A stretch of 64,000 nt of DNA from Kribbella antiqua (lineage in GTDB: Bacteria; Actinomycetota; Actinomycetes; Propionibacteriales; Kribbellaceae), in the NCBI RefSeq assembly GCF_004345665.1, contig NZ_SLWR01000003.1:186001-250000 (forward strand), given 5' to 3'. The notes beneath the pieces were generated by a model that was not told where the DNA came from, searched no databases, and saw only the letters and a program-made list of their open reading frames with translations. Position 1 is the first letter of the stretch; each line of letters begins with the position of its first letter. A program made the translations under genes and the position numbers. Below are positions 1 to 64,000 of the stretch, one piece after another.

Positions 1-1059
1 CTGTTGCTGGCGTTCGCCGTACCGATCGTGGTGATGATCCCGTTCGCCGGCCGCATCGTGGACGGCTACGACTCCCGCACCGTCCTGGTGTGCTCGTCAC
101 TGCTACAGGCGTTGGCTGGAGTCGGGCTGGCCCTGTGTCACGGCCTGGTTGCCACGGTGGCTCTGGTCTGTATGTTGCAGCTCGGTCAGGCCGTAGCCGG
201 TCCGGCGTGGGGTGCGTTGATCCCGCGCATCGTCGGTGAGGAGCTGGTTGGGCGTACGACCGGTGTGAGCCAGGCGCTGATCGGTGTGGCGACTCTCGCC
301 GGGTCTGCCGCGGGCGGCGTACTCGTGAGCTGGTCTGGGCACAGCGGTGCCCTCCTGGTCGACGCTGTCACCTTTCTCGGTCTCGCAGTCGTCGCCCAGT
401 TGGTCCAGACGCGGCGGCGGCCCCAGCCGGGGTCCGACCGGCCTAGCGGAGGTGTGATGGTGGGTCTGCGGAGCATGTTCGGGGATCGGTTGCTGCGGAT
501 CCTGGTGCCGGCGCTCTGGCTCTTCGTGATCGTCGGCGAGGCCGTCAACGTCGTCGAGGTCTTCCTGGTGACCGAGGAGGTCGGACTGGGCCCCAGCGGC
601 TACGGCGCGATCGGGGCGGTCACCGGAGCAGGAGGGATCGCCGGAGCCTGGTACAGCGGTCGGCTCCGGGGTGACCGAGGTCGTTCCGGCGCTGTCATCG
701 CCGGGATGGCGGCGATCGGCGGCGCGTGCGTGCTGATGGGCTGCGCCGGCAACTTCCTGACGCTCGCGCTCGGCGGGTTTGCGATCGGCATCGGCAGTGG
801 ACTGCTGAACGCGGCGACCAGCTCACTGATCGTGACCCGGACCGCCGAGCACCTCCGCGGCCGGGTCATCGCCGCTCTGAATGGCACCGCTCGCTCGTTC
901 ACCATCCTGGCCCTGATGCTGGGCGGCCTGGCCGGTGCTCTGCTCGGTCCGAGGGGCACCTTCATCGTCTGCGGGGTGGCCTGTGCGGCGGCTGCGGTGC
1001 TGGCCGGAGCGCTGATGGTGCGGATTAAGGATTCGGAGGTGGAGGTGGTCAGTCACTAG
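1..1059 (+). CDS. MFS transporter, 5' end cut off by the window
   Basis: This is a membrane transporter of the major facilitator superfamily, probably a drug or siderophore exporter of the EntS/MFS_3 kind. The frame is open to the first base, so the start codon and the first one or two helices lie upstream. The visible 352 codons encode about ten hydrophobic helices with the typical loop-rich break in the middle (around residue 135-150, rich in R, P, Q). A loop GRIVDGYDSRTV near the start resembles the conserved cytoplasmic loop between helices 2 and 3. The substrate cannot be told from sequence. Its TAG stop codon also forms the first bases of the presumed -10 element of lysS. Confidence 0.85.
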   Translation: MLLAFAVPIVVMIPFAGRIVDGYDSRTVLVCSSLLQALAGVGLALCHGLVATVALVCMLQLGQAVAGPAWGALIPRIVGEELVGRTTGVSQALIGVATLAGSAAGGVLVSWSGHSGALLVDAVTFLGLAVVAQLVQTRRRPQPGSDRPSGGVMVGLRSMFGDRLLRILVPALWLFVIVGEAVNVVEVFLVTEEVGLGPSGYGAIGAVTGAGGIAGAWYSGRLRGDRGRSGAVIAGMAAIGGACVLMGCAGNFLTLALGGFAIGIGSGLLNAATSSLIVTRTAEHLRGRVIAALNGTARSFTILALMLGGLAGALLGPRGTFIVCGVACAAAAVLAGALMVRIKDSEVEVVSH

Positions 1060-1062
1060 CCT
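1057..1062 (+). promoter_or_regulatory. Putative -10 element of lysS, leaderless
   Basis: TAGCCT followed by six bases and ATG. With this spacing transcription would begin at or next to the A of the start codon. There is no ribosome binding site upstream, which agrees with a leaderless message and supports ATG at 1069 over the in-frame TTG at 1063. Confidence 0.45.
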
Positions 1063-1068
1063 TTGGGT

Positions 1069-2589
1069 ATGACTGACGCACACGTGAACCCGGTGAACCC
1101 CGACAGCGGGCAGGACGACCTGCCCGAGCAGATGCGGGTCCGCCGGGAGAAGCGTGACCGCCTGCTGGCGGAGGGAGTGCCGCCGTACCCGATCTCGGTG
1201 CCGCGGACGCACCTGCTGAAGGACCTGCGGGCGACGTACGACGGGCAGGAGCTGGAGCCGGACACCCGGACCGGCGAGCAGGTATCGGTGACCGGCCGGG
1301 TGATCTTCCTGCGCAACACCGGCAAGCTGTGCTTCGTCCGGCTGCGTGAGGGCGACGGGACCGAGCTGCAGGTGATGCTGTCGCTGGCCGACCTCGGCGA
1401 GGAGGAGCTGGCCCGGTTCAAGCAGCTGGTGGACATAGGCGACCTGCTGTCCGTCCAGGGCGAGGTGGTGACCAGCCGCCGCGGTGAGCTGTCCGTGCAG
1501 GCGACCGGCTGGCAGATGGCGGCCAAGACGCTGCGCCCGCTCCCGAACGAGCACAAGCCGCTGAACGAGGAGGCCCGGGTCCGGCTCCGGTACGTCGACC
1601 TGATCGTCCGGCCCGAGGCCCGTGAGATGGTCCGGACCAAGGCCGCCGTACTCAAGTCGTTGCGGGCGACGTACGACGCGCACGACTTCATCGAGGTGGA
1701 GACGCCGGTCCTGCAGCTGACCAACGGCGGTGCGGCGGCCCGGCCGTTCTCGACGCACCTGAATGCGTTCGACCAGGAGATGAAGCTGCGGATCGCGCTC
1801 GAACTCGATCTGAAGCGGGCCATGATCGGCGGCGTCGACCGGGTCTTCGAGATCGGCCGCACCTTCCGCAACGAGGGACTGGACTCGACCCACGCGGCGG
1901 AATTCTCGATGATCGAGGCCTATCAGGCGTACGGCGATTACGACACGATGGCCGAACTGATCGCGGAGCTGATCCGGAACGCGGCCCGCGCGGTCGGTCG
2001 CACCGTGGTCACCGCGCGCGACGGTTCGACCATCGATCTGGACCAGCCGTTCCGGCACGCGACGCTTTTCGAACTCGTCTCCGAAGCGGTCGGTCAGACC
2101 GTCGATGTGGACACCGATGCGGCCGCGTTGATCAAGCTCGCCGAGCAGCACGAGGTCGAGTTGCAGCCCGGCTGGAATGCGGGCGAGATCGCCGTTGAGT
2201 TGTTCGAGAAGCTGGTCGAGCACACGCTGATCCAGCCCACCTTTGTGCGTGACTATCCGGAGTCGGCGCGGCCGCTGGCGAAGCCGCACCGGGAAAGTCC
2301 AGGGCTGGTCGAGGCATGGGATCTGATCATCAACGGGGTCGAGCTCGGCGTCGCCTACTCGGAGCTGAACGACCCGGTGATCCAGCGGGAACGCCTGGTG
2401 GCACAGTCGTTGCTGGCCGCGGCCGGGGACCCGGAGGCGATGGAGCTGGACGAGGACTTCCTGCGCGCGATGGAGTTCGGGATGCCGCCGGCCGGTGGGA
2501 TGGGGATGGGCCTGGACCGGCTGGTGATGCTGTTCACCGGTGCCGGTATCCGGGAGACGATTCTGTTCCCCTTGCTCCGGCCGGAGTGA
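1069..2589 (+). CDS. lysS: Lysyl-tRNA synthetase, class II
   Basis: Cytoplasmic enzyme that charges tRNA-Lys with lysine at the cost of ATP. The 506-residue protein has the N-terminal OB-fold anticodon-binding domain (about residues 55-155) and the class II catalytic core. Motif 2 is visible as FEIGRTFRNEG near residue 266, and motif 3 as GMGMGLDRLVMLF near residue 485. The C-terminal ending IRETILFPLLRPE is typical of actinobacterial LysS. The order lysS, lsr2, clpC is the same as in Mycobacterium, which supports housekeeping LysS rather than the LysX fusion (no membrane domain is present). Start chosen at ATG because of the leaderless promoter pattern just upstream. Confidence 0.95.
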   Translation: MTDAHVNPVNPDSGQDDLPEQMRVRREKRDRLLAEGVPPYPISVPRTHLLKDLRATYDGQELEPDTRTGEQVSVTGRVIFLRNTGKLCFVRLREGDGTELQVMLSLADLGEEELARFKQLVDIGDLLSVQGEVVTSRRGELSVQATGWQMAAKTLRPLPNEHKPLNEEARVRLRYVDLIVRPEAREMVRTKAAVLKSLRATYDAHDFIEVETPVLQLTNGGAAARPFSTHLNAFDQEMKLRIALELDLKRAMIGGVDRVFEIGRTFRNEGLDSTHAAEFSMIEAYQAYGDYDTMAELIAELIRNAARAVGRTVVTARDGSTIDLDQPFRHATLFELVSEAVGQTVDVDTDAAALIKLAEQHEVELQPGWNAGEIAVELFEKLVEHTLIQPTFVRDYPESARPLAKPHRESPGLVEAWDLIINGVELGVAYSELNDPVIQRERLVAQSLLAAAGDPEAMELDEDFLRAMEFGMPPAGGMGMGLDRLVMLFTGAGIRETILFPLLRPE

Positions 2590-2698
2590 AACTCCGTCGC
2601 TTGCCGACAGCCCGTTGCCAGGTCGTTGCATAGCACAACCGATGCATCCCGCAATTTCCGGGGTCCATTTCAAACTGGTCCAGCCGAGAACGGGTGCG

Positions 2699-2738
2699 GT
2701 GCATCCACGGTGAATACTCAAGGTCACCGTGGATGCAC
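2699..2738. repeat. 15-bp perfect inverted repeat downstream of lysS
   Basis: Arms GTGCATCCACGGTGA (2699-2713) and TCACCGTGGATGCAC (2724-2738) are exact reverse complements separated by ten bases. There is no T-tract, so it is either a U-tract-less terminator of lysS or a protein-binding palindrome upstream of lsr2. Confidence 0.7.
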
Positions 2739-2806
2739 AGCGTCGATCGGCGCACCCGCGAACCGATGGGTTTAGTCACATCTTTCCGGCTCATTCCGTG
2801 AGGTGA

Positions 2807-2836
2807 ATGACACGAACCCGGTTTGTGCGGTACAAA
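2807..2836 (+). promoter_or_regulatory. Putative lsr2 promoter
   Basis: ATGACA (2807-2812, five of six matches to the -35 consensus), an 18-base spacer and TACAAA (2831-2836). The -10 overlaps a small palindrome TTTGT-GCGGT-ACAAA (2822-2836) that could be an operator. Transcription would start about 55 bases before the lsr2 ATG. Confidence 0.4.
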
Positions 2837-2900
2837 TCAGGTGCAAACAATTCGGCCGGGGGGATTGTGCCCGATGGCGGGCGCGGAAAGGTTGTCATCG

Positions 2901-3230
2901 ATGGCGCAAAGGGTGCAGGTGGTTCTCGAGGACGATCTCGACGGCGGTAAGGCCGACGAGACCGTGATCTTCGGTCTGGACGGCACGACGTACGAAATCG
3001 ATCTGTCCAAGAAGAACGCCGCCAAACTGCGCGACGCGCTCTCCGGTTACGTCGGTTCGGCGCGCCGGGTGTCCGGGCGGCGCGGTGCCGCGGGCCGGGC
3101 GCGGGGCCGCGGCCGGTCGGCGTCGGACTCCGCCGACATCCGGGCCTGGGCCAAGGAGAACGGCTACGAGGTCAGCGAGCGGGGCCGGATCTCCGCCGAG
3201 GTGCGCGCGGCGTACAACGAAGCCAAGTAA
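2901..3230 (+). CDS. lsr2: Lsr2 nucleoid-associated protein
   Basis: Histone-like, H-NS-functional-analogue protein that bridges DNA and silences AT-rich, often horizontally acquired, genes. The 109-residue product has the usual length. The N-terminal half (residues 1-60) is the dimerisation domain, beginning MAQRVQVVLEDDLDG. A basic linker rich in R and G (about 55-80) follows. The C-terminal DNA-binding domain carries the RGR AT-hook-like motif (seen here as ARGRGR) and IRAWAKENGYEVSERGRI. It sits between lysS and clpC as in mycobacteria. A GC-rich hairpin follows the stop codon. Confidence 0.97.
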   Translation: MAQRVQVVLEDDLDGGKADETVIFGLDGTTYEIDLSKKNAAKLRDALSGYVGSARRVSGRRGAAGRARGRGRSASDSADIRAWAKENGYEVSERGRISAEVRAAYNEAK

Positions 3231-3252
3231 TTTCCCCACCGGACTCTCGGTC

Positions 3253-3272
3253 CCGGCGCCACTCGGCGCCGG
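3253..3272. terminator. Hairpin after lsr2
   Basis: Stem CCGGCGCC / GGCGCCGG (8 bp) with loop ACTC, 22 bases after the lsr2 stop. It lacks a T-tract, as many actinobacterial terminators do. Confidence 0.5.
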
Positions 3273-3554
3273 ACGCGACAGGCGGGGTGCGTCCGCAGAA
3301 AGCGCGGACCACCTCGCCTTCGGTGTGTCATGGGTCGCTTCGCTCCGCGGACCGTCCGCATTCCGGTTGTTTCACAGTGTGGACGCCTTCGCGGCGGATG
3401 CGCCGGGCCGGGTGACTGACCCGGCAGGCAAATCGGCAAATTCGCTGGTGGCGAACATGCTGTCGGATCGTGGCCGAGTGGGAACACCCTGGAGATCCGC
3501 GGGGTTGTTCCCTTGTGATGCACGTCCGCACAACGAGGTGACCCGACGTGGTTT

Positions 3555-3568
3555 GTTCGCCGAGAGCG
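3555..3568 (+). promoter_or_regulatory. ClgR-type activator box upstream of clpC
   Basis: GTTCGC-CGAGA-GCG exactly fits the GTTCGC-N5-GCG motif described for ClgR, the activator of clp genes in Streptomyces. A TAnnnT hexamer, TAGCAT (3589-3594), lies 20 bases downstream and is a plausible -10, so the box would sit near the -35 position as expected for an activator. Confidence 0.6.
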
Positions 3569-3657
3569 AGCCTGTCGGTGCCGGGGACTAGCATGCATGT
3601 ACGGGGGTCGGCCTACACGGCACGTCCGACTCCTCTGAGGCAAGGAGCGCTTTGGCG

Positions 3658-6198
3658 ATGTTTGAACGATTTACGGACCGCGCCCGTCGGGTAGTCGTCC
3701 TGGCTCAGGAAGAGGCCAGGATGCTCAGCCACAACTACATCGGGACCGAGCACATCCTGCTCGGCCTGATCCACGAGGGTGAGGGTGTCGCCGCCAAGGC
3801 TCTCGAGAGCCTGGGTATCTCGCTCGAGGCCGTCCGCTCCCAGGTCGAGGAGATCATCGGCCAGGGGCAGCAGGCACCGAGCGGGCACATCCCGTTCACC
3901 CCACGCGCCAAGAAGGTGCTGGAGCTCTCCCTGCGCGAGGCCCTGCAACTGGGCCACAACTACATCGGCACCGAGCACATCCTGCTCGGCCTCATCCGCG
4001 AGGGTGAGGGTGTCGCCGCGCAGGTCCTGGTCAAGCTCGGCGCGGACCTGAACAAGGTCCGGCAGCAGGTCATCCAGCTGCTGAGCGGATACCAGGGCAA
4101 GGAGACGGCGTCGGCCGGAGCCGGGGCCACCGAAGGTGCTCCCAGCAGCTCTCTGGTGCTCGACCAGTTCGGCCGGAACTACACCCAGTCCGCCCGCGAA
4201 TCGAAGCTCGACCCGGTGATCGGGCGCGAGACCGAGATCGAGCGGGTCATGCAGGTGCTGTCCCGGCGGACCAAGAACAACCCTGTCCTGATCGGCGAGC
4301 CGGGTGTCGGCAAGACCGCGATCGTGGAAGGTCTGGCCCAGCAGATCGTCCGCGGTGACGTCCCGGAGACGCTGAAGGACAAGCAGATCTACTCACTCGA
4401 CCTGGGTGCCCTGGTGGCGGGTTCGCGCTACCGCGGTGACTTCGAGGAACGCCTGAAGAAGGTGCTCAAGGAAATCCGCACCCGCGGCGACATCGTGCTG
4501 TTCATCGACGAGATCCACACCCTCGTCGGGGCCGGCGCCGCCGAGGGCGCGATCGACGCGGCGAGCATCCTGAAGCCGATGCTGGCCCGTGGCGAGCTGC
4601 AGACCATCGGTGCCACCACCCTCGACGAGTACCGCAAGTACGTCGAGAAGGACGCCGCGCTGGAGCGCCGGTTCCAGCCGATCCAGGTGGCCGAGCCCTC
4701 GATCGCGCACACGATCGAGATCCTCAAGGGCCTGCGCGACCGGTACGAGGCACACCACCGGGTGACCATCACCGACCCGGCCCTGGTCTCGGCCGCTCAG
4801 CTCGCCGACCGGTACATCTCCGACCGGTTCCTGCCGGACAAGGCGATCGACCTGATCGACGAGGCCGGCGCCCGGTTGCGGATCCGCCGGATGACGGCTC
4901 CGCCGGACCTGCGTGAGTTCGACGAGAAGATCGCGAACGTGCGCCGGGAGAAGGAGTCGGCGATCGACGCGCAGGACTTCGAGCGCGCCGCGAGCCTTCG
5001 CGACGACGAGAAGAAGCTGATCAACGCCAAGGGCGAGCGGGAGAAGCAGTGGAAGGCCGGCGACATGGACGTCGTCGCCGAGGTGGACGAGGAGTTGATC
5101 GCCGAGGTGCTCAGCACCGCGACCGGCATCCCCGTCTTCAAGCTGACCGAGGAGGAGTCGTCCCGGCTGCTCGACATGGAGAAGGAACTGGCCAAGCGGT
5201 ACATCGGCCAGGAGGACGCGGTCAAGGCGCTGTCCCGCTCGATCCGGCGTACCCGCGCCGGCCTGAAGGACCCGCGCCGCCCGAGCGGCTCGTTCATCTT
5301 CGCCGGCCCGTCCGGTGTCGGTAAGACCGAGCTGTCCAAGGCGCTGACCGAGTTCCTGTTCGGCGACGAGAACGCGCTGATCAGCCTCGACATGTCGGAG
5401 TACTCCGAGAAGCACACCGCCTCCCGGCTGTTCGGTTCGCCGCCCGGTTACGTCGGCTACGAAGAGGGTGGCCAGCTGACCGAGAAGGTGCGTCGCAAGC
5501 CGTTCAGCGTGGTGCTGTTCGACGAGGTGGAGAAGGCCCACCCGGACATCTTCAACTCGCTGCTGCAGATCCTGGACGAAGGTCGCCTGACCGACGCCCA
5601 GGGCCGCGTGGTCGACTTCAAGAACACCGTCATCATCATGACCACGAACCTCGGCACCCGGGACATCGCCAAGGCGGTGTCGCTCGGCTTCAGCCAGGCG
5701 AACGACGTGTCGGGTTCGTACGAGAAGATGAAGGCGAAGGTGACGGAGGAGCTCAAGCAGCACTTCCGGCCGGAGTTCCTGAACCGCGTCGACGAGATCG
5801 TGGTGTTCCACCAGCACGGCAAGGAACAGATCGTCAAGATCGTCGACCTGATGGTCCAGCAGGTGGAGGAGCGGCTGAAGGACAAGGACATGGGCATCGA
5901 GCTCACGCCGGCGGCGAAGGCACTGGTCGCCGAGCGTGGCTTCGACCCGGTCCTGGGCGCTCGCCCGCTGCGCCGCGCGCTGCAGCGCGACGTGGAGGAC
6001 GTGCTGGCCGAGAAGATCCTGTTCGGGGAACTGCGCCCCGGCCAGATCGTGGTGGTCGACGTCGCTCCGGAAGGCACCGTGAACGACGACGGCCTGGCGG
6101 AGTACTTCACCTTCACCGGCACCCCGAAGTCCACCACTCCGGACCTCGAGCTCACCGACCTCACCGCCGGCGGCAGCTCAGGCCTGCAGGACACGTAA
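3658..6198 (+). CDS. clpC: ATP-dependent Clp protease ATP-binding subunit ClpC
   Basis: AAA+ unfoldase that feeds substrates to the ClpP protease in the cytoplasm. The 846-residue protein has two N-terminal Clp_N repeats, each with [14 protein letters not shown] (near residues 25 and 100). The first AAA module has Walker A GEPGVGKT near 215 and Walker [10 protein letters not shown] near 281. A UVR-like coiled-coil insert lies around 420-455. The second AAA module has GPSGVGKT near 550 and [13 protein letters not shown] near 617, followed by the C-terminal D2-small domain. ATG 3658 gives the family N-terminus [11 protein letters not shown]; a TTG at 3652 lies closer to the AAGGAG site and cannot be excluded. 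A ClgR box upstream and a strong terminator downstream make it a single-gene unit. Confidence 0.97.
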
Positions 6199-6210
6199 GA
6201 ATCACCGCTC

Positions 6211-6244
6211 AGAAGGCCCCGCGCTCTCCGGCGCGGGGCCTTCT
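6211..6244 (+). terminator. Strong hairpin terminator of clpC
   Basis: Perfect 14-bp stem AGAAGGCCCCGCGC / GCGCGGGGCCTTCT with loop TCTCCG, 12 bases after the clpC stop. Confidence 0.9.
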
Positions 6245-6366
6245 GGCGTTTGGCAGCCTGGGGCGGCTGATGGCCCGGCCCGATGGCGGGTTGTTTCACC
6301 GATGGCGCACTGCAAAGGGCTAGCGGTCACATAGCCCGCTATCGGGCGACCATGCGAGCGCCGTGG

Positions 6367-6885
6367 TCAGCGGGTGGTGCGGAGGTGGGTGATGGTTTGG
6401 GTGAGGGCGGTGGGAGTGGGGGCGGCTGGGGGATGGTCGTGGTGGGCAAGTAGTTGGGCGGCTGTGGTGAGGAGCCAGATAAGGGCCGTGATGGTGGCGA
6501 AGGCGGGGCCAGGGCCGGGCCAGGTGTCGGACTGGGATTCGAGGGTGGTCGCCTGCCAGGCGGCGGCGAGGTAGACGACGGCGATGACTGCCGTGACGGC
6601 GGCCGCTGCTTGGGTCTTGTAGCTGGGCTTGAGGATCGGCGGGATGGCCGAGGTGACGAGACCGGCGAGCCAGGTGAGGGCGAGGGATGGCTGGGTCTCG
6701 ATGCCGAGTTGCCAGACCGAGAGCCCCAGGCGTCTGCTGAAGGTCCACGGGAGTAGCAGGGTGACCCCGGTCGCCAGTGCGGCGAGCAGAGTGGCGCGTG
6801 CGTACCAGCGGTGCTCGGCTGTGGTCAGCTCCGCCTCTGCCGCGTCGAGGCGCTTCGGGAGTTCCTCGTCGGGGAAGTCGCTCAT
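6367..6885 (-). CDS. Four-helix membrane protein, function unknown
   Basis: A 172-residue protein with a charged N-terminus (about 25 residues), four hydrophobic helices and a hydrophilic, proline- and threonine-rich C-terminus. Motifs TLLLPW and SVWQLG before the second helix, and PGPGPAFATITALIWLL in the fourth, resemble a segment of the larger protein encoded just upstream (VLPW, SQLWEI, PGVGAWVALGLAVLL). The two genes overlap by four bases (ATGA), so they are very likely translationally coupled and may work as a pair. No enzymatic motif is visible and I do not recognise the family. Confidence 0.75.
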   Translation of the reverse strand: MSDFPDEELPKRLDAAEAELTTAEHRWYARATLLAALATGVTLLLPWTFSRRLGLSVWQLGIETQPSLALTWLAGLVTSAIPPILKPSYKTQAAAAVTAVIAVVYLAAAWQATTLESQSDTWPGPGPAFATITALIWLLTTAAQLLAHHDHPPAAPTPTALTQTITHLRTTR

Positions 6886-9701
6886 CTCGTTGCCTCCAGC
6901 CGGAGTACGTCGTTGCCGAGTTGGAAGTACAGGGATCGGCCAATGACAGTGACGTCGTCAGCAGCTTGGGGGACGCCCTGGTTGGGCCCGGCGATGACGG
7001 TGACCCGGCCTGGCGCGTCCACCCGCACGAGGTGGCTTCCGTCGTACACCCAGGGTTTGCCGTCGGGGCCGGCGAACCAGATGCCGTCGGTGGTCAGCTG
7101 TGATGCCTGTATGCCGGGTGTTGAGATCGGCCAGCCGGAGGCCGCTCCGCCGAGCAGAAGCGACGACTGGCCGCTCGGAGATACCAGCACGAGCCGCTCG
7201 CCCAGCACCATGCACACCTGACCAGATGGCAGTTGCACCAGCTCACGCAGCTCGCCGGGAGCCTTCACGCGAGTCACCCGCCCGCCAGGCGAGTAGAGGT
7301 TGTAGATGCCCCCACCGACAGCTGTCACGAGCCGATCCCCGGCAGCCGCTGCCGACGCATCCTTCTGATCAGCCGACACAGGCCGCGGATCGCGCACCTC
7401 CGACGTACGCCCACGCACCAGATGTACGGCGGTCTCCGCCGACCCCCGGCCGACCACGGTCCACCACACGCCGCCCTGCCCATCAGGCGCCCACGCCCGC
7501 GCCGCCAACGGCACACGCACCCGCACCAGCCGCCCAGCGGCGTCCAGCCCCAGCTGAGTGCTGACACCGCCGGTAGCGCCCACCATCGGCACAGGCGACA
7601 CCACAGTGGTCGTGTACGTCGTTGCTCCATCCACAGCTCGACGGCGATCGCACCGCGGCTCCGGCGAAGGTTCGGCCGGGTACGACGTCGCAGCCTGGGC
7701 CGCATCCGGGATCTCCAGGATCTGATCACCACCACCCGGCGAAGTCCCAAGCAGCACCGAGCCATCAGGTCTGGCCTCGATGCTCTCCACACCCTCGGCT
7801 CCACCCGGCAGCTTCCGCAATACGCCGTCCGGCGTGATCACCGACGTCGGAGCGCCACCGCCCAGCCAGAGGTTGCCCCGCACGTCCACAGCGAAGGCAT
7901 CGACCGTCAGCGACGAGCTGGCCGCATCACTGCTCAGCGCACAACCAGCCGGAGCCACTCCGGTGAGCTGCTGCGGTACGCCGCCCCGCCGTACGATCGC
8001 CAACCCCGTCTCGCTGGTCCGCCAGGCCGTCGTACCGTCCGGGCCGGTGGAGACCGCGTTGCCCGGTGCACCGTGCCCTGGGTTGATCACGAAGTCCCGA
8101 AGAGACATCCCGACTCGCAGTTGGTTGGCCGGGATCTGCCAGGTGGTCGTGGCTCCCCAGATCACGATCGACCGGTCCGCGTTGCGATGGCTGAGCGCCG
8201 GTCCGACGCCTGTTGCCAGTACGTCGACGCCCGGCGTCACGTAGTACTTCCCGTTCGGGTTCTTGTGGCTCAGACTGATGTCGGCGCTCACGAGGTCGAG
8301 TGGCACGGACAGGATCGCCCATGGTCGCCCGAGCTCCCCACCGGCCAGCAGGATCATGCGGTTGTCGCTGACACCCCAGAGTGCCGGTGGGGTCGCGCCG
8401 TGGTTGAGCGTGACCTGCGGGAGGGCGACACCATCGTCGTACGCGAAGACTGTCGAGCTCTCGGAACCAGTCCGGCCCAGCAGCCACTGGCCGGGTGATC
8501 CGTCGAGTGTCCCGGCCAGGGAGTCGAGCGGGTCCGACGTACCAATGGAGACGCGCATACCGAGGCGGTCCACCAGTTGTCCACCCTGCAGATCCAGCAG
8601 CCGGTGCGGCACCCCTGCAACCACAGTCGGCTCGTACGGCGATCCGGTCGCCGACGGCAGCAGCAGGCCAGCCACCACGCCCACGACCGCAGCACCCGCG
8701 ACCACCGGAACTCCACGCCGGCCAACAACTCCCGCCACCACCAGCAACACGGCCAGCCCGAGAGCCACCCACGCGCCTACACCAGGCCGGTAGCCGACGC
8801 CGCTCGCCAACCGGTCCGGCAGCCACAGCAGGTGCGACGCCAGACCGGCCACAACCACAGACCCCGCGGCGACCGCAGCTGCTCGTCGCAGCAGGCCCGC
8901 GCAGACCAGTGTCGCCAGAGCCAGGGCACAGAGCAGCACGGCCCAGTTCCTGGCCGACGGGATCTCCCACAGCTGAGACCGGGCCAGGCCGGCTTCGCTC
9001 GCGGTCGGCCCGAGCGCGACCGGATCGAGCAGCTCGCGCCACGGCAGGACGGTCGAGAGCACCAGCAGTACGGCGAGCGTGCCGGTGGCGAACGGCAGAA
9101 TCCGGAAGCGGATCGGCGTCCAGGAGTCGACCTGCGCCACCAGTCGGACAAAAACTGACCGCAATTCGGACTGGTTGAGCGGCTCAGCGGACGCGTCGCC
9201 GGAGTTCTCGGCGGCCACCGTCCACGGCGGCGATGACCGGGTCGCCCAATGCGTCGCGACAGCGGTCGCGAGGACGCCGGACGCGATGGTCCCGATCACA
9301 GCCGGTGAAGTCGAACAGCCTGCCCGACCCTGGGTGACCAAGCCGATCCAGACCATCCCGGTGACCACTCCGATCACCGTTGCGCCGATGCTGCGGACGT
9401 ACCGGTGGAGTGGGAATCTGTCCGCAGACAAGCGATCCGCGAGTACCAGCAGGATCATTGCGACCGGCAGTGCGAGGGCCGCGCCGCGACCGTTGACCGG
9501 TTGAGTGGTCGCTCGCCAGAGGTAACAGCCTGTGCTCGCCGAACCCGGTAGCAGGGTCGAGAACGCCGTACCAACACAAAGACACGCAATCGCTACACCA
9601 TGCGACCCCGTTCGTCGTATGGTCCTGCGGTGCGTGATCTCTTCAGTACGGAGCAGAGCCGCCGCAGCCTTCGATTCGGTGGGAAGATCGCGCAGCGGCA
9701 T
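6882..9701 (-). CDS. Large membrane protein with C-terminal beta-propeller-like region
   Basis: A 939-residue protein of unknown function. Residues 1-340 hold about nine hydrophobic helices in two groups (roughly 35-160 and 205-340). The remaining 600 residues are soluble and look like repeated beta-blades (recurring G-W/L-x-x-G-x-A/P and asparagine/aspartate-rich turns, NHL-like segments such as GNLWLGGGAPTSVITPDGVL). It has no catalytic motif I recognise. The second helix group resembles the small protein encoded downstream. A TAACTT hexamer seven bases before the ATG fits a leaderless start. It is divergent from the coiled-coil gene that follows. Confidence 0.75.
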   Translation of the reverse strand: MPLRDLPTESKAAAALLRTEEITHRRTIRRTGSHGVAIACLCVGTAFSTLLPGSASTGCYLWRATTQPVNGRGAALALPVAMILLVLADRLSADRFPLHRYVRSIGATVIGVVTGMVWIGLVTQGRAGCSTSPAVIGTIASGVLATAVATHWATRSSPPWTVAAENSGDASAEPLNQSELRSVFVRLVAQVDSWTPIRFRILPFATGTLAVLLVLSTVLPWRELLDPVALGPTASEAGLARSQLWEIPSARNWAVLLCALALATLVCAGLLRRAAAVAAGSVVVAGLASHLLWLPDRLASGVGYRPGVGAWVALGLAVLLVVAGVVGRRGVPVVAGAAVVGVVAGLLLPSATGSPYEPTVVAGVPHRLLDLQGGQLVDRLGMRVSIGTSDPLDSLAGTLDGSPGQWLLGRTGSESSTVFAYDDGVALPQVTLNHGATPPALWGVSDNRMILLAGGELGRPWAILSVPLDLVSADISLSHKNPNGKYYVTPGVDVLATGVGPALSHRNADRSIVIWGATTTWQIPANQLRVGMSLRDFVINPGHGAPGNAVSTGPDGTTAWRTSETGLAIVRRGGVPQQLTGVAPAGCALSSDAASSSLTVDAFAVDVRGNLWLGGGAPTSVITPDGVLRKLPGGAEGVESIEARPDGSVLLGTSPGGGDQILEIPDAAQAATSYPAEPSPEPRCDRRRAVDGATTYTTTVVSPVPMVGATGGVSTQLGLDAAGRLVRVRVPLAARAWAPDGQGGVWWTVVGRGSAETAVHLVRGRTSEVRDPRPVSADQKDASAAAAGDRLVTAVGGGIYNLYSPGGRVTRVKAPGELRELVQLPSGQVCMVLGERLVLVSPSGQSSLLLGGAASGWPISTPGIQASQLTTDGIWFAGPDGKPWVYDGSHLVRVDAPGRVTVIAGPNQGVPQAADDVTVIGRSLYFQLGNDVLRLEATR

Positions 9702-9708
9702 GAAAAAG

Positions 9709-9714
9709 AAGTTA
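9709..9714 (-). promoter_or_regulatory. Putative -10 of the 939-residue membrane protein gene
   Basis: On the minus strand TAACTT is followed by seven bases and ATG, the leaderless spacing. It supports the ATG at 9701 despite the lack of any ribosome binding site. Confidence 0.35.
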
Positions 9715-9789
9715 CCCGCGGCCTAGGTGTCGCGTTGTAACTCCATGACCACACTAATGGGACCCGGACTGTCGGAAAGGGGGCCGGGG

Positions 9790-11790
9790 ATGGAATCATC
9801 TCGTCGCATGGACGCGCCGCGTCTGCCACTGACCCAGGAACCGGTCGTCGACACCGGTTCCTTTGGCGTGCGGCAGGCGGGCGGAGTGCTCGAGCGGGCG
9901 CAGCGGATCGCCGACACCCTGCGGGAGCAGGCGGAGTACGAGAACGATCTCGCCCGCGAAGAAGCCGACCGGGTCCGGGCCGAGAACGAGCAACTGAAGG
10001 CCGAGGCAGAGGCTGCCGCGCGGCAGATGCGCGCCGAGGCGTCGGCGGCCGCGCAACGACTGCTCGGCGATGCCGAGCGAGCCGCCGAGCGGCTGCGGAA
10101 CGAGTCCGAGGCCGAGGCCGAGCGAGTCCGCTCCGAAGCCGAGGCAGAGGCCGAGCGGCTGAAGTCGGAGTCGACCGCCGAAGCTGCGCGAGTACGACGG
10201 GAAGCCGCGGCCGCAGCCGAGAAGCTCACGATGGAGTCGACCGCGGAGGCCGAGCGAGTCCGGGCCGAGGCGACCGCCCTGGCCGAGCGGCTGAAGTCCG
10301 AATCGGAATCCGCCGCCGAGCAGCTCAGGGCGACCGTGGCCGAGGAAGTGGCCAAGCGCCGTACCGAGGTAGAGGCCGCGGCCGAGCAGCTGCGGTCGGA
10401 GAGCCAGGCGACCGCGGACCGGCTGCGGGCCGAGTCCCAGGCGGCGGCCGACCGGCGGATCGCCGCGGCCGAGGCCGAAGCGGCGCGGTTGAAGGAAGAG
10501 TCCGAGGAGCTGCTCGAGGAAGCTCAGCTCGCCCGTGAGGCGGCGCAGCAGACCGTCGAGCGAGCCGGCCGTGAGGCGCAGCAGCTGGTCAAGGACGCCG
10601 GCGAGCAGGCCAGGCTGGTGTCGCAGGCGGCGGTCCGCAACGAGTCCGAGCTGATCGCCCGGGCCGAGACCGAGGCGAGCCAGCTGCGCGCCGCCGTCGA
10701 GCGCGAGGTCGAGGCGGCCCGGGAGAAGTCGCGGGCCGAGATCGCCGAGGCGCACGCCGAGATCGAGCGGCTCCGCGGCGAGAACCGGGCCGAGCTCGAG
10801 CGCCGGACCGCGGAGCTGGAGGAGACCGAGCGGGCCAAGCTGGCCGCGATCTCGCTCGAGATCGACAGGCTCCGGGCCGAGGCGGTCGCCGAGATCGCCG
10901 AGCGCAAGGCCGAGACCGAGGCCGGCAACGAGCGGCTGATGGCGGACGCCCGGGCGCAGGCCAAGCTCGTCGTGGACAGCATCGAGGCAGACCGCCGTAC
11001 GGCGACCCTCGAAGCGCAGCGCATCGTCGAAGATGCGAACAGGGCGGCCGAGGCGGCGCTCGCCGAAGCCGAGAAGCAGACCATCTGGAGCAAGAAGACG
11101 GTCGACGACCTGATCGCCACGGCCGAGAACGAAGCCATGTCGATCATGGAGAAGGCCGAGGCCGAAGCGGGTCAGTACCTGCGGCAGAAGCGGGCCCACC
11201 TGCGCCGCGTGGTCGGACGTACGACGAGCCGGCTGAAGCAGACCAAGGACGCGATCGCCCGCGAGAACGCCGAGCTGACCGCGCTCGCCGAGACCACTCT
11301 GTCGACCGCCACCCAGCAGGCCGAGGCGACCCTGGCCGCCGCCAAGCAGGAGGCGGAGAAGGTCACCGCTCAGGCGCAGACGCGGGCGGACCGGCTGAAG
11401 ACCTCCGCCGCGAACGACGCCCGCGAGATCGTCGCACGGGCGAACCGCCGCGAAGCCGAGGCCGAGGCCAGCACCCAGGTCCTGCGCGAACGCGCCGCCA
11501 ACGACCTGGCCGACGCGCAGCGGCAGTCGCACGAACTGATCCGCAAGTCCCGCGCCGAGGCCCAGCAGATCGAGGCGCAGGCCCGCGAGCACGCCGACGA
11601 GCTGCGTGCCCAGGCCCGAAAACTTCTCGCCGACGCCGAGGCGAGGGTCGCGGCTTTGAACCAGCGCCGTGATGAGATCACCAAGGAGCTCACCCAGCTT
11701 TCGGGTGTGATCGAGGCACTCGCTGTACCAGGCATCCGCCCAGGTGGTGGAATGTCCCACGGCGAGGGTTCCACGGGGGAATCAGGATGA
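9790..11790 (+). CDS. Scy-like long coiled-coil protein
   Basis: A 666-residue protein made almost entirely (residues 45-640) of Ala/Glu/Arg-rich coiled coil with repeated blocks such as AEAERVRSEAEAEAERL. The short N-terminus is proline-rich and contains MDAPRLPLTQEPVVDTGSFG. The C-terminus ends QRRDEITKELTQLSGVIEAL. In Streptomyces the long coiled-coil Scy is encoded next to FilP and organises the hyphal-tip complex with DivIVA. Here a clear FilP-like gene follows 72 bases downstream, so a Scy-like polarity role is inferred. It is about half the length of S. coelicolor Scy. Start ATG 9790 is chosen because GGAAAGGGGG lies just upstream; the frame is open to a GTG at 9727. Confidence 0.7.
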   Translation: MESSRRMDAPRLPLTQEPVVDTGSFGVRQAGGVLERAQRIADTLREQAEYENDLAREEADRVRAENEQLKAEAEAAARQMRAEASAAAQRLLGDAERAAERLRNESEAEAERVRSEAEAEAERLKSESTAEAARVRREAAAAAEKLTMESTAEAERVRAEATALAERLKSESESAAEQLRATVAEEVAKRRTEVEAAAEQLRSESQATADRLRAESQAAADRRIAAAEAEAARLKEESEELLEEAQLAREAAQQTVERAGREAQQLVKDAGEQARLVSQAAVRNESELIARAETEASQLRAAVEREVEAAREKSRAEIAEAHAEIERLRGENRAELERRTAELEETERAKLAAISLEIDRLRAEAVAEIAERKAETEAGNERLMADARAQAKLVVDSIEADRRTATLEAQRIVEDANRAAEAALAEAEKQTIWSKKTVDDLIATAENEAMSIMEKAEAEAGQYLRQKRAHLRRVVGRTTSRLKQTKDAIARENAELTALAETTLSTATQQAEATLAAAKQEAEKVTAQAQTRADRLKTSAANDAREIVARANRREAEAEASTQVLRERAANDLADAQRQSHELIRKSRAEAQQIEAQAREHADELRAQARKLLADAEARVAALNQRRDEITKELTQLSGVIEALAVPGIRPGGGMSHGEGSTGESG

Positions 11791-11862
11791 GGACGTGACA
11801 GTCAGATCCTTGTCAGTGACAATGTGTGATCCACCCACCCACCGAAGTGAGCATCAGAAGAC

Positions 11863-12813
11863 ATGAGCAGTGAAAGCCCAACTCCGTTCCGCACCGTACT
11901 GCGTGGCTACGAGCCTGCCCAGGTGGACCAGCACATCCGTGAGCTGACCACCTCGCTGACCGCGCTGCAGCAGCAGTCCGAGCAGCTGCAGCGGCACGTC
12001 CAGGAGCTGCAGACCCGGACGGACGCCGCCGAGTCGGCGGTCATCTCCGCACAGGAGGAGAACAAGGACCGCACCCCGACCTTCACCGAGTTCGGTGAGC
12101 GGGTCGCCAAGATCCTCTCGCTGGCCGACGACGAGGCCCGCGACCTGGTCACCCGGGCCCGCACCGACGCCGAGGCGATCGTCGCCGACGCCGAGGCGCA
12201 CGCGAAGAAGGTCCGCAAGGAGGCCGAGCAGTACTCCCTGGACTGGAAGAGCGAGGTCGACGCCGAGGCTGCCCGCATCCTGGAGGAGGCGCGCACCCAG
12301 GCCGACGACATGCGCGACGAGGCCGAGCGCGACGCGACCGCGCGGCGCAGCGAGGCCCAGGCGCTGTACGAGCAGGAGCGGGCCAAGTCCGCCCAGGCCG
12401 CGGCCGCCTTCGAGACCACCCTGGCCGAGCGCCGGGGCAAGGTCGAGCAGGAGTTCGCCGCCCGGACCGCCCTGGCCGAGCAGCAGCTGGCCGCGGTCAC
12501 CGACCGCGCCGCCCAGGTGCAGCGCGAAGCCGACCGCTCCCGCTCCGAGGCGGAGCGGCTGGCGCAGCAGCAGCTGGCCGACGCGAACCGGCAGGCTCAG
12601 GAGATCGTCGCCGCCGCGAAGGACAAGGCGGAGCGGATCCGGGCCGAGTCCGAGCGCGAGCTCGCCGCCGCGACCCAGCGTCGCGACAGCATCAACGCGC
12701 AGCTGACCAACGTCCGCCAGATGCTGGCGACGCTGTCCGGCAGCCCGGCGATGCCGCTCGACCTGCTGGCCGACGACGACGAACAAGCCACCACCGGCAG
12801 CAAGAAGAACTGA
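11863..12813 (+). CDS. filP: FilP-like coiled-coil cytoskeletal protein
   Basis: A 316-residue protein with an N-terminal DivIVA-like segment (FRTVLRGYEPAQVDQHIREL, residues 8-28) and a continuous Ala/Glu-rich coiled coil to about residue 285. The stretch RRDSINAQLTNVRQMLATLS near the C-terminus is almost the same as I recall from Streptomyces FilP, an intermediate-filament-like protein behind growing hyphal tips. FilP is 310 residues, close to this product. It follows the Scy-like gene, as in Streptomyces, and both are probably co-transcribed. No domain besides coiled coil is visible. Confidence 0.85.
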   Translation: MSSESPTPFRTVLRGYEPAQVDQHIRELTTSLTALQQQSEQLQRHVQELQTRTDAAESAVISAQEENKDRTPTFTEFGERVAKILSLADDEARDLVTRARTDAEAIVADAEAHAKKVRKEAEQYSLDWKSEVDAEAARILEEARTQADDMRDEAERDATARRSEAQALYEQERAKSAQAAAAFETTLAERRGKVEQEFAARTALAEQQLAAVTDRAAQVQREADRSRSEAERLAQQQLADANRQAQEIVAAAKDKAERIRAESERELAAATQRRDSINAQLTNVRQMLATLSGSPAMPLDLLADDDEQATTGSKKN

Positions 12814-12820
12814 AGGCTCT

Positions 12821-12850
12821 GAGGCCGGTCCGGGATGCCGGGCCGGCCTC
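12821..12850. terminator. Bidirectional terminator between filP and mutY
   Basis: Stem GAGGCCGGTCCGG / CCGGGCCGGCCTC (13 pairs including one T-G) with loop GATG. It lies exactly between the two convergent stop codons. Confidence 0.75.
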
Positions 12851-13747
12851 TCAGCTTGGTAGGCGGTAGCGGTTCCTGCCGAGTGGTTCGACCAAGCCGT
12901 CTGCGACCAGCCCGTCCAGGGCGCGGTCTCGCTGCGTCGCGTCCGGCCAGGACGCGTCCAAGGTCTTCTTCGGTACGGCGCCTGACGCGGCACGCAGCAC
13001 GGCCAGCAGCCGGCCACGGGCCTGGCGATCGGTGCCCTCATAGGTCTGCCCTCTGCGCGGCGGACCGTCGTACGGCGGACTGCCGGCGAGGACCCACGCG
13101 CAGCGGCTGCGAATCGGGCAGTCGCCACAGCGCGGCGTACGCGCGGTGCAGACCAGTGCGCCGAGCTCCATCGACGCAACAGCCCAGCGTGCTGCTGTCG
13201 GCTCGTCAGCGGGCAGTGCAGACACCGCAAGGCGCTGGTCAGCTGCAGTGGGGGAGATGGTCGGCTGTGCGACGCCAGTCAGGGCACGCGCCAGCACCCG
13301 GCGCACGTTGGTGTCCACCACCGCGTGCCGCTGCCCGAAGGCAAACGATGCGATAGCAGCGGCTGTGTACGTCCCCACACCGGGTAGAGCGAGCAGTGCG
13401 GCGTGGTCGTCCGGTACGTCGCCACCGTGACGCTCCACGATCGCCTGAGCCGCCGCGTGGAGCCGGAGTGCACGTCTGGGGTACCCGAGCCGGTCCCAGG
13501 CCCGCACAGCCTCACCTGGCGGCTCTACAGCCAGGTCCACCGGCTTCGGCCACCGCTCCAGCCAGGCCTCGTACGCCGGCAGCACCCGGCTGACCGGTGT
13601 CTGCTGCAGCATGAACTCACTCACCATCACCGCCCACGCTCCGGCGTCTGGTTCGCGCCATGGCAGTACTCGGGCGTTGGCGTCGTACCAGCGCAGCACC
13701 GGCGCGTGCAGCGCCTCAGCTGTCGGCGAGCCTGACTGGTCCAGCAC
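12851..13747 (-). CDS. mutY: A/G-specific adenine DNA glycosylase MutY
   Basis: Base-excision repair enzyme that removes adenine mispaired with 8-oxoguanine. The 298-residue protein has catalytic Glu in SEFMLQQT (E44), the helix-hairpin-helix LPGVGTYTAAA (121-131), catalytic Asp in VVDTNVRR (D145), and the 4Fe-4S cluster cysteines C200-X6-C207-X2-C210-X5-C216. It is shorter than E. coli MutY (350) because the C-terminal MutT-like 8-oxoG recognition domain is replaced by a short winged-helix-like tail, as in other actinobacteria. The GTG start is preceded by TAATAT at leaderless spacing. It is divergent from the next gene with only 23 bases between start codons. Confidence 0.95.
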   Translation of the reverse strand: MLDQSGSPTAEALHAPVLRWYDANARVLPWREPDAGAWAVMVSEFMLQQTPVSRVLPAYEAWLERWPKPVDLAVEPPGEAVRAWDRLGYPRRALRLHAAAQAIVERHGGDVPDDHAALLALPGVGTYTAAAIASFAFGQRHAVVDTNVRRVLARALTGVAQPTISPTAADQRLAVSALPADEPTAARWAVASMELGALVCTARTPRCGDCPIRSRCAWVLAGSPPYDGPPRRGQTYEGTDRQARGRLLAVLRAASGAVPKKTLDASWPDATQRDRALDGLVADGLVEPLGRNRYRLPS

Positions 13748-13754
13748 AAAGCCG

Positions 13755-13764
13755 ATATTAGGGT
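13755..13764. promoter_or_regulatory. Overlapping divergent -10 elements of mutY and the anchored protein gene
   Basis: Minus strand: TAATAT (13760-13755), seven bases, GTG of mutY. Plus strand: TAGGGT (13759-13764), six bases, ATG at 13771. The two hexamers share two bases, so the two leaderless promoters can hardly be occupied at once. Confidence 0.5.
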
Positions 13765-13770
13765 GCCCCC

Positions 13771-14424
13771 ATGAGCAGCCTGCTCCGTCCGGTCGGGCAT
13801 CTGCCCGCCAGCGTGTATTGGTTCCGCCGGGGACTGGTACTCGCCGTACTGGTGCTGCTGCTCTTTCTGATCACCCGGCTCTTCTCCGGCGGCGGGGACG
13901 ACCCGCAGAACACGGCCGCGACCGGCCCGCAGCAGGACCCGACCACAGCACCGGTCGTGACGCCCACCATCACGCCGACCGCGAGAGCCACCGCGAAGAC
14001 CTCTGAGACACCGGTCAAGACCTCGACGACGCCGCGGGACACGACGTGCGCGGGGGCAGACGTCCAAGTCGAGTTGCTGCCGGCCAACCGGAGGATCGCC
14101 TCGGGCTCGGCACTGAACTTCGTGGTCAGCTTCGACGCGGTCTCGGACGAGTGCAAAGCCACCGTCGACGCGAGCCGGCTGACCGTGACGGTTACCTCCG
14201 GCAACGACCTGATCTGGACCACAACCCATTGTGGACAAGCGATTCCACGCGCCACCCTGGTCGTTGCCAAGGGCAAACAAGCGACCAGCACGGTGGCCTG
14301 GAACGGCCATCGGTCCGGGCCTGGCTGCCTCCCCGGCCAGCCGGTCGCCAAGCCCGGAACCTATGTCGTCAAGGCCGTCTTCGACGGCCGCGAGTCATCC
14401 TCGCAGGCCTTCCAGATCGTCTGA
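13771..14424 (+). CDS. Membrane-anchored extracellular protein, function unknown
   Basis: A 217-residue protein with one transmembrane helix (about residues 22-40, LVLAVLVLLLFLITRLF), a Thr/Pro-rich flexible stretch (50-90) and a C-terminal extracellular domain of about 125 residues. That domain has four cysteines (in TTCAGAD, DECKA, HCGQA and PGCLPG), presumably two disulfides, and looks like a small immunoglobulin-like beta sandwich. Proteins of this kind lie beside mutY and disA in other actinomycetes, so it belongs to the conserved block, but no biochemical role is known to me. It overlaps the convergent transporter gene by 30 bases. Confidence 0.8.
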   Translation: MSSLLRPVGHLPASVYWFRRGLVLAVLVLLLFLITRLFSGGGDDPQNTAATGPQQDPTTAPVVTPTITPTARATAKTSETPVKTSTTPRDTTCAGADVQVELLPANRRIASGSALNFVVSFDAVSDECKATVDASRLTVTVTSGNDLIWTTTHCGQAIPRATLVVAKGKQATSTVAWNGHRSGPGCLPGQPVAKPGTYVVKAVFDGRESSSQAFQIV

Positions 14425-15909
14425 TCCTGGTACGGCGGCCGGCTGCTGCATGTGCAACGGCTTCGCGAACAGCAGAGCGGCCACCAGGCCGACCAGCAGT
14501 ACGAGGGCCGGGAGGATCAGCGACTGCGCCATCGAGTCGCTGAAGCCCTGATGCAGCGCCGCCGGCAAGGTCCCACCGGTCGCGCCGGCCTCTGAGCCGC
14601 CGGACATCTCAGGCAGGTTGTGCGCCAGCCGCGACTCCATCAGTACGGCGATGCCCGCGCTGCCGAGGACGGCGCCGACCTGCCGGGTCGTGTTGTAGAC
14701 GCCGGCACCGGCTCCGGCCTGATGGAGCGGGAGGTTCCTGGTCGCCGTACTGCCGATCGGAGCCCACATGAAGCCGTTGGCCACGCCGAGCAGTGCGATC
14801 GGCAGCAGCAGCTTCCAGATCGCGACGTCGGGCTCGATCACCTGGCTGAGCCAGAAGAGCGCGATCGAGCAGCAGGCCAGACCGAAGCCGGCCAGGTAGC
14901 GCGGGTGCGCCCGGTCGGTGAGCTTGCCGACGAACGGCGACAGCGCGCCGGTGATGACGGCCATCGGGACCAGCAGCAACGCGGACTTCGTCGGAGACAG
15001 ACCGCGGACCGACTGTGCGTAGAGCATCAGCGGGAAGGTCATCGCGGTGATCGCGAAACCGACCGAGGTGATCGCGGTGTTCGCCAGCGAGAAGTTCCGG
15101 TCCTGGAACAGTCGCAGGGGCAGCAGCGGCTCGCCGGTGTTGCGGGACTGCCAGAACACGAAGGCCGCGAGGATGACGAGACCGGTGATGATCAGCGACC
15201 ACACCGAGATCGGCCCGCTGATCGTGCCCCAGTCGTACTTCTGCCCCTCCTGGATGCCGAACACCAGGCAGAACAGGCCGATCGAGCTCAGCGCCACCCC
15301 GACCAGGTCGAACTTGTGCTCGTGCGTCGGCAGGTCCGGCACCAGCCGCATCGCCAGTACGAACGCGATCACGCCGATCGGGGCGTTGAGGAAGAAGATC
15401 CACTGCCAGCCGAGTCCGTCGACCAGCACCCCGCCGAGGATCGGGCCGACCAGCGTCGCCACGCCGGCGGTCGCGCCCCACAGGCTCATCGCCCGGCCGC
15501 GCTGGTCCGGCGGGAAGATCCGGGTGATGACAGCCATCGTCTGCGGCGTCATCATCGAGGCGCCCAGACCCTGGAAGACCCGGGCCACGATGAGCAGTTC
15601 GACCGACGTGGTGAGGCCGCACCAGACCGACGCGAGGGTGAACAACGTCAGACCGGTCAGATAGACCTTCTTCGGGCCGATCTTGTCGCCGAGCCGGCCG
15701 GTCACCAGCAGCGGTACGGCGTACGCCAGCAGATACGCGCTGGTCACCCAGATCACGTTGCCGACGTCGGTCTTCAGGTCGTTCATGATCGCCGGGGTCG
15801 CGACCGACACGATGGTCGAGTCGACCAAGATCATGAAGAAACCGATCACCAGCGCCCAGAGCGCCGGCCACGCGCGCACCTCCGGCCTCACTTGTTGCGG
15901 GGTTGCCAT
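14395..15909 (-). CDS. DHA2-type MFS drug exporter (EmrB/QacA family)
   Basis: A 504-residue proton-coupled exporter with 14 predicted helices. Family motifs are visible: DSTIVSVATPAI in helix 1, GRLGDKIGPKKVYL (motif A) after helix 2, and GPILGGVLVDGLGWQWIFFLNAPIG (motif C and following) around residue 150. The start ATG lies inside the end of the padR gene (22-base overlap), so the two form an operon in which the PadR regulator very likely controls this exporter. The substrate is unknown. The upstream extension of the frame overlaps padR in another reading frame and is not coding. Confidence 0.92.
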   Translation of the reverse strand: MATPQQVRPEVRAWPALWALVIGFFMILVDSTIVSVATPAIMNDLKTDVGNVIWVTSAYLLAYAVPLLVTGRLGDKIGPKKVYLTGLTLFTLASVWCGLTTSVELLIVARVFQGLGASMMTPQTMAVITRIFPPDQRGRAMSLWGATAGVATLVGPILGGVLVDGLGWQWIFFLNAPIGVIAFVLAMRLVPDLPTHEHKFDLVGVALSSIGLFCLVFGIQEGQKYDWGTISGPISVWSLIITGLVILAAFVFWQSRNTGEPLLPLRLFQDRNFSLANTAITSVGFAITAMTFPLMLYAQSVRGLSPTKSALLLVPMAVITGALSPFVGKLTDRAHPRYLAGFGLACCSIALFWLSQVIEPDVAIWKLLLPIALLGVANGFMWAPIGSTATRNLPLHQAGAGAGVYNTTRQVGAVLGSAGIAVLMESRLAHNLPEMSGGSEAGATGGTLPAALHQGFSDSMAQSLILPALVLLVGLVAALLFAKPLHMQQPAAVPGSDDLEGLRG

Positions 15910-16460
15910 GGCAAGTCCTTGCTCTCGATCCGTTCGATGGTGGTCGCGAGCCAGTCGCGCTCGCCGGCCAATTGGGTCCGGAGGTAGTCGCCGCCCATCC
16001 AGTACGCCTCCGGCACCTGCCGTGCCTGGGCGCCGGCCAGCGCTTCGTCGATGTCGGCCAGCCAGCGATCCAGGTGCACGATCCGGCGGCGGAACCGGAG
16101 TACGGCGTCGTCCGCGTCGAGGTTGTGCGCTTCGCTCAGCACGACGGGGAAGAGCGGATATTCGTGGACGTACTCCTCGATTCCCGCCTCTACTCGCCGG
16201 GTCAGGGCGTCGCTGCCCTCCGGAGTGATCTCGTACGTCGTCCGTTCCGGGCGGTTGCCGGCTCGTTCGGTGCCGATGGCGCGGACGTAGTTCTGCTGGG
16301 CCATCCGCTCGACCGTGTGGTACAGCGAGCCCGGCCGGACCTTGACGAGCCAGTGCGAGTGCCGCCTGACCAGCAGTTGGTACATCTCGTAGGCGTGCAT
16401 CGGCTCCTCCTTCAGCAACGCCAGCACCGAGATCGCCAACGGAGTGAGTTCGGCCGCCAT
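15888..16460 (-). CDS. PadR family transcriptional regulator
   Basis: A 190-residue regulator with an N-terminal winged helix (LTPLAISVLALLKEEPMHAYEMYQLL, typical of PadR) and a C-terminal helical dimerisation arm (Vir_act_alpha_C type, residues 95-185). PadR proteins sense phenolics or drugs and usually repress their own promoter and a linked exporter. ATG at 16460 is chosen because GGAGG precedes it by four bases. Two small palindromes lie 30-52 bases upstream and are operator candidates. Confidence 0.92.
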   Translation of the reverse strand: MAAELTPLAISVLALLKEEPMHAYEMYQLLVRRHSHWLVKVRPGSLYHTVERMAQQNYVRAIGTERAGNRPERTTYEITPEGSDALTRRVEAGIEEYVHEYPLFPVVLSEAHNLDADDAVLRFRRRIVHLDRWLADIDEALAGAQARQVPEAYWMGGDYLRTQLAGERDWLATTIERIESKDLPWQPRNK

Positions 16461-16489
16461 AATCCTCCACCCGGATTGTTCCGCACGAA

Positions 16490-16512
16490 ATGTTCCACAT
16501 GGAGTATTACTC
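16490..16512. promoter_or_regulatory. Candidate PadR operators
   Basis: Two adjacent palindromes, ATGTTCCACAT (16490-16500) and GAGTATTACTC (16502-16512), upstream of padR. ATGT/ACAT half sites are typical of PadR operators. Confidence 0.4.
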
Positions 16513-16532
16513 TCGACCGGCTCCGAACGCAA

Positions 16533-16568
16533 CCCACCCCCGGTTCGTCGATGCGAACCGGGGGTGGG
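16533..16568 (-). terminator. Terminator of disA
   Basis: Perfect 15-bp stem CCCACCCCCGGTTCG / CGAACCGGGGGTGGG with loop TCGATG, located 13 bases beyond the disA stop. Confidence 0.85.
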
Positions 16569-16581
16569 GAGGTGTCAGGGA

Positions 16582-17676
16582 TCAGACGTAGCGTTCGAGG
16601 ATGCTGGATTCGGCTAGGCGGGAGAGGCCTTCGCGGACCGTGCGGGCGCGGTTCTCGCCGACGCCTTCGACCGTCTGCAGGTCGTCGATGCTTGCCGCGA
16701 GCAACTTCTGTAGGTGGCCGAAGTGGTCGATCAGCCGGTCGATCACGGCGCCCGGCAGTCGCGGCACCTTGGCCAGCAGGCGATACCCGCGCGGCGTCAC
16801 GGCGGCATCCAGCTGCTCGGCCCCACCGAGCTGCAACGCTCGCGCCACCTGCCCGATGTCGAGCAGATCCGTCGGGCTGACCGCATCGAGCTCGAGCAGC
16901 ACGTCGTCCGCCGTCTTCGGCCTGCGACCGGTGGCCGGCGGCAGATAATCCCGTACGACGAGCTCGCGCTCACCGGCGACACCGGCGACCAGCTCGTTCA
17001 GCTGCAGGGTGAGCAACCGCCCGTCGGTCCCCAGCTCGACGACGTAACCGTCGATCTCGGTCGCGATCCGCCGTACCATCTCCAGCCGCTGGGCCACCGC
17101 GGCCACGTCGCGGACGGTGACGAGGTCCTCGATCTCGAGCGCGGACAGCGTCCCGGACACTTCGTCGAGGCGGAGCTTGTACCGCTCGAGGGTGGCGAGC
17201 GCCTGGTTGGCGCGCGACAGGATCGCGCCGGAGTCCTCCAGCACGTACCGCTGGTCGTCGACGTACAGCGCGATGATGTGCATCGACTGCGACACCGAGA
17301 TCACCGGGAACCCGGTCTGCCGGGCGACCCGGTCGGCGGTGCGGTGCCGGGTGCCGGTCTCGTCGGTGTGGATCGACGGGTCCGGCATCAGGTGCACGGC
17401 GGCCCGGATCAGCTTGGTGGCGTCGCGGTCCAGGATGATCGCGCCGTCCATCTTGCTCAGCTCGCGCAGCCCGGTCGCGGAGAAATCGACGTCGATCTCG
17501 AAGCCGCCGGTCGAGATCGAATCGACCGTCTTGTCGTGACCCAGGACGAGCAGGGCGCCGGTACGCCCGCGCAGGATCCGTTCCAGGCCTTCGCGCAGTT
17601 CGGTACCGGGTGCCACCGCCGCGAGGGTCGCGCGCATCCGGGCGCCGGTGCTGTTCTTGTCGGAATTGGGGGCCAC
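16582..17676 (-). CDS. disA: DNA integrity scanning diadenylate cyclase DisA
   Basis: Makes cyclic di-AMP from two ATP and monitors DNA lesions. The 364-residue protein has the DAC catalytic domain with the DGA motif (77-79, in [10 protein letters not shown]) and the RHR motif (110-112, in [10 protein letters not shown]). A helical linker follows, then a C-terminal RuvA-like helix-hairpin-helix ([23 protein letters not shown]). Start is uncertain: the frame is open to 17727. GTG at 17676 is preferred because TAGACT precedes it by eight bases and it gives the N-terminus (V/M)APNSDKN, similar in length to Streptomyces DisA. In many bacteria disA is next to radA; here a ketosynthase gene lies between them. 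Confidence 0.93.
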
Positions 17677-17844
17677 GATCACTGAGTCTATGCGGTTGGC
17701 AGCGGGCCGTGCGGCCGATGTCCGCACCGACCGGCCAGTCGCCGCATTGCCCCTGCAAGTGCGCGTGCATCCGCCCGTGCACCCGTTCCGTGCAGGGGGT
17801 CTTCCCCGCGTGAATCCGCCGGGTTGGGTGCGGCGGTGGTAGTG

Positions 17845-18783
17845 CTACGGGCAGCGGATGACCTGGCCGGCGTACGAGAGACCGCCGCCGAAACCGAACA
17901 GCAGTACCGGCGCGCCGGACGGGATTTCGCGCTTCTCGATCAGCTTCGACAATGCGATCGGGATGCTCGCGGCCGAGGTGTTGCCGGACTCGACGACGTC
18001 CTTGGCGACCACCGCGTTGACCGCGCCGAGCCGCTTGGCCAGCGGCTCGATGATGCGCAGGTTGGCCTGGTGCAGGACGACGCCGCCGAGCTCCTCGGGA
18101 GTGATGCCGGCCTTCTCGCACACCTGCTTGGCGATCACCGGGAGCTGGGTCGTGGTCCAGCGGAAGACGGCCTGGCCTTCCTGGGCGAACTTGGCGTTCG
18201 GGCCCTCGATCCGGACCGCGTCCGACATCTCCGGCACCGAACCCCAGACGACCGGGCTGATCTCGGGCTCGTCGCTGGCGACCACGACCGCCGCGCCCGC
18301 GCCGTCGCCGATCAGCACGCAGGTGGTCCGGTCGGTCCAGTCGGTGAAGTCGCTGAGCTTCTCCACCCCGATGACGAGAGCCTTCGACGCTGCGCCGGCC
18401 CGGATGGCGTGATCGGTGGTCGCCATCGCGTGGCTGAAGCCGGAGCAGGCGGTGTTCACGTCGAGGGCGGCCGGGTTGCCGAGGCCGAGGCGGGTGGCGA
18501 CCCGGGCGGCGATGTTCGGTGACCGGTCGATCGCCGTACAGGTGGCGACGACGACCAGGTCGATCTCGGCCTTGTCGATGCCGGCGTTCGCGATCGCCTT
18601 CTCGGCGGCGAGCCAGGCCATCTCGTCGACCTGCTCGTCGGGTGCCGCGATCCGGCGCTCGCGGATGCCGACCCGGCTCTGGATCCACTCGTCGCTGGTC
18701 TCCACGATGGTGGCCAGCTCGTCGTTGGTGAGCACCCGCTCCGGCTGGTAGTGGCCGAGCGCGACAACTCTGGATCCGGTCAT
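17845..18783 (-). CDS. Beta-ketoacyl-ACP synthase III family protein (FabH-like)
   Basis: Condenses an acyl-CoA starter with malonyl-ACP to begin fatty acid (or polyketide) synthesis. The 312-residue thiolase-fold protein has the full catalytic triad: Cys113 in NTACSGFS, His238 in HQANLRI and Asn268 in SGNTSAAS. The C-terminal GFGGGLSYAGQ is typical of FabH. AGGAG lies eight bases before the ATG. It sits alone between radA and disA with no other fatty acid genes nearby, so whether it is the housekeeping FabH or a second copy cannot be judged here. Confidence 0.92.
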   Translation of the reverse strand: MTGSRVVALGHYQPERVLTNDELATIVETSDEWIQSRVGIRERRIAAPDEQVDEMAWLAAEKAIANAGIDKAEIDLVVVATCTAIDRSPNIAARVATRLGLGNPAALDVNTACSGFSHAMATTDHAIRAGAASKALVIGVEKLSDFTDWTDRTTCVLIGDGAGAAVVVASDEPEISPVVWGSVPEMSDAVRIEGPNAKFAQEGQAVFRWTTTQLPVIAKQVCEKAGITPEELGGVVLHQANLRIIEPLAKRLGAVNAVVAKDVVESGNTSAASIPIALSKLIEKREIPSGAPVLLFGFGGGLSYAGQVIRCP

Positions 18784-18948
18784 CTTGGGGTGCTCCTGCG
18801 GTCATCCGGCCAGGCCGGCGGGGGCCCGGGCTCGGCACTGAACCCGGCGGGGCGCTCCCCAGGGTACGTTCCCGGCTCCACCCCGTGGATCCTCCGTCTC
18901 ACGGATGTGCGCGGAAACACAGGCGCTACCGCGCAGCAGGATCACGGC

Positions 18949-20349
18949 TCAGGTGAGGCCGGCGGCGTGCAGGGCGGAGGGGAGGTCGGCGGCCGCGAAG
19001 ACTCTGAGGCCGTACTTCGACTGCATGTCCATCGCCTTCAGTTCCTTGCCGCGGTTGGGCACGTCCGCGGGCACGATCGCCTTGGTGAACCCGAGCCGCG
19101 CCGCCTCGGCCAGCCGCTTCTCCAGCCCGCCGACCCGTCGTACCTCACCGGCCAGCCCGACCTCGCCGATCGCGATCAGCCCGGGATGGATCGGCCGGTC
19201 CATCACCGACGACGTGACCGCGATCGCGACGGCCAGGTCCGCCACCGGCTCGGCGATCTTCACTCCGCCGACCGTGGCGACGTACACCTCCTGGTCGGTC
19301 AGCTTCAGCCCGACCCGATTCCCCAGTACGGCGAGCACCATCGACACCCGGGACGACTCCACCCCGGACGTGGTCCGGCGTGGTTGTGGCGCGGCCGATG
19401 GCCCAACCAACGCTTGTACCTCAGCCAGCAGTGGCCGACGGCCCTCCATCATCACGGTCACGCACGTCCCCGCGACGGGCTCGGCGTGCTCGGAGACGAA
19501 CAGGCCGGTCGGGTCCGACACCTCGACGATGCCGGTGTCGACCATGTCGAAACAGCCGACCTCGTCGGACGGGCCGAACCGGTTCTTCGTCGCTCGCACC
19601 ATCCGGAAGCCGGAGTGCCGGTCACCGTCGAACGCGAGTACGACGTCGACCAGGTGCTCGAGCATGCGAGGACCCGCGATGGCGCCGTCCTTGGTGACAT
19701 GCCCGACCAGTACGACGGCGATGTGCCGCTCCTTCGCGAGTCGCACCAACGCACCGGTCACCTCGCGGACCTGGGTCACGCCACCGGGCGCGCCGTCGAC
19801 CTCGGGGTGCGCCATCGTCTGGACCGAGTCGATGACGAGGAACGACGGCTCGACCGCGTCCACCTGGCCGACGACCGCGGACAGGTCGGTCTCGGCGGCA
19901 AGGTAGAGCTCGTCGACCAGCGCGTCGGTCCGGCCAGCTCTCAGTCGGACCTGGGCGGCGGACTCCTCGCCGGAGACGTAAAGCGTGCGCTGACCGCGCC
20001 GAGCCGATTGGGCCGCGACCTCCAGCAGCAGGGTGGACTTGCCGACACCTGGCTCGCCCGCGAGCAGGATCACGGCACCTGGTACGACGCCGCCGCCCAG
20101 GACTCGGTCGAGCTCGGCGATGCCGGTCGGGCGGGACTCGGCTTCGATCGCGGAGACCTTGGCGATCGGCATGGCCGGTGACGACACTGGCCCGGCGGCG
20201 ATCCGGGCAGCTTTGGGCGCCCCGACCTCGGCGACGGTGCCCCACGCCTGGCACTCGCCACACCGGCCGATCCAGCGCGCCGACGTCCAGCCGCACTCCG
20301 AGCACGCGAACGCCGGCTTCGCCTTGGTGTTCCCCGCTGCCTTCGCCAT
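18949..20349 (-). CDS. radA: DNA repair protein RadA (Sms)
   Basis: RecA-like branch-migration ATPase that helps process recombination intermediates. The 466-residue protein has an N-terminal zinc finger (C16, C19, C30, C33), a RecA core with Walker A GEPGVGKST near residue 100, the RadA-specific KNRFG motif near 255, and a C-terminal Lon-protease-like domain (from about 280) without the Lon catalytic Ser-Lys arrangement. Start ATG at 20349 gives the family N-terminus MAKAAGNTKAKPAFACSECG and is preceded by TAGGTT at leaderless spacing. Confidence 0.96.
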   Translation of the reverse strand: MAKAAGNTKAKPAFACSECGWTSARWIGRCGECQAWGTVAEVGAPKAARIAAGPVSSPAMPIAKVSAIEAESRPTGIAELDRVLGGGVVPGAVILLAGEPGVGKSTLLLEVAAQSARRGQRTLYVSGEESAAQVRLRAGRTDALVDELYLAAETDLSAVVGQVDAVEPSFLVIDSVQTMAHPEVDGAPGGVTQVREVTGALVRLAKERHIAVVLVGHVTKDGAIAGPRMLEHLVDVVLAFDGDRHSGFRMVRATKNRFGPSDEVGCFDMVDTGIVEVSDPTGLFVSEHAEPVAGTCVTVMMEGRRPLLAEVQALVGPSAAPQPRRTTSGVESSRVSMVLAVLGNRVGLKLTDQEVYVATVGGVKIAEPVADLAVAIAVTSSVMDRPIHPGLIAIGEVGLAGEVRRVGGLEKRLAEAARLGFTKAIVPADVPNRGKELKAMDMQSKYGLRVFAAADLPSALHAAGLT

Positions 20350-20356
20350 GCCGACA

Positions 20357-20362
20357 AACCTA
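20357..20362 (-). promoter_or_regulatory. Putative -10 of radA, leaderless
   Basis: Minus-strand TAGGTT, seven bases, ATG. It decides for 20349 over the upstream in-frame start at 20400. Confidence 0.45.
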
Positions 20363-20401
20363 GAGGACGCCGCCGACAGAACGCCGGAGTTCATCCACAA
20401 G

Positions 20402-21721
20402 TCAATGGCGGAAGTGGTTTCGGAGCCGGGCGAGGAGACGGCGGATCCAGCTCACGGCGGTCTGATGCGAGGCTTCTTCGGTGACTTCCGGCGGCTGCGT
20501 GGGCTCGCGGGCGGCTTCGAGATATTGCGTCAGCAGCTCGCTTTCGGAACCTCGGAGCACTGCGCTCTGTTCGAGCAGCTCACGCCCGCGTTCGCGGCTG
20601 CCGGCGACGACTTCGGCGGAGCCAAGGTGTTGCAGGCAGCGGGCGAGGCCTTCGATTTCGTCGATCTCGGCGTACAGGTGTTCGGCGTGCTGCCACCAGC
20701 GTCTGGCCTCGTATCGGCTGCCCTGCATCCACGCGGCCACGCCCATGAGCTCGGACGCGTGTGCCTGGCCGCTGACGTCTCCGGCGGCAGTAGCCCGGGC
20801 TACTGCGGGCCGGAGCTGGTCGAGAGCGCCTTCGGCGTCCTGTTGATACAGGTGGACAACTGCCAGGTTGATCTGGATCGCCACCTCGGCAGCAAGGTCC
20901 GGGCCCGGTCTGCTCAGCCGTGCGTCCTCCAACCGGTCGCGGGCATTCAGCACGGCCTCTTCCCGGTCGTTGCCCGCCGGCGACCGCTCTGCGCGTGCCA
21001 GGTGCAGCAGGGCTCGCTCTACCTGCCGGCGGGTCGTCAGTGCGGCCGCCGTACGGCTGTGGGTCGCCACGCTGTCCGAGATCCCCAGCCGCGTGGTGGC
21101 CGTCTCCACGTCGCCCATGAGCCTGAACGCCGTTGCCGCACGGGCTGCGGCGAGCTCCGCCAGGTCACGCCGGCCACATCCGTCGGCGACCGCGGTCAGG
21201 AAGTCACTCAACTCCAGCAACGCTTCAGCGTCGTACCTGCGCAGGTACCAGACCTCCAGGGCGTCACAGATCCGTGCGAGGTCGTCCGCGGTGTCCACTC
21301 GTGGTTTCTCGTTCTGCAGCAGCTCACGCAGCCCTGACTCGTTCGTCGAGAACCACTCCGCCGCAGCCATCCCGCCCGCACCCGAGCCGAGAGCGACCAT
21401 CGAGCGCTCGGCCTCCTCCGCCGCGAGGTGCAGGCCCGTAGCCTCCGCCACCGCCGTGATCTGCTGGCGCCGACGCCGGCGCTCCCGCAGGGCCGGAGGT
21501 ATGTAGTAGATCCCGCAGATCACCGCGCACGCGGCGGTCATGGTGTAGCCCGCCAGCTCGAGCCAGCCGCCGCTGTCGAGCGTTTGCGCAAGCTTCTCGC
21601 CCACGATCCCGGACAGCAGAGCTGACGCGATGGCGACGATGCCGAAAAAGCCACCCCTTCTGCGGCTCTCCCGATCCCTGTCCTCCGGCCGGCGTTCTTC
21701 CTCAGGTGGAGCGTCGGTCAT
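20402..21721 (-). CDS. Membrane-anchored TPR-like protein
   Basis: A 439-residue protein with a charged N-terminus, two transmembrane helices (about 25-45 and 55-75) and a long alpha-helical cytoplasmic region of TPR-like repeats (from about 120 to 400; for example AEVAIQINLAVVHLYQQDAEGALDQL and ARCLQHLGSAEVVAGSRERGRELLEQ). It is the last gene of a four-gene ABC transporter operon; its ATG overlaps the permease stop (ATGA), so it is translationally coupled to the transporter. A scaffold or sensory partner role is possible, but no motif shows a specific activity. Confidence 0.75.
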   Translation of the reverse strand: MTDAPPEEERRPEDRDRESRRRGGFFGIVAIASALLSGIVGEKLAQTLDSGGWLELAGYTMTAACAVICGIYYIPPALRERRRRRQQITAVAEATGLHLAAEEAERSMVALGSGAGGMAAAEWFSTNESGLRELLQNEKPRVDTADDLARICDALEVWYLRRYDAEALLELSDFLTAVADGCGRRDLAELAAARAATAFRLMGDVETATTRLGISDSVATHSRTAAALTTRRQVERALLHLARAERSPAGNDREEAVLNARDRLEDARLSRPGPDLAAEVAIQINLAVVHLYQQDAEGALDQLRPAVARATAAGDVSGQAHASELMGVAAWMQGSRYEARRWWQHAEHLYAEIDEIEGLARCLQHLGSAEVVAGSRERGRELLEQSAVLRGSESELLTQYLEAAREPTQPPEVTEEASHQTAVSWIRRLLARLRNHFRH

Positions 21722-23490
21722 GGCCTGCTCCCCACAGTCAGGCCACGCACGACCGTCTGCCAGAACGACAGCATCAGCACCACCGGCACAACAGAAGCGA
21801 CAACAGCCGCGGCTGCAACAGTTCCACTGGACGAGGAGAACTGCCGAGCCTCACCCCACAACACCAGCGACAGGGGCGTCGTACCAGGACCACTGATCAG
21901 GAATCCGACGATGAAGTCGTTCCACACCAGTGCAAACTCCAGCACCGCCACAGCAACCAGCGCAGGCCGATACGTCCGCTGCACAGTCGCCAGTACGGCG
22001 CTCTGTCGCGCTGGCCCCTGCAATGCCTCAGACACCAACGCAGGCGGAGCAGACGCGAAAGCAGACCGCAGAAGCAGCACAGCGAACGGCAGGCCCGCGG
22101 CCGCATGTACCAAGGCCAGTGCGAGCCGCGACCCAGCCAACCCCGCCGCACCGATCGCATCCCGCAGCGGGGCGGCGTACATCTGCACCGGCGTCACGGC
22201 CAGCACCACGAACACAGACGTCACGACACGGCCCAACCACTGCGGCAGACCACCCCACGCGACCAGATAGGCCGTCGGTACGGCGATCACCAGCAACACA
22301 GCCGTCGCAGCACCAGCGATGAGCACGGTCGACAGCAACGCCCGGAACAACCCGACATTCGCCGCAGCAGCGAACGAAGAGAACCCCAGCCCCGACAACG
22401 ACCACCAACCGCGCAGACCGGCCTCCCGCGGCGAGTGCAACGCAGTAGCGACCAGCACCACGGCCGGCAGGATCCAGACCAGGCTCACCGCGAAGCCGAC
22501 AATCCACCCGATCCGCCGTACCCGCTTGCTGGGCTTCGGCCGGCCCACTGACGCATCAGGCGGTACCACAGCCACCGGCATCGCCCACCGACGCCGCCGC
22601 AGCCCACGTACGCCGATCACTCCGACGGCAGCGACGATCGCGAACAACACCACGCCAAGCGCCGCAGTGCGACCCGGGTCGGCACCAGTGGTCGTCGCAC
22701 GCCACCAGTTGAGTCCGAGCACATCCGCAGACCGCTGCATCGGCCCGGGTACGACGATCAGTACCAGGTCGAACACCCGCACTGCCGCGATGACGAGGGT
22801 CAGCGTCACCACACCGGTGATGGGACGCAGCAACGGGATCTCCAGCATGGACAGTCGTCGCCAGCCGCTGACACCTTCCGCAGCGAGCGTGCGGCTCACG
22901 TCGTCGGGTATCGCATCCAGGCCGGCGCGGAACAACGAGACGACGTACCCCAGCCAGGTCCAGCCGAAGGCGGAGACCAGCACCAGCCAGAACAGGCCAG
23001 GGCCGAGCCAGACCGGGCTGGAGCCGAACAGCTGTGTCCAGACCGCCGTCACGGTGCCGCGTTCCGGCGTGGCGTCGAAGATCAGCCGGAATGTTGCCCC
23101 CGACACCAATACCGACACGGCGAACGGGATCACCAGTGCGGGTTGCAGGAACGATGTCACCGCTGGCAGTCGATAGCTCAACAGGGCAAGGAGAAACCCG
23201 ACCACCACCAGGCCGAACGCGACCAGCACCCAGAGCAGACTATTGCCCACGGCACGTAATGCGCCCGGATCGCCCATCACCGCGAAGTTGCCGAACCCGA
23301 AACCGTCCGGTGTCCGGAAGGCCGCGACGACAGTCACACCGATCGGCACCAGCAGCAGACAGCTCAGCAGCAGCGCGGGCAGTCCCAGCAGGTACGGCCC
23401 GGCCGGTCGGCGGGGTTTGCCCGGCACAGGCCGGCCGCTGACCTCGCGCCCGACCACCTCGAGCGACAGGCCGTTGCTCTGCAGGCCCAT
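21718..23490 (-). CDS. Fused double-permease subunit of a sugar-type ABC importer
   Basis: A 590-residue inner-membrane protein that joins two binding-protein-dependent permease domains normally made as separate MalF- and MalG-like proteins. The first spans about residues 30-300, the second about 325-585. Each has about six helices and an EAA-type coupling loop (AAEGVSGWRRLSMLEIPLLRP in the first, SEALQGPARQSAVLATVQRTYRP in the second). The start overlaps the stop of the binding protein gene by one base. A single-chain permease would fix the heterodimer. The second EAA loop is less canonical, as is the partner ATPase. Confidence 0.88.
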   Translation of the reverse strand: MGLQSNGLSLEVVGREVSGRPVPGKPRRPAGPYLLGLPALLLSCLLLVPIGVTVVAAFRTPDGFGFGNFAVMGDPGALRAVGNSLLWVLVAFGLVVVGFLLALLSYRLPAVTSFLQPALVIPFAVSVLVSGATFRLIFDATPERGTVTAVWTQLFGSSPVWLGPGLFWLVLVSAFGWTWLGYVVSLFRAGLDAIPDDVSRTLAAEGVSGWRRLSMLEIPLLRPITGVVTLTLVIAAVRVFDLVLIVVPGPMQRSADVLGLNWWRATTTGADPGRTAALGVVLFAIVAAVGVIGVRGLRRRRWAMPVAVVPPDASVGRPKPSKRVRRIGWIVGFAVSLVWILPAVVLVATALHSPREAGLRGWWSLSGLGFSSFAAAANVGLFRALLSTVLIAGAATAVLLVIAVPTAYLVAWGGLPQWLGRVVTSVFVVLAVTPVQMYAAPLRDAIGAAGLAGSRLALALVHAAAGLPFAVLLLRSAFASAPPALVSEALQGPARQSAVLATVQRTYRPALVAVAVLEFALVWNDFIVGFLISGPGTTPLSLVLWGEARQFSSSSGTVAAAAVVASVVPVVLMLSFWQTVVRGLTVGSRP

Positions 23491-24740
23491 CAGCCCTCCA
23501 CCTTCCGCAACTCGGTCATCGCCGCGTCGACCGCATCAGCCACCACGCCGTTGCCGCGGTCGCCGATGCGGATCAAGAAGTCAGTGAGGACTCGCCAGAG
23601 CCTGTCAATGTCACCGAGCCGCCCGAGCCGGTCTGAGAGGTCGAACTGCAGCAGGCCGCCCGGCGTGGCCAACTGCTCCGCCAGCCGAGTGAGCTCGGGG
23701 GAGTAGCCCGTCACCCGTCCATCAGCGAGGAACCCACCTTCCTTGATCCACGGATCCGCTGCCGCTGGAGCGGCGAGACGTCGTACCAGGTCTCGGGCGT
23801 CGTCGGTGGTGGGCTTCGGCAGCACCATGACGTCACCGCCCACCACTACTGGAGCTGCTGCACCAGAGCTGAGCGGTGGGAAGGTGAAGAGGCCGATGTC
23901 GTTGGGGTCCGCGGCGAAGGACCGCACTACAGGCTCTGCGAAGTCAGAGGCCAGCACCATGGCAGCTCTGCGATGGCCGAACACCTCGACGATGGCATCA
24001 GGGAACTGCTGTACCAGTGAGCGCTTCACACCACCTGCCAGCGTTTCAGGCGCCGACCACATGCTGCCCAACAGACGCAGGGCAGCCGCGAACTGTGGCT
24101 GCCGTGACGGACGTGGAGTGGTCGCTGTCGCGAGTGCCGCGTAGACAGACGGAGCTATACCGAGCAGCACGTTCTCCAGGAAGTCCGTGAGCACCCAGCC
24201 ATCTCCGGCAGCCAGAGACAGCGGACGGATGCCAGCCTGCGTCAGCGTCCGGTTGAGCGTCAGCCACTCGCTCCACAGCCGCGGCGGTTCGACTCCGACC
24301 TCTCGGAACACCGACGGCCGGTACCAGACCGCGGACTTGTGTGCCGTCTTGAATGGGACGCCGTACGTAATTCCGCCTTGCACCAGGAGTTCGGACCAGA
24401 GCCGGGCCCGGCCGAGCTGTGCCACGTCGTCTGGAATGGGTTCCAGGTCGCGGAGCTGGCGCGGGACGAGTCCAGGCTGCGGCAGCATCACGATGTCCGG
24501 CCGGTGTGGCGAGCGAGGGCCGAAGGCGGTCGAGATGTCATCGCCCAGCGGTACGGTCTCCACTGGATAGTCCAGCTTGCCGAGCCCTTCGAGTACGGCG
24601 TGGAACGCACGCAGCTCCTGCCCACTCCAGCTCACCGCGATCCGCACACTGCGACGTAGCCCAAGGACGTCACTGGAACACCCAGCAGCTAGCAGCGATG
24701 TCGCAGCAGCTCCCAGGAACGCGCGTCGATTATGCGGCAC
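23490..24740 (-). CDS. ABC transporter solute-binding lipoprotein
   Basis: A 416-residue extracytoplasmic binding protein of the sugar family (SBP_bac_1/8 type). The N-terminus has a twin-arginine-like motif NRRAFLG followed by a hydrophobic stretch and a lipobox LAAGCSS, so it is probably exported by Tat and lipid-anchored at Cys21. The body shows typical features: a Trp-rich ligand region, and GGDVMVLPKPTTDDARDLVRRLAAP in the C-terminal lobe. It overlaps the upstream degenerate ATPase gene by 11 bases and the downstream permease by one base. Ligand unknown. Confidence 0.88.
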   Translation of the reverse strand: MPHNRRAFLGAAATSLLAAGCSSDVLGLRRSVRIAVSWSGQELRAFHAVLEGLGKLDYPVETVPLGDDISTAFGPRSPHRPDIVMLPQPGLVPRQLRDLEPIPDDVAQLGRARLWSELLVQGGITYGVPFKTAHKSAVWYRPSVFREVGVEPPRLWSEWLTLNRTLTQAGIRPLSLAAGDGWVLTDFLENVLLGIAPSVYAALATATTPRPSRQPQFAAALRLLGSMWSAPETLAGGVKRSLVQQFPDAIVEVFGHRRAAMVLASDFAEPVVRSFAADPNDIGLFTFPPLSSGAAAPVVVGGDVMVLPKPTTDDARDLVRRLAAPAAADPWIKEGGFLADGRVTGYSPELTRLAEQLATPGGLLQFDLSDRLGRLGDIDRLWRVLTDFLIRIGDRGNGVVADAVDAAMTELRKVEG

Positions 24741-25281
24741 GGCGGAAGCCCGTCGTACGCGCGGAATCGGTGGTGATGAGCAATAGCGCTGCAGACCAGA
24801 GCTCGGGGTTGCTCTCGAGCCGCAGCAACGAGCCCCACGTTGGCAGGCCGCTTGCGTCCTCCAGCACGATCACCGCCGGGTGTGCACGCAGCGCCCGAGC
24901 CACGCCGGCCAGCCGACGACGGCCTGGCGTGATCTCGTGCGGATAGCGATCCAGTACGTCTTCCAGGCCACACCGAGCCGCGGTCACCCGGCACTCCTCT
25001 TCAGCAGCCTTACGGGTGATCCGGTGAGTGACTGTGTGCCCGTGCACCACGTTGCCGAGCACAGTGAGGTAGGGGAGCAGACCGCCTTCAGCAGGCACCA
25101 GCCGGACCGCACCAGCGGTTTTGACCACGGCACCGTCGGGCGGCTCCTCCGCACCGATCAGCAGGTCGCCCAGTTGCCGGGCTGCGGCGGCAGAGGGCAT
25201 CACCAGCGCTCGCTGCTCACCGATGTCGATCCGGAGTCGCTCGGGCAGACCCGGTAATCGTTCGAGCAGCAGTCCGTCCAT
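24730..25281 (-). CDS. Degenerate ABC ATPase-like subunit, probably catalytically dead
   Basis: A 183-residue protein that aligns along the length of an ABC nucleotide-binding domain but has lost every catalytic motif. The P-loop region reads PSAAAARQL (29-37) without GxGKST. The Q-loop Gln is absent (VPAEGGLLP, 62-70). The signature LSGGQ is EITPGRR (116-122). Walker B LDEP is LEDA (140-143, D and E swapped), and the H-loop His is missing (ITTDS). Remaining landmarks (GGLLPYLTVLGNVVHG, RYPHEI, VARALRAHPAV) show the ancestry. It is first in an operon with the binding protein, fused permease and TPR protein. It may be a structural or regulatory subunit, with ATP hydrolysis supplied by a shared MsiK-type ATPase elsewhere. 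Confidence 0.8.
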   Translation of the reverse strand: MDGLLLERLPGLPERLRIDIGEQRALVMPSAAAARQLGDLLIGAEEPPDGAVVKTAGAVRLVPAEGGLLPYLTVLGNVVHGHTVTHRITRKAAEEECRVTAARCGLEDVLDRYPHEITPGRRRLAGVARALRAHPAVIVLEDASGLPTWGSLLRLESNPELWSAALLLITTDSARTTGFRRAA

Positions 25282-25316
25282 GCGCTGGCTGGCGCCTCCC
25301 CAGAAAGTTAAGTGCC

Positions 25317-25332
25317 ATCACCCTAGAGTGAT
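25317..25332. promoter_or_regulatory. Inverted repeat upstream of the ABC operon
   Basis: ATCAC-CCTAGA-GTGAT, 36 bases upstream of the first ABC gene. The minus-strand hexamer TAGGGT lies within it, so it may be an operator over a -10 element. Confidence 0.3.
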
Positions 25333-25378
25333 CAGAGGGCCGTTCGCAGCCGGGGCCGCGCGCCGTTTCAGAAGGGGT

Positions 25379-26074
25379 TCAGAAGGTCCGACTCCACAGG
25401 TTGACCGCGTAGTCGACCTCCACGCCGGGATGCGACGCAATGATCCGCTCGGCGTCGGCCGGAGTGAACTCGATCCGCACCACCGCCTCGAAGTCCTCCC
25501 GCCGCTCGAACCGCCAGCCCATGTCGAGCTGGGTCCGCTGCCAGCCGCGCGCGGCCCAGAATCGTTCCACCACAGGCGGTTTGATCATCGGGTACGCCGC
25601 GCTGAACCACCGCCCGAACGTCGACCGGCTGCCGTCGTTGTCGATCACGAACGCGGTCCCGCCGCGCCGCATCACCCGGTCCAGCTCAGCCAGCCCGGGC
25701 TCACAGCCCGGCCCGAAGAAGTACGCCCAGCGTGCGTGCATCACGTCGACCGAGGCATCAGCCACCGGCAACCGCTGCGCCGTACCTTGCCTGATCTCGA
25801 CGTTCGCCAGCTGGCGAGTACGACGCTTGGCCGCACGAGCCAGCCCGCCATGCGGCTCCACCCCGATCACCCGGGCCGCGGTCGCCGCGAACATCGGCAA
25901 GTGGAACCCGTTCCCGCAGCCGATGTCTAGCACCGTCGCCCCGGCCCAGTCCCGGATCGCCCGCATGGCCGGCTCGATCACGCCGTCCGGGTCCACCGCC
26001 TCGTTCTCGACCTCGTACACCTTCGGGTGGTGCCAGATGTTGGGACTCGGAATCCCACCTTCCGCGATGCTCAC
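25379..26074 (-). CDS. Class I SAM-dependent methyltransferase
   Basis: A 231-residue methyltransferase of the Methyltransf_11 type. The SAM-binding motif I is VLDIGCGNGFHLPM (about 49-62), followed by the acidic loop VIGVEPHG, motif II region VDVMHARWAYFFG and motif III ELDRVMRRGGTAFVIDND. No substrate-specific domain is visible. It starts four bases after the stop of the MFS gene, so both are in one transcript, and a resistance or small-molecule modification role is possible but not shown. Confidence 0.88.
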   Translation of the reverse strand: MSIAEGGIPSPNIWHHPKVYEVENEAVDPDGVIEPAMRAIRDWAGATVLDIGCGNGFHLPMFAATAARVIGVEPHGGLARAAKRRTRQLANVEIRQGTAQRLPVADASVDVMHARWAYFFGPGCEPGLAELDRVMRRGGTAFVIDNDGSRSTFGRWFSAAYPMIKPPVVERFWAARGWQRTQLDMGWRFERREDFEAVVRIEFTPADAERIIASHPGVEVDYAVNLWSRTF

Positions 26075-26078
26075 ACCG

Positions 26079-27311
26079 CTAGACCTTAACCACTGCCTGT
26101 TTGGTGGTGGCGGCGAGCAGGGCGACCGGGATCAGCAGGAGGCCACACAGTACGGCGAGCCAGTGGAAGCCGAGGTGGGCCAGCACCGGGCCAGACGCCG
26201 TACCGGAGATGGAGGCAAGGACTCCCATGGTGAGGTCGGACAAGCCTTGGGCGGAGGTGCGGATGTCTTCGGGGACCGAGCGGGAGAGCAGTGTGGAGCC
26301 CGACACCAGGCAGGCGGACCAGCCGACGCCCAGCAGGAACAGAGCGGTCGCGGTGAGGCCGTGAGCGTCGTCAGGGGCCAGCCCGGCGACTGTCATGGCT
26401 GAAGCCAGCACTGCGAGGCCGATGCCGATGGTGGGGATGCGGCCGAGGCGGTCGGCGAGCCAGCCCATCAGGGGCGAGAGGGCGTACATGCCGGCGACGT
26501 GACCGCTGATGACGAAGCCGACGATCGTCAACGAAGCACCGTGGTGCCGTAGATGGACAGCCGTCATCGACATGACTCCGACCATCACCGCATGCGCCGT
26601 GCCGATGGCCAGCAGACCGAGCCGGGCGTGGGGGATGGCCAGGACGCGACGGAGAGTCGTGAGGAGTGGCTGGCGCTCGAGCCGAACGCGCGGCGTCCCC
26701 TGCTGCAGGCGCCGGAGGCCGAACCACACTGTCGCCAGGCTGATGCCGAAGGCGACCACCGAGAAGATGTACGGACCAGCCAGAGCCAGTACGCCGAGCG
26801 ACGTACCGACTGAGCCGCCGACGCCGGTGAGGTTGGGGCCGATGACCACACCGATCGTGGTGGCCCAGACGACGAGCGACAGCGATCGGGCGATGTGTTC
26901 CGGGTCGGCTGCGTCAGTGGCGGCGTACCGGGACTGCAGGTTGGAAGCGGAGCCACTGCCGAACAGGCATCCAGCTAGCAGTAGCAATGCCATCGAATCC
27001 ACCTGCGCGGCGACGATGCTGAGCACCGCACCGGCCGTGGCGATCAGGTAACCAGTTGTCAGCGACACCCGACGCCCTCGCGACCGCGCGAGCCTAGCCA
27101 GCGGTACGGCGAGGATCGCCGCGCCCAGCGTGGTCGACGTGGCAACCAGTCCGGCCATTGACGTCGACCCGGAGATGTTCTCCGCCAGCAACCCCGCCAC
27201 CGCGAACCCACTGGCCACGGCCACCCCGCCCAGCACGTTGCTGACCACCAGCACGCGCAGAGTGGTTCGCTGCAGCTCGGCAGGGCGGGGCAGAGGCTCT
27301 TCAGCGGTCAC
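26079..27311 (-). CDS. MFS transporter
   Basis: A 410-residue transporter with twelve predicted helices. Motif A is visible as LARLARSRGRRVSLTTG after helix 2, and the corresponding GWLADRLGRIPTIGIG after helix 8. The start is a GTG with no evident leaderless promoter. It is co-transcribed with the downstream methyltransferase (four-base gap). It is not close to any exporter whose substrate I can name. Confidence 0.9.
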   Translation of the reverse strand: MTAEEPLPRPAELQRTTLRVLVVSNVLGGVAVASGFAVAGLLAENISGSTSMAGLVATSTTLGAAILAVPLARLARSRGRRVSLTTGYLIATAGAVLSIVAAQVDSMALLLLAGCLFGSGSASNLQSRYAATDAADPEHIARSLSLVVWATTIGVVIGPNLTGVGGSVGTSLGVLALAGPYIFSVVAFGISLATVWFGLRRLQQGTPRVRLERQPLLTTLRRVLAIPHARLGLLAIGTAHAVMVGVMSMTAVHLRHHGASLTIVGFVISGHVAGMYALSPLMGWLADRLGRIPTIGIGLAVLASAMTVAGLAPDDAHGLTATALFLLGVGWSACLVSGSTLLSRSVPEDIRTSAQGLSDLTMGVLASISGTASGPVLAHLGFHWLAVLCGLLLIPVALLAATTKQAVVKV

Positions 27312-27468
27312 CGGCTCACCATCTCATCTACCTGAATGGGAAGGCATCCCGATTCTGGGTGTTCGGCAGCGTTCTCAGTATCTGGATTGCGCGCACTTCC
27401 GAACATAGACGGGGGAGATCTCCGCTTATAGGATCGTCTTGACGTAATTCGATCCCCTTGGAGTCCGG

Positions 27469-28893
27469 ATGTCCGACATCGCGATCGTCCCTGCCCCGCG
27501 CGAGCTCACCGTTTCCGGCGACCAATGGGTCACCGAAGACCCGATCGCCGACGCGGTCCGGACGGTGGTGGAGAACCTCGGCGAGACCGAGTACCGCATC
27601 GACATCACCGCCGACGGCGCGCGGCTGTCGGCCGGTTCCGAGGATGCGCTGCGGCACGCGGAGACGACGTACGAGCAGCTGATCGAGGCCGCCGTACCGG
27701 CCGAGGACGGCAAGGTCGCGGTGCCGGCGGTGCACATCGCCGACGCGCCGCGGTTCGGCTGGCGCGGAGTGATGCTCGACGTCGCCCGGCACTTCATGCC
27801 GAAGGACTTCGTGCTCAAGGTGATCGACGTACTCGCGCTGCACCGGCTGAACGTGCTGCACTTCCACCTCACCGACGACCAGGGCTGGCGGGTCGAGATC
27901 GACGCCTACCCGAAGTTGACCGAGGTCGGCGCGTGGCGTACGGAGACCATGGTCGGCCGGATGACGCACGAGCAGACCGACTTCGAGTACGACGGCACGC
28001 GGCACGGCGGCTTCTACACCAAGGATGACCTGCGCGAGATCGTCGCGTACGCCGGCGAGCAGGGGATCACGGTGGTCCCGGAGATCGACCTGCCGGGGCA
28101 CATGCAGGCGGCGATCGCGGCGTACCCGGAGCTCGGCAACTTCCCCGACAACCAGCTCGGCGTCCGGCAGATCTGGGGCATCAGCGACGACGTCCTCAAC
28201 GTCAACGACGAGACGGTCGAGTTCGTGAAGACCGTGCTGCGTGAGGTGCTGGAGCTCTTCCCCGGTCCGTACATTCACCTCGGTGGTGACGAGTGCCCGG
28301 CGGTGCAGTGGGGTGAGGCGGAGGCAGCGCAGAAGCGTCAGGCGGAGCTCGGACTGTCCGAGCCGAGCCAGTTGCAGGGCTGGTTCACCGCGCAGGTCGC
28401 GGCGGTGCTCGCCGAGGAGGGCCGCCGGCTGGTCGGCTGGGACGAGATGGTCGAGACCGACTGCCCGCAGGATGCGGTCATCATGGCCTGGCGCAGCGCC
28501 GAGCGTGGCGAGGTCGCCGCGAAGGCGGGCCACGAGGTCGTGATGACGCCATGCGAGTCGGTGTACTTCGACTACTACCAGGGCGACCCGGCCACCGAAC
28601 CGCTCGCGATCGGCGGCCTCATCCCGCTCGAGAAGGTCTACGACTTCGAGGTGATCCCGTCCGGGCTCAGCGCCGAGGAGGCGGCCCGGATCATCGGCAC
28701 CCAGTGCAACGTGTGGACCGAGTACATGGAGGGCCCGGAGCAGGTCAGCTACATGCTGCTGCCGCGGCTGAGCGCCTTCGCCGAACGCGCCTGGGGCTCG
28801 CCGAAGACGTCGTACGACGAGTTCCTCGGCCGGCTGCGACCGCACCTCGGCCGCATCGAGCGGCTCGGTCTGAACTACCGCCCGTTAGATTGA
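27469..28893 (+). CDS. Beta-N-acetylhexosaminidase, GH20
   Basis: Removes terminal N-acetylglucosamine or N-acetylgalactosamine residues, for instance from chitin oligomers or peptidoglycan fragments. The 474-residue protein has a small N-terminal GH20b-like domain (residues 1-95) and the GH20 TIM barrel, opened by RFGWRGVMLDVARHFMP and NVLHFHLTDDQGWRVEI. The catalytic Asp-Glu pair sits in IHLGGDECP (near 272-273). No signal peptide is present, so it acts in the cytoplasm on imported oligosaccharides, unlike secreted chitinolytic enzymes. GGAG lies six bases before the ATG. Confidence 0.95.
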   Translation: MSDIAIVPAPRELTVSGDQWVTEDPIADAVRTVVENLGETEYRIDITADGARLSAGSEDALRHAETTYEQLIEAAVPAEDGKVAVPAVHIADAPRFGWRGVMLDVARHFMPKDFVLKVIDVLALHRLNVLHFHLTDDQGWRVEIDAYPKLTEVGAWRTETMVGRMTHEQTDFEYDGTRHGGFYTKDDLREIVAYAGEQGITVVPEIDLPGHMQAAIAAYPELGNFPDNQLGVRQIWGISDDVLNVNDETVEFVKTVLREVLELFPGPYIHLGGDECPAVQWGEAEAAQKRQAELGLSEPSQLQGWFTAQVAAVLAEEGRRLVGWDEMVETDCPQDAVIMAWRSAERGEVAAKAGHEVVMTPCESVYFDYYQGDPATEPLAIGGLIPLEKVYDFEVIPSGLSAEEAARIIGTQCNVWTEYMEGPEQVSYMLLPRLSAFAERAWGSPKTSYDEFLGRLRPHLGRIERLGLNYRPLD

Positions 28894-29045
28894 GGTGAAT
28901 TTCTCCCAGGAATCAGTAACGGCAGGGACCTCGGCAACGATGTGACGTTCGTGCGCTTTCCAGGGGGCAGGCGCACTGATCTGTCCTTCTGCCACGACGT
29001 CGCACCATCCCAGCGACGCCGTACCTGTTGACCTTGGGGGTCTAC

Positions 29046-29723
29046 ATGCGCGTGTTGTCATTCCTCGCCGCCGCCGGCGTTTTCGCTGCCGGTGTGATCG
29101 GCGCCGCTCCGGCGGCCGAGGCTGCGGGCACCTGCAGCCTGTACGTCCAGAGCAAAATCTCGATCGGTTCGCCGTACCGGACCATCACGGTCAAGGAGGG
29201 CCCGAACTGCACGTCTGCTGGTGTCATGGACGCCTACTGGACCGCTGTTCACCCTACGCAGGGCGAGGGAGTTGGCGCCGACTTCGAGAACTACGCCCGC
29301 TCGACCACGGTCCCCATCTATGACTTCTTCCCGCTCGGGAAGTGGACCTGGCGTGGCGATGGCGCCTACAAGGCGGCCGACACCACGCCCTCGGTGTACC
29401 AGTACTCGCCGGTCACCGATGTGCGGCTGGCCTCGTACGGCCGGGTGTACCCGACGCGGACCGGGTCGAAGGTGAACATCAAGACCTCCGCGAACCGCTA
29501 CTGGGCCGGCGGCAGCAAGTTCATCGGCTGGTCCGGCGCCCGCGGTCAGATCCAGTACCGTACGCCCGGCACCACCACCTGGAAGGGCCTGAAGGACGTC
29601 TACTCGACGTCGACCGGGGCCTACAGCTACACCTACTCAACCACTGCGGTCCGCGAGTACCGGGTCGTCCTCTACGCGGTCAGCACCATCTGGGAGTCGA
29701 CCAGCCCGATCGTCAAGAAGTAG
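29046..29723 (+). CDS. Secreted protein, tandem paralogue A, function unknown
   Basis: A 225-residue protein with a signal peptide (MRVLSFLAAAGVFAAGVIG, cleavage likely after AEA near residue 27). The mature part has two cysteines (in TCSLYV and NCTSAG) and many Tyr, Thr, Ser and Trp residues, suggesting beta structure. The C-terminal 75 residues, beginning YWAGGSKFIGWSGARGQIQY, look like an immunoglobulin-like domain and are almost the same in the next gene. GGGGG lies just upstream of the ATG at 29046. I do not recognise the family. Confidence 0.85.
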   Translation: MRVLSFLAAAGVFAAGVIGAAPAAEAAGTCSLYVQSKISIGSPYRTITVKEGPNCTSAGVMDAYWTAVHPTQGEGVGADFENYARSTTVPIYDFFPLGKWTWRGDGAYKAADTTPSVYQYSPVTDVRLASYGRVYPTRTGSKVNIKTSANRYWAGGSKFIGWSGARGQIQYRTPGTTTWKGLKDVYSTSTGAYSYTYSTTAVREYRVVLYAVSTIWESTSPIVKK

Positions 29724-29737
29724 TTCCACAGCTCGAA

Positions 29738-29776
29738 CGCGCCGGCTGCGAACCGTCCTGATTCACAGCCGGCGCG
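29738..29776 (+). terminator. Hairpin between the two secreted paralogues
   Basis: Arms CGCGCCGGCTG and CAGCCGGCGCG pair perfectly over 11 bp; after one mismatch three more pairs (GAA/TTC) extend it inward. It lies eight bases before the GGGGGG ribosome binding site of the second copy, so it may attenuate read-through. It is homologous to the hairpin after the second copy. Confidence 0.7.
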
Positions 29777-29799
29777 ATATTCCTTTGGGGGGAATTCTC

Positions 29800-30471
29800 A
29801 TGCGTTTGTTGTCGTTCCTGGCCGCTGCCGGCGTCTTCGCCGGCAGTCTGGTCGCTTCCGCGCCGGCGGCCGATGCCGCAGGCACCTGCAGCCTGTACGT
29901 CCAGAGCCGGATCTCGATCGGTACGCCGTACAAGGAGATCACGGTCAAACAAGGTCCGAACTGTGCGGCGGCGGGTGTCACGGACGCCGCCTGGACCGCC
30001 ATTCACCCGACGAAGGGCTGGCAAGCCGTCGCGTACTTCGAGAACAGTGCGCGTACCGACTACATCGATGTCTACTCCGACGCCCCGCTCGGCCGGTGGA
30101 CGTGGCGCCCCGACTACGCCTGGGATGCCAGCTACACCGATGTCTATCAGTACACGCCAGTCACCGATGTGCGGCTGGCGTCGTACGGGCGGGTGTACCC
30201 CACGCGGAGCGGGTCGAAGGTGAACATCAAGACCGCCGCTATGCGTTACTGGGCGGGCGGTGACAGGTTCATCGGCTGGTCCGGCGCTCGTGGTCAGATC
30301 CAGTACCGTACGCCGGGCACCACCACGTGGAAGGGCCTGAAGGACGTCTACTCGACCTCCACCGGCACCTACAGCTACACGTACAACACCACCGCAGTGC
30401 GTGAGTACCGGGTCGTCCTCTACGCGGTCAGCACCATCTGGGAGTCGACCAGCCCGATCGTCAAGAAGTAG
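29800..30471 (+). CDS. Secreted protein, tandem paralogue B, function unknown
   Basis: A 224-residue paralogue of the preceding secreted protein, with a signal peptide (MRLLSFLAAAGVFAGSLVAS, cleavage likely after ADA) and the same cysteine positions. The N-terminal 25 and C-terminal 75 residues are nearly the same as in copy A, while residues 60-115 differ strongly. That pattern suggests a duplication followed by divergence of one surface, or gene conversion of the ends. TTGGGGGGAA precedes the ATG. Function unknown. Confidence 0.85.
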   Translation: MRLLSFLAAAGVFAGSLVASAPAADAAGTCSLYVQSRISIGTPYKEITVKQGPNCAAAGVTDAAWTAIHPTKGWQAVAYFENSARTDYIDVYSDAPLGRWTWRPDYAWDASYTDVYQYTPVTDVRLASYGRVYPTRSGSKVNIKTAAMRYWAGGDRFIGWSGARGQIQYRTPGTTTWKGLKDVYSTSTGTYSYTYNTTAVREYRVVLYAVSTIWESTSPIVKK

Positions 30472-30486
30472 TCCCTATCTGCTCGA

Positions 30487-30529
30487 ACAGCGCCGGCTGT
30501 GAACCTTTCTGGTTCACGGTCGGCGCTGT
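30487..30529 (+). terminator. Strong terminator after the secreted pair
   Basis: A 19-bp stem (arms 30487-30505 and 30511-30529; two G-T pairs) with loop TTTCT, followed by CTTTGTTG. It is a longer version of the hairpin between the two paralogues. Confidence 0.9.
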
Positions 30530-30677
30530 CTTTGTTGATGCGGTAACCAAATCTGGGTGAAGGGTGTTGAGGAGCTGTAGACGGCCTGGAGTACGGCGGC
30601 GACGATGAGTGGGCCGGGAACCAGACCGGGAGCGGGAGGAACCATGACCGTGTTGATGCCACGCCTCCGGCGCGGCG

Positions 30678-30768
30678 GGTCATGGGGCTTTGACTCCCGG
30701 CCTTCCCTCGTCACTCCGGTCGCTTCGCTCCGTCCGCTCCTCAGTCCAGGCCGGGAGGCCCCATGACC
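30678..30768 (+). promoter_or_regulatory. Structured leader sequestering the WS/DGAT start codon
   Basis: Arms GGTCATGGGGC (30678-30688) and GCCCCATGACC (30758-30768) pair perfectly over 11 bp, and CCCGGCCT (30696-30703) with AGGCCGGG (30748-30755) over 8 bp. The right arms contain the ribosome binding site GGGAGG (30753-30758) and the ATG (30763). The loop carries GGTCGCTTCGCTCCG. Confidence 0.6.
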
Positions 30769-32169
30769 AGGGTGGGGCCGCTGGATGCGATGTTCTTGCT
30801 GGGCGAGAGTCGTGAGCAGGCGATGCATGTCGGCGGACTGATGGTGTTCGAGCTGCCGGAGGGCGCGGGGCGCGATCATGTGTTTCCGGAGCGGTCGCGG
30901 GACTACGTGGCTCGGCTGTACCGCGACATCGTCGAGGTGCAGACGGTCAACCCGCTGTTCGGCCGCCGGGTGCGGAACCGGGTCGCGGATCTCGGGTATT
31001 GGTCGTGGGAGCAGGACGCCGATGTCGACCTGGAGTACCACGTGCGGTTGTCGGCGCTGCCGCGGCCGGGGCGGTTCCGGGAGTTGTTCGAGCTCACCAG
31101 CCGGTTGCACGGGACCTTGCTGGACCGGCGCCGGCCGCTGTGGGAGATGCACCTGATCGAAGGCGTCGAGGGCCGCCGGTTCGCCCTCTACAGCAAAATC
31201 CACCACTCGATGATCGACGGCGTGACCGCCCTCCGCTGGATGCAGCAAACCCTCACCCCCGACCCAACCCGCACCAATATGCCCGCCACCTACGCTCTCC
31301 CGGACGCAGGTGGCAGCCGCGCCCCGACGCGGGGACTTGTCGGCAACGCCGCCCAGGCAGTTGGCGGCACGGCTCGGCTGCTCGCGGATCTGGCCGGACT
31401 TACCCCGGTCGGGCTCAAAGCGCTCGTACGGACGTTGCAGTACGAACATTCCGCGGCTGCGTTTCAGGCGCCGCGGACGGTGTTCAACCAGTCGATCACC
31501 GGGTCCCGCCGGTTCGCGGCTCAGTCCTGGCCGATCGAGCGATTGGAGAAGGTCCGCGCGATCACCGGCGCGACCCTCAACGACGGCATGCTCGCCATGT
31601 GTTCAGGTGCCCTGCGCAACTATCTGCTGGAGCTGAACGCCCTTCCGGGCAAGGCGTTGACGGCGATGGTGCCGGTGTCGTTGCGCAGCCGCGACGAGGC
31701 CCCGGGCGGCGGCAACTCGCTCGCCACGATGATCGCCGACCTCGCCACCGACGAGCCCGACCCCGGGCTGCGGATCCGGCGCATCATGGCGTCGACCAGC
31801 TACGGCAAGGGCGTCCTGTCCCAGCTCACCCCGCTGCAGAACCTGATGCTCGGCGCCCTCGGCTTCGCTGTCGCCGGCCCCGCGGCTGTCATTCCCGGCG
31901 TCGCCAGCCACAGCACCCCGCCGTACAACCTGGTCATCTCGAACATCCCGGGACCAGCCGAGAGCCCGCTGTATTGGAACCGGTCGCGCCTGCTCGGCAT
32001 GTACCCGGCGTCCATCGTGCTCAACGGCCAGGCCCTCAACATCAGCGTCACCAGCTACGACCACCACCTCCACTTCGGCCTCACCGGCTGCCGCCGCACC
32101 GTCCCCCACCTCCAACGCCTACTCCTCCACCTCGAAACCGCCCTGGCCGACCTCGAAAACATTCACTGA
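30763..32169 (+). CDS. Wax ester synthase / diacylglycerol acyltransferase (WS/DGAT)
   Basis: Makes storage triacylglycerols or wax esters from acyl-CoA and diacylglycerol or fatty alcohol, at the membrane-cytoplasm interface. The 468-residue protein has the catalytic HHxxxDG motif as HHSMIDG (147-153), the PLWEMHLIEG motif just before it, and the C-terminal SNIPGP motif of the DUF1298 domain, followed by QALNISVTSYDHHLHFGL. The length is typical. The start codon and ribosome binding site are buried in a long-range stem. It stands alone, so its regulation may rest on that leader. Confidence 0.93.
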   Translation: MTRVGPLDAMFLLGESREQAMHVGGLMVFELPEGAGRDHVFPERSRDYVARLYRDIVEVQTVNPLFGRRVRNRVADLGYWSWEQDADVDLEYHVRLSALPRPGRFRELFELTSRLHGTLLDRRRPLWEMHLIEGVEGRRFALYSKIHHSMIDGVTALRWMQQTLTPDPTRTNMPATYALPDAGGSRAPTRGLVGNAAQAVGGTARLLADLAGLTPVGLKALVRTLQYEHSAAAFQAPRTVFNQSITGSRRFAAQSWPIERLEKVRAITGATLNDGMLAMCSGALRNYLLELNALPGKALTAMVPVSLRSRDEAPGGGNSLATMIADLATDEPDPGLRIRRIMASTSYGKGVLSQLTPLQNLMLGALGFAVAGPAAVIPGVASHSTPPYNLVISNIPGPAESPLYWNRSRLLGMYPASIVLNGQALNISVTSYDHHLHFGLTGCRRTVPHLQRLLLHLETALADLENIH

Positions 32170-32618
32170 ACCCGGATCAGCGGACCATTTTCGGCATGGA
32201 ACCAGGCGAGCGGGGAGGCTCTTCTGCCACATCTGCGGGCCCGCTCGCCGTCCCCCGTCGACAGGGGAGGGTTTTCCGCTCTATCCCAGCAAATACCTCC
32301 ACCGTCCACTGCAAAACCCTCCACCATCCACCGCACCCTGCGAACGCATCCAGTCACCCGGCCCGCCGTGGGTGCTGCTCCCGTGCCTGGAGCGGGGTCG
32401 ACTGGGGAGTCCGACCTGTCGATTCAGGTAGGCAGCGCTCCCCGCACCCCCGCTCGCTCAGAACCGACTTCCGACACACGGCCGGGCAGGGTTACGTACA
32501 GCGTGGGAGATCCCATGAAATGGTCCGCTTGGATCCGTGGGGGCGCCGGGGCAATGGACGGCCCGCCCGGATCGAGGGGACCAGAGTAGCCGAGGCTCGA
32601 TCGCGCGAAAGATCTGGG
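32170..32618. other. Intergenic region without a gene
   Basis: About 450 bases between convergent genes. No reading frame looks coding. It holds a pair of distant inverted repeats and two nearby copies of CTCCACCGTCCA / CTCCACCATCCA. It could be the remains of a small mobile element. Confidence 0.5.
32173..32537. repeat. Distant imperfect inverted repeats
   Basis: CGGATCAGCGGACCATTT (32173-32190) is matched in reverse complement by AAATGGTCCGCTTGGATCCG (32518-32537), with a two-base insertion. The 327 bases between them contain no gene. The arrangement resembles a MITE-like or decayed element, but no target duplication was identified. Confidence 0.35.
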
Positions 32619-33260
32619 TCACAGACGGACGATGCCGTTGGGGGTTTCGAAGACGGCGGCTACCAGGCCGGGCTGGCCGTTGGGGCCGATCCAGTTGACG
32701 TCGAGGTCGTCGAGGAGGTGGTCGGCGGGGTGGCCGATCCAGTCGCTGACGCGGGCCGGGTCGCCGGCGATCTCCAGGGCGCTCAGCTTGATGCCCTTGC
32801 CGCCGACCGACGGGTGCTGAGTCAGGTCGTCCCAGTGCACGAAGAACGGAAGCTGCGGGTCGGCGATCAGGCCCTTCACGCCGATCTGCCGCCAGGTCAG
32901 GTTCACGCCGTCCGGACGGTGCCGGTTGCCCGGGACCGCCTCGCGGCCGAGCCGCTTCTCCATCCGCTCCATGTCACGGACCGCGACCACCCAGCCGAGC
33001 CAGCCGCCGCCGAGCTCCTTGCGGGCCCGGACCGCCTGACCGAACGGCGCCTTGTCCGACGCCGGGTGATCGAGCACGTCGACCACTTCGATGTAGCGGT
33101 CGTTCTCCAACGGCAGGATCTGGTTGATCGTGCCGAACCGCGGATGCACACCACCGTCGACGAACTCCGCCCCCAGCAGCGCGGACAACCGCTCGACCGT
33201 CGCGCGGCACCCATCGGGTCCGCACGCGTACGACAGATGATCCAGACGCATGCCAGCCAT
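32619..33260 (-). CDS. VOC family (glyoxalase-like) protein
   Basis: A 213-residue protein with the Glyoxalase_3-type fold. It starts MAGMRLDHLSYACGPDG, where His of LDHLSYA is the usual first metal-binding residue of the fold. ENDRYIEVVDVLDHPASDK follows and contains a conserved Glu. The substrate is unknown. GGGGA lies five bases before the ATG at 33260. It is divergent from the epimerase gene, with 56 bases between starts. Confidence 0.88.
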   Translation of the reverse strand: MAGMRLDHLSYACGPDGCRATVERLSALLGAEFVDGGVHPRFGTINQILPLENDRYIEVVDVLDHPASDKAPFGQAVRARKELGGGWLGWVVAVRDMERMEKRLGREAVPGNRHRPDGVNLTWRQIGVKGLIADPQLPFFVHWDDLTQHPSVGGKGIKLSALEIAGDPARVSDWIGHPADHLLDDLDVNWIGPNGQPGLVAAVFETPNGIVRL

Positions 33261-33303
33261 TGTGGTCCCCATCACCGACAGTCGCCGGACCGGGGGTGTC
33301 GCA

Positions 33304-33309
33304 TACGCT
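33304..33309 (+). promoter_or_regulatory. Putative -10 of the SDR epimerase gene, leaderless
   Basis: TACGCT, seven bases, ATG. It supports the start at 33317 rather than the upstream in-frame GTG-type starts. Confidence 0.4.
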
Positions 33310-33316
33310 GAGGGCC

Positions 33317-34270
33317 ATGCGCACAGTCGTCATCGGCGGAACCGGCCACATCGGCACCTACCTTGTTCCCGAGCTGGTCCAACGAGGTCACGAGGTCGTC
33401 GTCCTCAGCCGCGGTGAACGGACGCCGTACCAGTCGAGTGGCGGTTGGAACCAGGTGCGGATGGTCCAGGTGGATCGCGACGCGGAGGACGCTGCCGGCA
33501 CGTTCGGCAAGCGCGTCGCCGACCTCCAGCCAGATGTAGTGATCGATCTGATCTGTTTCACCGAGGACAGTGCTCGCCAGCTCGCCGAGGCTGTGCACGG
33601 CAAGGTCCAGCACCTGCTGCACTGCGGCACAATCTGGGTGCACGGCCCGAGTGCGACCGTGCCAACCCGGGAGGACGCGCCGCGGCGGCCGTTCGGCGAC
33701 TACGGCATTGCCAAGGCCGCGATCGAGAAATACCTGCTCGACCGCGCCCGCCGCGACGGGCTGCCGGCCACCGTCATCCATCCCGGGCACATCAGCGGAC
33801 CGGGCTGGACGCCGGTCAACCCGGCCGGCAATCTCGATGTCGGCGTCTTCGAGATGCTTGCTCGCGGCCACGAGCTGCTCCTGCCGAACCTCGGCCTGGA
33901 GACCGTCCAGCACGTGCACGCCGCCGATGTGGCCGGAGTCTTCCTCGCCGCGCTGGCGAACCGCTCGGTGGCGGTAGGTGAGAGTTTCCACGCGGTCGCC
34001 GACGGCGCGATGACACTACGCGGGTACGCCGAGGGCGTGGCGGCGTGGTTCGGTCACGAGGCGCAGCTCGCGTTCCTGCCCTGGGACGAGTGGGGTCAGA
34101 CCGTGTCCAAACAGGACTCCGCGATCACCCGGGATCACATCACGCACAGTCCGCACTGCTCGATGGAGAAGGCCGCGCGGCTGCTCGGTTTCCGCCCGCG
34201 CTACTCCGCGCTCGAAGCTGCGCTGGCCGGGGTCAGCTGGCTGGTCGAGAACGGCAAGATCGCTACTTAG
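33317..34270 (+). CDS. NAD(P)-dependent epimerase/dehydratase, extended SDR
   Basis: A 317-residue Rossmann-fold enzyme with the dinucleotide motif [12 protein letters not shown] (residues 4-15). The active-site region is atypical: [16 protein letters not shown] carries a Tyr-x-x-x-Lys (YGIAK), while the upstream serine region reads [11 protein letters not shown]. Sugar-nucleotide or isoflavone-reductase-like activity is possible. TACGCT precedes the ATG at leaderless spacing (seven bases). It overlaps the convergent Cys-rich gene by eight bases. Confidence 0.88.
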
Positions 34271-35000
34271 ACGCCGGGTGCCGCAGTAGCCGGCCCGACT
34301 CCAGGTGCTGCTTGCAGTACTCCGCGAGTACGTCGTACGCCTTGAGGCCCATCAGGGTCTGCAGCTCGACCTTGCTCGACTCGTAGACCGCCTCGACACC
34401 GATGTGCGCCTCGGTGTTGCCGGTGCAGTACCAGTCCAGGTCGTGACCGCCGGGGCCCCAGCCGCGCCGGTCGTACTCGCCGATGCCGACCTCGGTGTAC
34501 GTCGTACCGTCCGGTCGCTCGACCTCGCGGAACGTCCGGCGGATCGGCAACTGCCAGCACACGTCCGGCTTCGTCTCGACGAAGTGCACGCCCCGCTTCA
34601 GCGCCAGCCCGTGCAGCGCGCAGCCGCCGCCACCGGGGAAGTCCGGGCGGTTCAGGAAGATGCAGGCGCCTTCCCAGACGCGGGTCTTGCGGTCGCCCTC
34701 GTCGTCGGTCTCGACCCAGCCGTTCTTCCGGCCCTCCTTGCGGAACTGCCAGTCGTCCTTGGTCAGCTCCTTCACATAGCCCTTGACCCGTTTCTCGTCG
34801 TCGGCGTCGGAGAAGTGCGCCCCGAGGGTGCAGCAACCGTCGTTCGGCCGGCCCTTGTAGATGCCGCGGCAGCCACCGCCGAAGATGCAGGTCCAGTTGG
34901 ACGTCAGCCAGGTCAGGTCGCAACGGAAGACCTGATCCTGGTCATCCGGATCGGTGAACTCGACCCAGGCACGGGGAAAATCGAGAGAAACCTCAGGCAC
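34263..35000 (-). CDS. Cysteine-rich conserved protein, possibly metal-binding
   Basis: A 245-residue protein of unknown function with about eleven cysteines clustered in [50 protein letters not shown] and [10 protein letters not shown]. The pattern is like YkgJ/DUF3109-type zinc- or iron-chelating proteins, but I cannot assign it firmly. The GTG start at 35000 is supported by TACGCT six bases upstream on the minus strand. It is divergent from ppx. Confidence 0.82.
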
Positions 35001-35075
35001 CTGGAAAGCGTACGCGCGTATTGCCCACAACTGTGAATGGTTGCTGCCGGGAACGCTGATACTCCGGCAGTCCAG

Positions 35076-35081
35076 TAGCGT
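35076..35081 (+). promoter_or_regulatory. Putative -10 of ppx, leaderless
   Basis: TAGCGT, six bases, ATG. No ribosome binding site is seen upstream of the start codon. Confidence 0.4.
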
Positions 35082-35087
35082 GAGGGT

Positions 35088-36020
35088 ATGCGGCTCGGCG
35101 TACTCGACGTGGGATCCAACACTGTCCATCTGCTCGTGGTGGACGCTCACCGCGGTGCGGCGCCGCTGCCGGCGTACTCGTACAAGACCGAGCTTCGGCT
35201 CGCCGAGCACCTCGACAAGGAGGGCAAGATCGCCCAGTCCGGTGCGGACGAGCTGGTCTCGTTCATCAACCAGGCGGCCGAGCTGGCCGAGGACAAGGGC
35301 TGTGAGTCGGTGCTCGCGTTCGCCACCTCCGCGCTGCGCGAGGCGCCGAACGGCGAGAAGGTGCTGGAACGGGTCCGCAAGGAGACCGAGATCGACCTGC
35401 AGGTGCTGACCGGCGACGACGAGGCCCGGCTGACGTTCCTCGCCGTACGGCGCTGGTTCGGCTGGTCGTCGGGCCGGCTCGCGGTGTTCGACATAGGCGG
35501 TGGGTCGCTGGAGATCGCGGCCGGGTCGGACGAGGAGCCCACGGTCGCGGTGTCGGTCCCGCTCGGCGCGGGCCGGCTGACCCGGGAGGGCCTGACCCAG
35601 GACCCGCCGGACAAGGACGAGGTACGCGCGCTCCGGAAGCGGATCCGGATGGAGATGGCCGCAGTGGCAGGCACCGTACTGCGGGCCGGAAAGCCGCAAC
35701 GTTCGGTCGCGACCAGCAAGACCTTCCGGTCGCTCGCGCGGATCTGCGGTGCCGCGCCGTCGGACGACGGCCCGTACGTTCCGCGGTCGCTGAACCGGGA
35801 CGACCTGGCCGAGTGGATGCCCAAGCTGACCAAGATGTCCGCCGCCGAGCGGGCCGAGCTGCCCGGGGTGTCGGTCGGGCGGTCCACGCAGCTGGTCGCC
35901 GGCGCGATGGTCGCGGACGCGGTGATGGACCTGTTCGACCTGCCGTCGCTCGAGGTCTGTCCGTGGGCGCTGCGCGAAGGTGTCATCCTGTCCAGGCTCG
36001 ACCAGTTGCAACCCCGATAG
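35088..36020 (+). CDS. ppx: Exopolyphosphatase / pppGpp phosphohydrolase family (Ppx/GppA)
   Basis: A 310-residue actin-fold phosphatase that degrades polyphosphate and possibly pppGpp. The phosphate-1 motif is [15 protein letters not shown] (residues 5-19) and the phosphate-2 region is [14 protein letters not shown] (about 131-144). Like the mycobacterial Ppx proteins it lacks the C-terminal HD domain of E. coli GppA. It is followed after seven bases by the sugar-phosphate isomerase gene, an order conserved in actinobacteria. Confidence 0.93.
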
Positions 36021-36027
36021 GCACCTG

Positions 36028-36879
36028 ATGAACACCAGCAAGACCGCACGGATCGGCCTGTCCTCCGCGTCCGTCTACCCCGAGTCGACCGCGAGCTGCT
36101 TCGAGCTGGCCGCGCGGCTCGGGTACGACGGGGTCGAGGTGATGGTCGGCATCGACCCGCTGTCGACGCAGATCGACGCCGTCCAGCGGCTGGTCGACTA
36201 CCACCAGCTCCCGGTGCTGGCGATCCACGCGCCCTGCTTGCTGATCACTCAGCGGGTCTGGGGAACGGACCCGTGGGGCAAGCTCGAACGGAGCGCGGAG
36301 GCCGCGAAGGACCTCGGCGCCGACGTGGTCGTCGTACATCCCCCGTTCCGTTGGCAGCGGGACTACGCGCGCGGGTTCGTCGAGGGGATCGCGCGGCTGG
36401 AGGCGGAGACCGGGATCATCTTCGCGGTCGAGAACATGTATCCGTGGCGCGCGCCGGGCAAGGGCCTGCAGGCGTACGCGCCGAGCTGGGACCCGACCGA
36501 GCAGACCTACGCGCACACCACGCTCGACCTGTCGCACTCGTCGACCGCCGAGCAGGACTGTGTCGAGCTGGCAGAGACGATGGGCGAGAGCCTGACGCAC
36601 ATCCACCTGACCGACGGGACGGGGTCGGCGAAGGATGAGCACCTGGTCCCCGGTCGCGGCACCCAGCGCGCCGCCGACCTGCTGGTCAACCTGGCGAACG
36701 CGGACTTTCGCGGCCACATCATCATCGAGATCAACACCCGCCGCGCGACCAGCCGTTCCGAGCGCGAGGTCGACCTGATCGAGTCGCTGGAATTCACCCG
36801 CAAGCACTTCGTCAAGACCTCTCGCCGTACGTCGTTCGCCGTCACCCCGGAGGGGGAGATCTCGGAGCTGACTCCGTGA
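36028..36879 (+). CDS. Sugar phosphate isomerase/epimerase family (AP endonuclease 2 fold)
   Basis: A 283-residue TIM-barrel protein of the xylose-isomerase-like family. Metal-binding residues are probably in [22 protein letters not shown] (Glu), [18 protein letters not shown] and IIEINT (Glu). The substrate is not known. It follows ppx closely as in mycobacteria, and its stop overlaps the start of the TetR gene by four bases (GTGA). Confidence 0.9.
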
Positions 36880-37469
36880 CAACCTCCCGAAATGGGCGGG
36901 TTGGCCGGCGACCCGGCGGACCGGACACCCGCGGCGAGATCCTGAAAGCGGCCCGGGATTCCTTTGCGGACAAGGGATTCACCGCGACGTCGCTGCGCGC
37001 GGTCGCTCGTGAAGCCGGCGTGGACGCAGCCTTGGTGCACCACTACTTCGACAGCAAGGACGAGCTGTTCATCGAGTCGATGGCGCTCCCGGTCGACCCG
37101 CGCCAGGTGGCCGCGCGCGTCCTCGACGGCCCACCGGAGCAGCTCGGCCGACGGATCGCGACCGTGTTCCTCGGCGTCTGGGAGTCGCCCGACGGCCAGA
37201 CGCGGATGAAGGCGCTCTTCCGCAGTGTGGTCACCAGCGACGAGGTCGCCCGGATCATGCGCGAGGGCATCACCCAGATGATCCTCCAGCCGGTATCGCA
37301 GACCCTCGACGTCCCCGACGCCCAGCTCCGCATCTCGCTGGTCGCCACCCAGCTCATCGGCGTCGCCCTGGCCCGCTACATCATCGAACTCGAACCCGTG
37401 GCCTCCGCCGACCTCCCCACCCTCATCGACCGCCTGGCCCCGGTCCTCCAACTCCACCTCACCGGCTGA
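36876..37469 (+). CDS. TetR family regulator
   Basis: A 197-residue regulator with an N-terminal HTH ([48 protein letters not shown]) and an effector-binding C-terminus of the TetR_C type. It lies upstream of a two-gene ABC exporter whose promoter has a perfect palindrome, so it is the likely repressor of that exporter. GTG start, translationally coupled to the isomerase. Confidence 0.93.
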
Positions 37470-37488
37470 GCTGAGCAAAAACGAGCTG

Positions 37489-37531
37489 TTGCCAAGGAGG
37501 CTTCTGCGCGCTAAATTCATCACATGATGAA
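37489..37531 (+). promoter_or_regulatory. Promoter and palindromic operator of the ABC exporter
   Basis: TTGCCA (37489-37494), a 17-base spacer and TAAATT (37512-37517); six bases later comes the ATG (37524). A perfect palindrome TTCATCA-CA-TGATGAA (37516-37531) covers the end of the -10 and the start codon. The AAGGAGG at 37494-37500 is 23 bases from the ATG and inside the spacer, so it does not act as a ribosome binding site; the message is probably leaderless. Confidence 0.7.
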
Positions 37532-38249
37532 AAACGCGGTGACGTGCCGGGACGTCGTGGTGGTGCGGGGTGGGCGGGAAATCCTGCATGGAGTTGGGTT
37601 TGATCTCGCGGCCGGGACTGTGACCGGGCTGCTCGGGCCGTCGGGGTGTGGAAAGACGACGCTGATCCGGTCGATCGTTGGATTGCAGGCCCGCGTGACG
37701 GGCGACGTCGAGGTGCTCGGACTGCCGGCTGGAGCGCCCAAGTTGCGCGGCCGGATCGGGTATGTCACCCAGGAGCCCAGCGTGTACAGGGATCTGACGG
37801 TGACCGAGAACTTGCGCTTCTTTGCCGCGGTCCTCGGGGTCCCGTCGAGCGACGTCGATCGGGTGATCGACGCCGTGGATCTCCGGTCGCATGCCGACGT
37901 ACAGGTTGGGCAGTTGTCCGGCGGTCAGGAGTCGAGGGCGTCGCTCGCCGCGGCTCTGCTCGGCACGCCCGAGCTGCTCGTGCTAGACGAGCCCACCGTC
38001 GGTCTCGACCCGGTGCTCCGGCGCGACCTGTGGGAGCTCTTCCATCGGCTCGCCGCGGACGGTGCGACGCTGCTTGTCTCCAGTCACGTGATGGACGAGG
38101 CGAGCCGCTGCGACCGCCTGCTGTTGATGCGCGACGGCGACCTGCTCGCCGACGACACCCCGCAAGGCTTGCTCGACTCGGTCGGCACCGTCGACATCGA
38201 GCAGGCGTTCCTCACTCTGATCGACCGGAAGGCAGGTGCTCAGCGATGA
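37524..38249 (+). CDS. ABC transporter ATP-binding protein (exporter type)
   Basis: A 241-residue nucleotide-binding domain with Walker A GPSGCGKT (near 39), the Q-loop VTQEPSVYRDLTV, signature LSGGQESRASLAAAL, Walker B LLVLDEPTVGLDP and H-loop SSHVMDE. The DrrA/CcmA-like form fits a drug or lipid exporter. It pairs with the next gene through an ATGA overlap. ATG 37524 is preferred over ATG 37527 from the leaderless promoter spacing. Confidence 0.94.
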   Translation: MMKNAVTCRDVVVVRGGREILHGVGFDLAAGTVTGLLGPSGCGKTTLIRSIVGLQARVTGDVEVLGLPAGAPKLRGRIGYVTQEPSVYRDLTVTENLRFFAAVLGVPSSDVDRVIDAVDLRSHADVQVGQLSGGQESRASLAAALLGTPELLVLDEPTVGLDPVLRRDLWELFHRLAADGATLLVSSHVMDEASRCDRLLLMRDGDLLADDTPQGLLDSVGTVDIEQAFLTLIDRKAGAQR

Positions 38250-38983
38250 CACCCCGGATCACCTTTGCTGTCGCCGCGCGAGTCCTCGGACAGCTGCGCC
38301 GGGACCACCGGACAGTCGCGATGCTCATCGTGTTGCCTGCTCTGCTGGTCAGCTTGATGTGGTGGATGTTCACCGATTCGCCGGCCACATTCGACCGAGT
38401 CGGCGGGCCGCTGCTGGCGGTGTTCCCGTCGATCATCATGTTCATCGTCACCTCGGTGGCGACGCTGCGGGAGCGCTCGACCGGCACGTTGTCGCGGCTG
38501 TTCACGATGCCGATGGCGAAGCTGGACTTCCTCCTCGGCTACGCGCTCGCGTTCGCATTGATCGCCGTCGTACAGGCGTTGGTGGTCGTGTCGATCGCGC
38601 TCTATGCGCTCGACCTCGACATCCAGGGCGCCGCATGGCAGCTCGGCGTGGTCGCCGTACTCGACGGTGTTCTCGGTACGGCGCTCGGACTGTTCGCCAG
38701 CGCGTTCGCGGCGACCGAGTTCCAGGCGGTCCAGATGATGCCGGCCGTGATGATCCCGCAGATCCTGCTGTGCGGGCTGCTCGTCCCGCGCGACCAGCTG
38801 CCCGGTGTGCTGAAAGCGGTGTCCGACGTACTCCCGCTCTCGTACGCCGTCGACGCCGTCGCAGGTGTTGCCCGAGGCAACGGCTTCGGCGAAGGCGCCG
38901 GCAGCGACGCCTTGGTCGTCACCGCCTTCATCCTCGCCGCCCTAGGCCTCGGCGCCGCCACCCTCAAACGCCGTACGGCGTGA
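38246..38983 (+). CDS. ABC-2 type permease
   Basis: A 245-residue membrane protein with six helices of the ABC2_membrane family (YadH/DrrB-like), including the conserved RERSTGTLSRLFTMPM loop after helix 2 and a last segment VSDVLPLSYAVDAV before helix 6. It forms a two-component exporter with the preceding ATPase. It ends one base before the stop of the convergent DUF695-like gene. Confidence 0.93.
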   Translation: MTPRITFAVAARVLGQLRRDHRTVAMLIVLPALLVSLMWWMFTDSPATFDRVGGPLLAVFPSIIMFIVTSVATLRERSTGTLSRLFTMPMAKLDFLLGYALAFALIAVVQALVVVSIALYALDLDIQGAAWQLGVVAVLDGVLGTALGLFASAFAATEFQAVQMMPAVMIPQILLCGLLVPRDQLPGVLKAVSDVLPLSYAVDAVAGVARGNGFGEGAGSDALVVTAFILAALGLGAATLKRRTA

Positions 38984-40018
38984 TCAGCCGGAGAGGTGGG
39001 AGACGTTGTCCCAGGCGGGGTCGGGCGAGATGGTGACGGTGACGCGGCCGTGGGGCCAGCCGTTCACGGCGGCTTTCAGCTGCTCGCCGGCGGGCGTCGT
39101 ACCGTCGACGTAGTAGTGCAGGATCCGGATGCCGGCCGAGGTCTCGTGGGCCAGCAGGTTGCCGGAGCCGCCGAGGCGGTCGGTGAGGTGGTCCTCGAAC
39201 TGGCGGAGCTCGTCCAGCATCTCCGACTCGGGCAGGCCGTCCTCACGGTGGACGGGATAGCCGATCGATACGCCGACGTGGGTGTCGAGGTGCGGACGGC
39301 GGATCGAGCGCAGTGGGTATTCGGCGGTGGCGATGAGCCGATGCCCGTCGCGGACGCCTTCCAGCATCTTCCAGGCCGGGCTGCCGTCCTCCAGCGTGTG
39401 CTCGGCCGCGAACCCGGCGACCGCGGGGAGCAGCGTCGCGATCGGCTTGGCGTCGGTCGGAGCATCGGTCAGGGTGTCGATCGCGCCGACCCAGGTCTCC
39501 ACCATCTCCTCGCCGAGCACGAGGTCGAGCATCAGGAACGTCACCCGCCGCTGGACGTCGATCGGCAGCTCCGGGAACACCGGGTGGTGGACGCCGACGT
39601 GGATCGAGGCCGCGTCCGGCTCGATCGACACCACCGCGTCGTCGATCGGGATCGGCGGCAGACCCTCGAACTTGATCGTGAACACCGGGCCCGGCCGGCG
39701 CAGATCGGCGTACTCCCAAAGGTGGTCCGACGGTGGCGCGGCCCGCAGCCAGCGCCGGGCGACTGCCCGGCGGCTCGGGTTGCCGGCCGCGGTGACGATC
39801 AGCACGTGCTGAGCGTGCAGGCCAGGCCCGAGCTCCCACTCGAGGTCCTCGTCGATCCGGCCGATCCAGTCGCTCAGGACGGCGCTCGACTCCTTCGGCT
39901 CCTGGCGAGCGATCGCGTCCGCCACCTGCGCCGCACCGGCGTCGGCCCACCAGGACCAGAACGCGCCGATCGGGTCGACGTCCACCGTGCTTCGCTTGCG
40001 ACGCTTGAAGATGGGCAT
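38984..40018 (-). CDS. DUF695-like domain protein
   Basis: A 344-residue soluble protein of unknown function. The N-terminal 220 residues contain a Trp-rich start (PIGAFWSWWADAGAAQVADAI). The C-terminal 110 residues (from about 235, with FEDHLTDRLGGSG, LAHETSAGIRILHYY) resemble DUF695. Start ATG 40018 is chosen because the frame upstream is not coding-like. No catalytic residues can be named. Confidence 0.78.
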   Translation of the reverse strand: MPIFKRRKRSTVDVDPIGAFWSWWADAGAAQVADAIARQEPKESSAVLSDWIGRIDEDLEWELGPGLHAQHVLIVTAAGNPSRRAVARRWLRAAPPSDHLWEYADLRRPGPVFTIKFEGLPPIPIDDAVVSIEPDAASIHVGVHHPVFPELPIDVQRRVTFLMLDLVLGEEMVETWVGAIDTLTDAPTDAKPIATLLPAVAGFAAEHTLEDGSPAWKMLEGVRDGHRLIATAEYPLRSIRRPHLDTHVGVSIGYPVHREDGLPESEMLDELRQFEDHLTDRLGGSGNLLAHETSAGIRILHYYVDGTTPAGEQLKAAVNGWPHGRVTVTISPDPAWDNVSHLSG

Positions 40019-40175
40019 ACTCGCATCCTCTCGCGAGATGGGTGCGAGCACGGATCGTGACCGAACCAGTGGGTCCGGTGGTGTGGTCCTGGCCACACGA
40101 TTATGGGCCTTCGGTCCAGGCGCGTAACCTGCTGACACCACTGGCAAATGGTGGGTTGATGAGGAGGAACACGTA

Positions 40176-41105
40176 GTGCTTCGGCGAATCCTGCTGGGCA
40201 TGTCCCGCAGCCACCAGATCAAGAAGGCCGTTTCGTCGCTGCCGGTGTCCAGTGGCATCGTCGCGCGCTTCGTGGCCGGCGAGACCGCGCCGGAGGCCGT
40301 GCTGGCCACCGAGAAGCTGGTCAGCAACGGCCTCAACGTCACCCTCGACCACCTCGGTGAGGACGTCACCGACCTGGCCGCCGCGACCGCCACCGCGGAC
40401 GCGTACCTGGAGCTGCTCAAGCAGCTGTCCGACGCCGGCCTGACCAAGAACGCCGAGGTGTCGGTGAAGCCGTCCGCCGTCGGCCAGGCGCTGCCCGGCG
40501 ACGGCGAGAAGATCGCGCTCGAGCACGCGCGGACCATCTGCCTCGCAGCGCGCAACGCCGGTACGACGGTCACCCTCGACATGGAGGACCACACGACCAC
40601 CGACTCCACGCTCGGCATCCTGCGTGAGCTCCGCCAGGACTTCCCGGAGACCGGCGCCGTGCTGCAGGCCTACTTGCGCCGTACCGAGTCAGACTGCGTC
40701 GACCTCGCCTACGCCGGCTCGCGGGTCCGCCTCTGCAAGGGCGCGTACAAGGAGCCGGAGTCGGTCGCGTTCCAGGACAAGCGGGCTGTGGACAAGGCAT
40801 ACGTCCGGGCGATGAAGGTCCTGATGAACGGCGCCGGCTACCCGATGATCGCGTCGCACGACCCGCGCCTGATCGCGATCGCCGCCTCGCTGGCCGACCG
40901 CGCCGGCCGCCGCCCGGGCAGCTACGAGTACCAGATGCTCTTCGGCATCCGCCCCGAGGAGCAGCTCCGCCTGGCCTCGCACGGCCACACCGTCCGCGTC
41001 TACATCCCGTACGGCGAGGACTGGTACGGCTACCTGGTCCGCCGCCTGGCCGAACGCCCAGCCAACCTCCAGTTCTTCGCCAGGTCGCTGATCAGCAAGA
41101 AGTAA
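40176..41105 (+). CDS. Proline dehydrogenase
   Basis: A 309-residue FAD-dependent TIM-barrel enzyme oxidising proline to pyrroline-5-carboxylate, as a stand-alone domain (PruB/PutB type). Motifs LDMEDHTTTDST, QAYLRRTESD, VRLCKGAYKEP and IASHDPRLI are typical, and the C-terminal YIPYGEDWYGYLVRRLAERP carries the substrate-binding arginines. GTG start with GAGGAGG eight bases upstream. It is followed by proC, which catalyses the opposing step. Confidence 0.95.
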   Translation: MLRRILLGMSRSHQIKKAVSSLPVSSGIVARFVAGETAPEAVLATEKLVSNGLNVTLDHLGEDVTDLAAATATADAYLELLKQLSDAGLTKNAEVSVKPSAVGQALPGDGEKIALEHARTICLAARNAGTTVTLDMEDHTTTDSTLGILRELRQDFPETGAVLQAYLRRTESDCVDLAYAGSRVRLCKGAYKEPESVAFQDKRAVDKAYVRAMKVLMNGAGYPMIASHDPRLIAIAASLADRAGRRPGSYEYQMLFGIRPEEQLRLASHGHTVRVYIPYGEDWYGYLVRRLAERPANLQFFARSLISKK

Positions 41106-41114
41106 CCTGTGGGC

Positions 41115-41918
41115 ATGACTAACCAGGTGGCCATTCTTGGGGCCGGTGTGATGGGGGAGACGTTGCTGTCCGGGCTGATCAGGGCCGGGCGGCGACCGGA
41201 GGAGCTCCTGATCACCGAGCGCCGGGAGGAGCGTGCCACCGAGCTACGCGAGCGGTACGGCGTTGACGTCGTCACCAACGTGGACGCGGCGGCAAAGGCG
41301 GACACCCTCGTGCTGGTCGTGAAGCCGCAGGACATGCCCGATCTGCTCGCCGAGATCGCTCCTGCGGTCCGCCCGGCCCAGACTGTGGTCTCGCTGGCCG
41401 CCGGCATCACGACGGGCTTCATCGAGTCCCGGCTGCCTGAGGGCGTCGCTGTGGTCCGAGTGATGCCGAACACGCCCGCTCTGGTCGATGAGGGTATGGC
41501 TGCCATCTCCCGCGGAGCCCACTGCGACGAGAGCCACCTGGAGCTGGCGGAGAGCCTGCTGGCGGCGACCGGCCGGGTGATCCGCGTCCCGGAGAAGCAG
41601 CAGGACGCTGTCACCGCGATCTCCGGCTCCGGCCCGGCGTACATCTTCTTCGTGGTCGAGTCGATGATCGAAGCCGGCGTCCACATGGGTCTCCCGCGCA
41701 GCACCGCCACGGAGCTCGTCGTACAGACCGTCGTCGGCTCGGCCAAGCTGCTGCGGGAGACAGGTGAACACCCGACCGTGCTGCGTGAGCGCGTGACCTC
41801 TCCCGGCGGTACGACGGCCGCCGCCATCCGCGAGCTGGAAGACCACAAGGTCCGTGCCGCGTTCCTGTCGGCGATCGAGGCCGCCCGCAACCGCTCCCGC
41901 GCCCTCGCCGCCGAGTAA
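41115..41918 (+). CDS. proC: Pyrroline-5-carboxylate reductase
   Basis: Last step of proline synthesis, NAD(P)H-dependent. The 267-residue protein starts with the Rossmann motif VAILGAGVMGETLL and ends with the ProC signature region (SPGGTTAAAIRELEDHKVRAAF). The putative -10 TAACCT uses the stop codon of the proline dehydrogenase gene and is six bases from the ATG. In mycobacteria proC is directly followed by the small HTH gene; here several kilobases of accessory DNA intervene, beginning with an insertion sequence 48 bases downstream. Confidence 0.96.
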   Translation: MTNQVAILGAGVMGETLLSGLIRAGRRPEELLITERREERATELRERYGVDVVTNVDAAAKADTLVLVVKPQDMPDLLAEIAPAVRPAQTVVSLAAGITTGFIESRLPEGVAVVRVMPNTPALVDEGMAAISRGAHCDESHLELAESLLAATGRVIRVPEKQQDAVTAISGSGPAYIFFVVESMIEAGVHMGLPRSTATELVVQTVVGSAKLLRETGEHPTVLRERVTSPGGTTAAAIRELEDHKVRAAFLSAIEAARNRSRALAAE

Positions 41919-41965
41919 CACCTGCGGCGCGGTCACAGTTATGGTTATCGCCGCAGCTTCCTGCC

Positions 41966-42005
41966 TTGACGTCCTCCCGGCCGTAAGTGGCGGAGATTCC
42001 AACTA
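41966..42005 (-). ncRNA. Putative omega-RNA 3' end / element right end
   Basis: The hairpin beyond tnpB (CTCCCGGCC 41974-41982, loop GTAAGT, GGCGGAG 41989-41995) is where the omegaRNA scaffold should end. The first 16-20 bases beyond it (minus strand, from 41965 downwards, beginning GGCAGGAAGC) would then be the guide. This follows from how known TnpB elements work; expression was not shown. Confidence 0.4.
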
Positions 42006-43202
42006 CTACGCGGAGGTAGTGAGTTGAGGTTCACGCTTCGGTGAGACCCCTGGTGGCGTCTCTCGGCGTGCGCTGACGGCCTGTCCGGCCGCGATGTTGA
42101 TGGCTGCGTTCACGTCCGCGTTGGCCTGGTGTCCGCAAGCCACGCATCGGAAGACCGCTTGGCTCTTGCGGTTCTCCGGCGCGCAATGCTGGCAGACTGC
42201 ACAGGTCTGCGACGTGTACGCAGGTTTGACTCTCTCGACCCGTCCCGGCGCCTTGTCCTCCAGGCGCTGGACGAGCAGTCCCCAGCCGTGGGCCAAGATG
42301 CCCCGGTTGAGTCCGGCCTTGGCGCGGCGACGATTCGGCCGGTAATTGCCCGGTCGTTCGGGATCGAGTTTCGGCTTGGGGCGCCTGGTCATCTGAGGGA
42401 TGCGCAGGTCTTCCACCCGGATGACGTCGAACCGCCGCGCCAAGTCGGTGCTGGTCTCCTCCACCCAGTGCTTACGCCGGTCGGCTACTCGTGCATGCAG
42501 CCTGGCGATCGCTGCCTGCACCCGCTCATGCCGGTTCGAGCAGCGTCGAGAGCGGGCTAGTTGGCGCTGCAGGCGCTTCAGCCGTGCGTGTTCGGTCTCC
42601 GACAATCCTGGACAGGCCAGCAATTCTCCGGTCGACAGGGCCGCCGAGACGGTGATGCCGCGGTCCACCCCGACGACCTCACCTGTTCCCGGCGCGGGGA
42701 TCGGCGGCGGCACGGCGGCGAAGGCGAGGTGCCAGCGACCCCCACGGTCACAGGTGACGCGGTACGACTTCGAATTCGGTACGGCACGGGACAGCCGGAG
42801 GCGTACCCAGCCGACCTTGGGGACGAGGACCTTGGCCCACCTCCGGTTCAGCTTGACGATCCGGGACGCCTGGGCACCAACGATGCGGAACCCCTCGTGC
42901 ACACCTGCCTTACGCCACGTCGGCCGCCGGTGGGTGCCTGTGTAGAAGTTTCTGACGGCCTGGGCGAAGTCCCGCAACGCCTGCTGTTGCACGGTCTGGG
43001 ACCCAACCCGCAGCCAGTCGGACGCGGCTCGCGCCTCGGTCAACTGGCGGCACTGTTCGGTGAAGCCTGGGGTCGGTGCCCTGTCGCGGGTCCACATCGA
43101 CCACTGTTCAAGCGCAAGGTTCCACACGTACCGGGCATGTCCGCACTGCTCCAGCAACGCAGCATGCTGCGTGGGCGTCGGGTACAGCCGGAACCTGGAC
43201 AT
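42006..43202 (-). CDS. tnpB: TnpB, RNA-guided nuclease of IS200/IS605 elements
   Basis: A 398-residue OrfB/TnpB protein, the family ancestral to Cas12. The N-terminal OrfB_IS605 HTH region starts MSRFRLYPTPTQHAALLEQC. The RuvC-like triad is intact: Asp180 in VVGVDRGI, Glu264 in VIRVEDLRI and Asp363 in NADVNAA. The zinc ribbon has Cys334, Cys337, Cys353 and Cys356 (TCAVCQ and RCVACG). TnpB uses a guide RNA made from the 3' end of its own transcript plus flanking sequence. An intact catalytic site means it could be active, not a TldR-like repressor. Confidence 0.93.
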   Translation of the reverse strand: MSRFRLYPTPTQHAALLEQCGHARYVWNLALEQWSMWTRDRAPTPGFTEQCRQLTEARAASDWLRVGSQTVQQQALRDFAQAVRNFYTGTHRRPTWRKAGVHEGFRIVGAQASRIVKLNRRWAKVLVPKVGWVRLRLSRAVPNSKSYRVTCDRGGRWHLAFAAVPPPIPAPGTGEVVGVDRGITVSAALSTGELLACPGLSETEHARLKRLQRQLARSRRCSNRHERVQAAIARLHARVADRRKHWVEETSTDLARRFDVIRVEDLRIPQMTRRPKPKLDPERPGNYRPNRRRAKAGLNRGILAHGWGLLVQRLEDKAPGRVERVKPAYTSQTCAVCQHCAPENRKSQAVFRCVACGHQANADVNAAINIAAGQAVSARRETPPGVSPKREPQLTTSA

Positions 43203-43304
43203 GCCACGTACCTAATCAGTCGCCACCGACAGTCTCGAACCGCGAAAAGGTGCCGCCGCGCCTGAAAGGACGGGGTTTCGACGCGGCCGATCCGATCAGT
43301 CGAC

Positions 43305-43310
43305 TATTGT
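43305..43310 (+). promoter_or_regulatory. Putative -10 of the PH-domain gene, leaderless
   Basis: TATTGT, seven bases, ATG. Confidence 0.35.
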
Positions 43311-43317
43311 CCCGCTT

Positions 43318-44025
43318 ATGGGTAATCGTTCGGTGGATCCGGCCGCCACGCGCGCGTCCGACCCGTCCCGCCCTGTCGCGCCCGCGCACGACTCCTACGG
43401 GCCATCTGCCCAACACCAAGGTCGCCCTGTCGATCCCGAGCCGCAGCAGCTCGAGCAGTCCACGATCACCGACTCCGGCGAAGACGCTGTGGCGCCGGTT
43501 GCTGGGCCGGTGCCGGAGTTGCCGTGGCGGGTGCCGTTGGATCCGGCGCCGTGGTGGGCGTGGGTGCTCTTCGTCATCCCGTTCGTCGCCGTACCGGCGC
43601 TGAACTCCTGGCTCTGGATGGGTGCCCGCGACATGCTCGCCGTCGCGCTGCTCGTGATCATCGGCGCCTCGGTTGTCCGCGTCGCCGGCGGCGTGGTCCT
43701 CTACCGCGTCGAGCTAACCGCGACTGCCCTCCGTGCCCGCACCAGCATGCTGATCCGCAGCCTTGCCTGGCAGGACGTCGACCGCATCGAGGTGGGCGAC
43801 GACAATGTCGTACTGGTCCGCGGCGAGGACGAGAGCGAGATCAACGGTATCCCCAAGGACCGCACCGCCGAGGTAGCCGCCGTCATGGAAGCCCTCCGGC
43901 AGCAGTCGGCCTCCCATCCCGCCCGCCGCCACCGCCCCCGCCCCGGCATCGGCACCCTCCTCGTCTTCACCTACCTAGTCCTCTCGATCGGCGCCTTCCT
44001 CGTGCGCTGGCACATCGTGGTCTAG
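43318..44025 (+). CDS. PH-domain membrane protein
   Basis: A 235-residue protein with a disordered N-terminus (1-70, Pro/Ser/Glu rich), two helices (about 78-120), a bacterial PH-like domain (LYRVELTATALRARTSMLIRSLAWQDVDRIEV, 125-190) and a C-terminal helix (210-230). Proteins of this layout are common in actinobacteria and of unknown role. It overlaps the convergent oxidase gene by four bases. Confidence 0.85.
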   Translation: MGNRSVDPAATRASDPSRPVAPAHDSYGPSAQHQGRPVDPEPQQLEQSTITDSGEDAVAPVAGPVPELPWRVPLDPAPWWAWVLFVIPFVAVPALNSWLWMGARDMLAVALLVIIGASVVRVAGGVVLYRVELTATALRARTSMLIRSLAWQDVDRIEVGDDNVVLVRGEDESEINGIPKDRTAEVAAVMEALRQQSASHPARRHRPRPGIGTLLVFTYLVLSIGAFLVRWHIVV

Positions 44026-44453
44026 GCGGTCCACGGCCCTTCACCCAGCACCCGGTCGACCGTGATGCGGGCGATCATGTGGTTCGCGAAGACACCGTCG
44101 CCGTACGGAAAGTCCGGTTTGCCCAGGTAGCGCAGGGATTGTTTGTCCATCAGGGCCTTGTACTCCTGCGGGATTCCTGGGCCTTCGAGTGTGGCTGTGC
44201 CGCGGATGACCAGGTACTGCGTGAGGCCGCGAGGGCTGCGGCGGTCGTCCTGGACGACCAGGGTGACGCGCGGATCGCGTTGCAGGTTTCTGGTTTTTCG
44301 GTGCTTTGGTTCGATTCCGATCAGGAGCTGGTCGCCGTCGCGTTCGGCCCAGACCATCGACGCCTGGGGTGAGCCGTCGGGATCGAGCGTGATGACGGTG
44401 ACGTCCTTGGGCTCGGTGAAGAGCCGGTGGGTGCTTTCCGGAAGAGCGTTCAT
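44022..44453 (-). CDS. PPOX-class F420/FMN-dependent protein
   Basis: A 143-residue split-barrel flavin/deazaflavin-binding protein of the pyridoxamine 5'-phosphate oxidase-like family (VTVITLDPDGSPQASMVWAERDGDQLLIGIE; KTRNLQRDPRVTLVV). Actinobacterial members often use F420. The putative -10 TACCGT is seven bases before the ATG at 44453. It is divergent from hxlR. Confidence 0.9.
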   Translation of the reverse strand: MNALPESTHRLFTEPKDVTVITLDPDGSPQASMVWAERDGDQLLIGIEPKHRKTRNLQRDPRVTLVVQDDRRSPRGLTQYLVIRGTATLEGPGIPQEYKALMDKQSLRYLGKPDFPYGDGVFANHMIARITVDRVLGEGPWTA

Positions 44454-44460
44454 GCAGCAG

Positions 44461-44496
44461 ACGGTAGGCACCGCCGTGGGAACCTCTGGGTACCCT
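44461..44496. promoter_or_regulatory. Divergent leaderless promoters of the PPOX and HxlR genes
   Basis: Minus strand: TACCGT (44466-44461), seven bases, ATG at 44453. Plus strand: TACCCT (44491-44496), seven bases, GTG at 44504. The -10 hexamers are 24 bases apart, so the -35 regions overlap. Confidence 0.45.
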
Positions 44497-44503
44497 GACC
44501 GCC

Positions 44504-44860
44504 GTGGACGGATTGGATCCGGGGAACGTGTTTCTGGCCGACTGCCCAGCGCGGCTGGCCGTCGAGGTGATCGCGGACAAGTGGGCCGTGGTGGTGTTGT
44601 GGGGACTGAACGACGGCCCGCGACGGCACTCGGAGCTGATCACCTTGATCGGCGGCATCTCGAAGAAGGTGCTCACCCAGACCCTGCGCCGGCTGCAGGC
44701 GAACGGGCTGGTCGACCGGCAGGACTTCGGCGGCGTCCCACCCCGCGTCGAGTACGAGCTGACCGACCTCGGCCGGACCCTGATGGGTCCGGTCCGGATG
44801 CTCACGATGTGGGCCGAGGAGAACGGCGAAGCGGTGCTCGCCGCCCAGGAGGGAGGATGA
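44504..44860 (+). CDS. HxlR family regulator
   Basis: A 118-residue winged-helix regulator with the HxlR pattern: CPARLAVEVIADKWAVVVLWGLNDGPRRHSEL, then GISKKVLTQTLRRLQANGLVDR. Its GTG start fits the leaderless promoter. It is followed after four bases by a flavin-dependent oxidoreductase gene, probably co-transcribed. Confidence 0.93.
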   Translation: MDGLDPGNVFLADCPARLAVEVIADKWAVVVLWGLNDGPRRHSELITLIGGISKKVLTQTLRRLQANGLVDRQDFGGVPPRVEYELTDLGRTLMGPVRMLTMWAEENGEAVLAAQEGG

Positions 44861-44864
44861 CGTC

Positions 44865-45767
44865 ATGGACTTTTCTTTGTGGCCCGCCGCCTCCCGGACC
44901 TGGCAGGAAGTGCTCGAAGGAGCCGAGTACGCCGAACGCACCGGGTGGCACGGCGTCTGGATAGCCGACCATTTCATGCAGAACAGCGACGACCTGTCCG
45001 TCCCCGTCAACGAATGTCTCGCGCTGCTTGCCGGCCTGGCGGCCCGGACCGAGCGAGTGCGGATCGGTTCGATGGTGCTGGGCAACACCTACCGTCATCC
45101 CGCCGTCGTCGCGAACCAGGCGGCGACGATCGACCAGGTAAGCGACGGCCGTTTCGTCCTCGGTATCGGCGCCGGCTGGCAGGTGAACGAGCACGAGGTC
45201 TACGGCATCGAGCTGCCGCCGGTGCGTGAGCGGCTGGCGCGGTTCGAGGAGGCGTGCCAGGTCATCAAGGGGCTGCTCACCGAAGAGCGGGCGACTTTCG
45301 ACGGCACCTACTACCAGCTCGCCGGCGCCCCGCTGGAGCCGAAGCCGGCCAATCTTCCCATCCTGATCGGCGCCGCCGGCGAGAAAGTTGCCCTCGGCAT
45401 CGTTGCCAAGTACGCCGACGAGTGGAACCACTGGGGCAAGCCGGATCTCGCCGCGCACAAGGGTGAGGTTTTCGCCAAGCACTGCGAGAAGATCGGCCGC
45501 GACCCGGGAACAGTACGGCGATCCGCGCAGACGTTCCTCGAGGTCGTCGTACCGGGTGACACCGAGGCGATCGAGCGGAAGGAGCGGCTCGAGGGTCGCG
45601 GGGCGCACGTGATCATGGGGTCGGCGCAGGAGGTCCTCGACACGGTCGCGCAGTACCCGGCCGCCGGGATCGACGAGCTCCTCGTTCCCGACCACTTCCT
45701 CGGCTCCGGCAACCGGCGCTTCGATGCGCTCGAGCGTCTGCGGGAAGAAGTGCTAGCCAAGTTCTAG
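44865..45767 (+). CDS. LLM-class F420-dependent oxidoreductase
   Basis: A 300-residue luciferase-like monooxygenase-fold protein, probably F420-dependent. Motifs AERTGWHGVWIADHFMQ, NQAATIDQVSDGRFVLGIGAGWQ and LPILIGAAGEKVALGIVAKYADEWNHWG are typical. The substrate is unknown. It is in one unit with hxlR and ends 15 bases into the convergent phosphatase gene. Confidence 0.92.
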   Translation: MDFSLWPAASRTWQEVLEGAEYAERTGWHGVWIADHFMQNSDDLSVPVNECLALLAGLAARTERVRIGSMVLGNTYRHPAVVANQAATIDQVSDGRFVLGIGAGWQVNEHEVYGIELPPVRERLARFEEACQVIKGLLTEERATFDGTYYQLAGAPLEPKPANLPILIGAAGEKVALGIVAKYADEWNHWGKPDLAAHKGEVFAKHCEKIGRDPGTVRRSAQTFLEVVVPGDTEAIERKERLEGRGAHVIMGSAQEVLDTVAQYPAAGIDELLVPDHFLGSGNRRFDALERLREEVLAKF

Positions 45768-46499
45768 GGTCGCGACCACCGGCCAGTGGTCGCTCGGCAA
45801 CCGGCCGCCCGGGCGGAAATGCGAGACCGTTGCCTCAAGCACCTTCCAACTCTTGGTAACGAGGATGTGGTCGATCCGCTCGTCGTCGGTGGCACCGGTG
45901 AAGTCGTGCCAACTGCCACCGGCCTCGGCCGGTACGGCGTACCGGAGTCCGGCCTCGATCAACGCCTTCAGCGGAGGCGAATCCGGTGTCGCGTTGAGAT
46001 CGCCCATCACGATCCAGGGCAGTTCACCGGACGTCCACCGAGCCAGCAGCCGGGACGACTCGAGCTGCGCCATCAGCCCGGCGTGGTCGTAGTGCGTGTT
46101 CGCGACGCCGATCGTCGTACCGTTCACGTGCCGCAACCACACCAGTGTCGCGATCCGGGTCAGGTCGGCGTCCCAGCCGACGGAGCCCGGCCTGTCCGGA
46201 TCGTCGGACAGCCAGCGGGTCTCGTGCTTCTCCATCCGCCAGTCGCCCGGCCGGACCAGGACGACGGAGTGCTCACCCGCACTCATCCCGTCGTCCCGGC
46301 CCACGCCGGCGATCTCGTGCCGCGGAAAGCGCCATCGCAGGTACTCGAGCTGGTCGGGCAACACTTCCTGCAGCCCGACCACATCAGCGTCCAGCTCTTC
46401 GATCGCCGCCACCGTCGCGTTCCGCCGTACCGGCCAGGCGTTGTCGCCGTCCGGCGCGGAGGAGTTGCGGATGTTGAACGTGGCGGCGCGAATCTTCAT
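45753..46499 (-). CDS. Endonuclease/exonuclease/phosphatase family protein
   Basis: A 248-residue protein of the EEP (DNase I-like) fold. Catalytic-type residues lie in ATFNIRNS (Asn), GLQEVLPDQ (Glu), NTHYDHAG (His), VMGDLNATPDSP (Asp, Asn) and PSDHWPVVATLEL (Asp, His). The substrate could be a nucleic acid, phospholipid or phosphosugar. Its ATG overlaps the stop of trpS (ATGA), so it is in the attenuated trpS operon. Confidence 0.9.
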   Translation of the reverse strand: MKIRAATFNIRNSSAPDGDNAWPVRRNATVAAIEELDADVVGLQEVLPDQLEYLRWRFPRHEIAGVGRDDGMSAGEHSVVLVRPGDWRMEKHETRWLSDDPDRPGSVGWDADLTRIATLVWLRHVNGTTIGVANTHYDHAGLMAQLESSRLLARWTSGELPWIVMGDLNATPDSPPLKALIEAGLRYAVPAEAGGSWHDFTGATDDERIDHILVTKSWKVLEATVSHFRPGGRLPSDHWPVVATLELG

Positions 46500-47464
46500 G
46501 GTGCCGATCCTGCCAAACCCATTGCGCGCACCGCCGCGTCGAGGGTCGGCTGGCTTGCTTCGATCGCCCGGTCGCGGCCCTGCGCCAGCAGTTGGTCGAT
46601 TGCGCCGGGGTCGGTCGCGAGCCGCGCGTACTCCTTCTGCAGTGGTTCGATCACCGCCAGCACCGCGTCCGCGACGTCCTGCTTGAGTTCGCCGTACGAC
46701 GAATACGACTTCGCCAGCTCGACCGGGTCGCCATCGGTGCACGCGGCCAGGATCTCCAGCAGGTTGGTGACACCGGGCTTTGCCGCCTCGTCGTGCCGGA
46801 CCTCGTTCCCGGAGTCCGTCACCGCGCGCATGATCTGCCGCCGGATCACGTCCGGCGGATCGAGCAGCCGGATCGTCCCGACCGCGTCGTCGGCGTCGGA
46901 CTTGCTCATCTTCGCGGTCGGGTTGGCCAGGTCCTTGATCCGCATCGCGAGCGCGGCTTTGGCGAGTTCCGGTACGACGAACGTGTCGCCGTACTCACGG
47001 TTGAACCGGATCGCGATGTCGCGGGCCAGCTCGACGTGCTGGTCCTGGTCACCGCCGACGGGCACCCGCTCGGCGCCGTACAGCAGGATGTCCGCGGCCA
47101 TCAGGCACGGGTAGGTGAACAGCGAGGCGCGGGTCATCGGTCTGCCCCGGCCCTTCTCCTTGTACTGGATCATCCGGGACAGCTCCCCGACGTACGACGT
47201 GCACTCCAGCAGGTAGGCGAGTTGTGCATGCGCCGGTACGTCGGACTGGACGAACACGGTGCCTGGCGGAATGCCGGCCGCGAGCATCAGCGTCGCGAAT
47301 TCCCGGGTGAGGGCGGCGAGCCGGCGTGGGTCGTGTTTGGTCGTCATCGCGTGCAGATTCGCGACGAAGTAGTACCCGTCCGGGTCGGTGAACCGGCGCA
47401 AGGCGCCCAGGTGGTTGCCCAGCGTCAGCCGGCCGGACGGGGTAAGTCCAGAAAGCGAGGTCAT
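46496..47464 (-). CDS. trpS: Tryptophanyl-tRNA synthetase
   Basis: A 322-residue class I synthetase that charges tRNA-Trp. The HIGH-like motif is TPSGRLTLGNHLGAL (8-22), and the KMSKS loop is AKMSKSDADDA (near 195). The region of the indole-binding pocket reads FVANLHAMTTKH, where Bacillus TrpRS has CIVDQHAITVW. It is preceded by a tryptophan-codon attenuator, as known for the auxiliary, indolmycin-resistant TrpRS1 of Streptomyces coelicolor, so this may be such an auxiliary enzyme; resistance cannot be judged from sequence alone. ATG 47464 lies after the terminator; the longer open frame to 47536 runs through it and is rejected. Confidence 0.95.
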   Translation of the reverse strand: MTSLSGLTPSGRLTLGNHLGALRRFTDPDGYYFVANLHAMTTKHDPRRLAALTREFATLMLAAGIPPGTVFVQSDVPAHAQLAYLLECTSYVGELSRMIQYKEKGRGRPMTRASLFTYPCLMAADILLYGAERVPVGGDQDQHVELARDIAIRFNREYGDTFVVPELAKAALAMRIKDLANPTAKMSKSDADDAVGTIRLLDPPDVIRRQIMRAVTDSGNEVRHDEAAKPGVTNLLEILAACTDGDPVELAKSYSSYGELKQDVADAVLAVIEPLQKEYARLATDPGAIDQLLAQGRDRAIEASQPTLDAAVRAMGLAGSAP

Positions 47465-47506
47465 GGTTGTGCCCTTTCGGTGTGTGAAAGCCCCACCGAG
47501 GGCATC

Positions 47507-47533
47507 AAAAAGGCCGCCTCGGCGAGGCGGCCT
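47507..47533 (-). terminator. Intrinsic terminator of the trpS attenuator
   Basis: On the minus strand AGGCCGCCTC / GAGGCGGCCT pair over 10 bp with loop GCC, followed at once by TTTTT (the last T shared with the stem). It lies 43-69 bases before the trpS ATG. Confidence 0.9.
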
Positions 47534-47544
47534 CATGGATGCGC

Positions 47545-47597
47545 GTGAACGCGGAGCCGCCCTAGACGGCCCACCACAGCTGCAGATTCGCGTTCAC
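47545..47597 (-). promoter_or_regulatory. Alternative pairing segments of the trpS attenuator
   Basis: GTGAACGCG (47597-47589), overlapping the start of the leader peptide, pairs perfectly with CGCGTTCAC (47553-47545) downstream. A second segment GGCGGC (47561-47556) can pair with GCCGCC of the terminator left arm and act as antiterminator. A ribosome stalled at the Trp codons would cover the first segment. Confidence 0.65.
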
Positions 47598-47615
47598 ATT
47601 CCCAGGGTACTCCAT
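47562..47615 (-). CDS. Leader peptide of trpS with tandem Trp codons
   Basis: A 17-codon frame MEYPGNVNANLQLWWAV followed by TAG, with TGG TGG at codons 14-15 (47576-47571). A GTG at 47597 would give the shorter MNANLQLWWAV. Weak GGAG sites lie 12-13 bases before either start. Position, length and paired Trp codons ahead of the hairpins are those of a ribosome-mediated attenuator: when charged tRNA-Trp is scarce the ribosome stalls and the terminator does not form. Confidence 0.8.
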   Translation of the reverse strand: MEYPGNVNANLQLWWAV

Positions 47616-47726
47616 GGAGCGGCTGTAACTCTCCGGAAGTTTCTGTAACGCCAAGTGGTCATCGGGCGATGAAACGTCTGCAGATGCGGTTGGCGCGGCC
47701 TGGAGGGGTGCCCGCGCCCACCGCTC

Positions 47727-47732
47727 TAAATT
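47727..47732 (+). promoter_or_regulatory. Putative -10 of the GNAT gene, leaderless
   Basis: TAAATT, six bases, ATG; the same hexamer and spacing as at the ABC exporter promoter. Confidence 0.4.
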
Positions 47733-47738
47733 GAAGTC

Positions 47739-48182
47739 ATGTGGCGGCTACAGGTGGGGGTCGACGAGGGCCTGGAGGATGAGCTCACCGACCGGCTCGT
47801 CGAGTTCAACAAGGAACAGTCGGCCGTCGTGCGGGAGCGGTTCAGGCCGGAGAACCTGAAATCCGAGCCGGTGCACGTGTTCGCAACCGATGACACCGGC
47901 GCGCTGATCGGCGGCTGCGCGGGCCGGGTCGAACGCGTCTGGCACTGGCTCACCGTCGACACGATGTGGGTGGATCCGAGCTGCCGTGGGCGCGGCATCG
48001 GGTCGGCGTTGCTGGCCGCGATCGAAGCGGAGGGTCGTCGCCGCGGCTGCCGCTGGTCCGACCTGAACACCTTCGACTTCCAGGCGTTGGAGTTCTACCT
48101 CGAGGCCGGCTACATCGAGTACGGCGTCAAGCACGACTACCCGCCCGGTCACTCGAACCATCTGCTCCGCAAAGATCTCTGA
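47739..48182 (+). CDS. GNAT family N-acetyltransferase
   Basis: A 147-residue acetyltransferase with the acetyl-CoA-binding motif WVDPSCRGRGIGSALLAAIEAEGRRRGC (motif A R/QxxGxG/A as RGRGIG) and the later LNTFDFQALEFYLEAGYIEYG. The acceptor is unknown. It overlaps the convergent TetR gene by 56 bases, an unusually long 3' overlap. Confidence 0.92.
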   Translation: MWRLQVGVDEGLEDELTDRLVEFNKEQSAVVRERFRPENLKSEPVHVFATDDTGALIGGCAGRVERVWHWLTVDTMWVDPSCRGRGIGSALLAAIEAEGRRRGCRWSDLNTFDFQALEFYLEAGYIEYGVKHDYPPGHSNHLLRKDL

Positions 48183-48699
48183 TCAAAGGTTCCACCAGCT
48201 CGGTGAGCTCGTCCGGTGATGCATCCAGCCCGTCCAGGCGCACGAGATGACGCCCGATGACCAGCCCGAGTGTCAACGCACCGATCACCCCAGCGCGCCG
48301 TACGGCGTCCTCGCCCGTCAACTGGTCGGCGACCTGCCGCTGCTGAGCCGTCATCGCCGCGCGTACCTCCGCAGCCGCTTCGGGATGGCTGAACATCGCC
48401 CGCAACGCGGCCAGCGCCGCCGTCGGCTCATCCGCCAGCTTCGCCGACAGCGCCGACGTCAGTTGTCCGGCGATCTCGCCCGGCGACCCCTCGATCGGGC
48501 CGTCGCTCGGGATCGCGGCCGCCTGGGCGAAGAGCTTCTCCTTGGAGCCGAAGTACCGCATCACCAGGCCCGCATCGCTGTCCGCCGCCGCGGCGATCGC
48601 GCGGATCGTCGTCCGCTCGTACCCCTGCTCGCCGAACAGCTGCCGCGCCGCCGCCACGATCCGCTGCTCCGTCCGCTGCCGCTGCTCCGCACGAGTCAT
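48127..48699 (-). CDS. TetR family regulator
   Basis: A 190-residue regulator. The HTH is EQRIVAAARQLFGEQGYERTTIRAIAAAADSDAGLVMRYFGSKEKLF. The C-terminal domain resembles TetR_C regulators that act on efflux genes. Leaderless start: TAGACT on the minus strand seven bases before the ATG, and this hexamer lies inside one of two matched operator sites, so it is probably autorepressed. It is divergent from the small membrane protein gene. Confidence 0.93.
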   Translation of the reverse strand: MTRAEQRQRTEQRIVAAARQLFGEQGYERTTIRAIAAAADSDAGLVMRYFGSKEKLFAQAAAIPSDGPIEGSPGEIAGQLTSALSAKLADEPTAALAALRAMFSHPEAAAEVRAAMTAQQRQVADQLTGEDAVRRAGVIGALTLGLVIGRHLVRLDGLDASPDELTELVEPLIRDLCGADGSSDRAGSRA

Positions 48700-48707
48700 G
48701 CCGTTCA

Positions 48708-48767
48708 GTCTACGTCCGTTGACTCAATGCCGGTCGCCGGGCTACATTTCAGTCAACACACGTAGAC
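48708..48767. promoter_or_regulatory. Two matched TetR operators in a divergent promoter
   Basis: GTCTACGTCCGTTGAC (48708-48723) and GTCAACACACGTAGAC (48752-48767) both fit GTCnACnnnnGTnGAC read on one strand or the other. The surrounding 20 bases match as inverted copies at 18 of 20 positions. Each contains a TAGACT -10-like hexamer pointing away from the other. Confidence 0.75.
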
Positions 48768-48783
48768 TGAAATGGAGCGAGCC

Positions 48784-49092
48784 ATGACCCAGACGATCGT
48801 GCTGACCTTCCTCGCCGGGCTGATGGGCGCCAACGGCATCCCGCATTTCATCCGGGGCATCACCGCCCGCGAGTACCCGAACCTGACCGGAAACTCTGCG
48901 ACCGCCAACGCGATCGGCGGCTGGGCCGCCTTCGTCATCGCCGGTCTGCTGACCGCGGCAGCCCACGTCGGCGAGCATTCGAGGGCTGCCCTGATCGCGG
49001 CAGCGGCCGGCGTGCTGGTCATGGCTGTCTTTCACGCCCAGCGTGGCGCTTACCGTCTGAATGCCAGGTTCGGAAAGCCAATGCCGCGCTAA
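48784..49092 (+). CDS. Small membrane protein controlled by the TetR regulator
   Basis: A 102-residue protein with three hydrophobic helices (TIVLTFLAGLMGANGIPHF; AIGGWAAFVIAGLLTAAAHV; AALIAAAAGVLVMAVFHA). It is divergent from the TetR gene with a twin operator between them, so it is its likely target. Function unknown. The ATG at 48784 is preferred because GGAG precedes it by six bases; another ATG lies at 48772. Confidence 0.8.
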   Translation: MTQTIVLTFLAGLMGANGIPHFIRGITAREYPNLTGNSATANAIGGWAAFVIAGLLTAAAHVGEHSRAALIAAAAGVLVMAVFHAQRGAYRLNARFGKPMPR

Positions 49093-49111
49093 CACGGCTA
49101 GGGTCGGGTGC

Positions 49112-49195
49112 ATGAACGAGCGGAGCGAGTTCATCGTCAAGCACAGTGCGGCGAAGCGCTCAGCCGCGCCCGGAGCGAAGCGAGGACGCGGATGA
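49112..49195 (+). CDS. Short leaderless upstream ORF coupled to acuC
   Basis: A 27-codon frame beginning MNERSEFIVKHSAAKR, very rich in Arg, Lys, Ala and Ser. TAGGGT stands seven bases before its ATG, and its TGA overlaps the ATG of acuC (ATGA). It is built of GAGCGGAGCGAG / GGAGCGAAGCGAGG repeats. It may serve only to bring ribosomes to acuC; whether the peptide has a function is unknown. Confidence 0.5.
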   Translation: MNERSEFIVKHSAAKRSAAPGAKRGRG

Positions 49196-50367
49196 GCGGT
49201 GAGGCGATGCTGGTCTTCGACGACAGTCTGACGGCGTACGACTTCGGTCATGGGCATCCGATGAGTCCGGTGCGGGTGGATCTGACGGTGCGGCTTGCCC
49301 GGGCGCTCGGCGTACTCGACGAACTGAAGGTTGTGCCGTCCTCGATCGCCGTTGATGCGGTGATCGGGACCGTGCACACCGACGAATACATCGCCGCGGT
49401 CAAGCGGGCCGGAGACGATCCCGACGTACCGGATCCGCTGCATGGGCTCGGAACTGAGGACACCTACTGTTTCGCGCGGATGCATGAGGCGTCCGCGCGG
49501 GTGGTCGGCGCCTCGGTCGAGGCGGCCCGCGCGGTGTGGGAGGGCGACGTACTGCACGCCGCGAACATCGCCGGCGGCCTGCACCACGCGATGCCGGACC
49601 GGGCCAGCGGCTTCTGTGTCTACAACGATCCCGCCATCGCGATCCAGTGGCTGCTCGATCACGGCGCCGAGAAGGTCGCGTACGTCGATGTCGACGTGCA
49701 CCACGGTGACGGCGTACAGGCGGTGTTCTACAACGACCCTCGAGTGCTGACCGTCAGCCTGCACGAGTCGCCGACCACACTGTTCCCCGGCACCGGGAGC
49801 GCGGGGGAGACCGGTGGGCCGGATGCCGAAGGTACGGCGGTCAACATCCCGCTGCCGCCGGGGACGGGCGACGCCGGCTGGTTGCGGGCGTTCCACGCGA
49901 TCGTGCCGGACGTGGTGAAAGCGTTCGGCCCGTCGGTGCTGGTCACGCAGCACGGGTGTGACTCGCACGTCGAGGATCCCCTGGCCCACTTGACGAAATC
50001 CGTCGACGGGCAGCGCGCGGCGTACCTGGCGCTGCACGATCTCGCGCACGAGGTCGCGGGCGGGAAATGGATTGCGACCGGTGGCGGCGGCTACGCGATC
50101 ATCGACGTCGTACCGCGGGCCTGGAGCCACCTGCTCGCGATCGTCGCCGGCAATCCGATCGACCCACAGACGCTGGTGCCGGAGTCGTGGCGTGAGGACG
50201 TCAAGATCCGGTTCGCGCGGGTTGCGCCGATGCGGATGACGGACGGCCGGGACGCCGCGTACACGGACTGGTCGACCGGCTACAACCCCGACACCTGGCT
50301 CGACCGCTCCATCAAAGCCACCCGCGACATCAGCTTCCCGCTGCTCGGTCTCGACCCGTCGTATTAA
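49192..50367 (+). CDS. acuC: Acetoin utilisation protein AcuC, histone deacetylase fold
   Basis: A 391-residue zinc-dependent deacetylase that removes acetyl groups from proteins such as acetyl-CoA synthetase. Typical motifs: FGHGHPMSPVR near the N-terminus, GGLHHAMPDRASGFCVYND (catalytic His pair), YVDVDVHHGDGVQ (zinc-binding Asp and His), TQHGCDSHVEDPLAHL (zinc Asp) and the glycine-rich TGGGGYAIIDVVPRAW with Tyr. The length fits. It is translationally coupled to a short upstream frame, and its stop codon overlaps a very long hairpin. Confidence 0.95.
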   Translation: MSGEAMLVFDDSLTAYDFGHGHPMSPVRVDLTVRLARALGVLDELKVVPSSIAVDAVIGTVHTDEYIAAVKRAGDDPDVPDPLHGLGTEDTYCFARMHEASARVVGASVEAARAVWEGDVLHAANIAGGLHHAMPDRASGFCVYNDPAIAIQWLLDHGAEKVAYVDVDVHHGDGVQAVFYNDPRVLTVSLHESPTTLFPGTGSAGETGGPDAEGTAVNIPLPPGTGDAGWLRAFHAIVPDVVKAFGPSVLVTQHGCDSHVEDPLAHLTKSVDGQRAAYLALHDLAHEVAGGKWIATGGGGYAIIDVVPRAWSHLLAIVAGNPIDPQTLVPESWREDVKIRFARVAPMRMTDGRDAAYTDWSTGYNPDTWLDRSIKATRDISFPLLGLDPSY

Positions 50368-50473
50368 GCGTCCCGCGCCGGATGTCCTCTGGCGCCTGCG
50401 ACGCCCATGCAAGCACCCCGATGCACGCACCTGGACGCCGCAGTCACTCAGAGGCCATCCGGCGCGGGACGCT
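50367..50473. repeat. 107-base hairpin-forming palindrome after acuC
   Basis: Arms AGCGTCCCGCGCCGGATG (50367-50384) and CATCCGGCGCGGGACGCT (50456-50473) are perfect complements over 18 bp. After one mismatch CCTCTG (50386-50391) pairs with CAGAGG (50449-50454), and CTGCG (50396-50400) can pair with CGCAG inside. It could end acuC transcription, or be a REP/MITE-like element or structured RNA. Confidence 0.7.
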
Positions 50474-50593
50474 AGTCACACAAGACACCCTCTTTCCCAT
50501 TCGTACCAACAGCCACTACGCTCTTTGTATGCACGGGCGGAGGTGCCGGAGGGGAAGCCGGCGCACGATCCGTGCTGGAAGTGCGGTGCGCAA

Positions 50594-50809
50594 ATGGCAT
50601 CAAAGAAGTCCGGTGGTGAGCAGCCGCTCGCCGAGGTGAAGTTCCTGACCGTGGCGGAGGTCGCCACGGCCATGCGCGTGTCCAAGATGACTGTGTACCG
50701 CTTGGTGCACTCCGGTGAGCTGCCCGCCGTCCGGGTGGGACGTTCGTTCCGGGTCTCCGAGGACGCCGTGCATGACTACCTCAAGGGCGCCTTCTTTCAA
50801 GCCGGATAA
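50594..50809 (+). CDS. Small excisionase-like HTH protein (BdtA-like)
   Basis: A 71-residue DNA-binding protein. KFLTVAEVATAMRVSKMTVYRLVHSGELPAVRVGRSFRVSEDAVHDYL is the MerR/excisionase winged helix, almost unchanged across actinobacteria. It corresponds to Rv0500A in M. tuberculosis and to a small Streptomyces regulator (SCO3328). It is a resident regulator of the conserved block, not a phage excisionase. Start ATG 50594 fits the family length; the frame is open to a TTG at 50525. Confidence 0.9.
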   Translation: MASKKSGGEQPLAEVKFLTVAEVATAMRVSKMTVYRLVHSGELPAVRVGRSFRVSEDAVHDYLKGAFFQAG

Positions 50810-50820
50810 CCACAACCGCG

Positions 50821-50852
50821 AGCGGCCGGATCCTCCCTAGGACCCGGCCGCT
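50821..50852 (+). terminator. Terminator of the HTH gene
   Basis: Stem AGCGGCCGG / CCGGCCGCT (9 bp), one mismatch, then TCCT / AGGA, loop CCCT; 11 bases after the stop and just before the convergent marR stop. Confidence 0.8.
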
Positions 50853-50863
50853 TCGCTGTCTGC

Positions 50864-51394
50864 TCAACTTCGAGACTGGGTGTGGCGGGGGCGGGTGGCT
50901 TGGCGGCCAGGGGTGGAGAGGGCGCGGAGGGCCTCGGCGGCTGCTTTGAGGGTTTCGGGTGGGACGTCGGTCCACAGTTCGTCGTGGGCGGCGGCGCTGG
51001 CCGCGACGGCCTTTTCGGCCAGGGCGACGCCTTCGTCGGTGAGGCGGATCTGGGTGCCACGACCGTCGTCCGGGTCCGGTTCGCGGACGACGAGGCCGCG
51101 GCGGACCAGCTGATTCGTCACATTGCTGGTGCCGCCGGAGGACAGCAGCAGGCTCCGGCTCAGATCCGACGGCTTCTGCCGGTACGGCGCTCCTGACCGC
51201 CGGAGCGTGACGATCACGTCGAACTCCGCCGTGGTGAGCCCGAGATCGCGCAACACCAGCCGGGTCGCCTCGTTCAGCTCGCCCGAGAGCAGCATGATCC
51301 GCTTGGTCAGCTCACTCGTCGGATACAGCACCGCCGGCAGCTCCCGCTCCCACGCGGCGATCAACCGGTCGACCGGATCACCTTCGCTTTCCAC
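50864..51394 (-). CDS. MarR family regulator
   Basis: A 176-residue winged-helix regulator with the MarR pattern LTTAEFDVIVTLRRSGAPYRQKPSDLSRSLLLSSGGTSNVTNQLVRRGLVVREPDPDDGRGTQIRLTDEG. It is divergent from an amidohydrolase gene with a palindrome between, so it likely controls both. GTG start with TAGACT at leaderless spacing (six bases). Confidence 0.94.
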   Translation of the reverse strand: MESEGDPVDRLIAAWERELPAVLYPTSELTKRIMLLSGELNEATRLVLRDLGLTTAEFDVIVTLRRSGAPYRQKPSDLSRSLLLSSGGTSNVTNQLVRRGLVVREPDPDDGRGTQIRLTDEGVALAEKAVAASAAAHDELWTDVPPETLKAAAEALRALSTPGRQATRPRHTQSRS

Positions 51395-51400
51395 GTTGAC

Positions 51401-51437
51401 AGTCTAAGAGGCTTTGGTGATAGCTTTTAAGAAAGCT
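51401..51437. promoter_or_regulatory. MarR promoter and operator
   Basis: Minus strand TAGACT (51406-51401), six bases, GTG of marR. A perfect palindrome AGCTTT-TAAG-AAAGCT (51422-51437) lies 28 bases from the start codon and 19 bases before the amidohydrolase ATG, so it could act on both directions. Confidence 0.6.
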
Positions 51438-51455
51438 TTCTTCTGAGGAGTCTAC

Positions 51456-52712
51456 ATGCGCAGGTTGTTGCGGGGTGGCGTGGTCATCGACACCGAGCCT
51501 GAGGTCGTGGCTCGCCCGGAGACCGACGTACTGATCGAGGACGGGCGGATCGCGGCGGTCGGGCCGGACCTGATCGCGGATGCCGAGGCGGCCGATGTCG
51601 AGGTCGTCGACGCGACGGAGCGGATCGTGCTGCCGGGGTTCGTGGACACGCATCGGCATCTGTGGCAGACGGCCTTGCGCGGCAGCACGGTCGATGCGGA
51701 TCTGGGGGTCTACCTCGAGCAGGTGATCGGAAAGTACGGTTCGCGTTTCCGCGCCGAGGATGTTGCTGCGGGCAACCTTGTCGGCGCGCTCGAATGCCTG
51801 AATGCCGGGATCACCACGGTGCAGGACTATCTGCACGTGCAGTCGTCGCAGGAGCATGCCGACGCGGCACTGGATGCCTTGCGCAGCAGCGGAATCCGTG
51901 CCGTCTTCGGCTACGGGCCGTCGCCGCTGAGCGGTCAGCCGGTCGACCCGGACGGCATGCGGCGCATCATGGATCGCTCGTCGGAGCGGATCACGATGGC
52001 GGTGGCTGCAATCGGTCCGTCGTATGCGCCGTTCGAGGTCGTCCGTGCGGACTGGGACCTGGCCGACTCACTCGGTGTGCCGGTGGCTGTCCATATCAGC
52101 AGCAGTGCGGTGTCCGTCGATCCGATCACGCGGCTGCGGGATGCGGGGCTGTTGCGGCCGAACACGTTGTACGTGCACGGCAACAACCTGCCCGACTCCG
52201 AGTTCAAGCTGATCGCGGAGTCGGGTGCGGCTGTCTCGGTCACGCCGTCCGTCGAAGCGCGGATGGAGATGGGTGATCAGCTGGCCGGCCGGCTGCACGC
52301 GATCGGGGTCAACTTCGGCTTGGGGATCGACGTGGTGACGAGCGGGTCCGGCGACATGTTCTCCGCGATGCACGCACTCCTTGCCCTTGGCTACAAGACG
52401 TTCACGGCAGCCGACGTACTGCGGATCGCCACGCTGGAAGGCGCTCGCGCGCTCGGCCTGACCGACGTCGGATCGTTTGCTATCGGCAACAAGGCCGACG
52501 TCGTGCTGCTTCGCCGTACGGACATCAATCTGGTCGGCGGACTGCATGATCCGATCGCGACTGTCGTTACCGCCGCGCACCCGGGGAACGTGGATACAGT
52601 CTTGGTCTCCGGTACGGCGGTCAAGCGGGATGGTTCGCTGGTGTCTGCTTCCCTTCCGGCTGCGGTGGATGCGTTGACCGAGTCGGCGGCCTATCTAACG
52701 CTTCAGCAGTGA
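51456..52712 (+). CDS. Amidohydrolase family protein (TRZ/ATZ-like)
   Basis: A 418-residue metal-dependent hydrolase of the cytosine/triazine/chlorohydrolase group. The first metal site is VDTHRHLWQ (HxH), followed by VAVHISSS and YVHGNNL (His) and GLGIDVVTSGSGDMF (Asp). These enzymes deaminate or dechlorinate N-heterocycles; the substrate here is unknown. GAGGAG precedes the ATG. MarR upstream presumably senses its substrate. It overlaps the convergent hydrolase gene by 18 bases. Confidence 0.9.
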   Translation: MRRLLRGGVVIDTEPEVVARPETDVLIEDGRIAAVGPDLIADAEAADVEVVDATERIVLPGFVDTHRHLWQTALRGSTVDADLGVYLEQVIGKYGSRFRAEDVAAGNLVGALECLNAGITTVQDYLHVQSSQEHADAALDALRSSGIRAVFGYGPSPLSGQPVDPDGMRRIMDRSSERITMAVAAIGPSYAPFEVVRADWDLADSLGVPVAVHISSSAVSVDPITRLRDAGLLRPNTLYVHGNNLPDSEFKLIAESGAAVSVTPSVEARMEMGDQLAGRLHAIGVNFGLGIDVVTSGSGDMFSAMHALLALGYKTFTAADVLRIATLEGARALGLTDVGSFAIGNKADVVLLRRTDINLVGGLHDPIATVVTAAHPGNVDTVLVSGTAVKRDGSLVSASLPAAVDALTESAAYLTLQQ

Positions 52713-53552
52713 TCGGATGGCTGTGGTGATCTCCGCGGGGGATTCCTCGGCCATGAAGTGACCGGCGGTGGTGGTCTGGTGGTGGAGGTCGGAAGACCAG
52801 GCTCGCCAGAGGGCTGCGGCGTCGAAGCCGAGCGCGGCGCCCCAGTCCTGCTGGATCACTGTGAGCGGCATCCGCAAGGTGTTGCCGGCGGCCCGATCTT
52901 CTGCGTCGTGGGTGACGTCGATCGTGGCGGAGGCTCGGTAGTCGGCGACGATCGACGGCACCGCGGCGCGGCAGGCGTCCAGGTAGGCCGCGCGTACTTC
53001 AGCGGGGATCGCGTTGCTTTCTTTCGCCCAGGATGTAAGGAAGTGGTCGAAGAACGTGTCCGCGCTGGCGGTGATCAGCTCCTCGGGCAGGCCAGGAGGT
53101 TGGGCCATCAAGTAGAGGTGGAAGCCGACCGCGGCGCTCGTACCGTGCATCACGTCCCACATGTCGAGGGTCGGGAGGACGTCGAGGCACATCAGGTGCG
53201 TGATGACATCCGGGTGGTCGAGCCCCGCTCTGAAGGCCACCAGCGCACCGCGGTCGTGACCGGCCAGGGCGAACTTTGTGTGCCCAAGGTTGCGGGCAAC
53301 CTCGACGATGTCCGCCGCCATCTCCCGCTTCGAGTAGCCGTCGGATGGTTTGTCGCTGGCGCCGTAGCCGCGGAGGTCCGGGCAGATGACGGTGTGGTCG
53401 GCGGCGAGGTCGGTCGCGACGTGGCGCCACATCAGGTGGGTCTGCGGGAATCCGTGCAGCAGCACGACCGGAGTGCCGGAGCCGCCGACCGCGACATTGA
53501 GCGTCACGCCTGCGCCGGCGACACGGTGGGAATCGAAGCCGTTGATGTTCAT
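52695..53552 (-). CDS. Alpha/beta hydrolase, haloacid/epoxide hydrolase-like
   Basis: A 285-residue hydrolase with the oxyanion motif HGFPQTHLMWR, DLRGYGASDKP, nucleophile Asp in AGHDRGA and catalytic His in TAGHFMAEE. An Asp nucleophile and DLRGYGxSxKP are typical of fluoroacetate dehalogenase and epoxide hydrolases, so a C-halogen or epoxide substrate is likely but not proven. No leaderless or ribosome binding signal is obvious at the ATG. Confidence 0.9.
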   Translation of the reverse strand: MNINGFDSHRVAGAGVTLNVAVGGSGTPVVLLHGFPQTHLMWRHVATDLAADHTVICPDLRGYGASDKPSDGYSKREMAADIVEVARNLGHTKFALAGHDRGALVAFRAGLDHPDVITHLMCLDVLPTLDMWDVMHGTSAAVGFHLYLMAQPPGLPEELITASADTFFDHFLTSWAKESNAIPAEVRAAYLDACRAAVPSIVADYRASATIDVTHDAEDRAAGNTLRMPLTVIQQDWGAALGFDAAALWRAWSSDLHHQTTTAGHFMAEESPAEITTAIRSLLKR

Positions 53553-53594
53553 GATCTTCAGCGTCCCAGTCGCGAATGAGCGATGGATGAGCGT

Positions 53595-53600
53595 TAGCGT
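53595..53600 (+). promoter_or_regulatory. Putative -10 of the SARP-type regulator, leaderless
   Basis: TAGCGT, six bases, GTG. Confidence 0.4.
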
Positions 53601-53606
53601 GGCCGA

Positions 53607-55451
53607 GTGGAGTTCGGGGTGCTCGGCCCGGTGGTGGCCTGGGATGCTGCCGGCCAGCCGGTTGGCCTGAAGGGGCCGCGGCACCGGGCTGTGCTGGGGC
53701 GGCTGATTGTTGCGCGGGGGCGCGTCGTACCTGCGGCGCGGTTGGTCGACGACCTGTGGCTCGACCCGCCGGATGGTGCGCTGAGCGCCGTACGGACGTT
53801 TGTGGCTTCGCTGCGGCGGGCGCTGGAACCAGAGCGGGCGCCGCGGACTCCGGCGCGGTTGCTGGTGACCGAAGGGCCTGGATACGCCTTGCGGACGGAT
53901 GCTGTCGATGCTTGGCGGTTCGAGGATGCTGTGGGTGCGGCGTTGCCGCCTGGTGAGCTGTTGTCGCAACTGGCGAAGGCTCTGGCGTTGTGGCGTGGTC
54001 CGGCGTACGCCGACTTCGCTGAGGAGGGGTGGGCGCAGGCGGAACGCTCGCGACTCACTGAGCTGCGGCTGCGAGCTGTGGAGCGGCAGGCGGAAGCTCA
54101 ACTGGCGCTGGGCCTGGCGGGCGAGGCCGTACCGGAGCTGGACGCGCATGTGACTGAGCATCCCTGGCGTGAGGAGGGGTGGCGCTTGCTGGCCCTCGCG
54201 CTCTACCGGACTGGTCAGCAGGGCGATGCTCTGGCCGTACTACGCCGTGCACGCTCCCTGCTGGTCGACCAGCTCGGCATCGATCCCACTACGGCGCTGA
54301 GCCGCCTGGAGACCGACATCCTCAACCAGGCCGACCACCTCGAAGCTGTATCTGTGTGGGAGGCCGCGACGGCGGCGTACGGCCGTGTCGGGCCCAGAGC
54401 AAGGTTGGAGTCGACGGTAGGACTACTGCGCAGCCTGGCGGTGACGGGAGGCGGTGGGCTCGAGGAGGCGCGTCGCCACCGGCTCGCAGCTGTCACTGCG
54501 GCCGAGGAGCTCGGCGATGCCGACCTGACTGCCAGAGTCATCGGCGCGTACGACGTACCGGCGATCTGGACGCGCTCGGACGATGACGCGCAGGCGGCAG
54601 CGATCGTGGCCGCAGCGGAGCGAGCGCTGCCGAGGCAACAGCACCCGGCGACCCGTGCTCGGCTGCTGGCGACGATAGCGCTGGAATCGCGTGGTTCTCG
54701 GGCTCCTCGTGCTGCGGAGGCGGCGCGCGAGGCGGAGGAGATCGCGCGTGGGCTCGACGATCCCGGTCTGCTGGCGTTCGCTCTCAACGGCGTCTTCATG
54801 CAGAGCTGCCGTCGCGCTGGCCTTGCACCGCAACGCGATGCCATCGGCGCCGAGCTTGTCGCGCTGTCTCAACGCCACGGGCTCGTCACCTATGAGGTGC
54901 TGGGGCACCTGGTCCGGCTGCAGTCCCTCAGTGCTCTCAACGACTTCCGCACAGCCGACGACGCCGCAGCTGCTGCTGACGCGTTGGCTGCGCGTCACGA
55001 GCTCCCACTGGTCGCTGTCTTCACCGGGTGGTATCGCGCGATGCGTCTCGATACAGAGGCTGCGTACTGCGAGGCTGCTGCCTTGCTGGATGGTGCTGGC
55101 ATGCCTGGGCTCTCCGTGGGCCTGCTTCCATTAGCGCTTGCCTGCTTGCGGTTGCGGCACGCGGCGCCTGTCCCTGATGTCGACTACGGCCCTTACGAAC
55201 CGTGGGTGCGACCGCTGGTGCTGCTGTCGCAGGAGCGCCGTACTGAAGCCCTTGCAGCGCTGCAGAAGGCGCCGGAGCCGGAGCCCGGTCTGCTGCTCGA
55301 AGCTCTGTGGTGTCTGACAGCCCATGCGGCCAGAGAGCTTGGTGACGAGCAGCAGCTGGAGCGGGCGCGTGCAGCACTGACCCCTGCTGCTGCAGAGCTG
55401 GCAGCCGGCAGCGGTCTCCTCAGCCTCGGGGCTGTCGCGGACTACCTCTGA
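53607..55451 (+). CDS. SARP-type regulator with BTAD and TPR-like region
   Basis: A 614-residue regulator of the AfsR/SARP family. Residues 1-95 are the winged-helix DNA-binding domain (EFGVLGPVVAWDAAGQPVGLKGPRHRAVLG...LVDDLW). Residues 100-245 are the bacterial transcriptional activation domain (BTAD; WRFEDAVG... LWRGPAYADFA... LTELRLRAVERQAEAQLALG). Residues 250-614 are helical TPR-like repeats. The NB-ARC ATPase of full AfsR-type proteins is missing. It has no secondary metabolite cluster in view. A small membrane protein gene overlaps its end and a small secreted peptide follows. Confidence 0.9.
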   Translation: MEFGVLGPVVAWDAAGQPVGLKGPRHRAVLGRLIVARGRVVPAARLVDDLWLDPPDGALSAVRTFVASLRRALEPERAPRTPARLLVTEGPGYALRTDAVDAWRFEDAVGAALPPGELLSQLAKALALWRGPAYADFAEEGWAQAERSRLTELRLRAVERQAEAQLALGLAGEAVPELDAHVTEHPWREEGWRLLALALYRTGQQGDALAVLRRARSLLVDQLGIDPTTALSRLETDILNQADHLEAVSVWEAATAAYGRVGPRARLESTVGLLRSLAVTGGGGLEEARRHRLAAVTAAEELGDADLTARVIGAYDVPAIWTRSDDDAQAAAIVAAAERALPRQQHPATRARLLATIALESRGSRAPRAAEAAREAEEIARGLDDPGLLAFALNGVFMQSCRRAGLAPQRDAIGAELVALSQRHGLVTYEVLGHLVRLQSLSALNDFRTADDAAAAADALAARHELPLVAVFTGWYRAMRLDTEAAYCEAAALLDGAGMPGLSVGLLPLALACLRLRHAAPVPDVDYGPYEPWVRPLVLLSQERRTEALAALQKAPEPEPGLLLEALWCLTAHAARELGDEQQLERARAALTPAAAELAAGSGLLSLGAVADYL

Positions 55452-55663
55452 AGGTCGTCGGGTGAGCCAGTTTCGGACTTGCGGTCGGCGGCGATACGCA
55501 GCTCGTGGTGCGACTGGTGAGCGGTCGTGCGGTAGGCCTCGTCGTGGGCTGCGATCGCGCCGGCAAGGGCCGAGCCGTGCCCGCGCCCCTTGGCCCACGA
55601 GGCGAACCAGGTCAGCCCTGCGAGCACGACCACCAGTCCGCCGAGAAACAGCACATACGCCAT
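55442..55663 (-). CDS. Small single-pass membrane protein
   Basis: A 73-residue protein with one helix (AYVLFLGGLVVVLAGLTWFASWA) and a short His/Ala-rich cytoplasmic tail. TACGAT lies six bases before the ATG on the minus strand (leaderless). It overlaps the convergent SARP gene by ten bases. Function unknown. Confidence 0.65.
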   Translation of the reverse strand: MAYVLFLGGLVVVLAGLTWFASWAKGRGHGSALAGAIAAHDEAYRTTAHQSHHELRIAADRKSETGSPDDLQR

Positions 55664-55793
55664 TCGACGATCGTACGCGGCCTGACGCTCACAGGAAGCT
55701 CCCAGGTTGTTCACAGAGCGGTTGCAGTGCGCGCGGTCAGGATTGAGTCATCGCCGGGAACGAGCCCGGTGCCAGACTTCCAGGGAGATCCTG

Positions 55794-55982
55794 ATGCGTA
55801 CGAAGATCGTCAAGACCGTTGCCGCTGGCACCATTGTCAGCCTGGGCTTCGCCGCCGTCGCCTTCACCCCGGCGGCCTACGCGACCACCACGTCGGGCGA
55901 GAAGACCACTACGGTCATCGGCCCGCACCTGGCCGTACTGACCGACCCGATCGTCCAGATCCCGGTCCGCAAGGCCGCCTAA
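55794..55982 (+). CDS. Very small secreted peptide
   Basis: A 62-residue precursor with a clear signal peptide (MRTKIVKTVAAGTIVSLGFA, AXA-type cleavage near AAYA) and a mature part of about 33 residues without cysteine (TTTSGEKTTTVIGPHLAVL then a basic tail PVRKAA). AGGGAG precedes the ATG. A mature peptide this short suggests a signal, a wall-associated or a structural peptide. No known family is recognised. Confidence 0.65.
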   Translation: MRTKIVKTVAAGTIVSLGFAAVAFTPAAYATTTSGEKTTTVIGPHLAVLTDPIVQIPVRKAA

Positions 55983-56638
55983 CCCCGCCGCGCGCGAACC
56001 GCGAGGGTATGAGGCACATCGCCCCCGCCAGGTTCCTCGAAACGTTCGACGGTCAGATCAGTGGCGAGGAAGGCATTCAGGTACTCCGCGAGCGGCGCAT
56101 GGCGCATCCCGACGCGCCGGCGGATCCCATCCTCACCCCACCAGGGCGACTCCTCGTGCCATCCCGGTGTGCGGTAGTTCGGATGGATCAGCCTGCTGCC
56201 GTTCTCCTCCCAGACGACATGCGGGCCGTTGAAGCAGGGATGTACGCCGTACGCCACCAGCAGACCGCCTGGACGCAGGACGCGCGTCGCCTCGCGGAGG
56301 ACCTTGCCGAAGTCGTCCACGTCGGTGGAGATCCACATCACCGTCACGGTGTCGAAGGACTCGTCGGCGAACGGCAGTACGGCGGCGTCGGCGCGCATCA
56401 GCGGGCCGTCGGTGCGGCTCCGGGCCATCTGGAGCTGGTCAGCCGAGTAATCCAGCCCGACGACAGTGCGGCCGGTCGCCCGAATGGTCTCGAAGTTGCG
56501 CCCGGTGCCGCAGCCGATGTCCAGGCAGGGGCCGGATCCGGTGCCGAGCAGGTCGAGCAGTCCCGGCTGATGGGGCTCCCGGCCGGCTACGAACCGGGCC
56601 TCGTACCAATCGGCCAGACCGTCGTACCGAGCCTTCAT
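55979..56638 (-). CDS. Class I SAM-dependent methyltransferase
   Basis: A 219-residue methyltransferase: motif I CLDIGCGTGRNFETI (about 50-64), VVGLDYSADQLQMAR, FADESFDTVTVMWIS and RVLRPGGLLVAYGVHP. The substrate is unknown. GGGGAGG precedes the ATG at 56638 by seven bases. It overlaps the secreted peptide gene by four bases at the 3' ends. Confidence 0.9.
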   Translation of the reverse strand: MKARYDGLADWYEARFVAGREPHQPGLLDLLGTGSGPCLDIGCGTGRNFETIRATGRTVVGLDYSADQLQMARSRTDGPLMRADAAVLPFADESFDTVTVMWISTDVDDFGKVLREATRVLRPGGLLVAYGVHPCFNGPHVVWEENGSRLIHPNYRTPGWHEESPWWGEDGIRRRVGMRHAPLAEYLNAFLATDLTVERFEEPGGGDVPHTLAVRARRG

Positions 56639-56749
56639 CCGAGCCTCCCCAGGTCGAGCCTCCAGCCTACCCATCCGCCCGCTTTAGGTTGAGCAAGCGC
56701 TCTACGGGTAAGCTTTGCCGACGTTCTCTTTAGGTTTGGAAGGTCCACT

Positions 56750-56851
56750 GTGGGTTCGGTTATCAAGAAGCGCCGTAAGCGGATGGCGAAGAAGAAGCAC
56801 CGCAAGCTGCTGAAGAAGACGCGGGTGCAGCGCCGCAAGCTCGGCAAGTAA
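56750..56851 (+). CDS. Ribosomal small-subunit protein bS22 (AURKAIP1/COX24 domain)
   Basis: A 33-residue, extremely basic peptide [18 protein letters not shown]... ending RVQRRKLGK, nearly the same as mycobacterial bS22, which was found near the decoding centre of the 30S subunit. It is too short for most gene finders. GTG start with GGAAGG six bases before. Rv0500B is the equivalent gene in M. tuberculosis, next to the same epimerase. Confidence 0.93.
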
Positions 56852-56918
56852 GCATTCCCGCCGCGCCGGCGGTCCGGCGCGGCGACGTATGGGGTTGCTG
56901 TCTGGCTGGGGGTCACTC

Positions 56919-57926
56919 GTGGCACAGGTGGTAATGGTGACCGGCGTCTCGCGAGACGCCGGTGCTCGCTGTGCCCGCAGGCTGGCCGACGACCCGTCGA
57001 TCGGCACCGTGCTCGGCATCGACGTGGTACCACCACGCGCCGAGCTGGGCCGGGTCCGGTTCGTCCGGGCCGACATCCGCAACCCCGTGATCGCCAAGGT
57101 GATCGCCGCCGAGGGTGTCGACACCGTCGTACACACCGGTGTGGTGGCGACGCCAGGCAGCGCCGGCGGCCGGTCGTCGATGAAGGAGATCAACGTCATC
57201 GGCACCATGCAGCTGCTCGCCGCCTGCCAGAAGGCGCCCGGCGTGGCCAAGCTGGTGGTGAAATCGTCGACCACCGTGTACGGCGCTGGTCCGCGCGACC
57301 CGGCCATGTTCACCGAGGAGATGGCGCCGCGGGCGATCCATCAGACCGGGCTGAGCAAGGACGCGGTCGAGGTCGAGGGCTACGTGCGCGGCTTCGCGCG
57401 GCGCCGGCCCGACGTCTGCGTCAGCACGCTGCGGATGGCGAACTGGATCGGTCCCAAGACAAACTCCCCGATCACCCGCTACTTCGCGATGCCCGTCGTA
57501 CCGACAGTCTTCGGCTACGACGCCCGCCTCCAGTTCCTGCACGAGGACGACGGCGTCGCGGCGATCCACCACGCCACCGTCAACGACCTCCCCGGGACCT
57601 TCAACCTCGCCGGTGACGGAATCCTCTCGCTGTCCCAGGCGATCCGCCGGCTCGGCCGGCCGACGCTGCGGGTGCCGTCGTTCACCGCGGCCAGCACGGC
57701 GGCCGTCGTACGGCGGGCTCGGCTGGCGGACTTCTCGCCGGACCAGATCACCTTCCTGACGTACGGGCGGGCGGTGGACACGACGCGGATGCGGACCGAG
57801 TTCGGCTTCGAGCCGGAGTACACGACGGCGGCCGCGTTCGACGACTTCCGCAACTCGCTCGGGCCGGGCGCGGTCACCAAGGCCTCGTCGTTGCTCGCCG
57901 CCGGACTGGGAGCCCTGCGTGGCTGA
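56919..57926 (+). CDS. NAD-dependent epimerase/dehydratase
   Basis: A 335-residue SDR protein with the dinucleotide-binding motif VVMVTGVSRDAGARCAR, VKSSTTVYGAGPRDPAMFTE, and an active-site region differing from canonical YxxxK enzymes. It corresponds to the GalE2-like gene (Rv0501) of the conserved block. The GTG at 56919 is favoured by GGGGG upstream and by alignment of the N-terminus; a start at 56889 is possible. It overlaps the next gene by eight bases. Confidence 0.9.
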   Translation: MAQVVMVTGVSRDAGARCARRLADDPSIGTVLGIDVVPPRAELGRVRFVRADIRNPVIAKVIAAEGVDTVVHTGVVATPGSAGGRSSMKEINVIGTMQLLAACQKAPGVAKLVVKSSTTVYGAGPRDPAMFTEEMAPRAIHQTGLSKDAVEVEGYVRGFARRRPDVCVSTLRMANWIGPKTNSPITRYFAMPVVPTVFGYDARLQFLHEDDGVAAIHHATVNDLPGTFNLAGDGILSLSQAIRRLGRPTLRVPSFTAASTAAVVRRARLADFSPDQITFLTYGRAVDTTRMRTEFGFEPEYTTAAAFDDFRNSLGPGAVTKASSLLAAGLGALRG

Positions 57927-59007
57927 TGCCGAGGTGATTCCGATCGGTTCAGGTGGCCGCCCGGGGCGTGGCAGCGGCCGTCGTACGACGCCGTCCGCGG
58001 CAGCCCGCGCCCTCGCCGGATCCTCTTCGAAGCGGAAGAAGCCTGCGAGCAGCACAGACATGCCTGCCGAGCCGGTCGGTGTTGTCGAGGACGTCGAGGA
58101 TGCCCCGGTCACCGAGGCTCCTCCCGGTCTCGACTTCGCGGGGCTCGAGCGGGTCGTGCGCGAACTGTTCGGCGAGGACGGGGAGCGGCGGGTCGCGGAG
58201 TGGCTGGCGTTCCTGCGGCGGCGGTTGAGCGGGAACTACGAGGTCGACGAGTTCGGGTATGACGCGGACTTGACCGACCAGGTGTTGCTGCCGGTGCTGC
58301 GCCCGTTGGCGGAGAAGTGGTTCCGCGTCGAGGTGCGTGGGGTGGAGAACATCCCGTCCGACGGCGGCGCGCTGATCGTCGCGAACCACTCCGGGACGAT
58401 GCCGCTGGACGGTCTCGTCACGCAGTTGATCGTCGCGGACCACGCGCATCGGCCGCTGCGTACGCTCGCGGCCGACCTGGTGTTCCAGACGCCGTTCGTG
58501 GGTGAGCTGGCCCGCAAGGGCGGGGCGACGCTGGCGAGCAACGACGATGCCGAGCGGCTGCTGGGCCGTGGTGACCTGGTCGGAGTGTGGCCGGAGGGGT
58601 TCAAAGGGATCGGGAAGCCGTTCAGCGAGCGGTACAAGCTGCAGCGATTCGGGCGCGGTGGGTTCGTCAGCGCCGCGATGCGGACCGGGGTGCCGATCGT
58701 GCCGTGCTCGATCGTGGGCGCGGAGGAGATCTATCCGCTGGTCGGAAACATCGCGTCGCTGGCGCGGCTGCTGGGCGTGCCGTACATCCCGATCACCCCG
58801 TTCTTCCCGCTGCTCGGGCCGCTGGGGCTGATCCCGCTGCCGTCGAAGTGGCTGATCGAGTTCGGCGAACCCATCCGCACCGACGACTTCGCCGACGGCG
58901 CCGCCGACGACCCGATGCTCGTCTTCAACGTCACCGACCAGGTCCGCGAAACCATCCAGCAGACCCTGTACGCCCTCCTCATGCAACGCCGCTCAGTCTT
59001 CTTCTGA
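57919..59007 (+). CDS. Lysophospholipid acyltransferase family protein (PlsC-like)
   Basis: A 362-residue membrane-associated acyltransferase for phospholipid synthesis. Residues 1-65 are disordered. The catalytic motif reads NHSGTMPLDG, that is H-X6-D instead of the usual H-X4-D, and the second motif is WPEGFKGIGK. The variant is shared by other actinobacterial members of this family as far as I recall. It is the next member of the conserved block (Rv0502 position). GTG start, coupled to the epimerase gene. Confidence 0.9.
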   Translation: MADAEVIPIGSGGRPGRGSGRRTTPSAAARALAGSSSKRKKPASSTDMPAEPVGVVEDVEDAPVTEAPPGLDFAGLERVVRELFGEDGERRVAEWLAFLRRRLSGNYEVDEFGYDADLTDQVLLPVLRPLAEKWFRVEVRGVENIPSDGGALIVANHSGTMPLDGLVTQLIVADHAHRPLRTLAADLVFQTPFVGELARKGGATLASNDDAERLLGRGDLVGVWPEGFKGIGKPFSERYKLQRFGRGGFVSAAMRTGVPIVPCSIVGAEEIYPLVGNIASLARLLGVPYIPITPFFPLLGPLGLIPLPSKWLIEFGEPIRTDDFADGAADDPMLVFNVTDQVRETIQQTLYALLMQRRSVFF

Positions 59008-59078
59008 CCCGGCTCCGACCACCTTCGGCTGACCCGGCTCCGACCACCTTCCGCTGACCCACCTCCGCCCGCCATCCG
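59004..59078. repeat. Three 25-base tandem repeats at the end of the acyltransferase gene
   Basis: Units 59004-59028, 59029-59053 and 59054-59078. The first two differ at one base (CTGACCCGGCTCCGACCACC followed by TTCGG or TTCCG). The third is degenerate. The first unit begins at the stop codon. Confidence 0.75.
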
Positions 59079-59098
59079 ATGGGTCAACCCGTCGGGTG

Positions 59099-59134
59099 GT
59101 GGGTTCCCCGCTGGCATGCAGGTGGGGAACCCAC
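59099..59134. repeat. 11-bp inverted repeat
   Basis: GTGGGTTCCCC and GGGGAACCCAC, 14 bases apart. May be an additional terminator-like structure ahead of the main one. Confidence 0.6.
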
Positions 59135-59170
59135 AAGCTCATGGGTTAGCCAGCCAAATGGTGGAGAAGC

Positions 59171-59202
59171 AAGAAGCCCGGCGCGGGTGCGCCGGGCTTC
59201 TT
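59171..59202. terminator. Bidirectional terminator
   Basis: Perfect 14-bp stem AAGAAGCCCGGCGC / GCGCCGGGCTTCTT with loop GGGT, 11 bases from the stop of the convergent anti-sigma gene. The A/T-rich stem ends act in both directions. Confidence 0.85.
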
Positions 59203-59213
59203 GGTGTCTGGGC

Positions 59214-60404
59214 CTACTTCCAGGGTGGAAGGAGGGTGGTGATGATGCCGGGGAGGTTGATGATGGGGGTGGTCGGGACGCTCAGGGACGGGAACGGCCA
59301 GGGCCACGAAGGGGTGCCTGGGGTTGCCAACGTCGGAACGACCGTCGGGGTCGTCGTCGGGTTCGACGACGACTGGTTCGGCGGCGTCTTCAGACTCGGC
59401 GGGGGAGTGTTGGACTCCTCCACGATCGTCGTGTTCGGCGCCTTCGTCGGCGTACTGCCCGGCTTGGTGCTCGCGCCTTTGCTCGGCTTGGTGGTCGGAG
59501 CCGTGGTCGGCCCGTTGCTCGGGTCGGTCGGCTCACTGCCCGGGGTGTTCACCGCCGGCTGACCGCTGCCCTTGGCCGGCTTCGGCTGCTCACACTTCGG
59601 GCAGGCGACGGTGGTGTGCTGGGCAAGTTGCTCGATCGTCGCCAGCGCCTCCACCCCGGACTTCAGGGATTCGGGCGGCAGCTTCGGCGCGAGCTCACCA
59701 AGAGCCTGGCGGGCGTTCGTGATGAACTGCGTGATCGCCGCGATCGAGCTGGTGTCACCGTCCTGCTGGTACGACGCGACCAGCCGGGACACGCCCTTGC
59801 GTGCCTGGCTGGAGAAGTCGTCCAGCGTCGCGTTGATGGTGGTCACGTCGCCGCCGTTCTCGGCGAGTGCGCGGACCTCGGACAGCCGGGTCATCGCATG
59901 TTCGAGATCGCGCCGGCCCCGGGAGTCGTCCCCGACGCTGACGTTGGTGGAGACGTTCTCGATGCTGCGCTTCATCCCGTACAGCGTGTCGCCGGGCATC
60001 GCCTGCTGCGCGGCGGCGGCAGAACCGATGCCACCTCCGAGCAGCACCAGCGCGGCGGTACTGGCCACGAGCCGGATGCGCCGGCCGTGACGATGGCGGA
60101 TATCTGTCACGGACGCGTCGACGTCCTCGCGGGCTGGCGGGTCGTCCGAGAGGTCGGGAGTGCTGCGCACTACGGTCGGAGTCGTTGCCGCGCGGGCCGC
60201 CGCCTGCTCAAGCAGGCGGTGCCTCAGCTCGGCTCTGAACTCCGGACGCGGTGCCACTGCTCCGGCGGTCCTCAGCCGCCCGACCAGTTCCACAGCCTCC
60301 AGAAGCTCTGGGTCGTCGCTCAATCGCGAAGAGTGACGGGGCCCGTGATCGACGGCGTGCGCGAAGGTCTCCGCGCGCGCTCGAGCCCTGTGTAGGTCAC
60401 TCAT
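59214..60404 (-). CDS. RsbN-like transmembrane anti-sigma factor (DUF5667-type)
   Basis: A 396-residue membrane protein. The N-terminal 90 residues (DPELLEAVELVGRLRTAGAVAPRPEFRAELRHRLLEQ) should bind the sigma factor. One helix (about 110-128, LVASTAALVLLGGGIGSAAAA) follows. The outside part holds a DUF5667-like helical region (130-265) and a long Pro/Thr-rich tail (275-396). In Streptomyces the gene directly after bldN encodes RsbN, a membrane anti-sigma factor for BldN; here the same order and a similar plan are seen. The long Pro/Thr tail may span the wall. Confidence 0.8.
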   Translation of the reverse strand: MSDLHRARARAETFAHAVDHGPRHSSRLSDDPELLEAVELVGRLRTAGAVAPRPEFRAELRHRLLEQAAARAATTPTVVRSTPDLSDDPPAREDVDASVTDIRHRHGRRIRLVASTAALVLLGGGIGSAAAAQQAMPGDTLYGMKRSIENVSTNVSVGDDSRGRRDLEHAMTRLSEVRALAENGGDVTTINATLDDFSSQARKGVSRLVASYQQDGDTSSIAAITQFITNARQALGELAPKLPPESLKSGVEALATIEQLAQHTTVACPKCEQPKPAKGSGQPAVNTPGSEPTDPSNGPTTAPTTKPSKGASTKPGSTPTKAPNTTIVEESNTPPPSLKTPPNQSSSNPTTTPTVVPTLATPGTPSWPWPFPSLSVPTTPIINLPGIITTLLPPWK

Positions 60405-60511
60405 GAGTTCTCGTTCTCCTCAATGGCCAGTCGGGGTCACCGACAGGTCCTCACCAGGCAAAACGAAGAAACTCCCTGACGGGTTACGGAAGACATGCGT
60501 TGTCATCCTCC

Positions 60512-61084
60512 TCACCTCAAGTCCTTGGGGATAACCTTCGCCAAGTGCCGGACGGCCCTCAGTTGCAGTTGCTTGACGGCGCCCTCTGACTTCTCCAGCG
60601 CCCTGGCCGTTTCCGCGATCGACAAGCCGGCGAAAAATCGCATCGTCAGGCAGTCGCGTTGCTCGTCGGGCAAGGCCGCGACCGCGTCCCGCAGCACCTC
60701 GGCGGTGGCGGCGGCCAGTACGTCGACCTCCGGTCCCTCGGTCTGCCGGTCGTGGGTCTCGATCTCGTCCGTGACCACCTCGAGCCGGACCCTTCCGGAC
60801 TTGTAGTGGTCGGTGATGAGGTTCCGGGCGATCGTCACCAGCCAGGCGCCGAAGTCCCGGCCCTGCCAGCGGAACGAGTCCAGCGCGCGCAGCGCCCGGA
60901 CGAACGTCTCGCTGGTCAGGTCCTCGGCGAGTGCCGACGACGACACCCGCGCGTAGATGTAGCGATAGACGGTGAGCGAATACTCGTCGTACAGCTCACC
61001 GAAGGCACCGACGTCCCCGGCCTGGGCGCGATCGACGAGCTCCGCACGTCTCATCCCGTCCGGGCTTGGCTCCGGCGTCGTCAA
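60512..61084 (-). CDS. bldN: ECF sigma factor, BldN-like
   Basis: A 190-residue group 4 sigma factor. Region 2 is FGELYDEYSLTVYRYIYARVSSSALAEDLTSETFVRALRALDSFRWQGRDFGAWLVTIARNLITDHYKSGRVRLEV and region 4 is LPDEQRDCLTMRFFAGLSIAETARALEKSEGAVKQLQLRAVRHLAK. Both closely match Streptomyces BldN, which controls aerial development. A TTG start at 61084 is chosen because GGGGAGA lies four bases before it. This leaves only about ten residues before the MRRAELVDRAQAGD region, so the long BldN propeptide (about 86 residues) is missing. The frame is open to 61153. Confidence 0.85.
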   Translation of the reverse strand: MTTPEPSPDGMRRAELVDRAQAGDVGAFGELYDEYSLTVYRYIYARVSSSALAEDLTSETFVRALRALDSFRWQGRDFGAWLVTIARNLITDHYKSGRVRLEVVTDEIETHDRQTEGPEVDVLAAATAEVLRDAVAALPDEQRDCLTMRFFAGLSIAETARALEKSEGAVKQLQLRAVRHLAKVIPKDLR

Positions 61085-61097
61085 GATTTCTCCCCGT

Positions 61098-61979
61098 TCA
61101 ACTGACACGTCTTCTGACACATCCGCGAATCGCCACAGCGGCTGAGACAGCACCGAGCGTTACGCCTGAAGCACCCGCTGTCAACAGCCCGAGGCGTGCC
61201 GCCTTCCGTCCGGTCCGATAGTCACGAATGCGCCAGCCGGCTACTTCCGCGTGGCGGCGCAGCCTGCTGTCGGGGTTGATCGCGCATGGATTCCCCACCA
61301 GCTCGAGCATCGGCAAGTCGTTCACCGAGTCCGAGTACGCCGCACAGGAGGCCAGGTTCAGCCCCTCGTGCGCCGCAAGCGCGCGGACGGCCTCCGCCTT
61401 GGCCGGGCCATGCAGGATGTCGCCCACGAGTTCACCTGTATATATCCCGTCACGCTCCGCTGCAACCGTTCCGAGCGCGCCGGTCAGTCCGAGCCGCCTG
61501 GCGAGCAGCTTCGCGACCTCCACCGGAGCGGCCGTCACCAGCCACACTCGCTCGCCCGCGTCCAGGTGCTGCTGGGCGAGAGCGCGCGTACCGGGCCAGA
61601 TCCGGTCGGCCATCAGCTCGTCGAAGATCTCCTCGACCAGGATCTGCACCTCGGCCACGCGGTGGCCGGCGATGAACGAGAGCGCGCTCGACCGGGCCTT
61701 GGCGACCGAATCGGGTGTTTCACCCTGGAGCCGGAACCTCAACTGTGCAAAGGCTTTCCGCGCGATCTCGCCGGTCGTGAAGAACTTTCGCCGGTACAGC
61801 CCGCGGGCCAGATGGAACATCGAGGCGCCCTGCAGCATCGTGTTGTCGACGTCGAAGAACGCGGCCGCGTCCCGCACCGGCGGTGTCTCCAGCGCAGCCT
61901 CGACCTCGGCCGCCGCCGCACTGGCTTCCCCCGCCAGTACCGACCTCGCCCGAAGATCCCGCGACGAACCCCCAACCAT
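61098..61979 (-). CDS. HAD-IB family phosphatase (SerB1-like)
   Basis: A 293-residue haloacid dehalogenase-type phosphatase. The DxDxT motif is FFDVDNTML (about residues 41-49). LVTAAP is the second motif, and AAYSDSVNDLPMLELVG the fourth. A helix at the C-terminus (about 265-285) may anchor it to the membrane. It corresponds to Rv0505c and its Streptomyces equivalents, next to the glutaredoxin-like and rex genes. It stands 13 bases upstream of the BldN-like gene, so they may share a transcript. Confidence 0.9.
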   Translation of the reverse strand: MVGGSSRDLRARSVLAGEASAAAAEVEAALETPPVRDAAAFFDVDNTMLQGASMFHLARGLYRRKFFTTGEIARKAFAQLRFRLQGETPDSVAKARSSALSFIAGHRVAEVQILVEEIFDELMADRIWPGTRALAQQHLDAGERVWLVTAAPVEVAKLLARRLGLTGALGTVAAERDGIYTGELVGDILHGPAKAEAVRALAAHEGLNLASCAAYSDSVNDLPMLELVGNPCAINPDSRLRRHAEVAGWRIRDYRTGRKAARLGLLTAGASGVTLGAVSAAVAIRGCVRRRVS

Positions 61980-62102
61980 GACAGAGGACCCTAGGGCACA
62001 GAACCCCAGCCTGTCGCCTACTCCGCGTCACCGAATCCTGCGATGGACGAAACGACCCAAGCCCGGCAAGCCGTGCTATGGCCGACATGACAGACTCACC
62101 TG

Positions 62103-63551
62103 GTGAACTTCAATTTCGCAGACATTCTTCGTGACACAGCGCAACGTCACGGCGAACGTCTCGCGCTGGTCGACGGCGACCGGCGGCTGACCTGGAGCGA
62201 GCTCGACGAGGCCGTCGACAAGGCCGCGCAGGGGTTCTCCGCCGCCGGTCTGGTGCCCGGTTACCGGGTGATCCTGCTGCTCGCCAACAGCGTTGAGTTC
62301 GTCACGTCCTACCTTGGGATTCTTCGCGCCGGCCTGGTCGCCGTACCGCTGAACACAGGTCTCACCAAGTCCGAGATCGACACTGTCGTGGCGCACTCCG
62401 GAGCCCGGCTCGCGGTCGCCGGCGGCGACCTCGCGAGCAAGATCGAAGGCCTCCGGACGGTCCGCGCCGGCGAGCTCCAGGGTGACGCTCCGTTACTTCC
62501 GCAGACCGACCCGGAGGCGCTCGCCGTCCTCCTCTACACCTCCGGCACCAGCGGTGCGCCGCGGGCCGCGATGCTCACCCACCGGGCGCTCGCCGCGAAC
62601 GTGAAGAATCTCTCCGCCCTCGGCGAGGACCGGATGGGCCCCGACGACGTCGTCCTCGGCGTGCTGCCGATGTTCCACGCGTTCGGACTGAACGCCGTAC
62701 TCGGCTGGACCGTCGCGACCGGCGCGGCCCTGATCGTCGATGAGCGGTTCGACTCGACCCACACCCTCGACCTGATCGGCAAGTACGGCGTGACGCGGCT
62801 GCCGCTGGCTCCGCCCGCACTGCAGGCACTCCTGGCCCGGTCCGATCTCCGCGAGGCGCTGCGAACGGTCAAGGTCGTACTCACCGGAGCGTCGACTCTG
62901 GATCGAGCGCTGGCAGACCGGTTCGAGCGGGAGACCGGGCTTTTCGTCCACCAAGGGTACGGCCTGACCGAAGCGTCCCCAGGAGTCACCACGACCCTCG
63001 GCGAGACCGACCCCGAGCCGGGCTCGGTCGGCCGCCCGCTGCCGAACGTCGAGCTCCGGATCGCCGACGAACAAGGCGAAGACGTCGAGGGCGACGACCC
63101 CGGCGAGATCCTGATCCGCGGCCGGAACTTGTTCTCCGGCTACTGGCCGGACGGCGTGGACGGACCGGACCAGGACGGGTGGTACCGGACCGGTGACGTC
63201 GGCTATCTGGACGCCGACGGGGAGCTGTTCCTGGTCGACCGGTTGCGCGAGCTGATCATCGTGTCCGGGTTCAACGTGTTCCCGAGCGAGGTCGAGGAGG
63301 TTCTGGTCGCGGTCGACGGTGTCCGGGAGGCCGCCGTGATCGGCGTACCTTCCGAGGAGACCGGCGAGGCGGTGAAGGCGTTCGTCGTACCGGAAACTGG
63401 CGCGACGGTGGATCCGGCGGCGGTCCGTGAGTACGCCGGGACGCGGCTGGCGCGGTTCAAGTGCCCGGTGGAGATCGAGGTGGTGGACCACCTGCCGCAC
63501 TCGGTCACCGGGAAGGTCGCCAAGGGTCGCCTGCGGGAAGCGGACCGATGA
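62103..63551 (+). CDS. AMP-dependent synthetase/ligase (acyl-CoA synthetase family)
   Basis: A 482-residue adenylate-forming enzyme. The P-loop reads YTSGTSGAPRAAML where most members have PKG, so the usual Lys is Arg. Later motifs are standard: GYGLTEASPGV, GWYRTGDVGYLDADGELFLVDR and the C-terminal SVTGKVAKGRLRE with catalytic Lys. The Arg makes efficient adenylation less certain. It is probably GTG-started and coupled by ATGA to the glutaredoxin-like gene. Confidence 0.92.
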   Translation: MNFNFADILRDTAQRHGERLALVDGDRRLTWSELDEAVDKAAQGFSAAGLVPGYRVILLLANSVEFVTSYLGILRAGLVAVPLNTGLTKSEIDTVVAHSGARLAVAGGDLASKIEGLRTVRAGELQGDAPLLPQTDPEALAVLLYTSGTSGAPRAAMLTHRALAANVKNLSALGEDRMGPDDVVLGVLPMFHAFGLNAVLGWTVATGAALIVDERFDSTHTLDLIGKYGVTRLPLAPPALQALLARSDLREALRTVKVVLTGASTLDRALADRFERETGLFVHQGYGLTEASPGVTTTLGETDPEPGSVGRPLPNVELRIADEQGEDVEGDDPGEILIRGRNLFSGYWPDGVDGPDQDGWYRTGDVGYLDADGELFLVDRLRELIIVSGFNVFPSEVEEVLVAVDGVREAAVIGVPSEETGEAVKAFVVPETGATVDPAAVREYAGTRLARFKCPVEIEVVDHLPHSVTGKVAKGRLREADR

Positions 63552-63844
63552 GCAGAGTCACCCTCTACACCAAGCCCGGCTGTCATCTCTGTGAGGACGC
63601 CCGCGCGATCGTGGTGAAAGTCTGTGCCGAACTCGGCGAGGAATGGACCGAGGTCGACATCACCCAGGACCAGGCGCTCTTCTCGGAGTACGGCGATCAG
63701 ATCCCGGTCACGTTCGTCGACGGCAAGCAGCACGACTTCTGGCGGGTCGACCCGGTCCGGCTGCGGACGGCACTGATGGGCACCCAGGCCGACGAGGCCC
63801 GGCCGGGCCTGATGGAACGGCTCAGGCGGCGGCGCGGGCAGTGA
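63548..63844 (+). CDS. Glutaredoxin family protein
   Basis: A 98-residue thioredoxin-fold protein (DUF836 type) with a CxxC motif in TKPGCHLCEDA (Cys12, Cys15) and cis-Pro in QIPVTFVDGKQ. It may reduce disulfides or act on thiols. It overlaps the preceding gene by four bases and is followed by the presumed rex gene, as in Streptomyces and mycobacteria. Confidence 0.9.
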   Translation: MSRVTLYTKPGCHLCEDARAIVVKVCAELGEEWTEVDITQDQALFSEYGDQIPVTFVDGKQHDFWRVDPVRLRTALMGTQADEARPGLMERLRRRRGQ

Positions 63845-63871
63845 CCACGGTCACGCCGGGCTTCGCCGATT

Positions 63872-63900
63872 TTGTTCTCACGTTCACAAGCTCCTAGAGT
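63872..63900 (+). promoter_or_regulatory. Putative rex promoter with Rex operator
   Basis: TTGTTC (63872-63877), a 17-base spacer and TAGAGT (63895-63900). The -35 and spacer are covered by TTGTTCTCACGTTCACAA (63872-63889), which matches the Rex operator TTGTGAACGCGTTCACAA at 14 of 18 positions. This suggests autoregulation by NADH/NAD+ redox state. Confidence 0.55.
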
Positions 63901-63957
63901 AAGGAACGGCCGCCGGCCGTCAGACCGCGGCCCGAACTAACCGTTCCCAGGAGAATT

Positions 63958-64000
63958 GTGACGCGTGCCAGCAGCCGTCGCCCCGGCCCGCCGACGAGAA
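63958..64000 (+). CDS. rex: Probable redox-sensing repressor Rex, first codons only
   Basis: GTG start with CAGGAG four bases upstream; only 14 codons are in the window (VTRASSRRPGPPTR). A basic, disordered N-terminus fits Rex of Streptomyces. Identification rests on gene order (HAD phosphatase, glutaredoxin, rex, hemA) and on the Rex-type operator just upstream. Confidence 0.45.
   Translation, partial: MTRASSRRPGPPTR

Follow-up and report, generated by a model that had tools for sequence, protein, structure and literature searches.

A conserved four-gene actinobacterial cassette with a degenerate ABC ATPase subunit, possibly a receptor derived from a sugar importer

Hydrolysis of ATP is the defining feature of ABC importers. 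In the CUT1 importers LpqY-SugABC, which transports trehalose, and MalEFGK2, a solute-binding protein (SBP) and two permease halves work with the ATPases SugC and MalK, respectively. When MalFGK2 is idle, its MalK subunit anchors the STAND regulator MalT (PMC10427625). In mycobacteria and corynebacteria, the SBP GlnH, the membrane protein GlnX and the TPR kinase PknG together sense amino acids (PMC6069109). Importer NBDs that have lost the Walker A lysine are described for RbsA and NupO (PMC11466899). IniR, a mycobacterial STAND protein that answers to trehalose (PMC5760070), is a further neighbour in idea. Our literature search, which ran largely outside subscription papers, returned no description of the gene set that we report here.

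The set lies in a 64,000-nucleotide stretch of the Kribbella antiqua genome (NZ_SLWR01000003.1, positions 186,001 to 250,000; hereafter the window), with all genes on the minus strand. The first ORF, with an ATG start, encodes a 183-residue protein predicted to have an ABC ATPase fold without the catalytic motifs (24730..25281), which we refer to as the pseudo-NBD. It is followed by genes for a 416-residue Tat-type solute-binding lipoprotein (23490..24740), a 590-residue single-chain permease (21718..23490) and a 439-residue membrane-anchored TPR-like protein (20402..21721). Adjacent genes overlap, as the original prediction had described; the overlaps are 11 nt (NBD/SBP), 1 nt (SBP/permease) and 4 nt (permease/TPR), and the corresponding ones in 31/31 other Kribbella loci are 7-14, 1 and 4 nt when the starts are taken from alignment. 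The gene order was kept in the window and in all 38 fetched loci. The lipoprotein belongs to the sugar-type SBP_bac_1 family (Pfam, 39.8 bits) and matches a glucose-binding protein at 9.2e-8. An RR motif and a lipobox are visible in the window protein; the former occurs in 38/38 and the lipobox pattern in 36/38 of the other loci.

Upstream, the cassette is bounded by a methyltransferase gene (25379..26074, minus strand), and no sigma-70-like promoter or terminator was found in 25200-25450. Downstream of the TPR gene, in the same direction, is radA (18949..20400, minus strand), and among the window ORFs there is no active ATPase gene between these two flanking genes. The distance from the TPR gene to the listed radA ORF start is 1 nt, with the true radA start possibly further in. 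The close spacing, and the same place and direction of radA in 31/31 other Kribbella carrier loci, make co-transcription with the cassette a possibility. We do not count radA as part of the cassette because there was no RadA match in the 7 loci from the Actinopolymorpha family (f4; Actinopolymorpha is a genus of Actinopolymorphaceae), and because the methyltransferase gene leads directly to radA where the cassette is absent. Elsewhere in the window, two adjoining and very similar proteins of 231 and 228 residues with signal-like N-termini are encoded at 29028-30471, a tandem duplication.

At the level of sequence, the likeness of the pseudo-NBD to ABC NBDs is weak yet significant. The Pfam ABC_tran score of 18.5 bits lies below the 25-bit gathering cut-off of the family; a profile matched a ModC-type protein (2onk, 1.2e-14) and SugC (2.6e-11), and further matches were obtained to NCBIfam TcyN (3.3e-10) and FbpC in the PDB (2.1e-9). 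The ABC ATPase fold itself is confidently modelled, in agreement with the earlier description of a 183-residue NBD-like protein that keeps its fold landmarks. The AlphaFold2 model (19 aligned rows) has a pLDDT of 89.7 and a pTM of 0.87, and the best ten structural matches align over 173-181 of the 183 residues with Z-scores of 16.9-18.1, among them a chain of MlaFEB (18.1), MalK (17.3) and SugC (16.9).

To characterize the catalytic motifs, the window protein and its orthologues (41 aligned: 32 Kribbella, 7 from the Actinopolymorpha family and 2 others) were compared column by column with four canonical NBDs. In the window protein the canonical Walker A GPSGSGKST is replaced by MPSAAAARQ, the Q-loop VFQ by VPA, the signature VSGGQ by ITPGR, and the H-loop VTHD by ITTD. 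Walker A, the Q-loop glutamine, LSGGQ and the H-loop histidine occur in 0/41 sequences, so that these four losses hold as originally predicted. The fifth, that of the Walker B acidic residues, does not: LLDEP..LD has become VLEDASGLPTW, and the pair is swapped from DE to ED rather than lost in 41/41, although the canonical Asp-Glu order is gone.

We next consider where the cassette occurs. Among 58 genomes, including that of the window, an orthologue of the pseudo-NBD is present in 32/37 Kribbella and 7/8 members of the Actinopolymorpha family; ordinary NBDs match the query weakly in all 58, and the orthologues are set apart at about 1e-14 or better. Orthologues of the pseudo-NBD, permease and TPR gene were found in the identical 39/58 genomes. 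Sampling across the order found the permease in 39/196 genomes, from 3/29 genera. Six Kribbella (L214-L219) lack the cassette cleanly, the methyltransferase gene being followed directly by radA. Genome-wide searches covered the NBD, permease and TPR gene in five of them and the permease in the remaining one (G211); the SBP was looked for at the site. On a quick tree of RadA and the methyltransferase, in which one cassette-less row (L219) sits on a long branch, these genomes are scattered: six changes are needed, at least four of them forced by starred branches, and the presence/absence label clusters no more than expected from shuffled labels. Absence of the cassette in Kribbella apparently reflects several separate events, and in this genus the four genes are thus present or absent as a unit.

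For the original prediction, related operons without the NBD gene would have been a refutation. None exists among the genomes searched in Kribbella, where every carrier of the permease and TPR gene also has the NBD (32/32), or in the Actinopolymorpha family (7/7). Beyond these groups the outcome differs. In a genus that we label Nocardia-like, which is a guess, 13/251 genomes of its family carry the set, all of them in this one genus, and in 13/13 loci the cassette consists of SBP, permease and TPR protein and lacks a pseudo-NBD. The pseudo-NBD is therefore not universal in the wider family. NBD-like ORFs occur in the fetched stretch of 3/13 Nocardia-like loci and of one cassette-less Kribbella locus (L216); each of the four has a canonical Walker A and is either separated from the cassette or opposite to it. 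Genome G712 and Nonomuraea gerenzanensis also carry all four genes of the cassette, with a dead NBD. The record of the latter (L225, NZ_LT559118.1; 11.85 Mb) is listed as a plasmid but is chromosome-sized. In the Actinopolymorphaceae loci L112, L113 and L045 the cassette adjoins a gene that we take to be of the MlrC/M81 type, and in L112 and L113 a presumably PHP-type protein is encoded downstream of it.

With the permease as query, 27/246 class genomes gave a match at 1e-30, in most cases confined to the C half, and 4/394 genomes matched at 1e-40 when an Actinopolymorpha query was used; the matches in G404, G154 and G348 are separate genes, not fused, and were set aside. One survey with the NBD gave 52 loci, of which 20 were relatives (18 Kribbella, 2 Actinopolymorpha) and the other 32, with short and weak matches, were taken as ordinary NBDs. 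A class-wide NBD profile gave 12 non-window matches outside the family; the 8 that were inspected all have canonical motifs. No pseudo-NBD match was found in a phage collection at 1e-10, which disposes of a phage copy.

The permease has an N half that resembles SugA (1.1e-14) and a C half that resembles SugB (3.9e-17). BPD_transp_1 scores 29.6 bits against a threshold of 26.4 in the window protein, in the N half only, and gave no hit in the one Actinopolymorpha and one Nocardia-like relative scanned. Both EAA loops, at residues ~200-223 and ~481-511, are degenerate. The EAA..DG coupling motif is absent from either half of all 54 family permeases, and even a literal EAA is found in 0/54 N halves and in 1/54 C halves (G712, out of register), compared with 9/9 and 8/8 of the distinct canonical permeases. 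This canonical control is small: once 2 duplicates are taken from the 11 N-half rows and 1 from the 9 C-half rows, 9 and 8 distinct rows are left, and six in each half are close relatives of one another.

As judged from alignments, the loop is more conserved than the rest of the protein in canonical CUT1 permeases and not so in this family. Canonical pairs with an overall identity of 0.33 (N) and 0.36 (C) have loop identities of 0.57 and 0.48; these figures exclude the duplicates, which the canonical ratios of the family-pair analysis still included. The loop/rest identities, determined for 28/54 permeases (11 Kribbella, 6 Actinopolymorpha family, 11 Nocardia-like; all 54 entered the motif count), are 0.27/0.33 (N) and 0.28/0.43 (C) for Kribbella-Nocardia-like pairs, 0.36/0.50 and 0.25/0.53 for pairs of Kribbella with the Actinopolymorpha family, and 0.31/0.33 and 0.37/0.47 for pairs of the Actinopolymorpha family with the Nocardia-like genus, in which the N-half loop is conserved nearly as much as the rest. 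As aligned, the C-half loop is at least one residue shorter at the EAA site in 27/28 rows. Among the Kribbella rows it is nearly constant, which points to a probable new partner. The N-half loop of Kribbella, with an AEG..W..LP pattern still in place, is only partly eroded, so some docking of an ATPase could persist there.

This partial erosion is the chief reason to keep the likeliest alternative in view, namely that the cassette is still an ATP-driven sugar importer in which a shared MsiK/MalK-type ATPase from elsewhere occupies at least one of the two docking sites and the pseudo-NBD has a regulatory or asymmetric role. In Streptomyces, DasABC-MsiK and CebE/MsiK are named as sugar importers that use MsiK (PMC6167110, PMC4890002); one degenerate NBD half is known in RbsA and NupO (PMC11466899); and the genome of the window has at least 150 ABC_tran matches over the cut-off (150 scored of 315 candidates, judged by score). 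Against it stand the loss of EAA..DG from both halves in 54/54 permeases, the Nocardia-like cassettes without an NBD, and the pseudo-NBD itself, which lacks Walker A and the signature, so that neither composite site formed with an active partner would be canonical. With the EAA motif lost in each half of the permease, the pairing with an MsiK-like ATPase that the original prediction had raised fits less well, and we consider this explanation unlikely.

The fourth protein of the window contains one hydrophobic stretch, residues 22-44. Its model is all-helical and of moderate confidence (pLDDT 73.8, pTM 0.55), and a Foldseek search with it returned the TPR proteins LGN and RapF; in Pfam the TPR match is sub-threshold. 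No NTPase family was hit in this 439-residue protein. Longer fourth proteins, of ~920-980 residues, are found in 9 relatives (7 Actinopolymorpha-family genomes, G712 and Nonomuraea gerenzanensis), where a STAND-like NTPase segment separates the membrane anchor from the TPR part; the window protein corresponds to the C-terminal part of this TM-STAND-like-TPR protein. The Walker A lysine of the STAND-like segment is replaced by Ser or Thr in 9/9. We use STAND for a resemblance and not for membership, as the Pfam scores in the two relatives scanned are below the cut-offs (AAA_16, 24.3 against 32.6; AAA_22, 22.4 against 27). The segment is absent in the alignment from the Nocardia-like fourth proteins, and Pfam scans revealed no DNA-binding domain in the fourth protein.

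A linked TPR/STAND-like partner is left unexplained if the permease were an ATP-independent facilitator or channel, through which solute would move down its gradient under the gating of the SBP and the pseudo-NBD. Good conservation of the permease between genera, with less in the coupling loops, is consistent with such a function. We know of no importer transmembrane domains with SBPs that work in this way, which also counts against it, and we regard it as quite unlikely.

Fifteen columns of the pseudo-NBD are invariant across the 41 sequences, including V62, G67, L68, P70, N77 and E141-D142. V62, G67, L68, P70 and N77 adjoin the Q-loop, and the stretch right after the Q-loop is kept as GGLLPHLTV and close variants (GGLLPxLTV); in importers, this segment faces the coupling helix. 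As aligned, two extra residues are present near the ED. Retention of the ED pair in 41/41 and of PTW in 39/41 would suit a remodelled site that binds a nucleotide or another phosphate ligand, making the protein a ligand switch. Such a role is very doubtful, as the P-loop is replaced by a variable stretch (28 distinct 9-mers among the 41) with no GxxGxGK pattern and no lysine.

Selection on the cassette was estimated as the original prediction had proposed. By the method of Nei-Gojobori, on non-independent pairs with dS of 0.05-0.6, the median dN/dS is 0.154 for the NBD, 0.138 for the SBP, 0.086 for the permease and 0.173 for the TPR gene, and 0.091 for RadA and 0.194 for the methyltransferase as neighbours. 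The NBD value is like that of the SBP and below that of the adjoining methyltransferase, and indicates purifying selection; one close pair has an NBD dN/dS of 0.33. In all 32 Kribbella carriers the NBD match is free of internal stop codons. In 3/32 there is one TGA inside the TPR match, where open frames reach query residue 432-436 of 439, and this TGA therefore sits at the C-terminal end. In the locus sequence of L045 the fourth gene is broken across two frames, and in L040, L042 and L045 it extends to the end of the sequence stretch.

By these sequence-based measures the pseudo-NBD is old, conserved and not decaying. A decaying operon with the NBD as a pseudogene on its way out could be read into the lost motifs and the cassette's apparently repeated loss from six Kribbella, yet it is already contradicted by the median dN/dS of 0.15, the 0/32 internal stops, the identical losses in other families and the lack of any Kribbella permease and TPR carrier without the NBD, and is extremely improbable. 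Orthologues with canonical motifs at the same locus, the expected trace of recent decay, did not appear: the same losses are found in 41/41. Purifying selection together with the clean absence of the whole cassette argues for a function, and these results and the conservation of the gene support the proposal of a structural, asymmetric or sensory role rather than decay. Among these roles, a sensory or structural one fits best.

Taken together, the data led us to a reading in which belief and doubt are about evenly balanced: the four genes may encode a receptor-like membrane complex that derives from a CUT1 (SugABC/MalFGK-like) importer, is no longer run by ATP, and uses the pseudo-NBD as an adaptor. 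In the sequences, the ATPase motifs, the EAA motif of both permease halves and the Walker A lysine of the relatives' STAND-like segment are gone; the SBP, the membrane helices and the pseudo-NBD segment beside the Q-loop are retained. The shared distribution of pseudo-NBD, permease and TPR gene and the Nocardia-like sets that do without a pseudo-NBD also speak for this reading. In such a complex the lipoprotein would bind an extracellular solute, probably a sugar, and would dock on the fused permease and alter its shape. The pseudo-NBD, in the former place of the ATPase, would relay this change to the membrane-anchored TPR protein, which in turn would bind a cytoplasmic target. Overall, a MalK-MalT-like link would have been converted into a stand-alone sensor. 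These steps are made plausible by two published systems, MalFGK2-MalT and GlnH-GlnX-PknG.

No effector or regulator linked to the cassette was found in the loci scanned. A kinase as the conserved output was rejected, as a kinase motif is near the cassette in 1/13 Nocardia-like loci, in 0/9 Actinopolymorpha-family loci (two genomes counted twice), and in 0/2, 0/31 and 0/18 of the other loci. The single case, in one Nocardia-like genome (L175:3836-6202), is a Ser/Thr kinase gene convergent to the TPR gene, with the motif in 0/12 of the other Nocardia-like loci.

Somewhat more tentatively, the receptor reading can be extended to a class of ATP-independent receptors made from a whole ABC importer, with an SBP, a fused permease whose coupling motifs are erased, a dead NBD as adaptor, and a membrane-anchored STAND-like/TPR output whose NTPase, the second in the set, is also dead. 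Both energy modules would then have lost their working residues within an architecture conserved across several actinobacterial families. If true, an importer scaffold can turn wholly into a sensor, and the cassette offers a natural system for asking what an NBD does besides hydrolysis.

Comparison with the described systems reveals partial likeness to each. The cassette shares an SBP and two permease halves with LpqY-SugABC and MalEFGK2, with the SugB and SugA profile matches and a pseudo-NBD model that matches SugC and MalK; it differs in that the halves are fused, the EAA and ATPase motifs are lost, and a TPR partner is added. As in MalK-MalT, a MalK-fold protein is encoded with a TPR-like protein that is STAND-like in relatives; here, however, key residues are missing from both NTPase modules, and the STAND-like protein is apparently anchored in the membrane. 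A degenerate importer NBD is common to the cassette and to RbsA and NupO, in which it is fused to an active NBD (PMC11466899); the cassette encodes no active NBD. Finally, GlnH-GlnX-PknG also has a lipoprotein SBP as sensor and signals via a TPR domain, but GlnX is a four-helix-bundle receptor and not an importer permease (PMC6069109); that system has no pseudo-NBD, and the cassette has no kinase.
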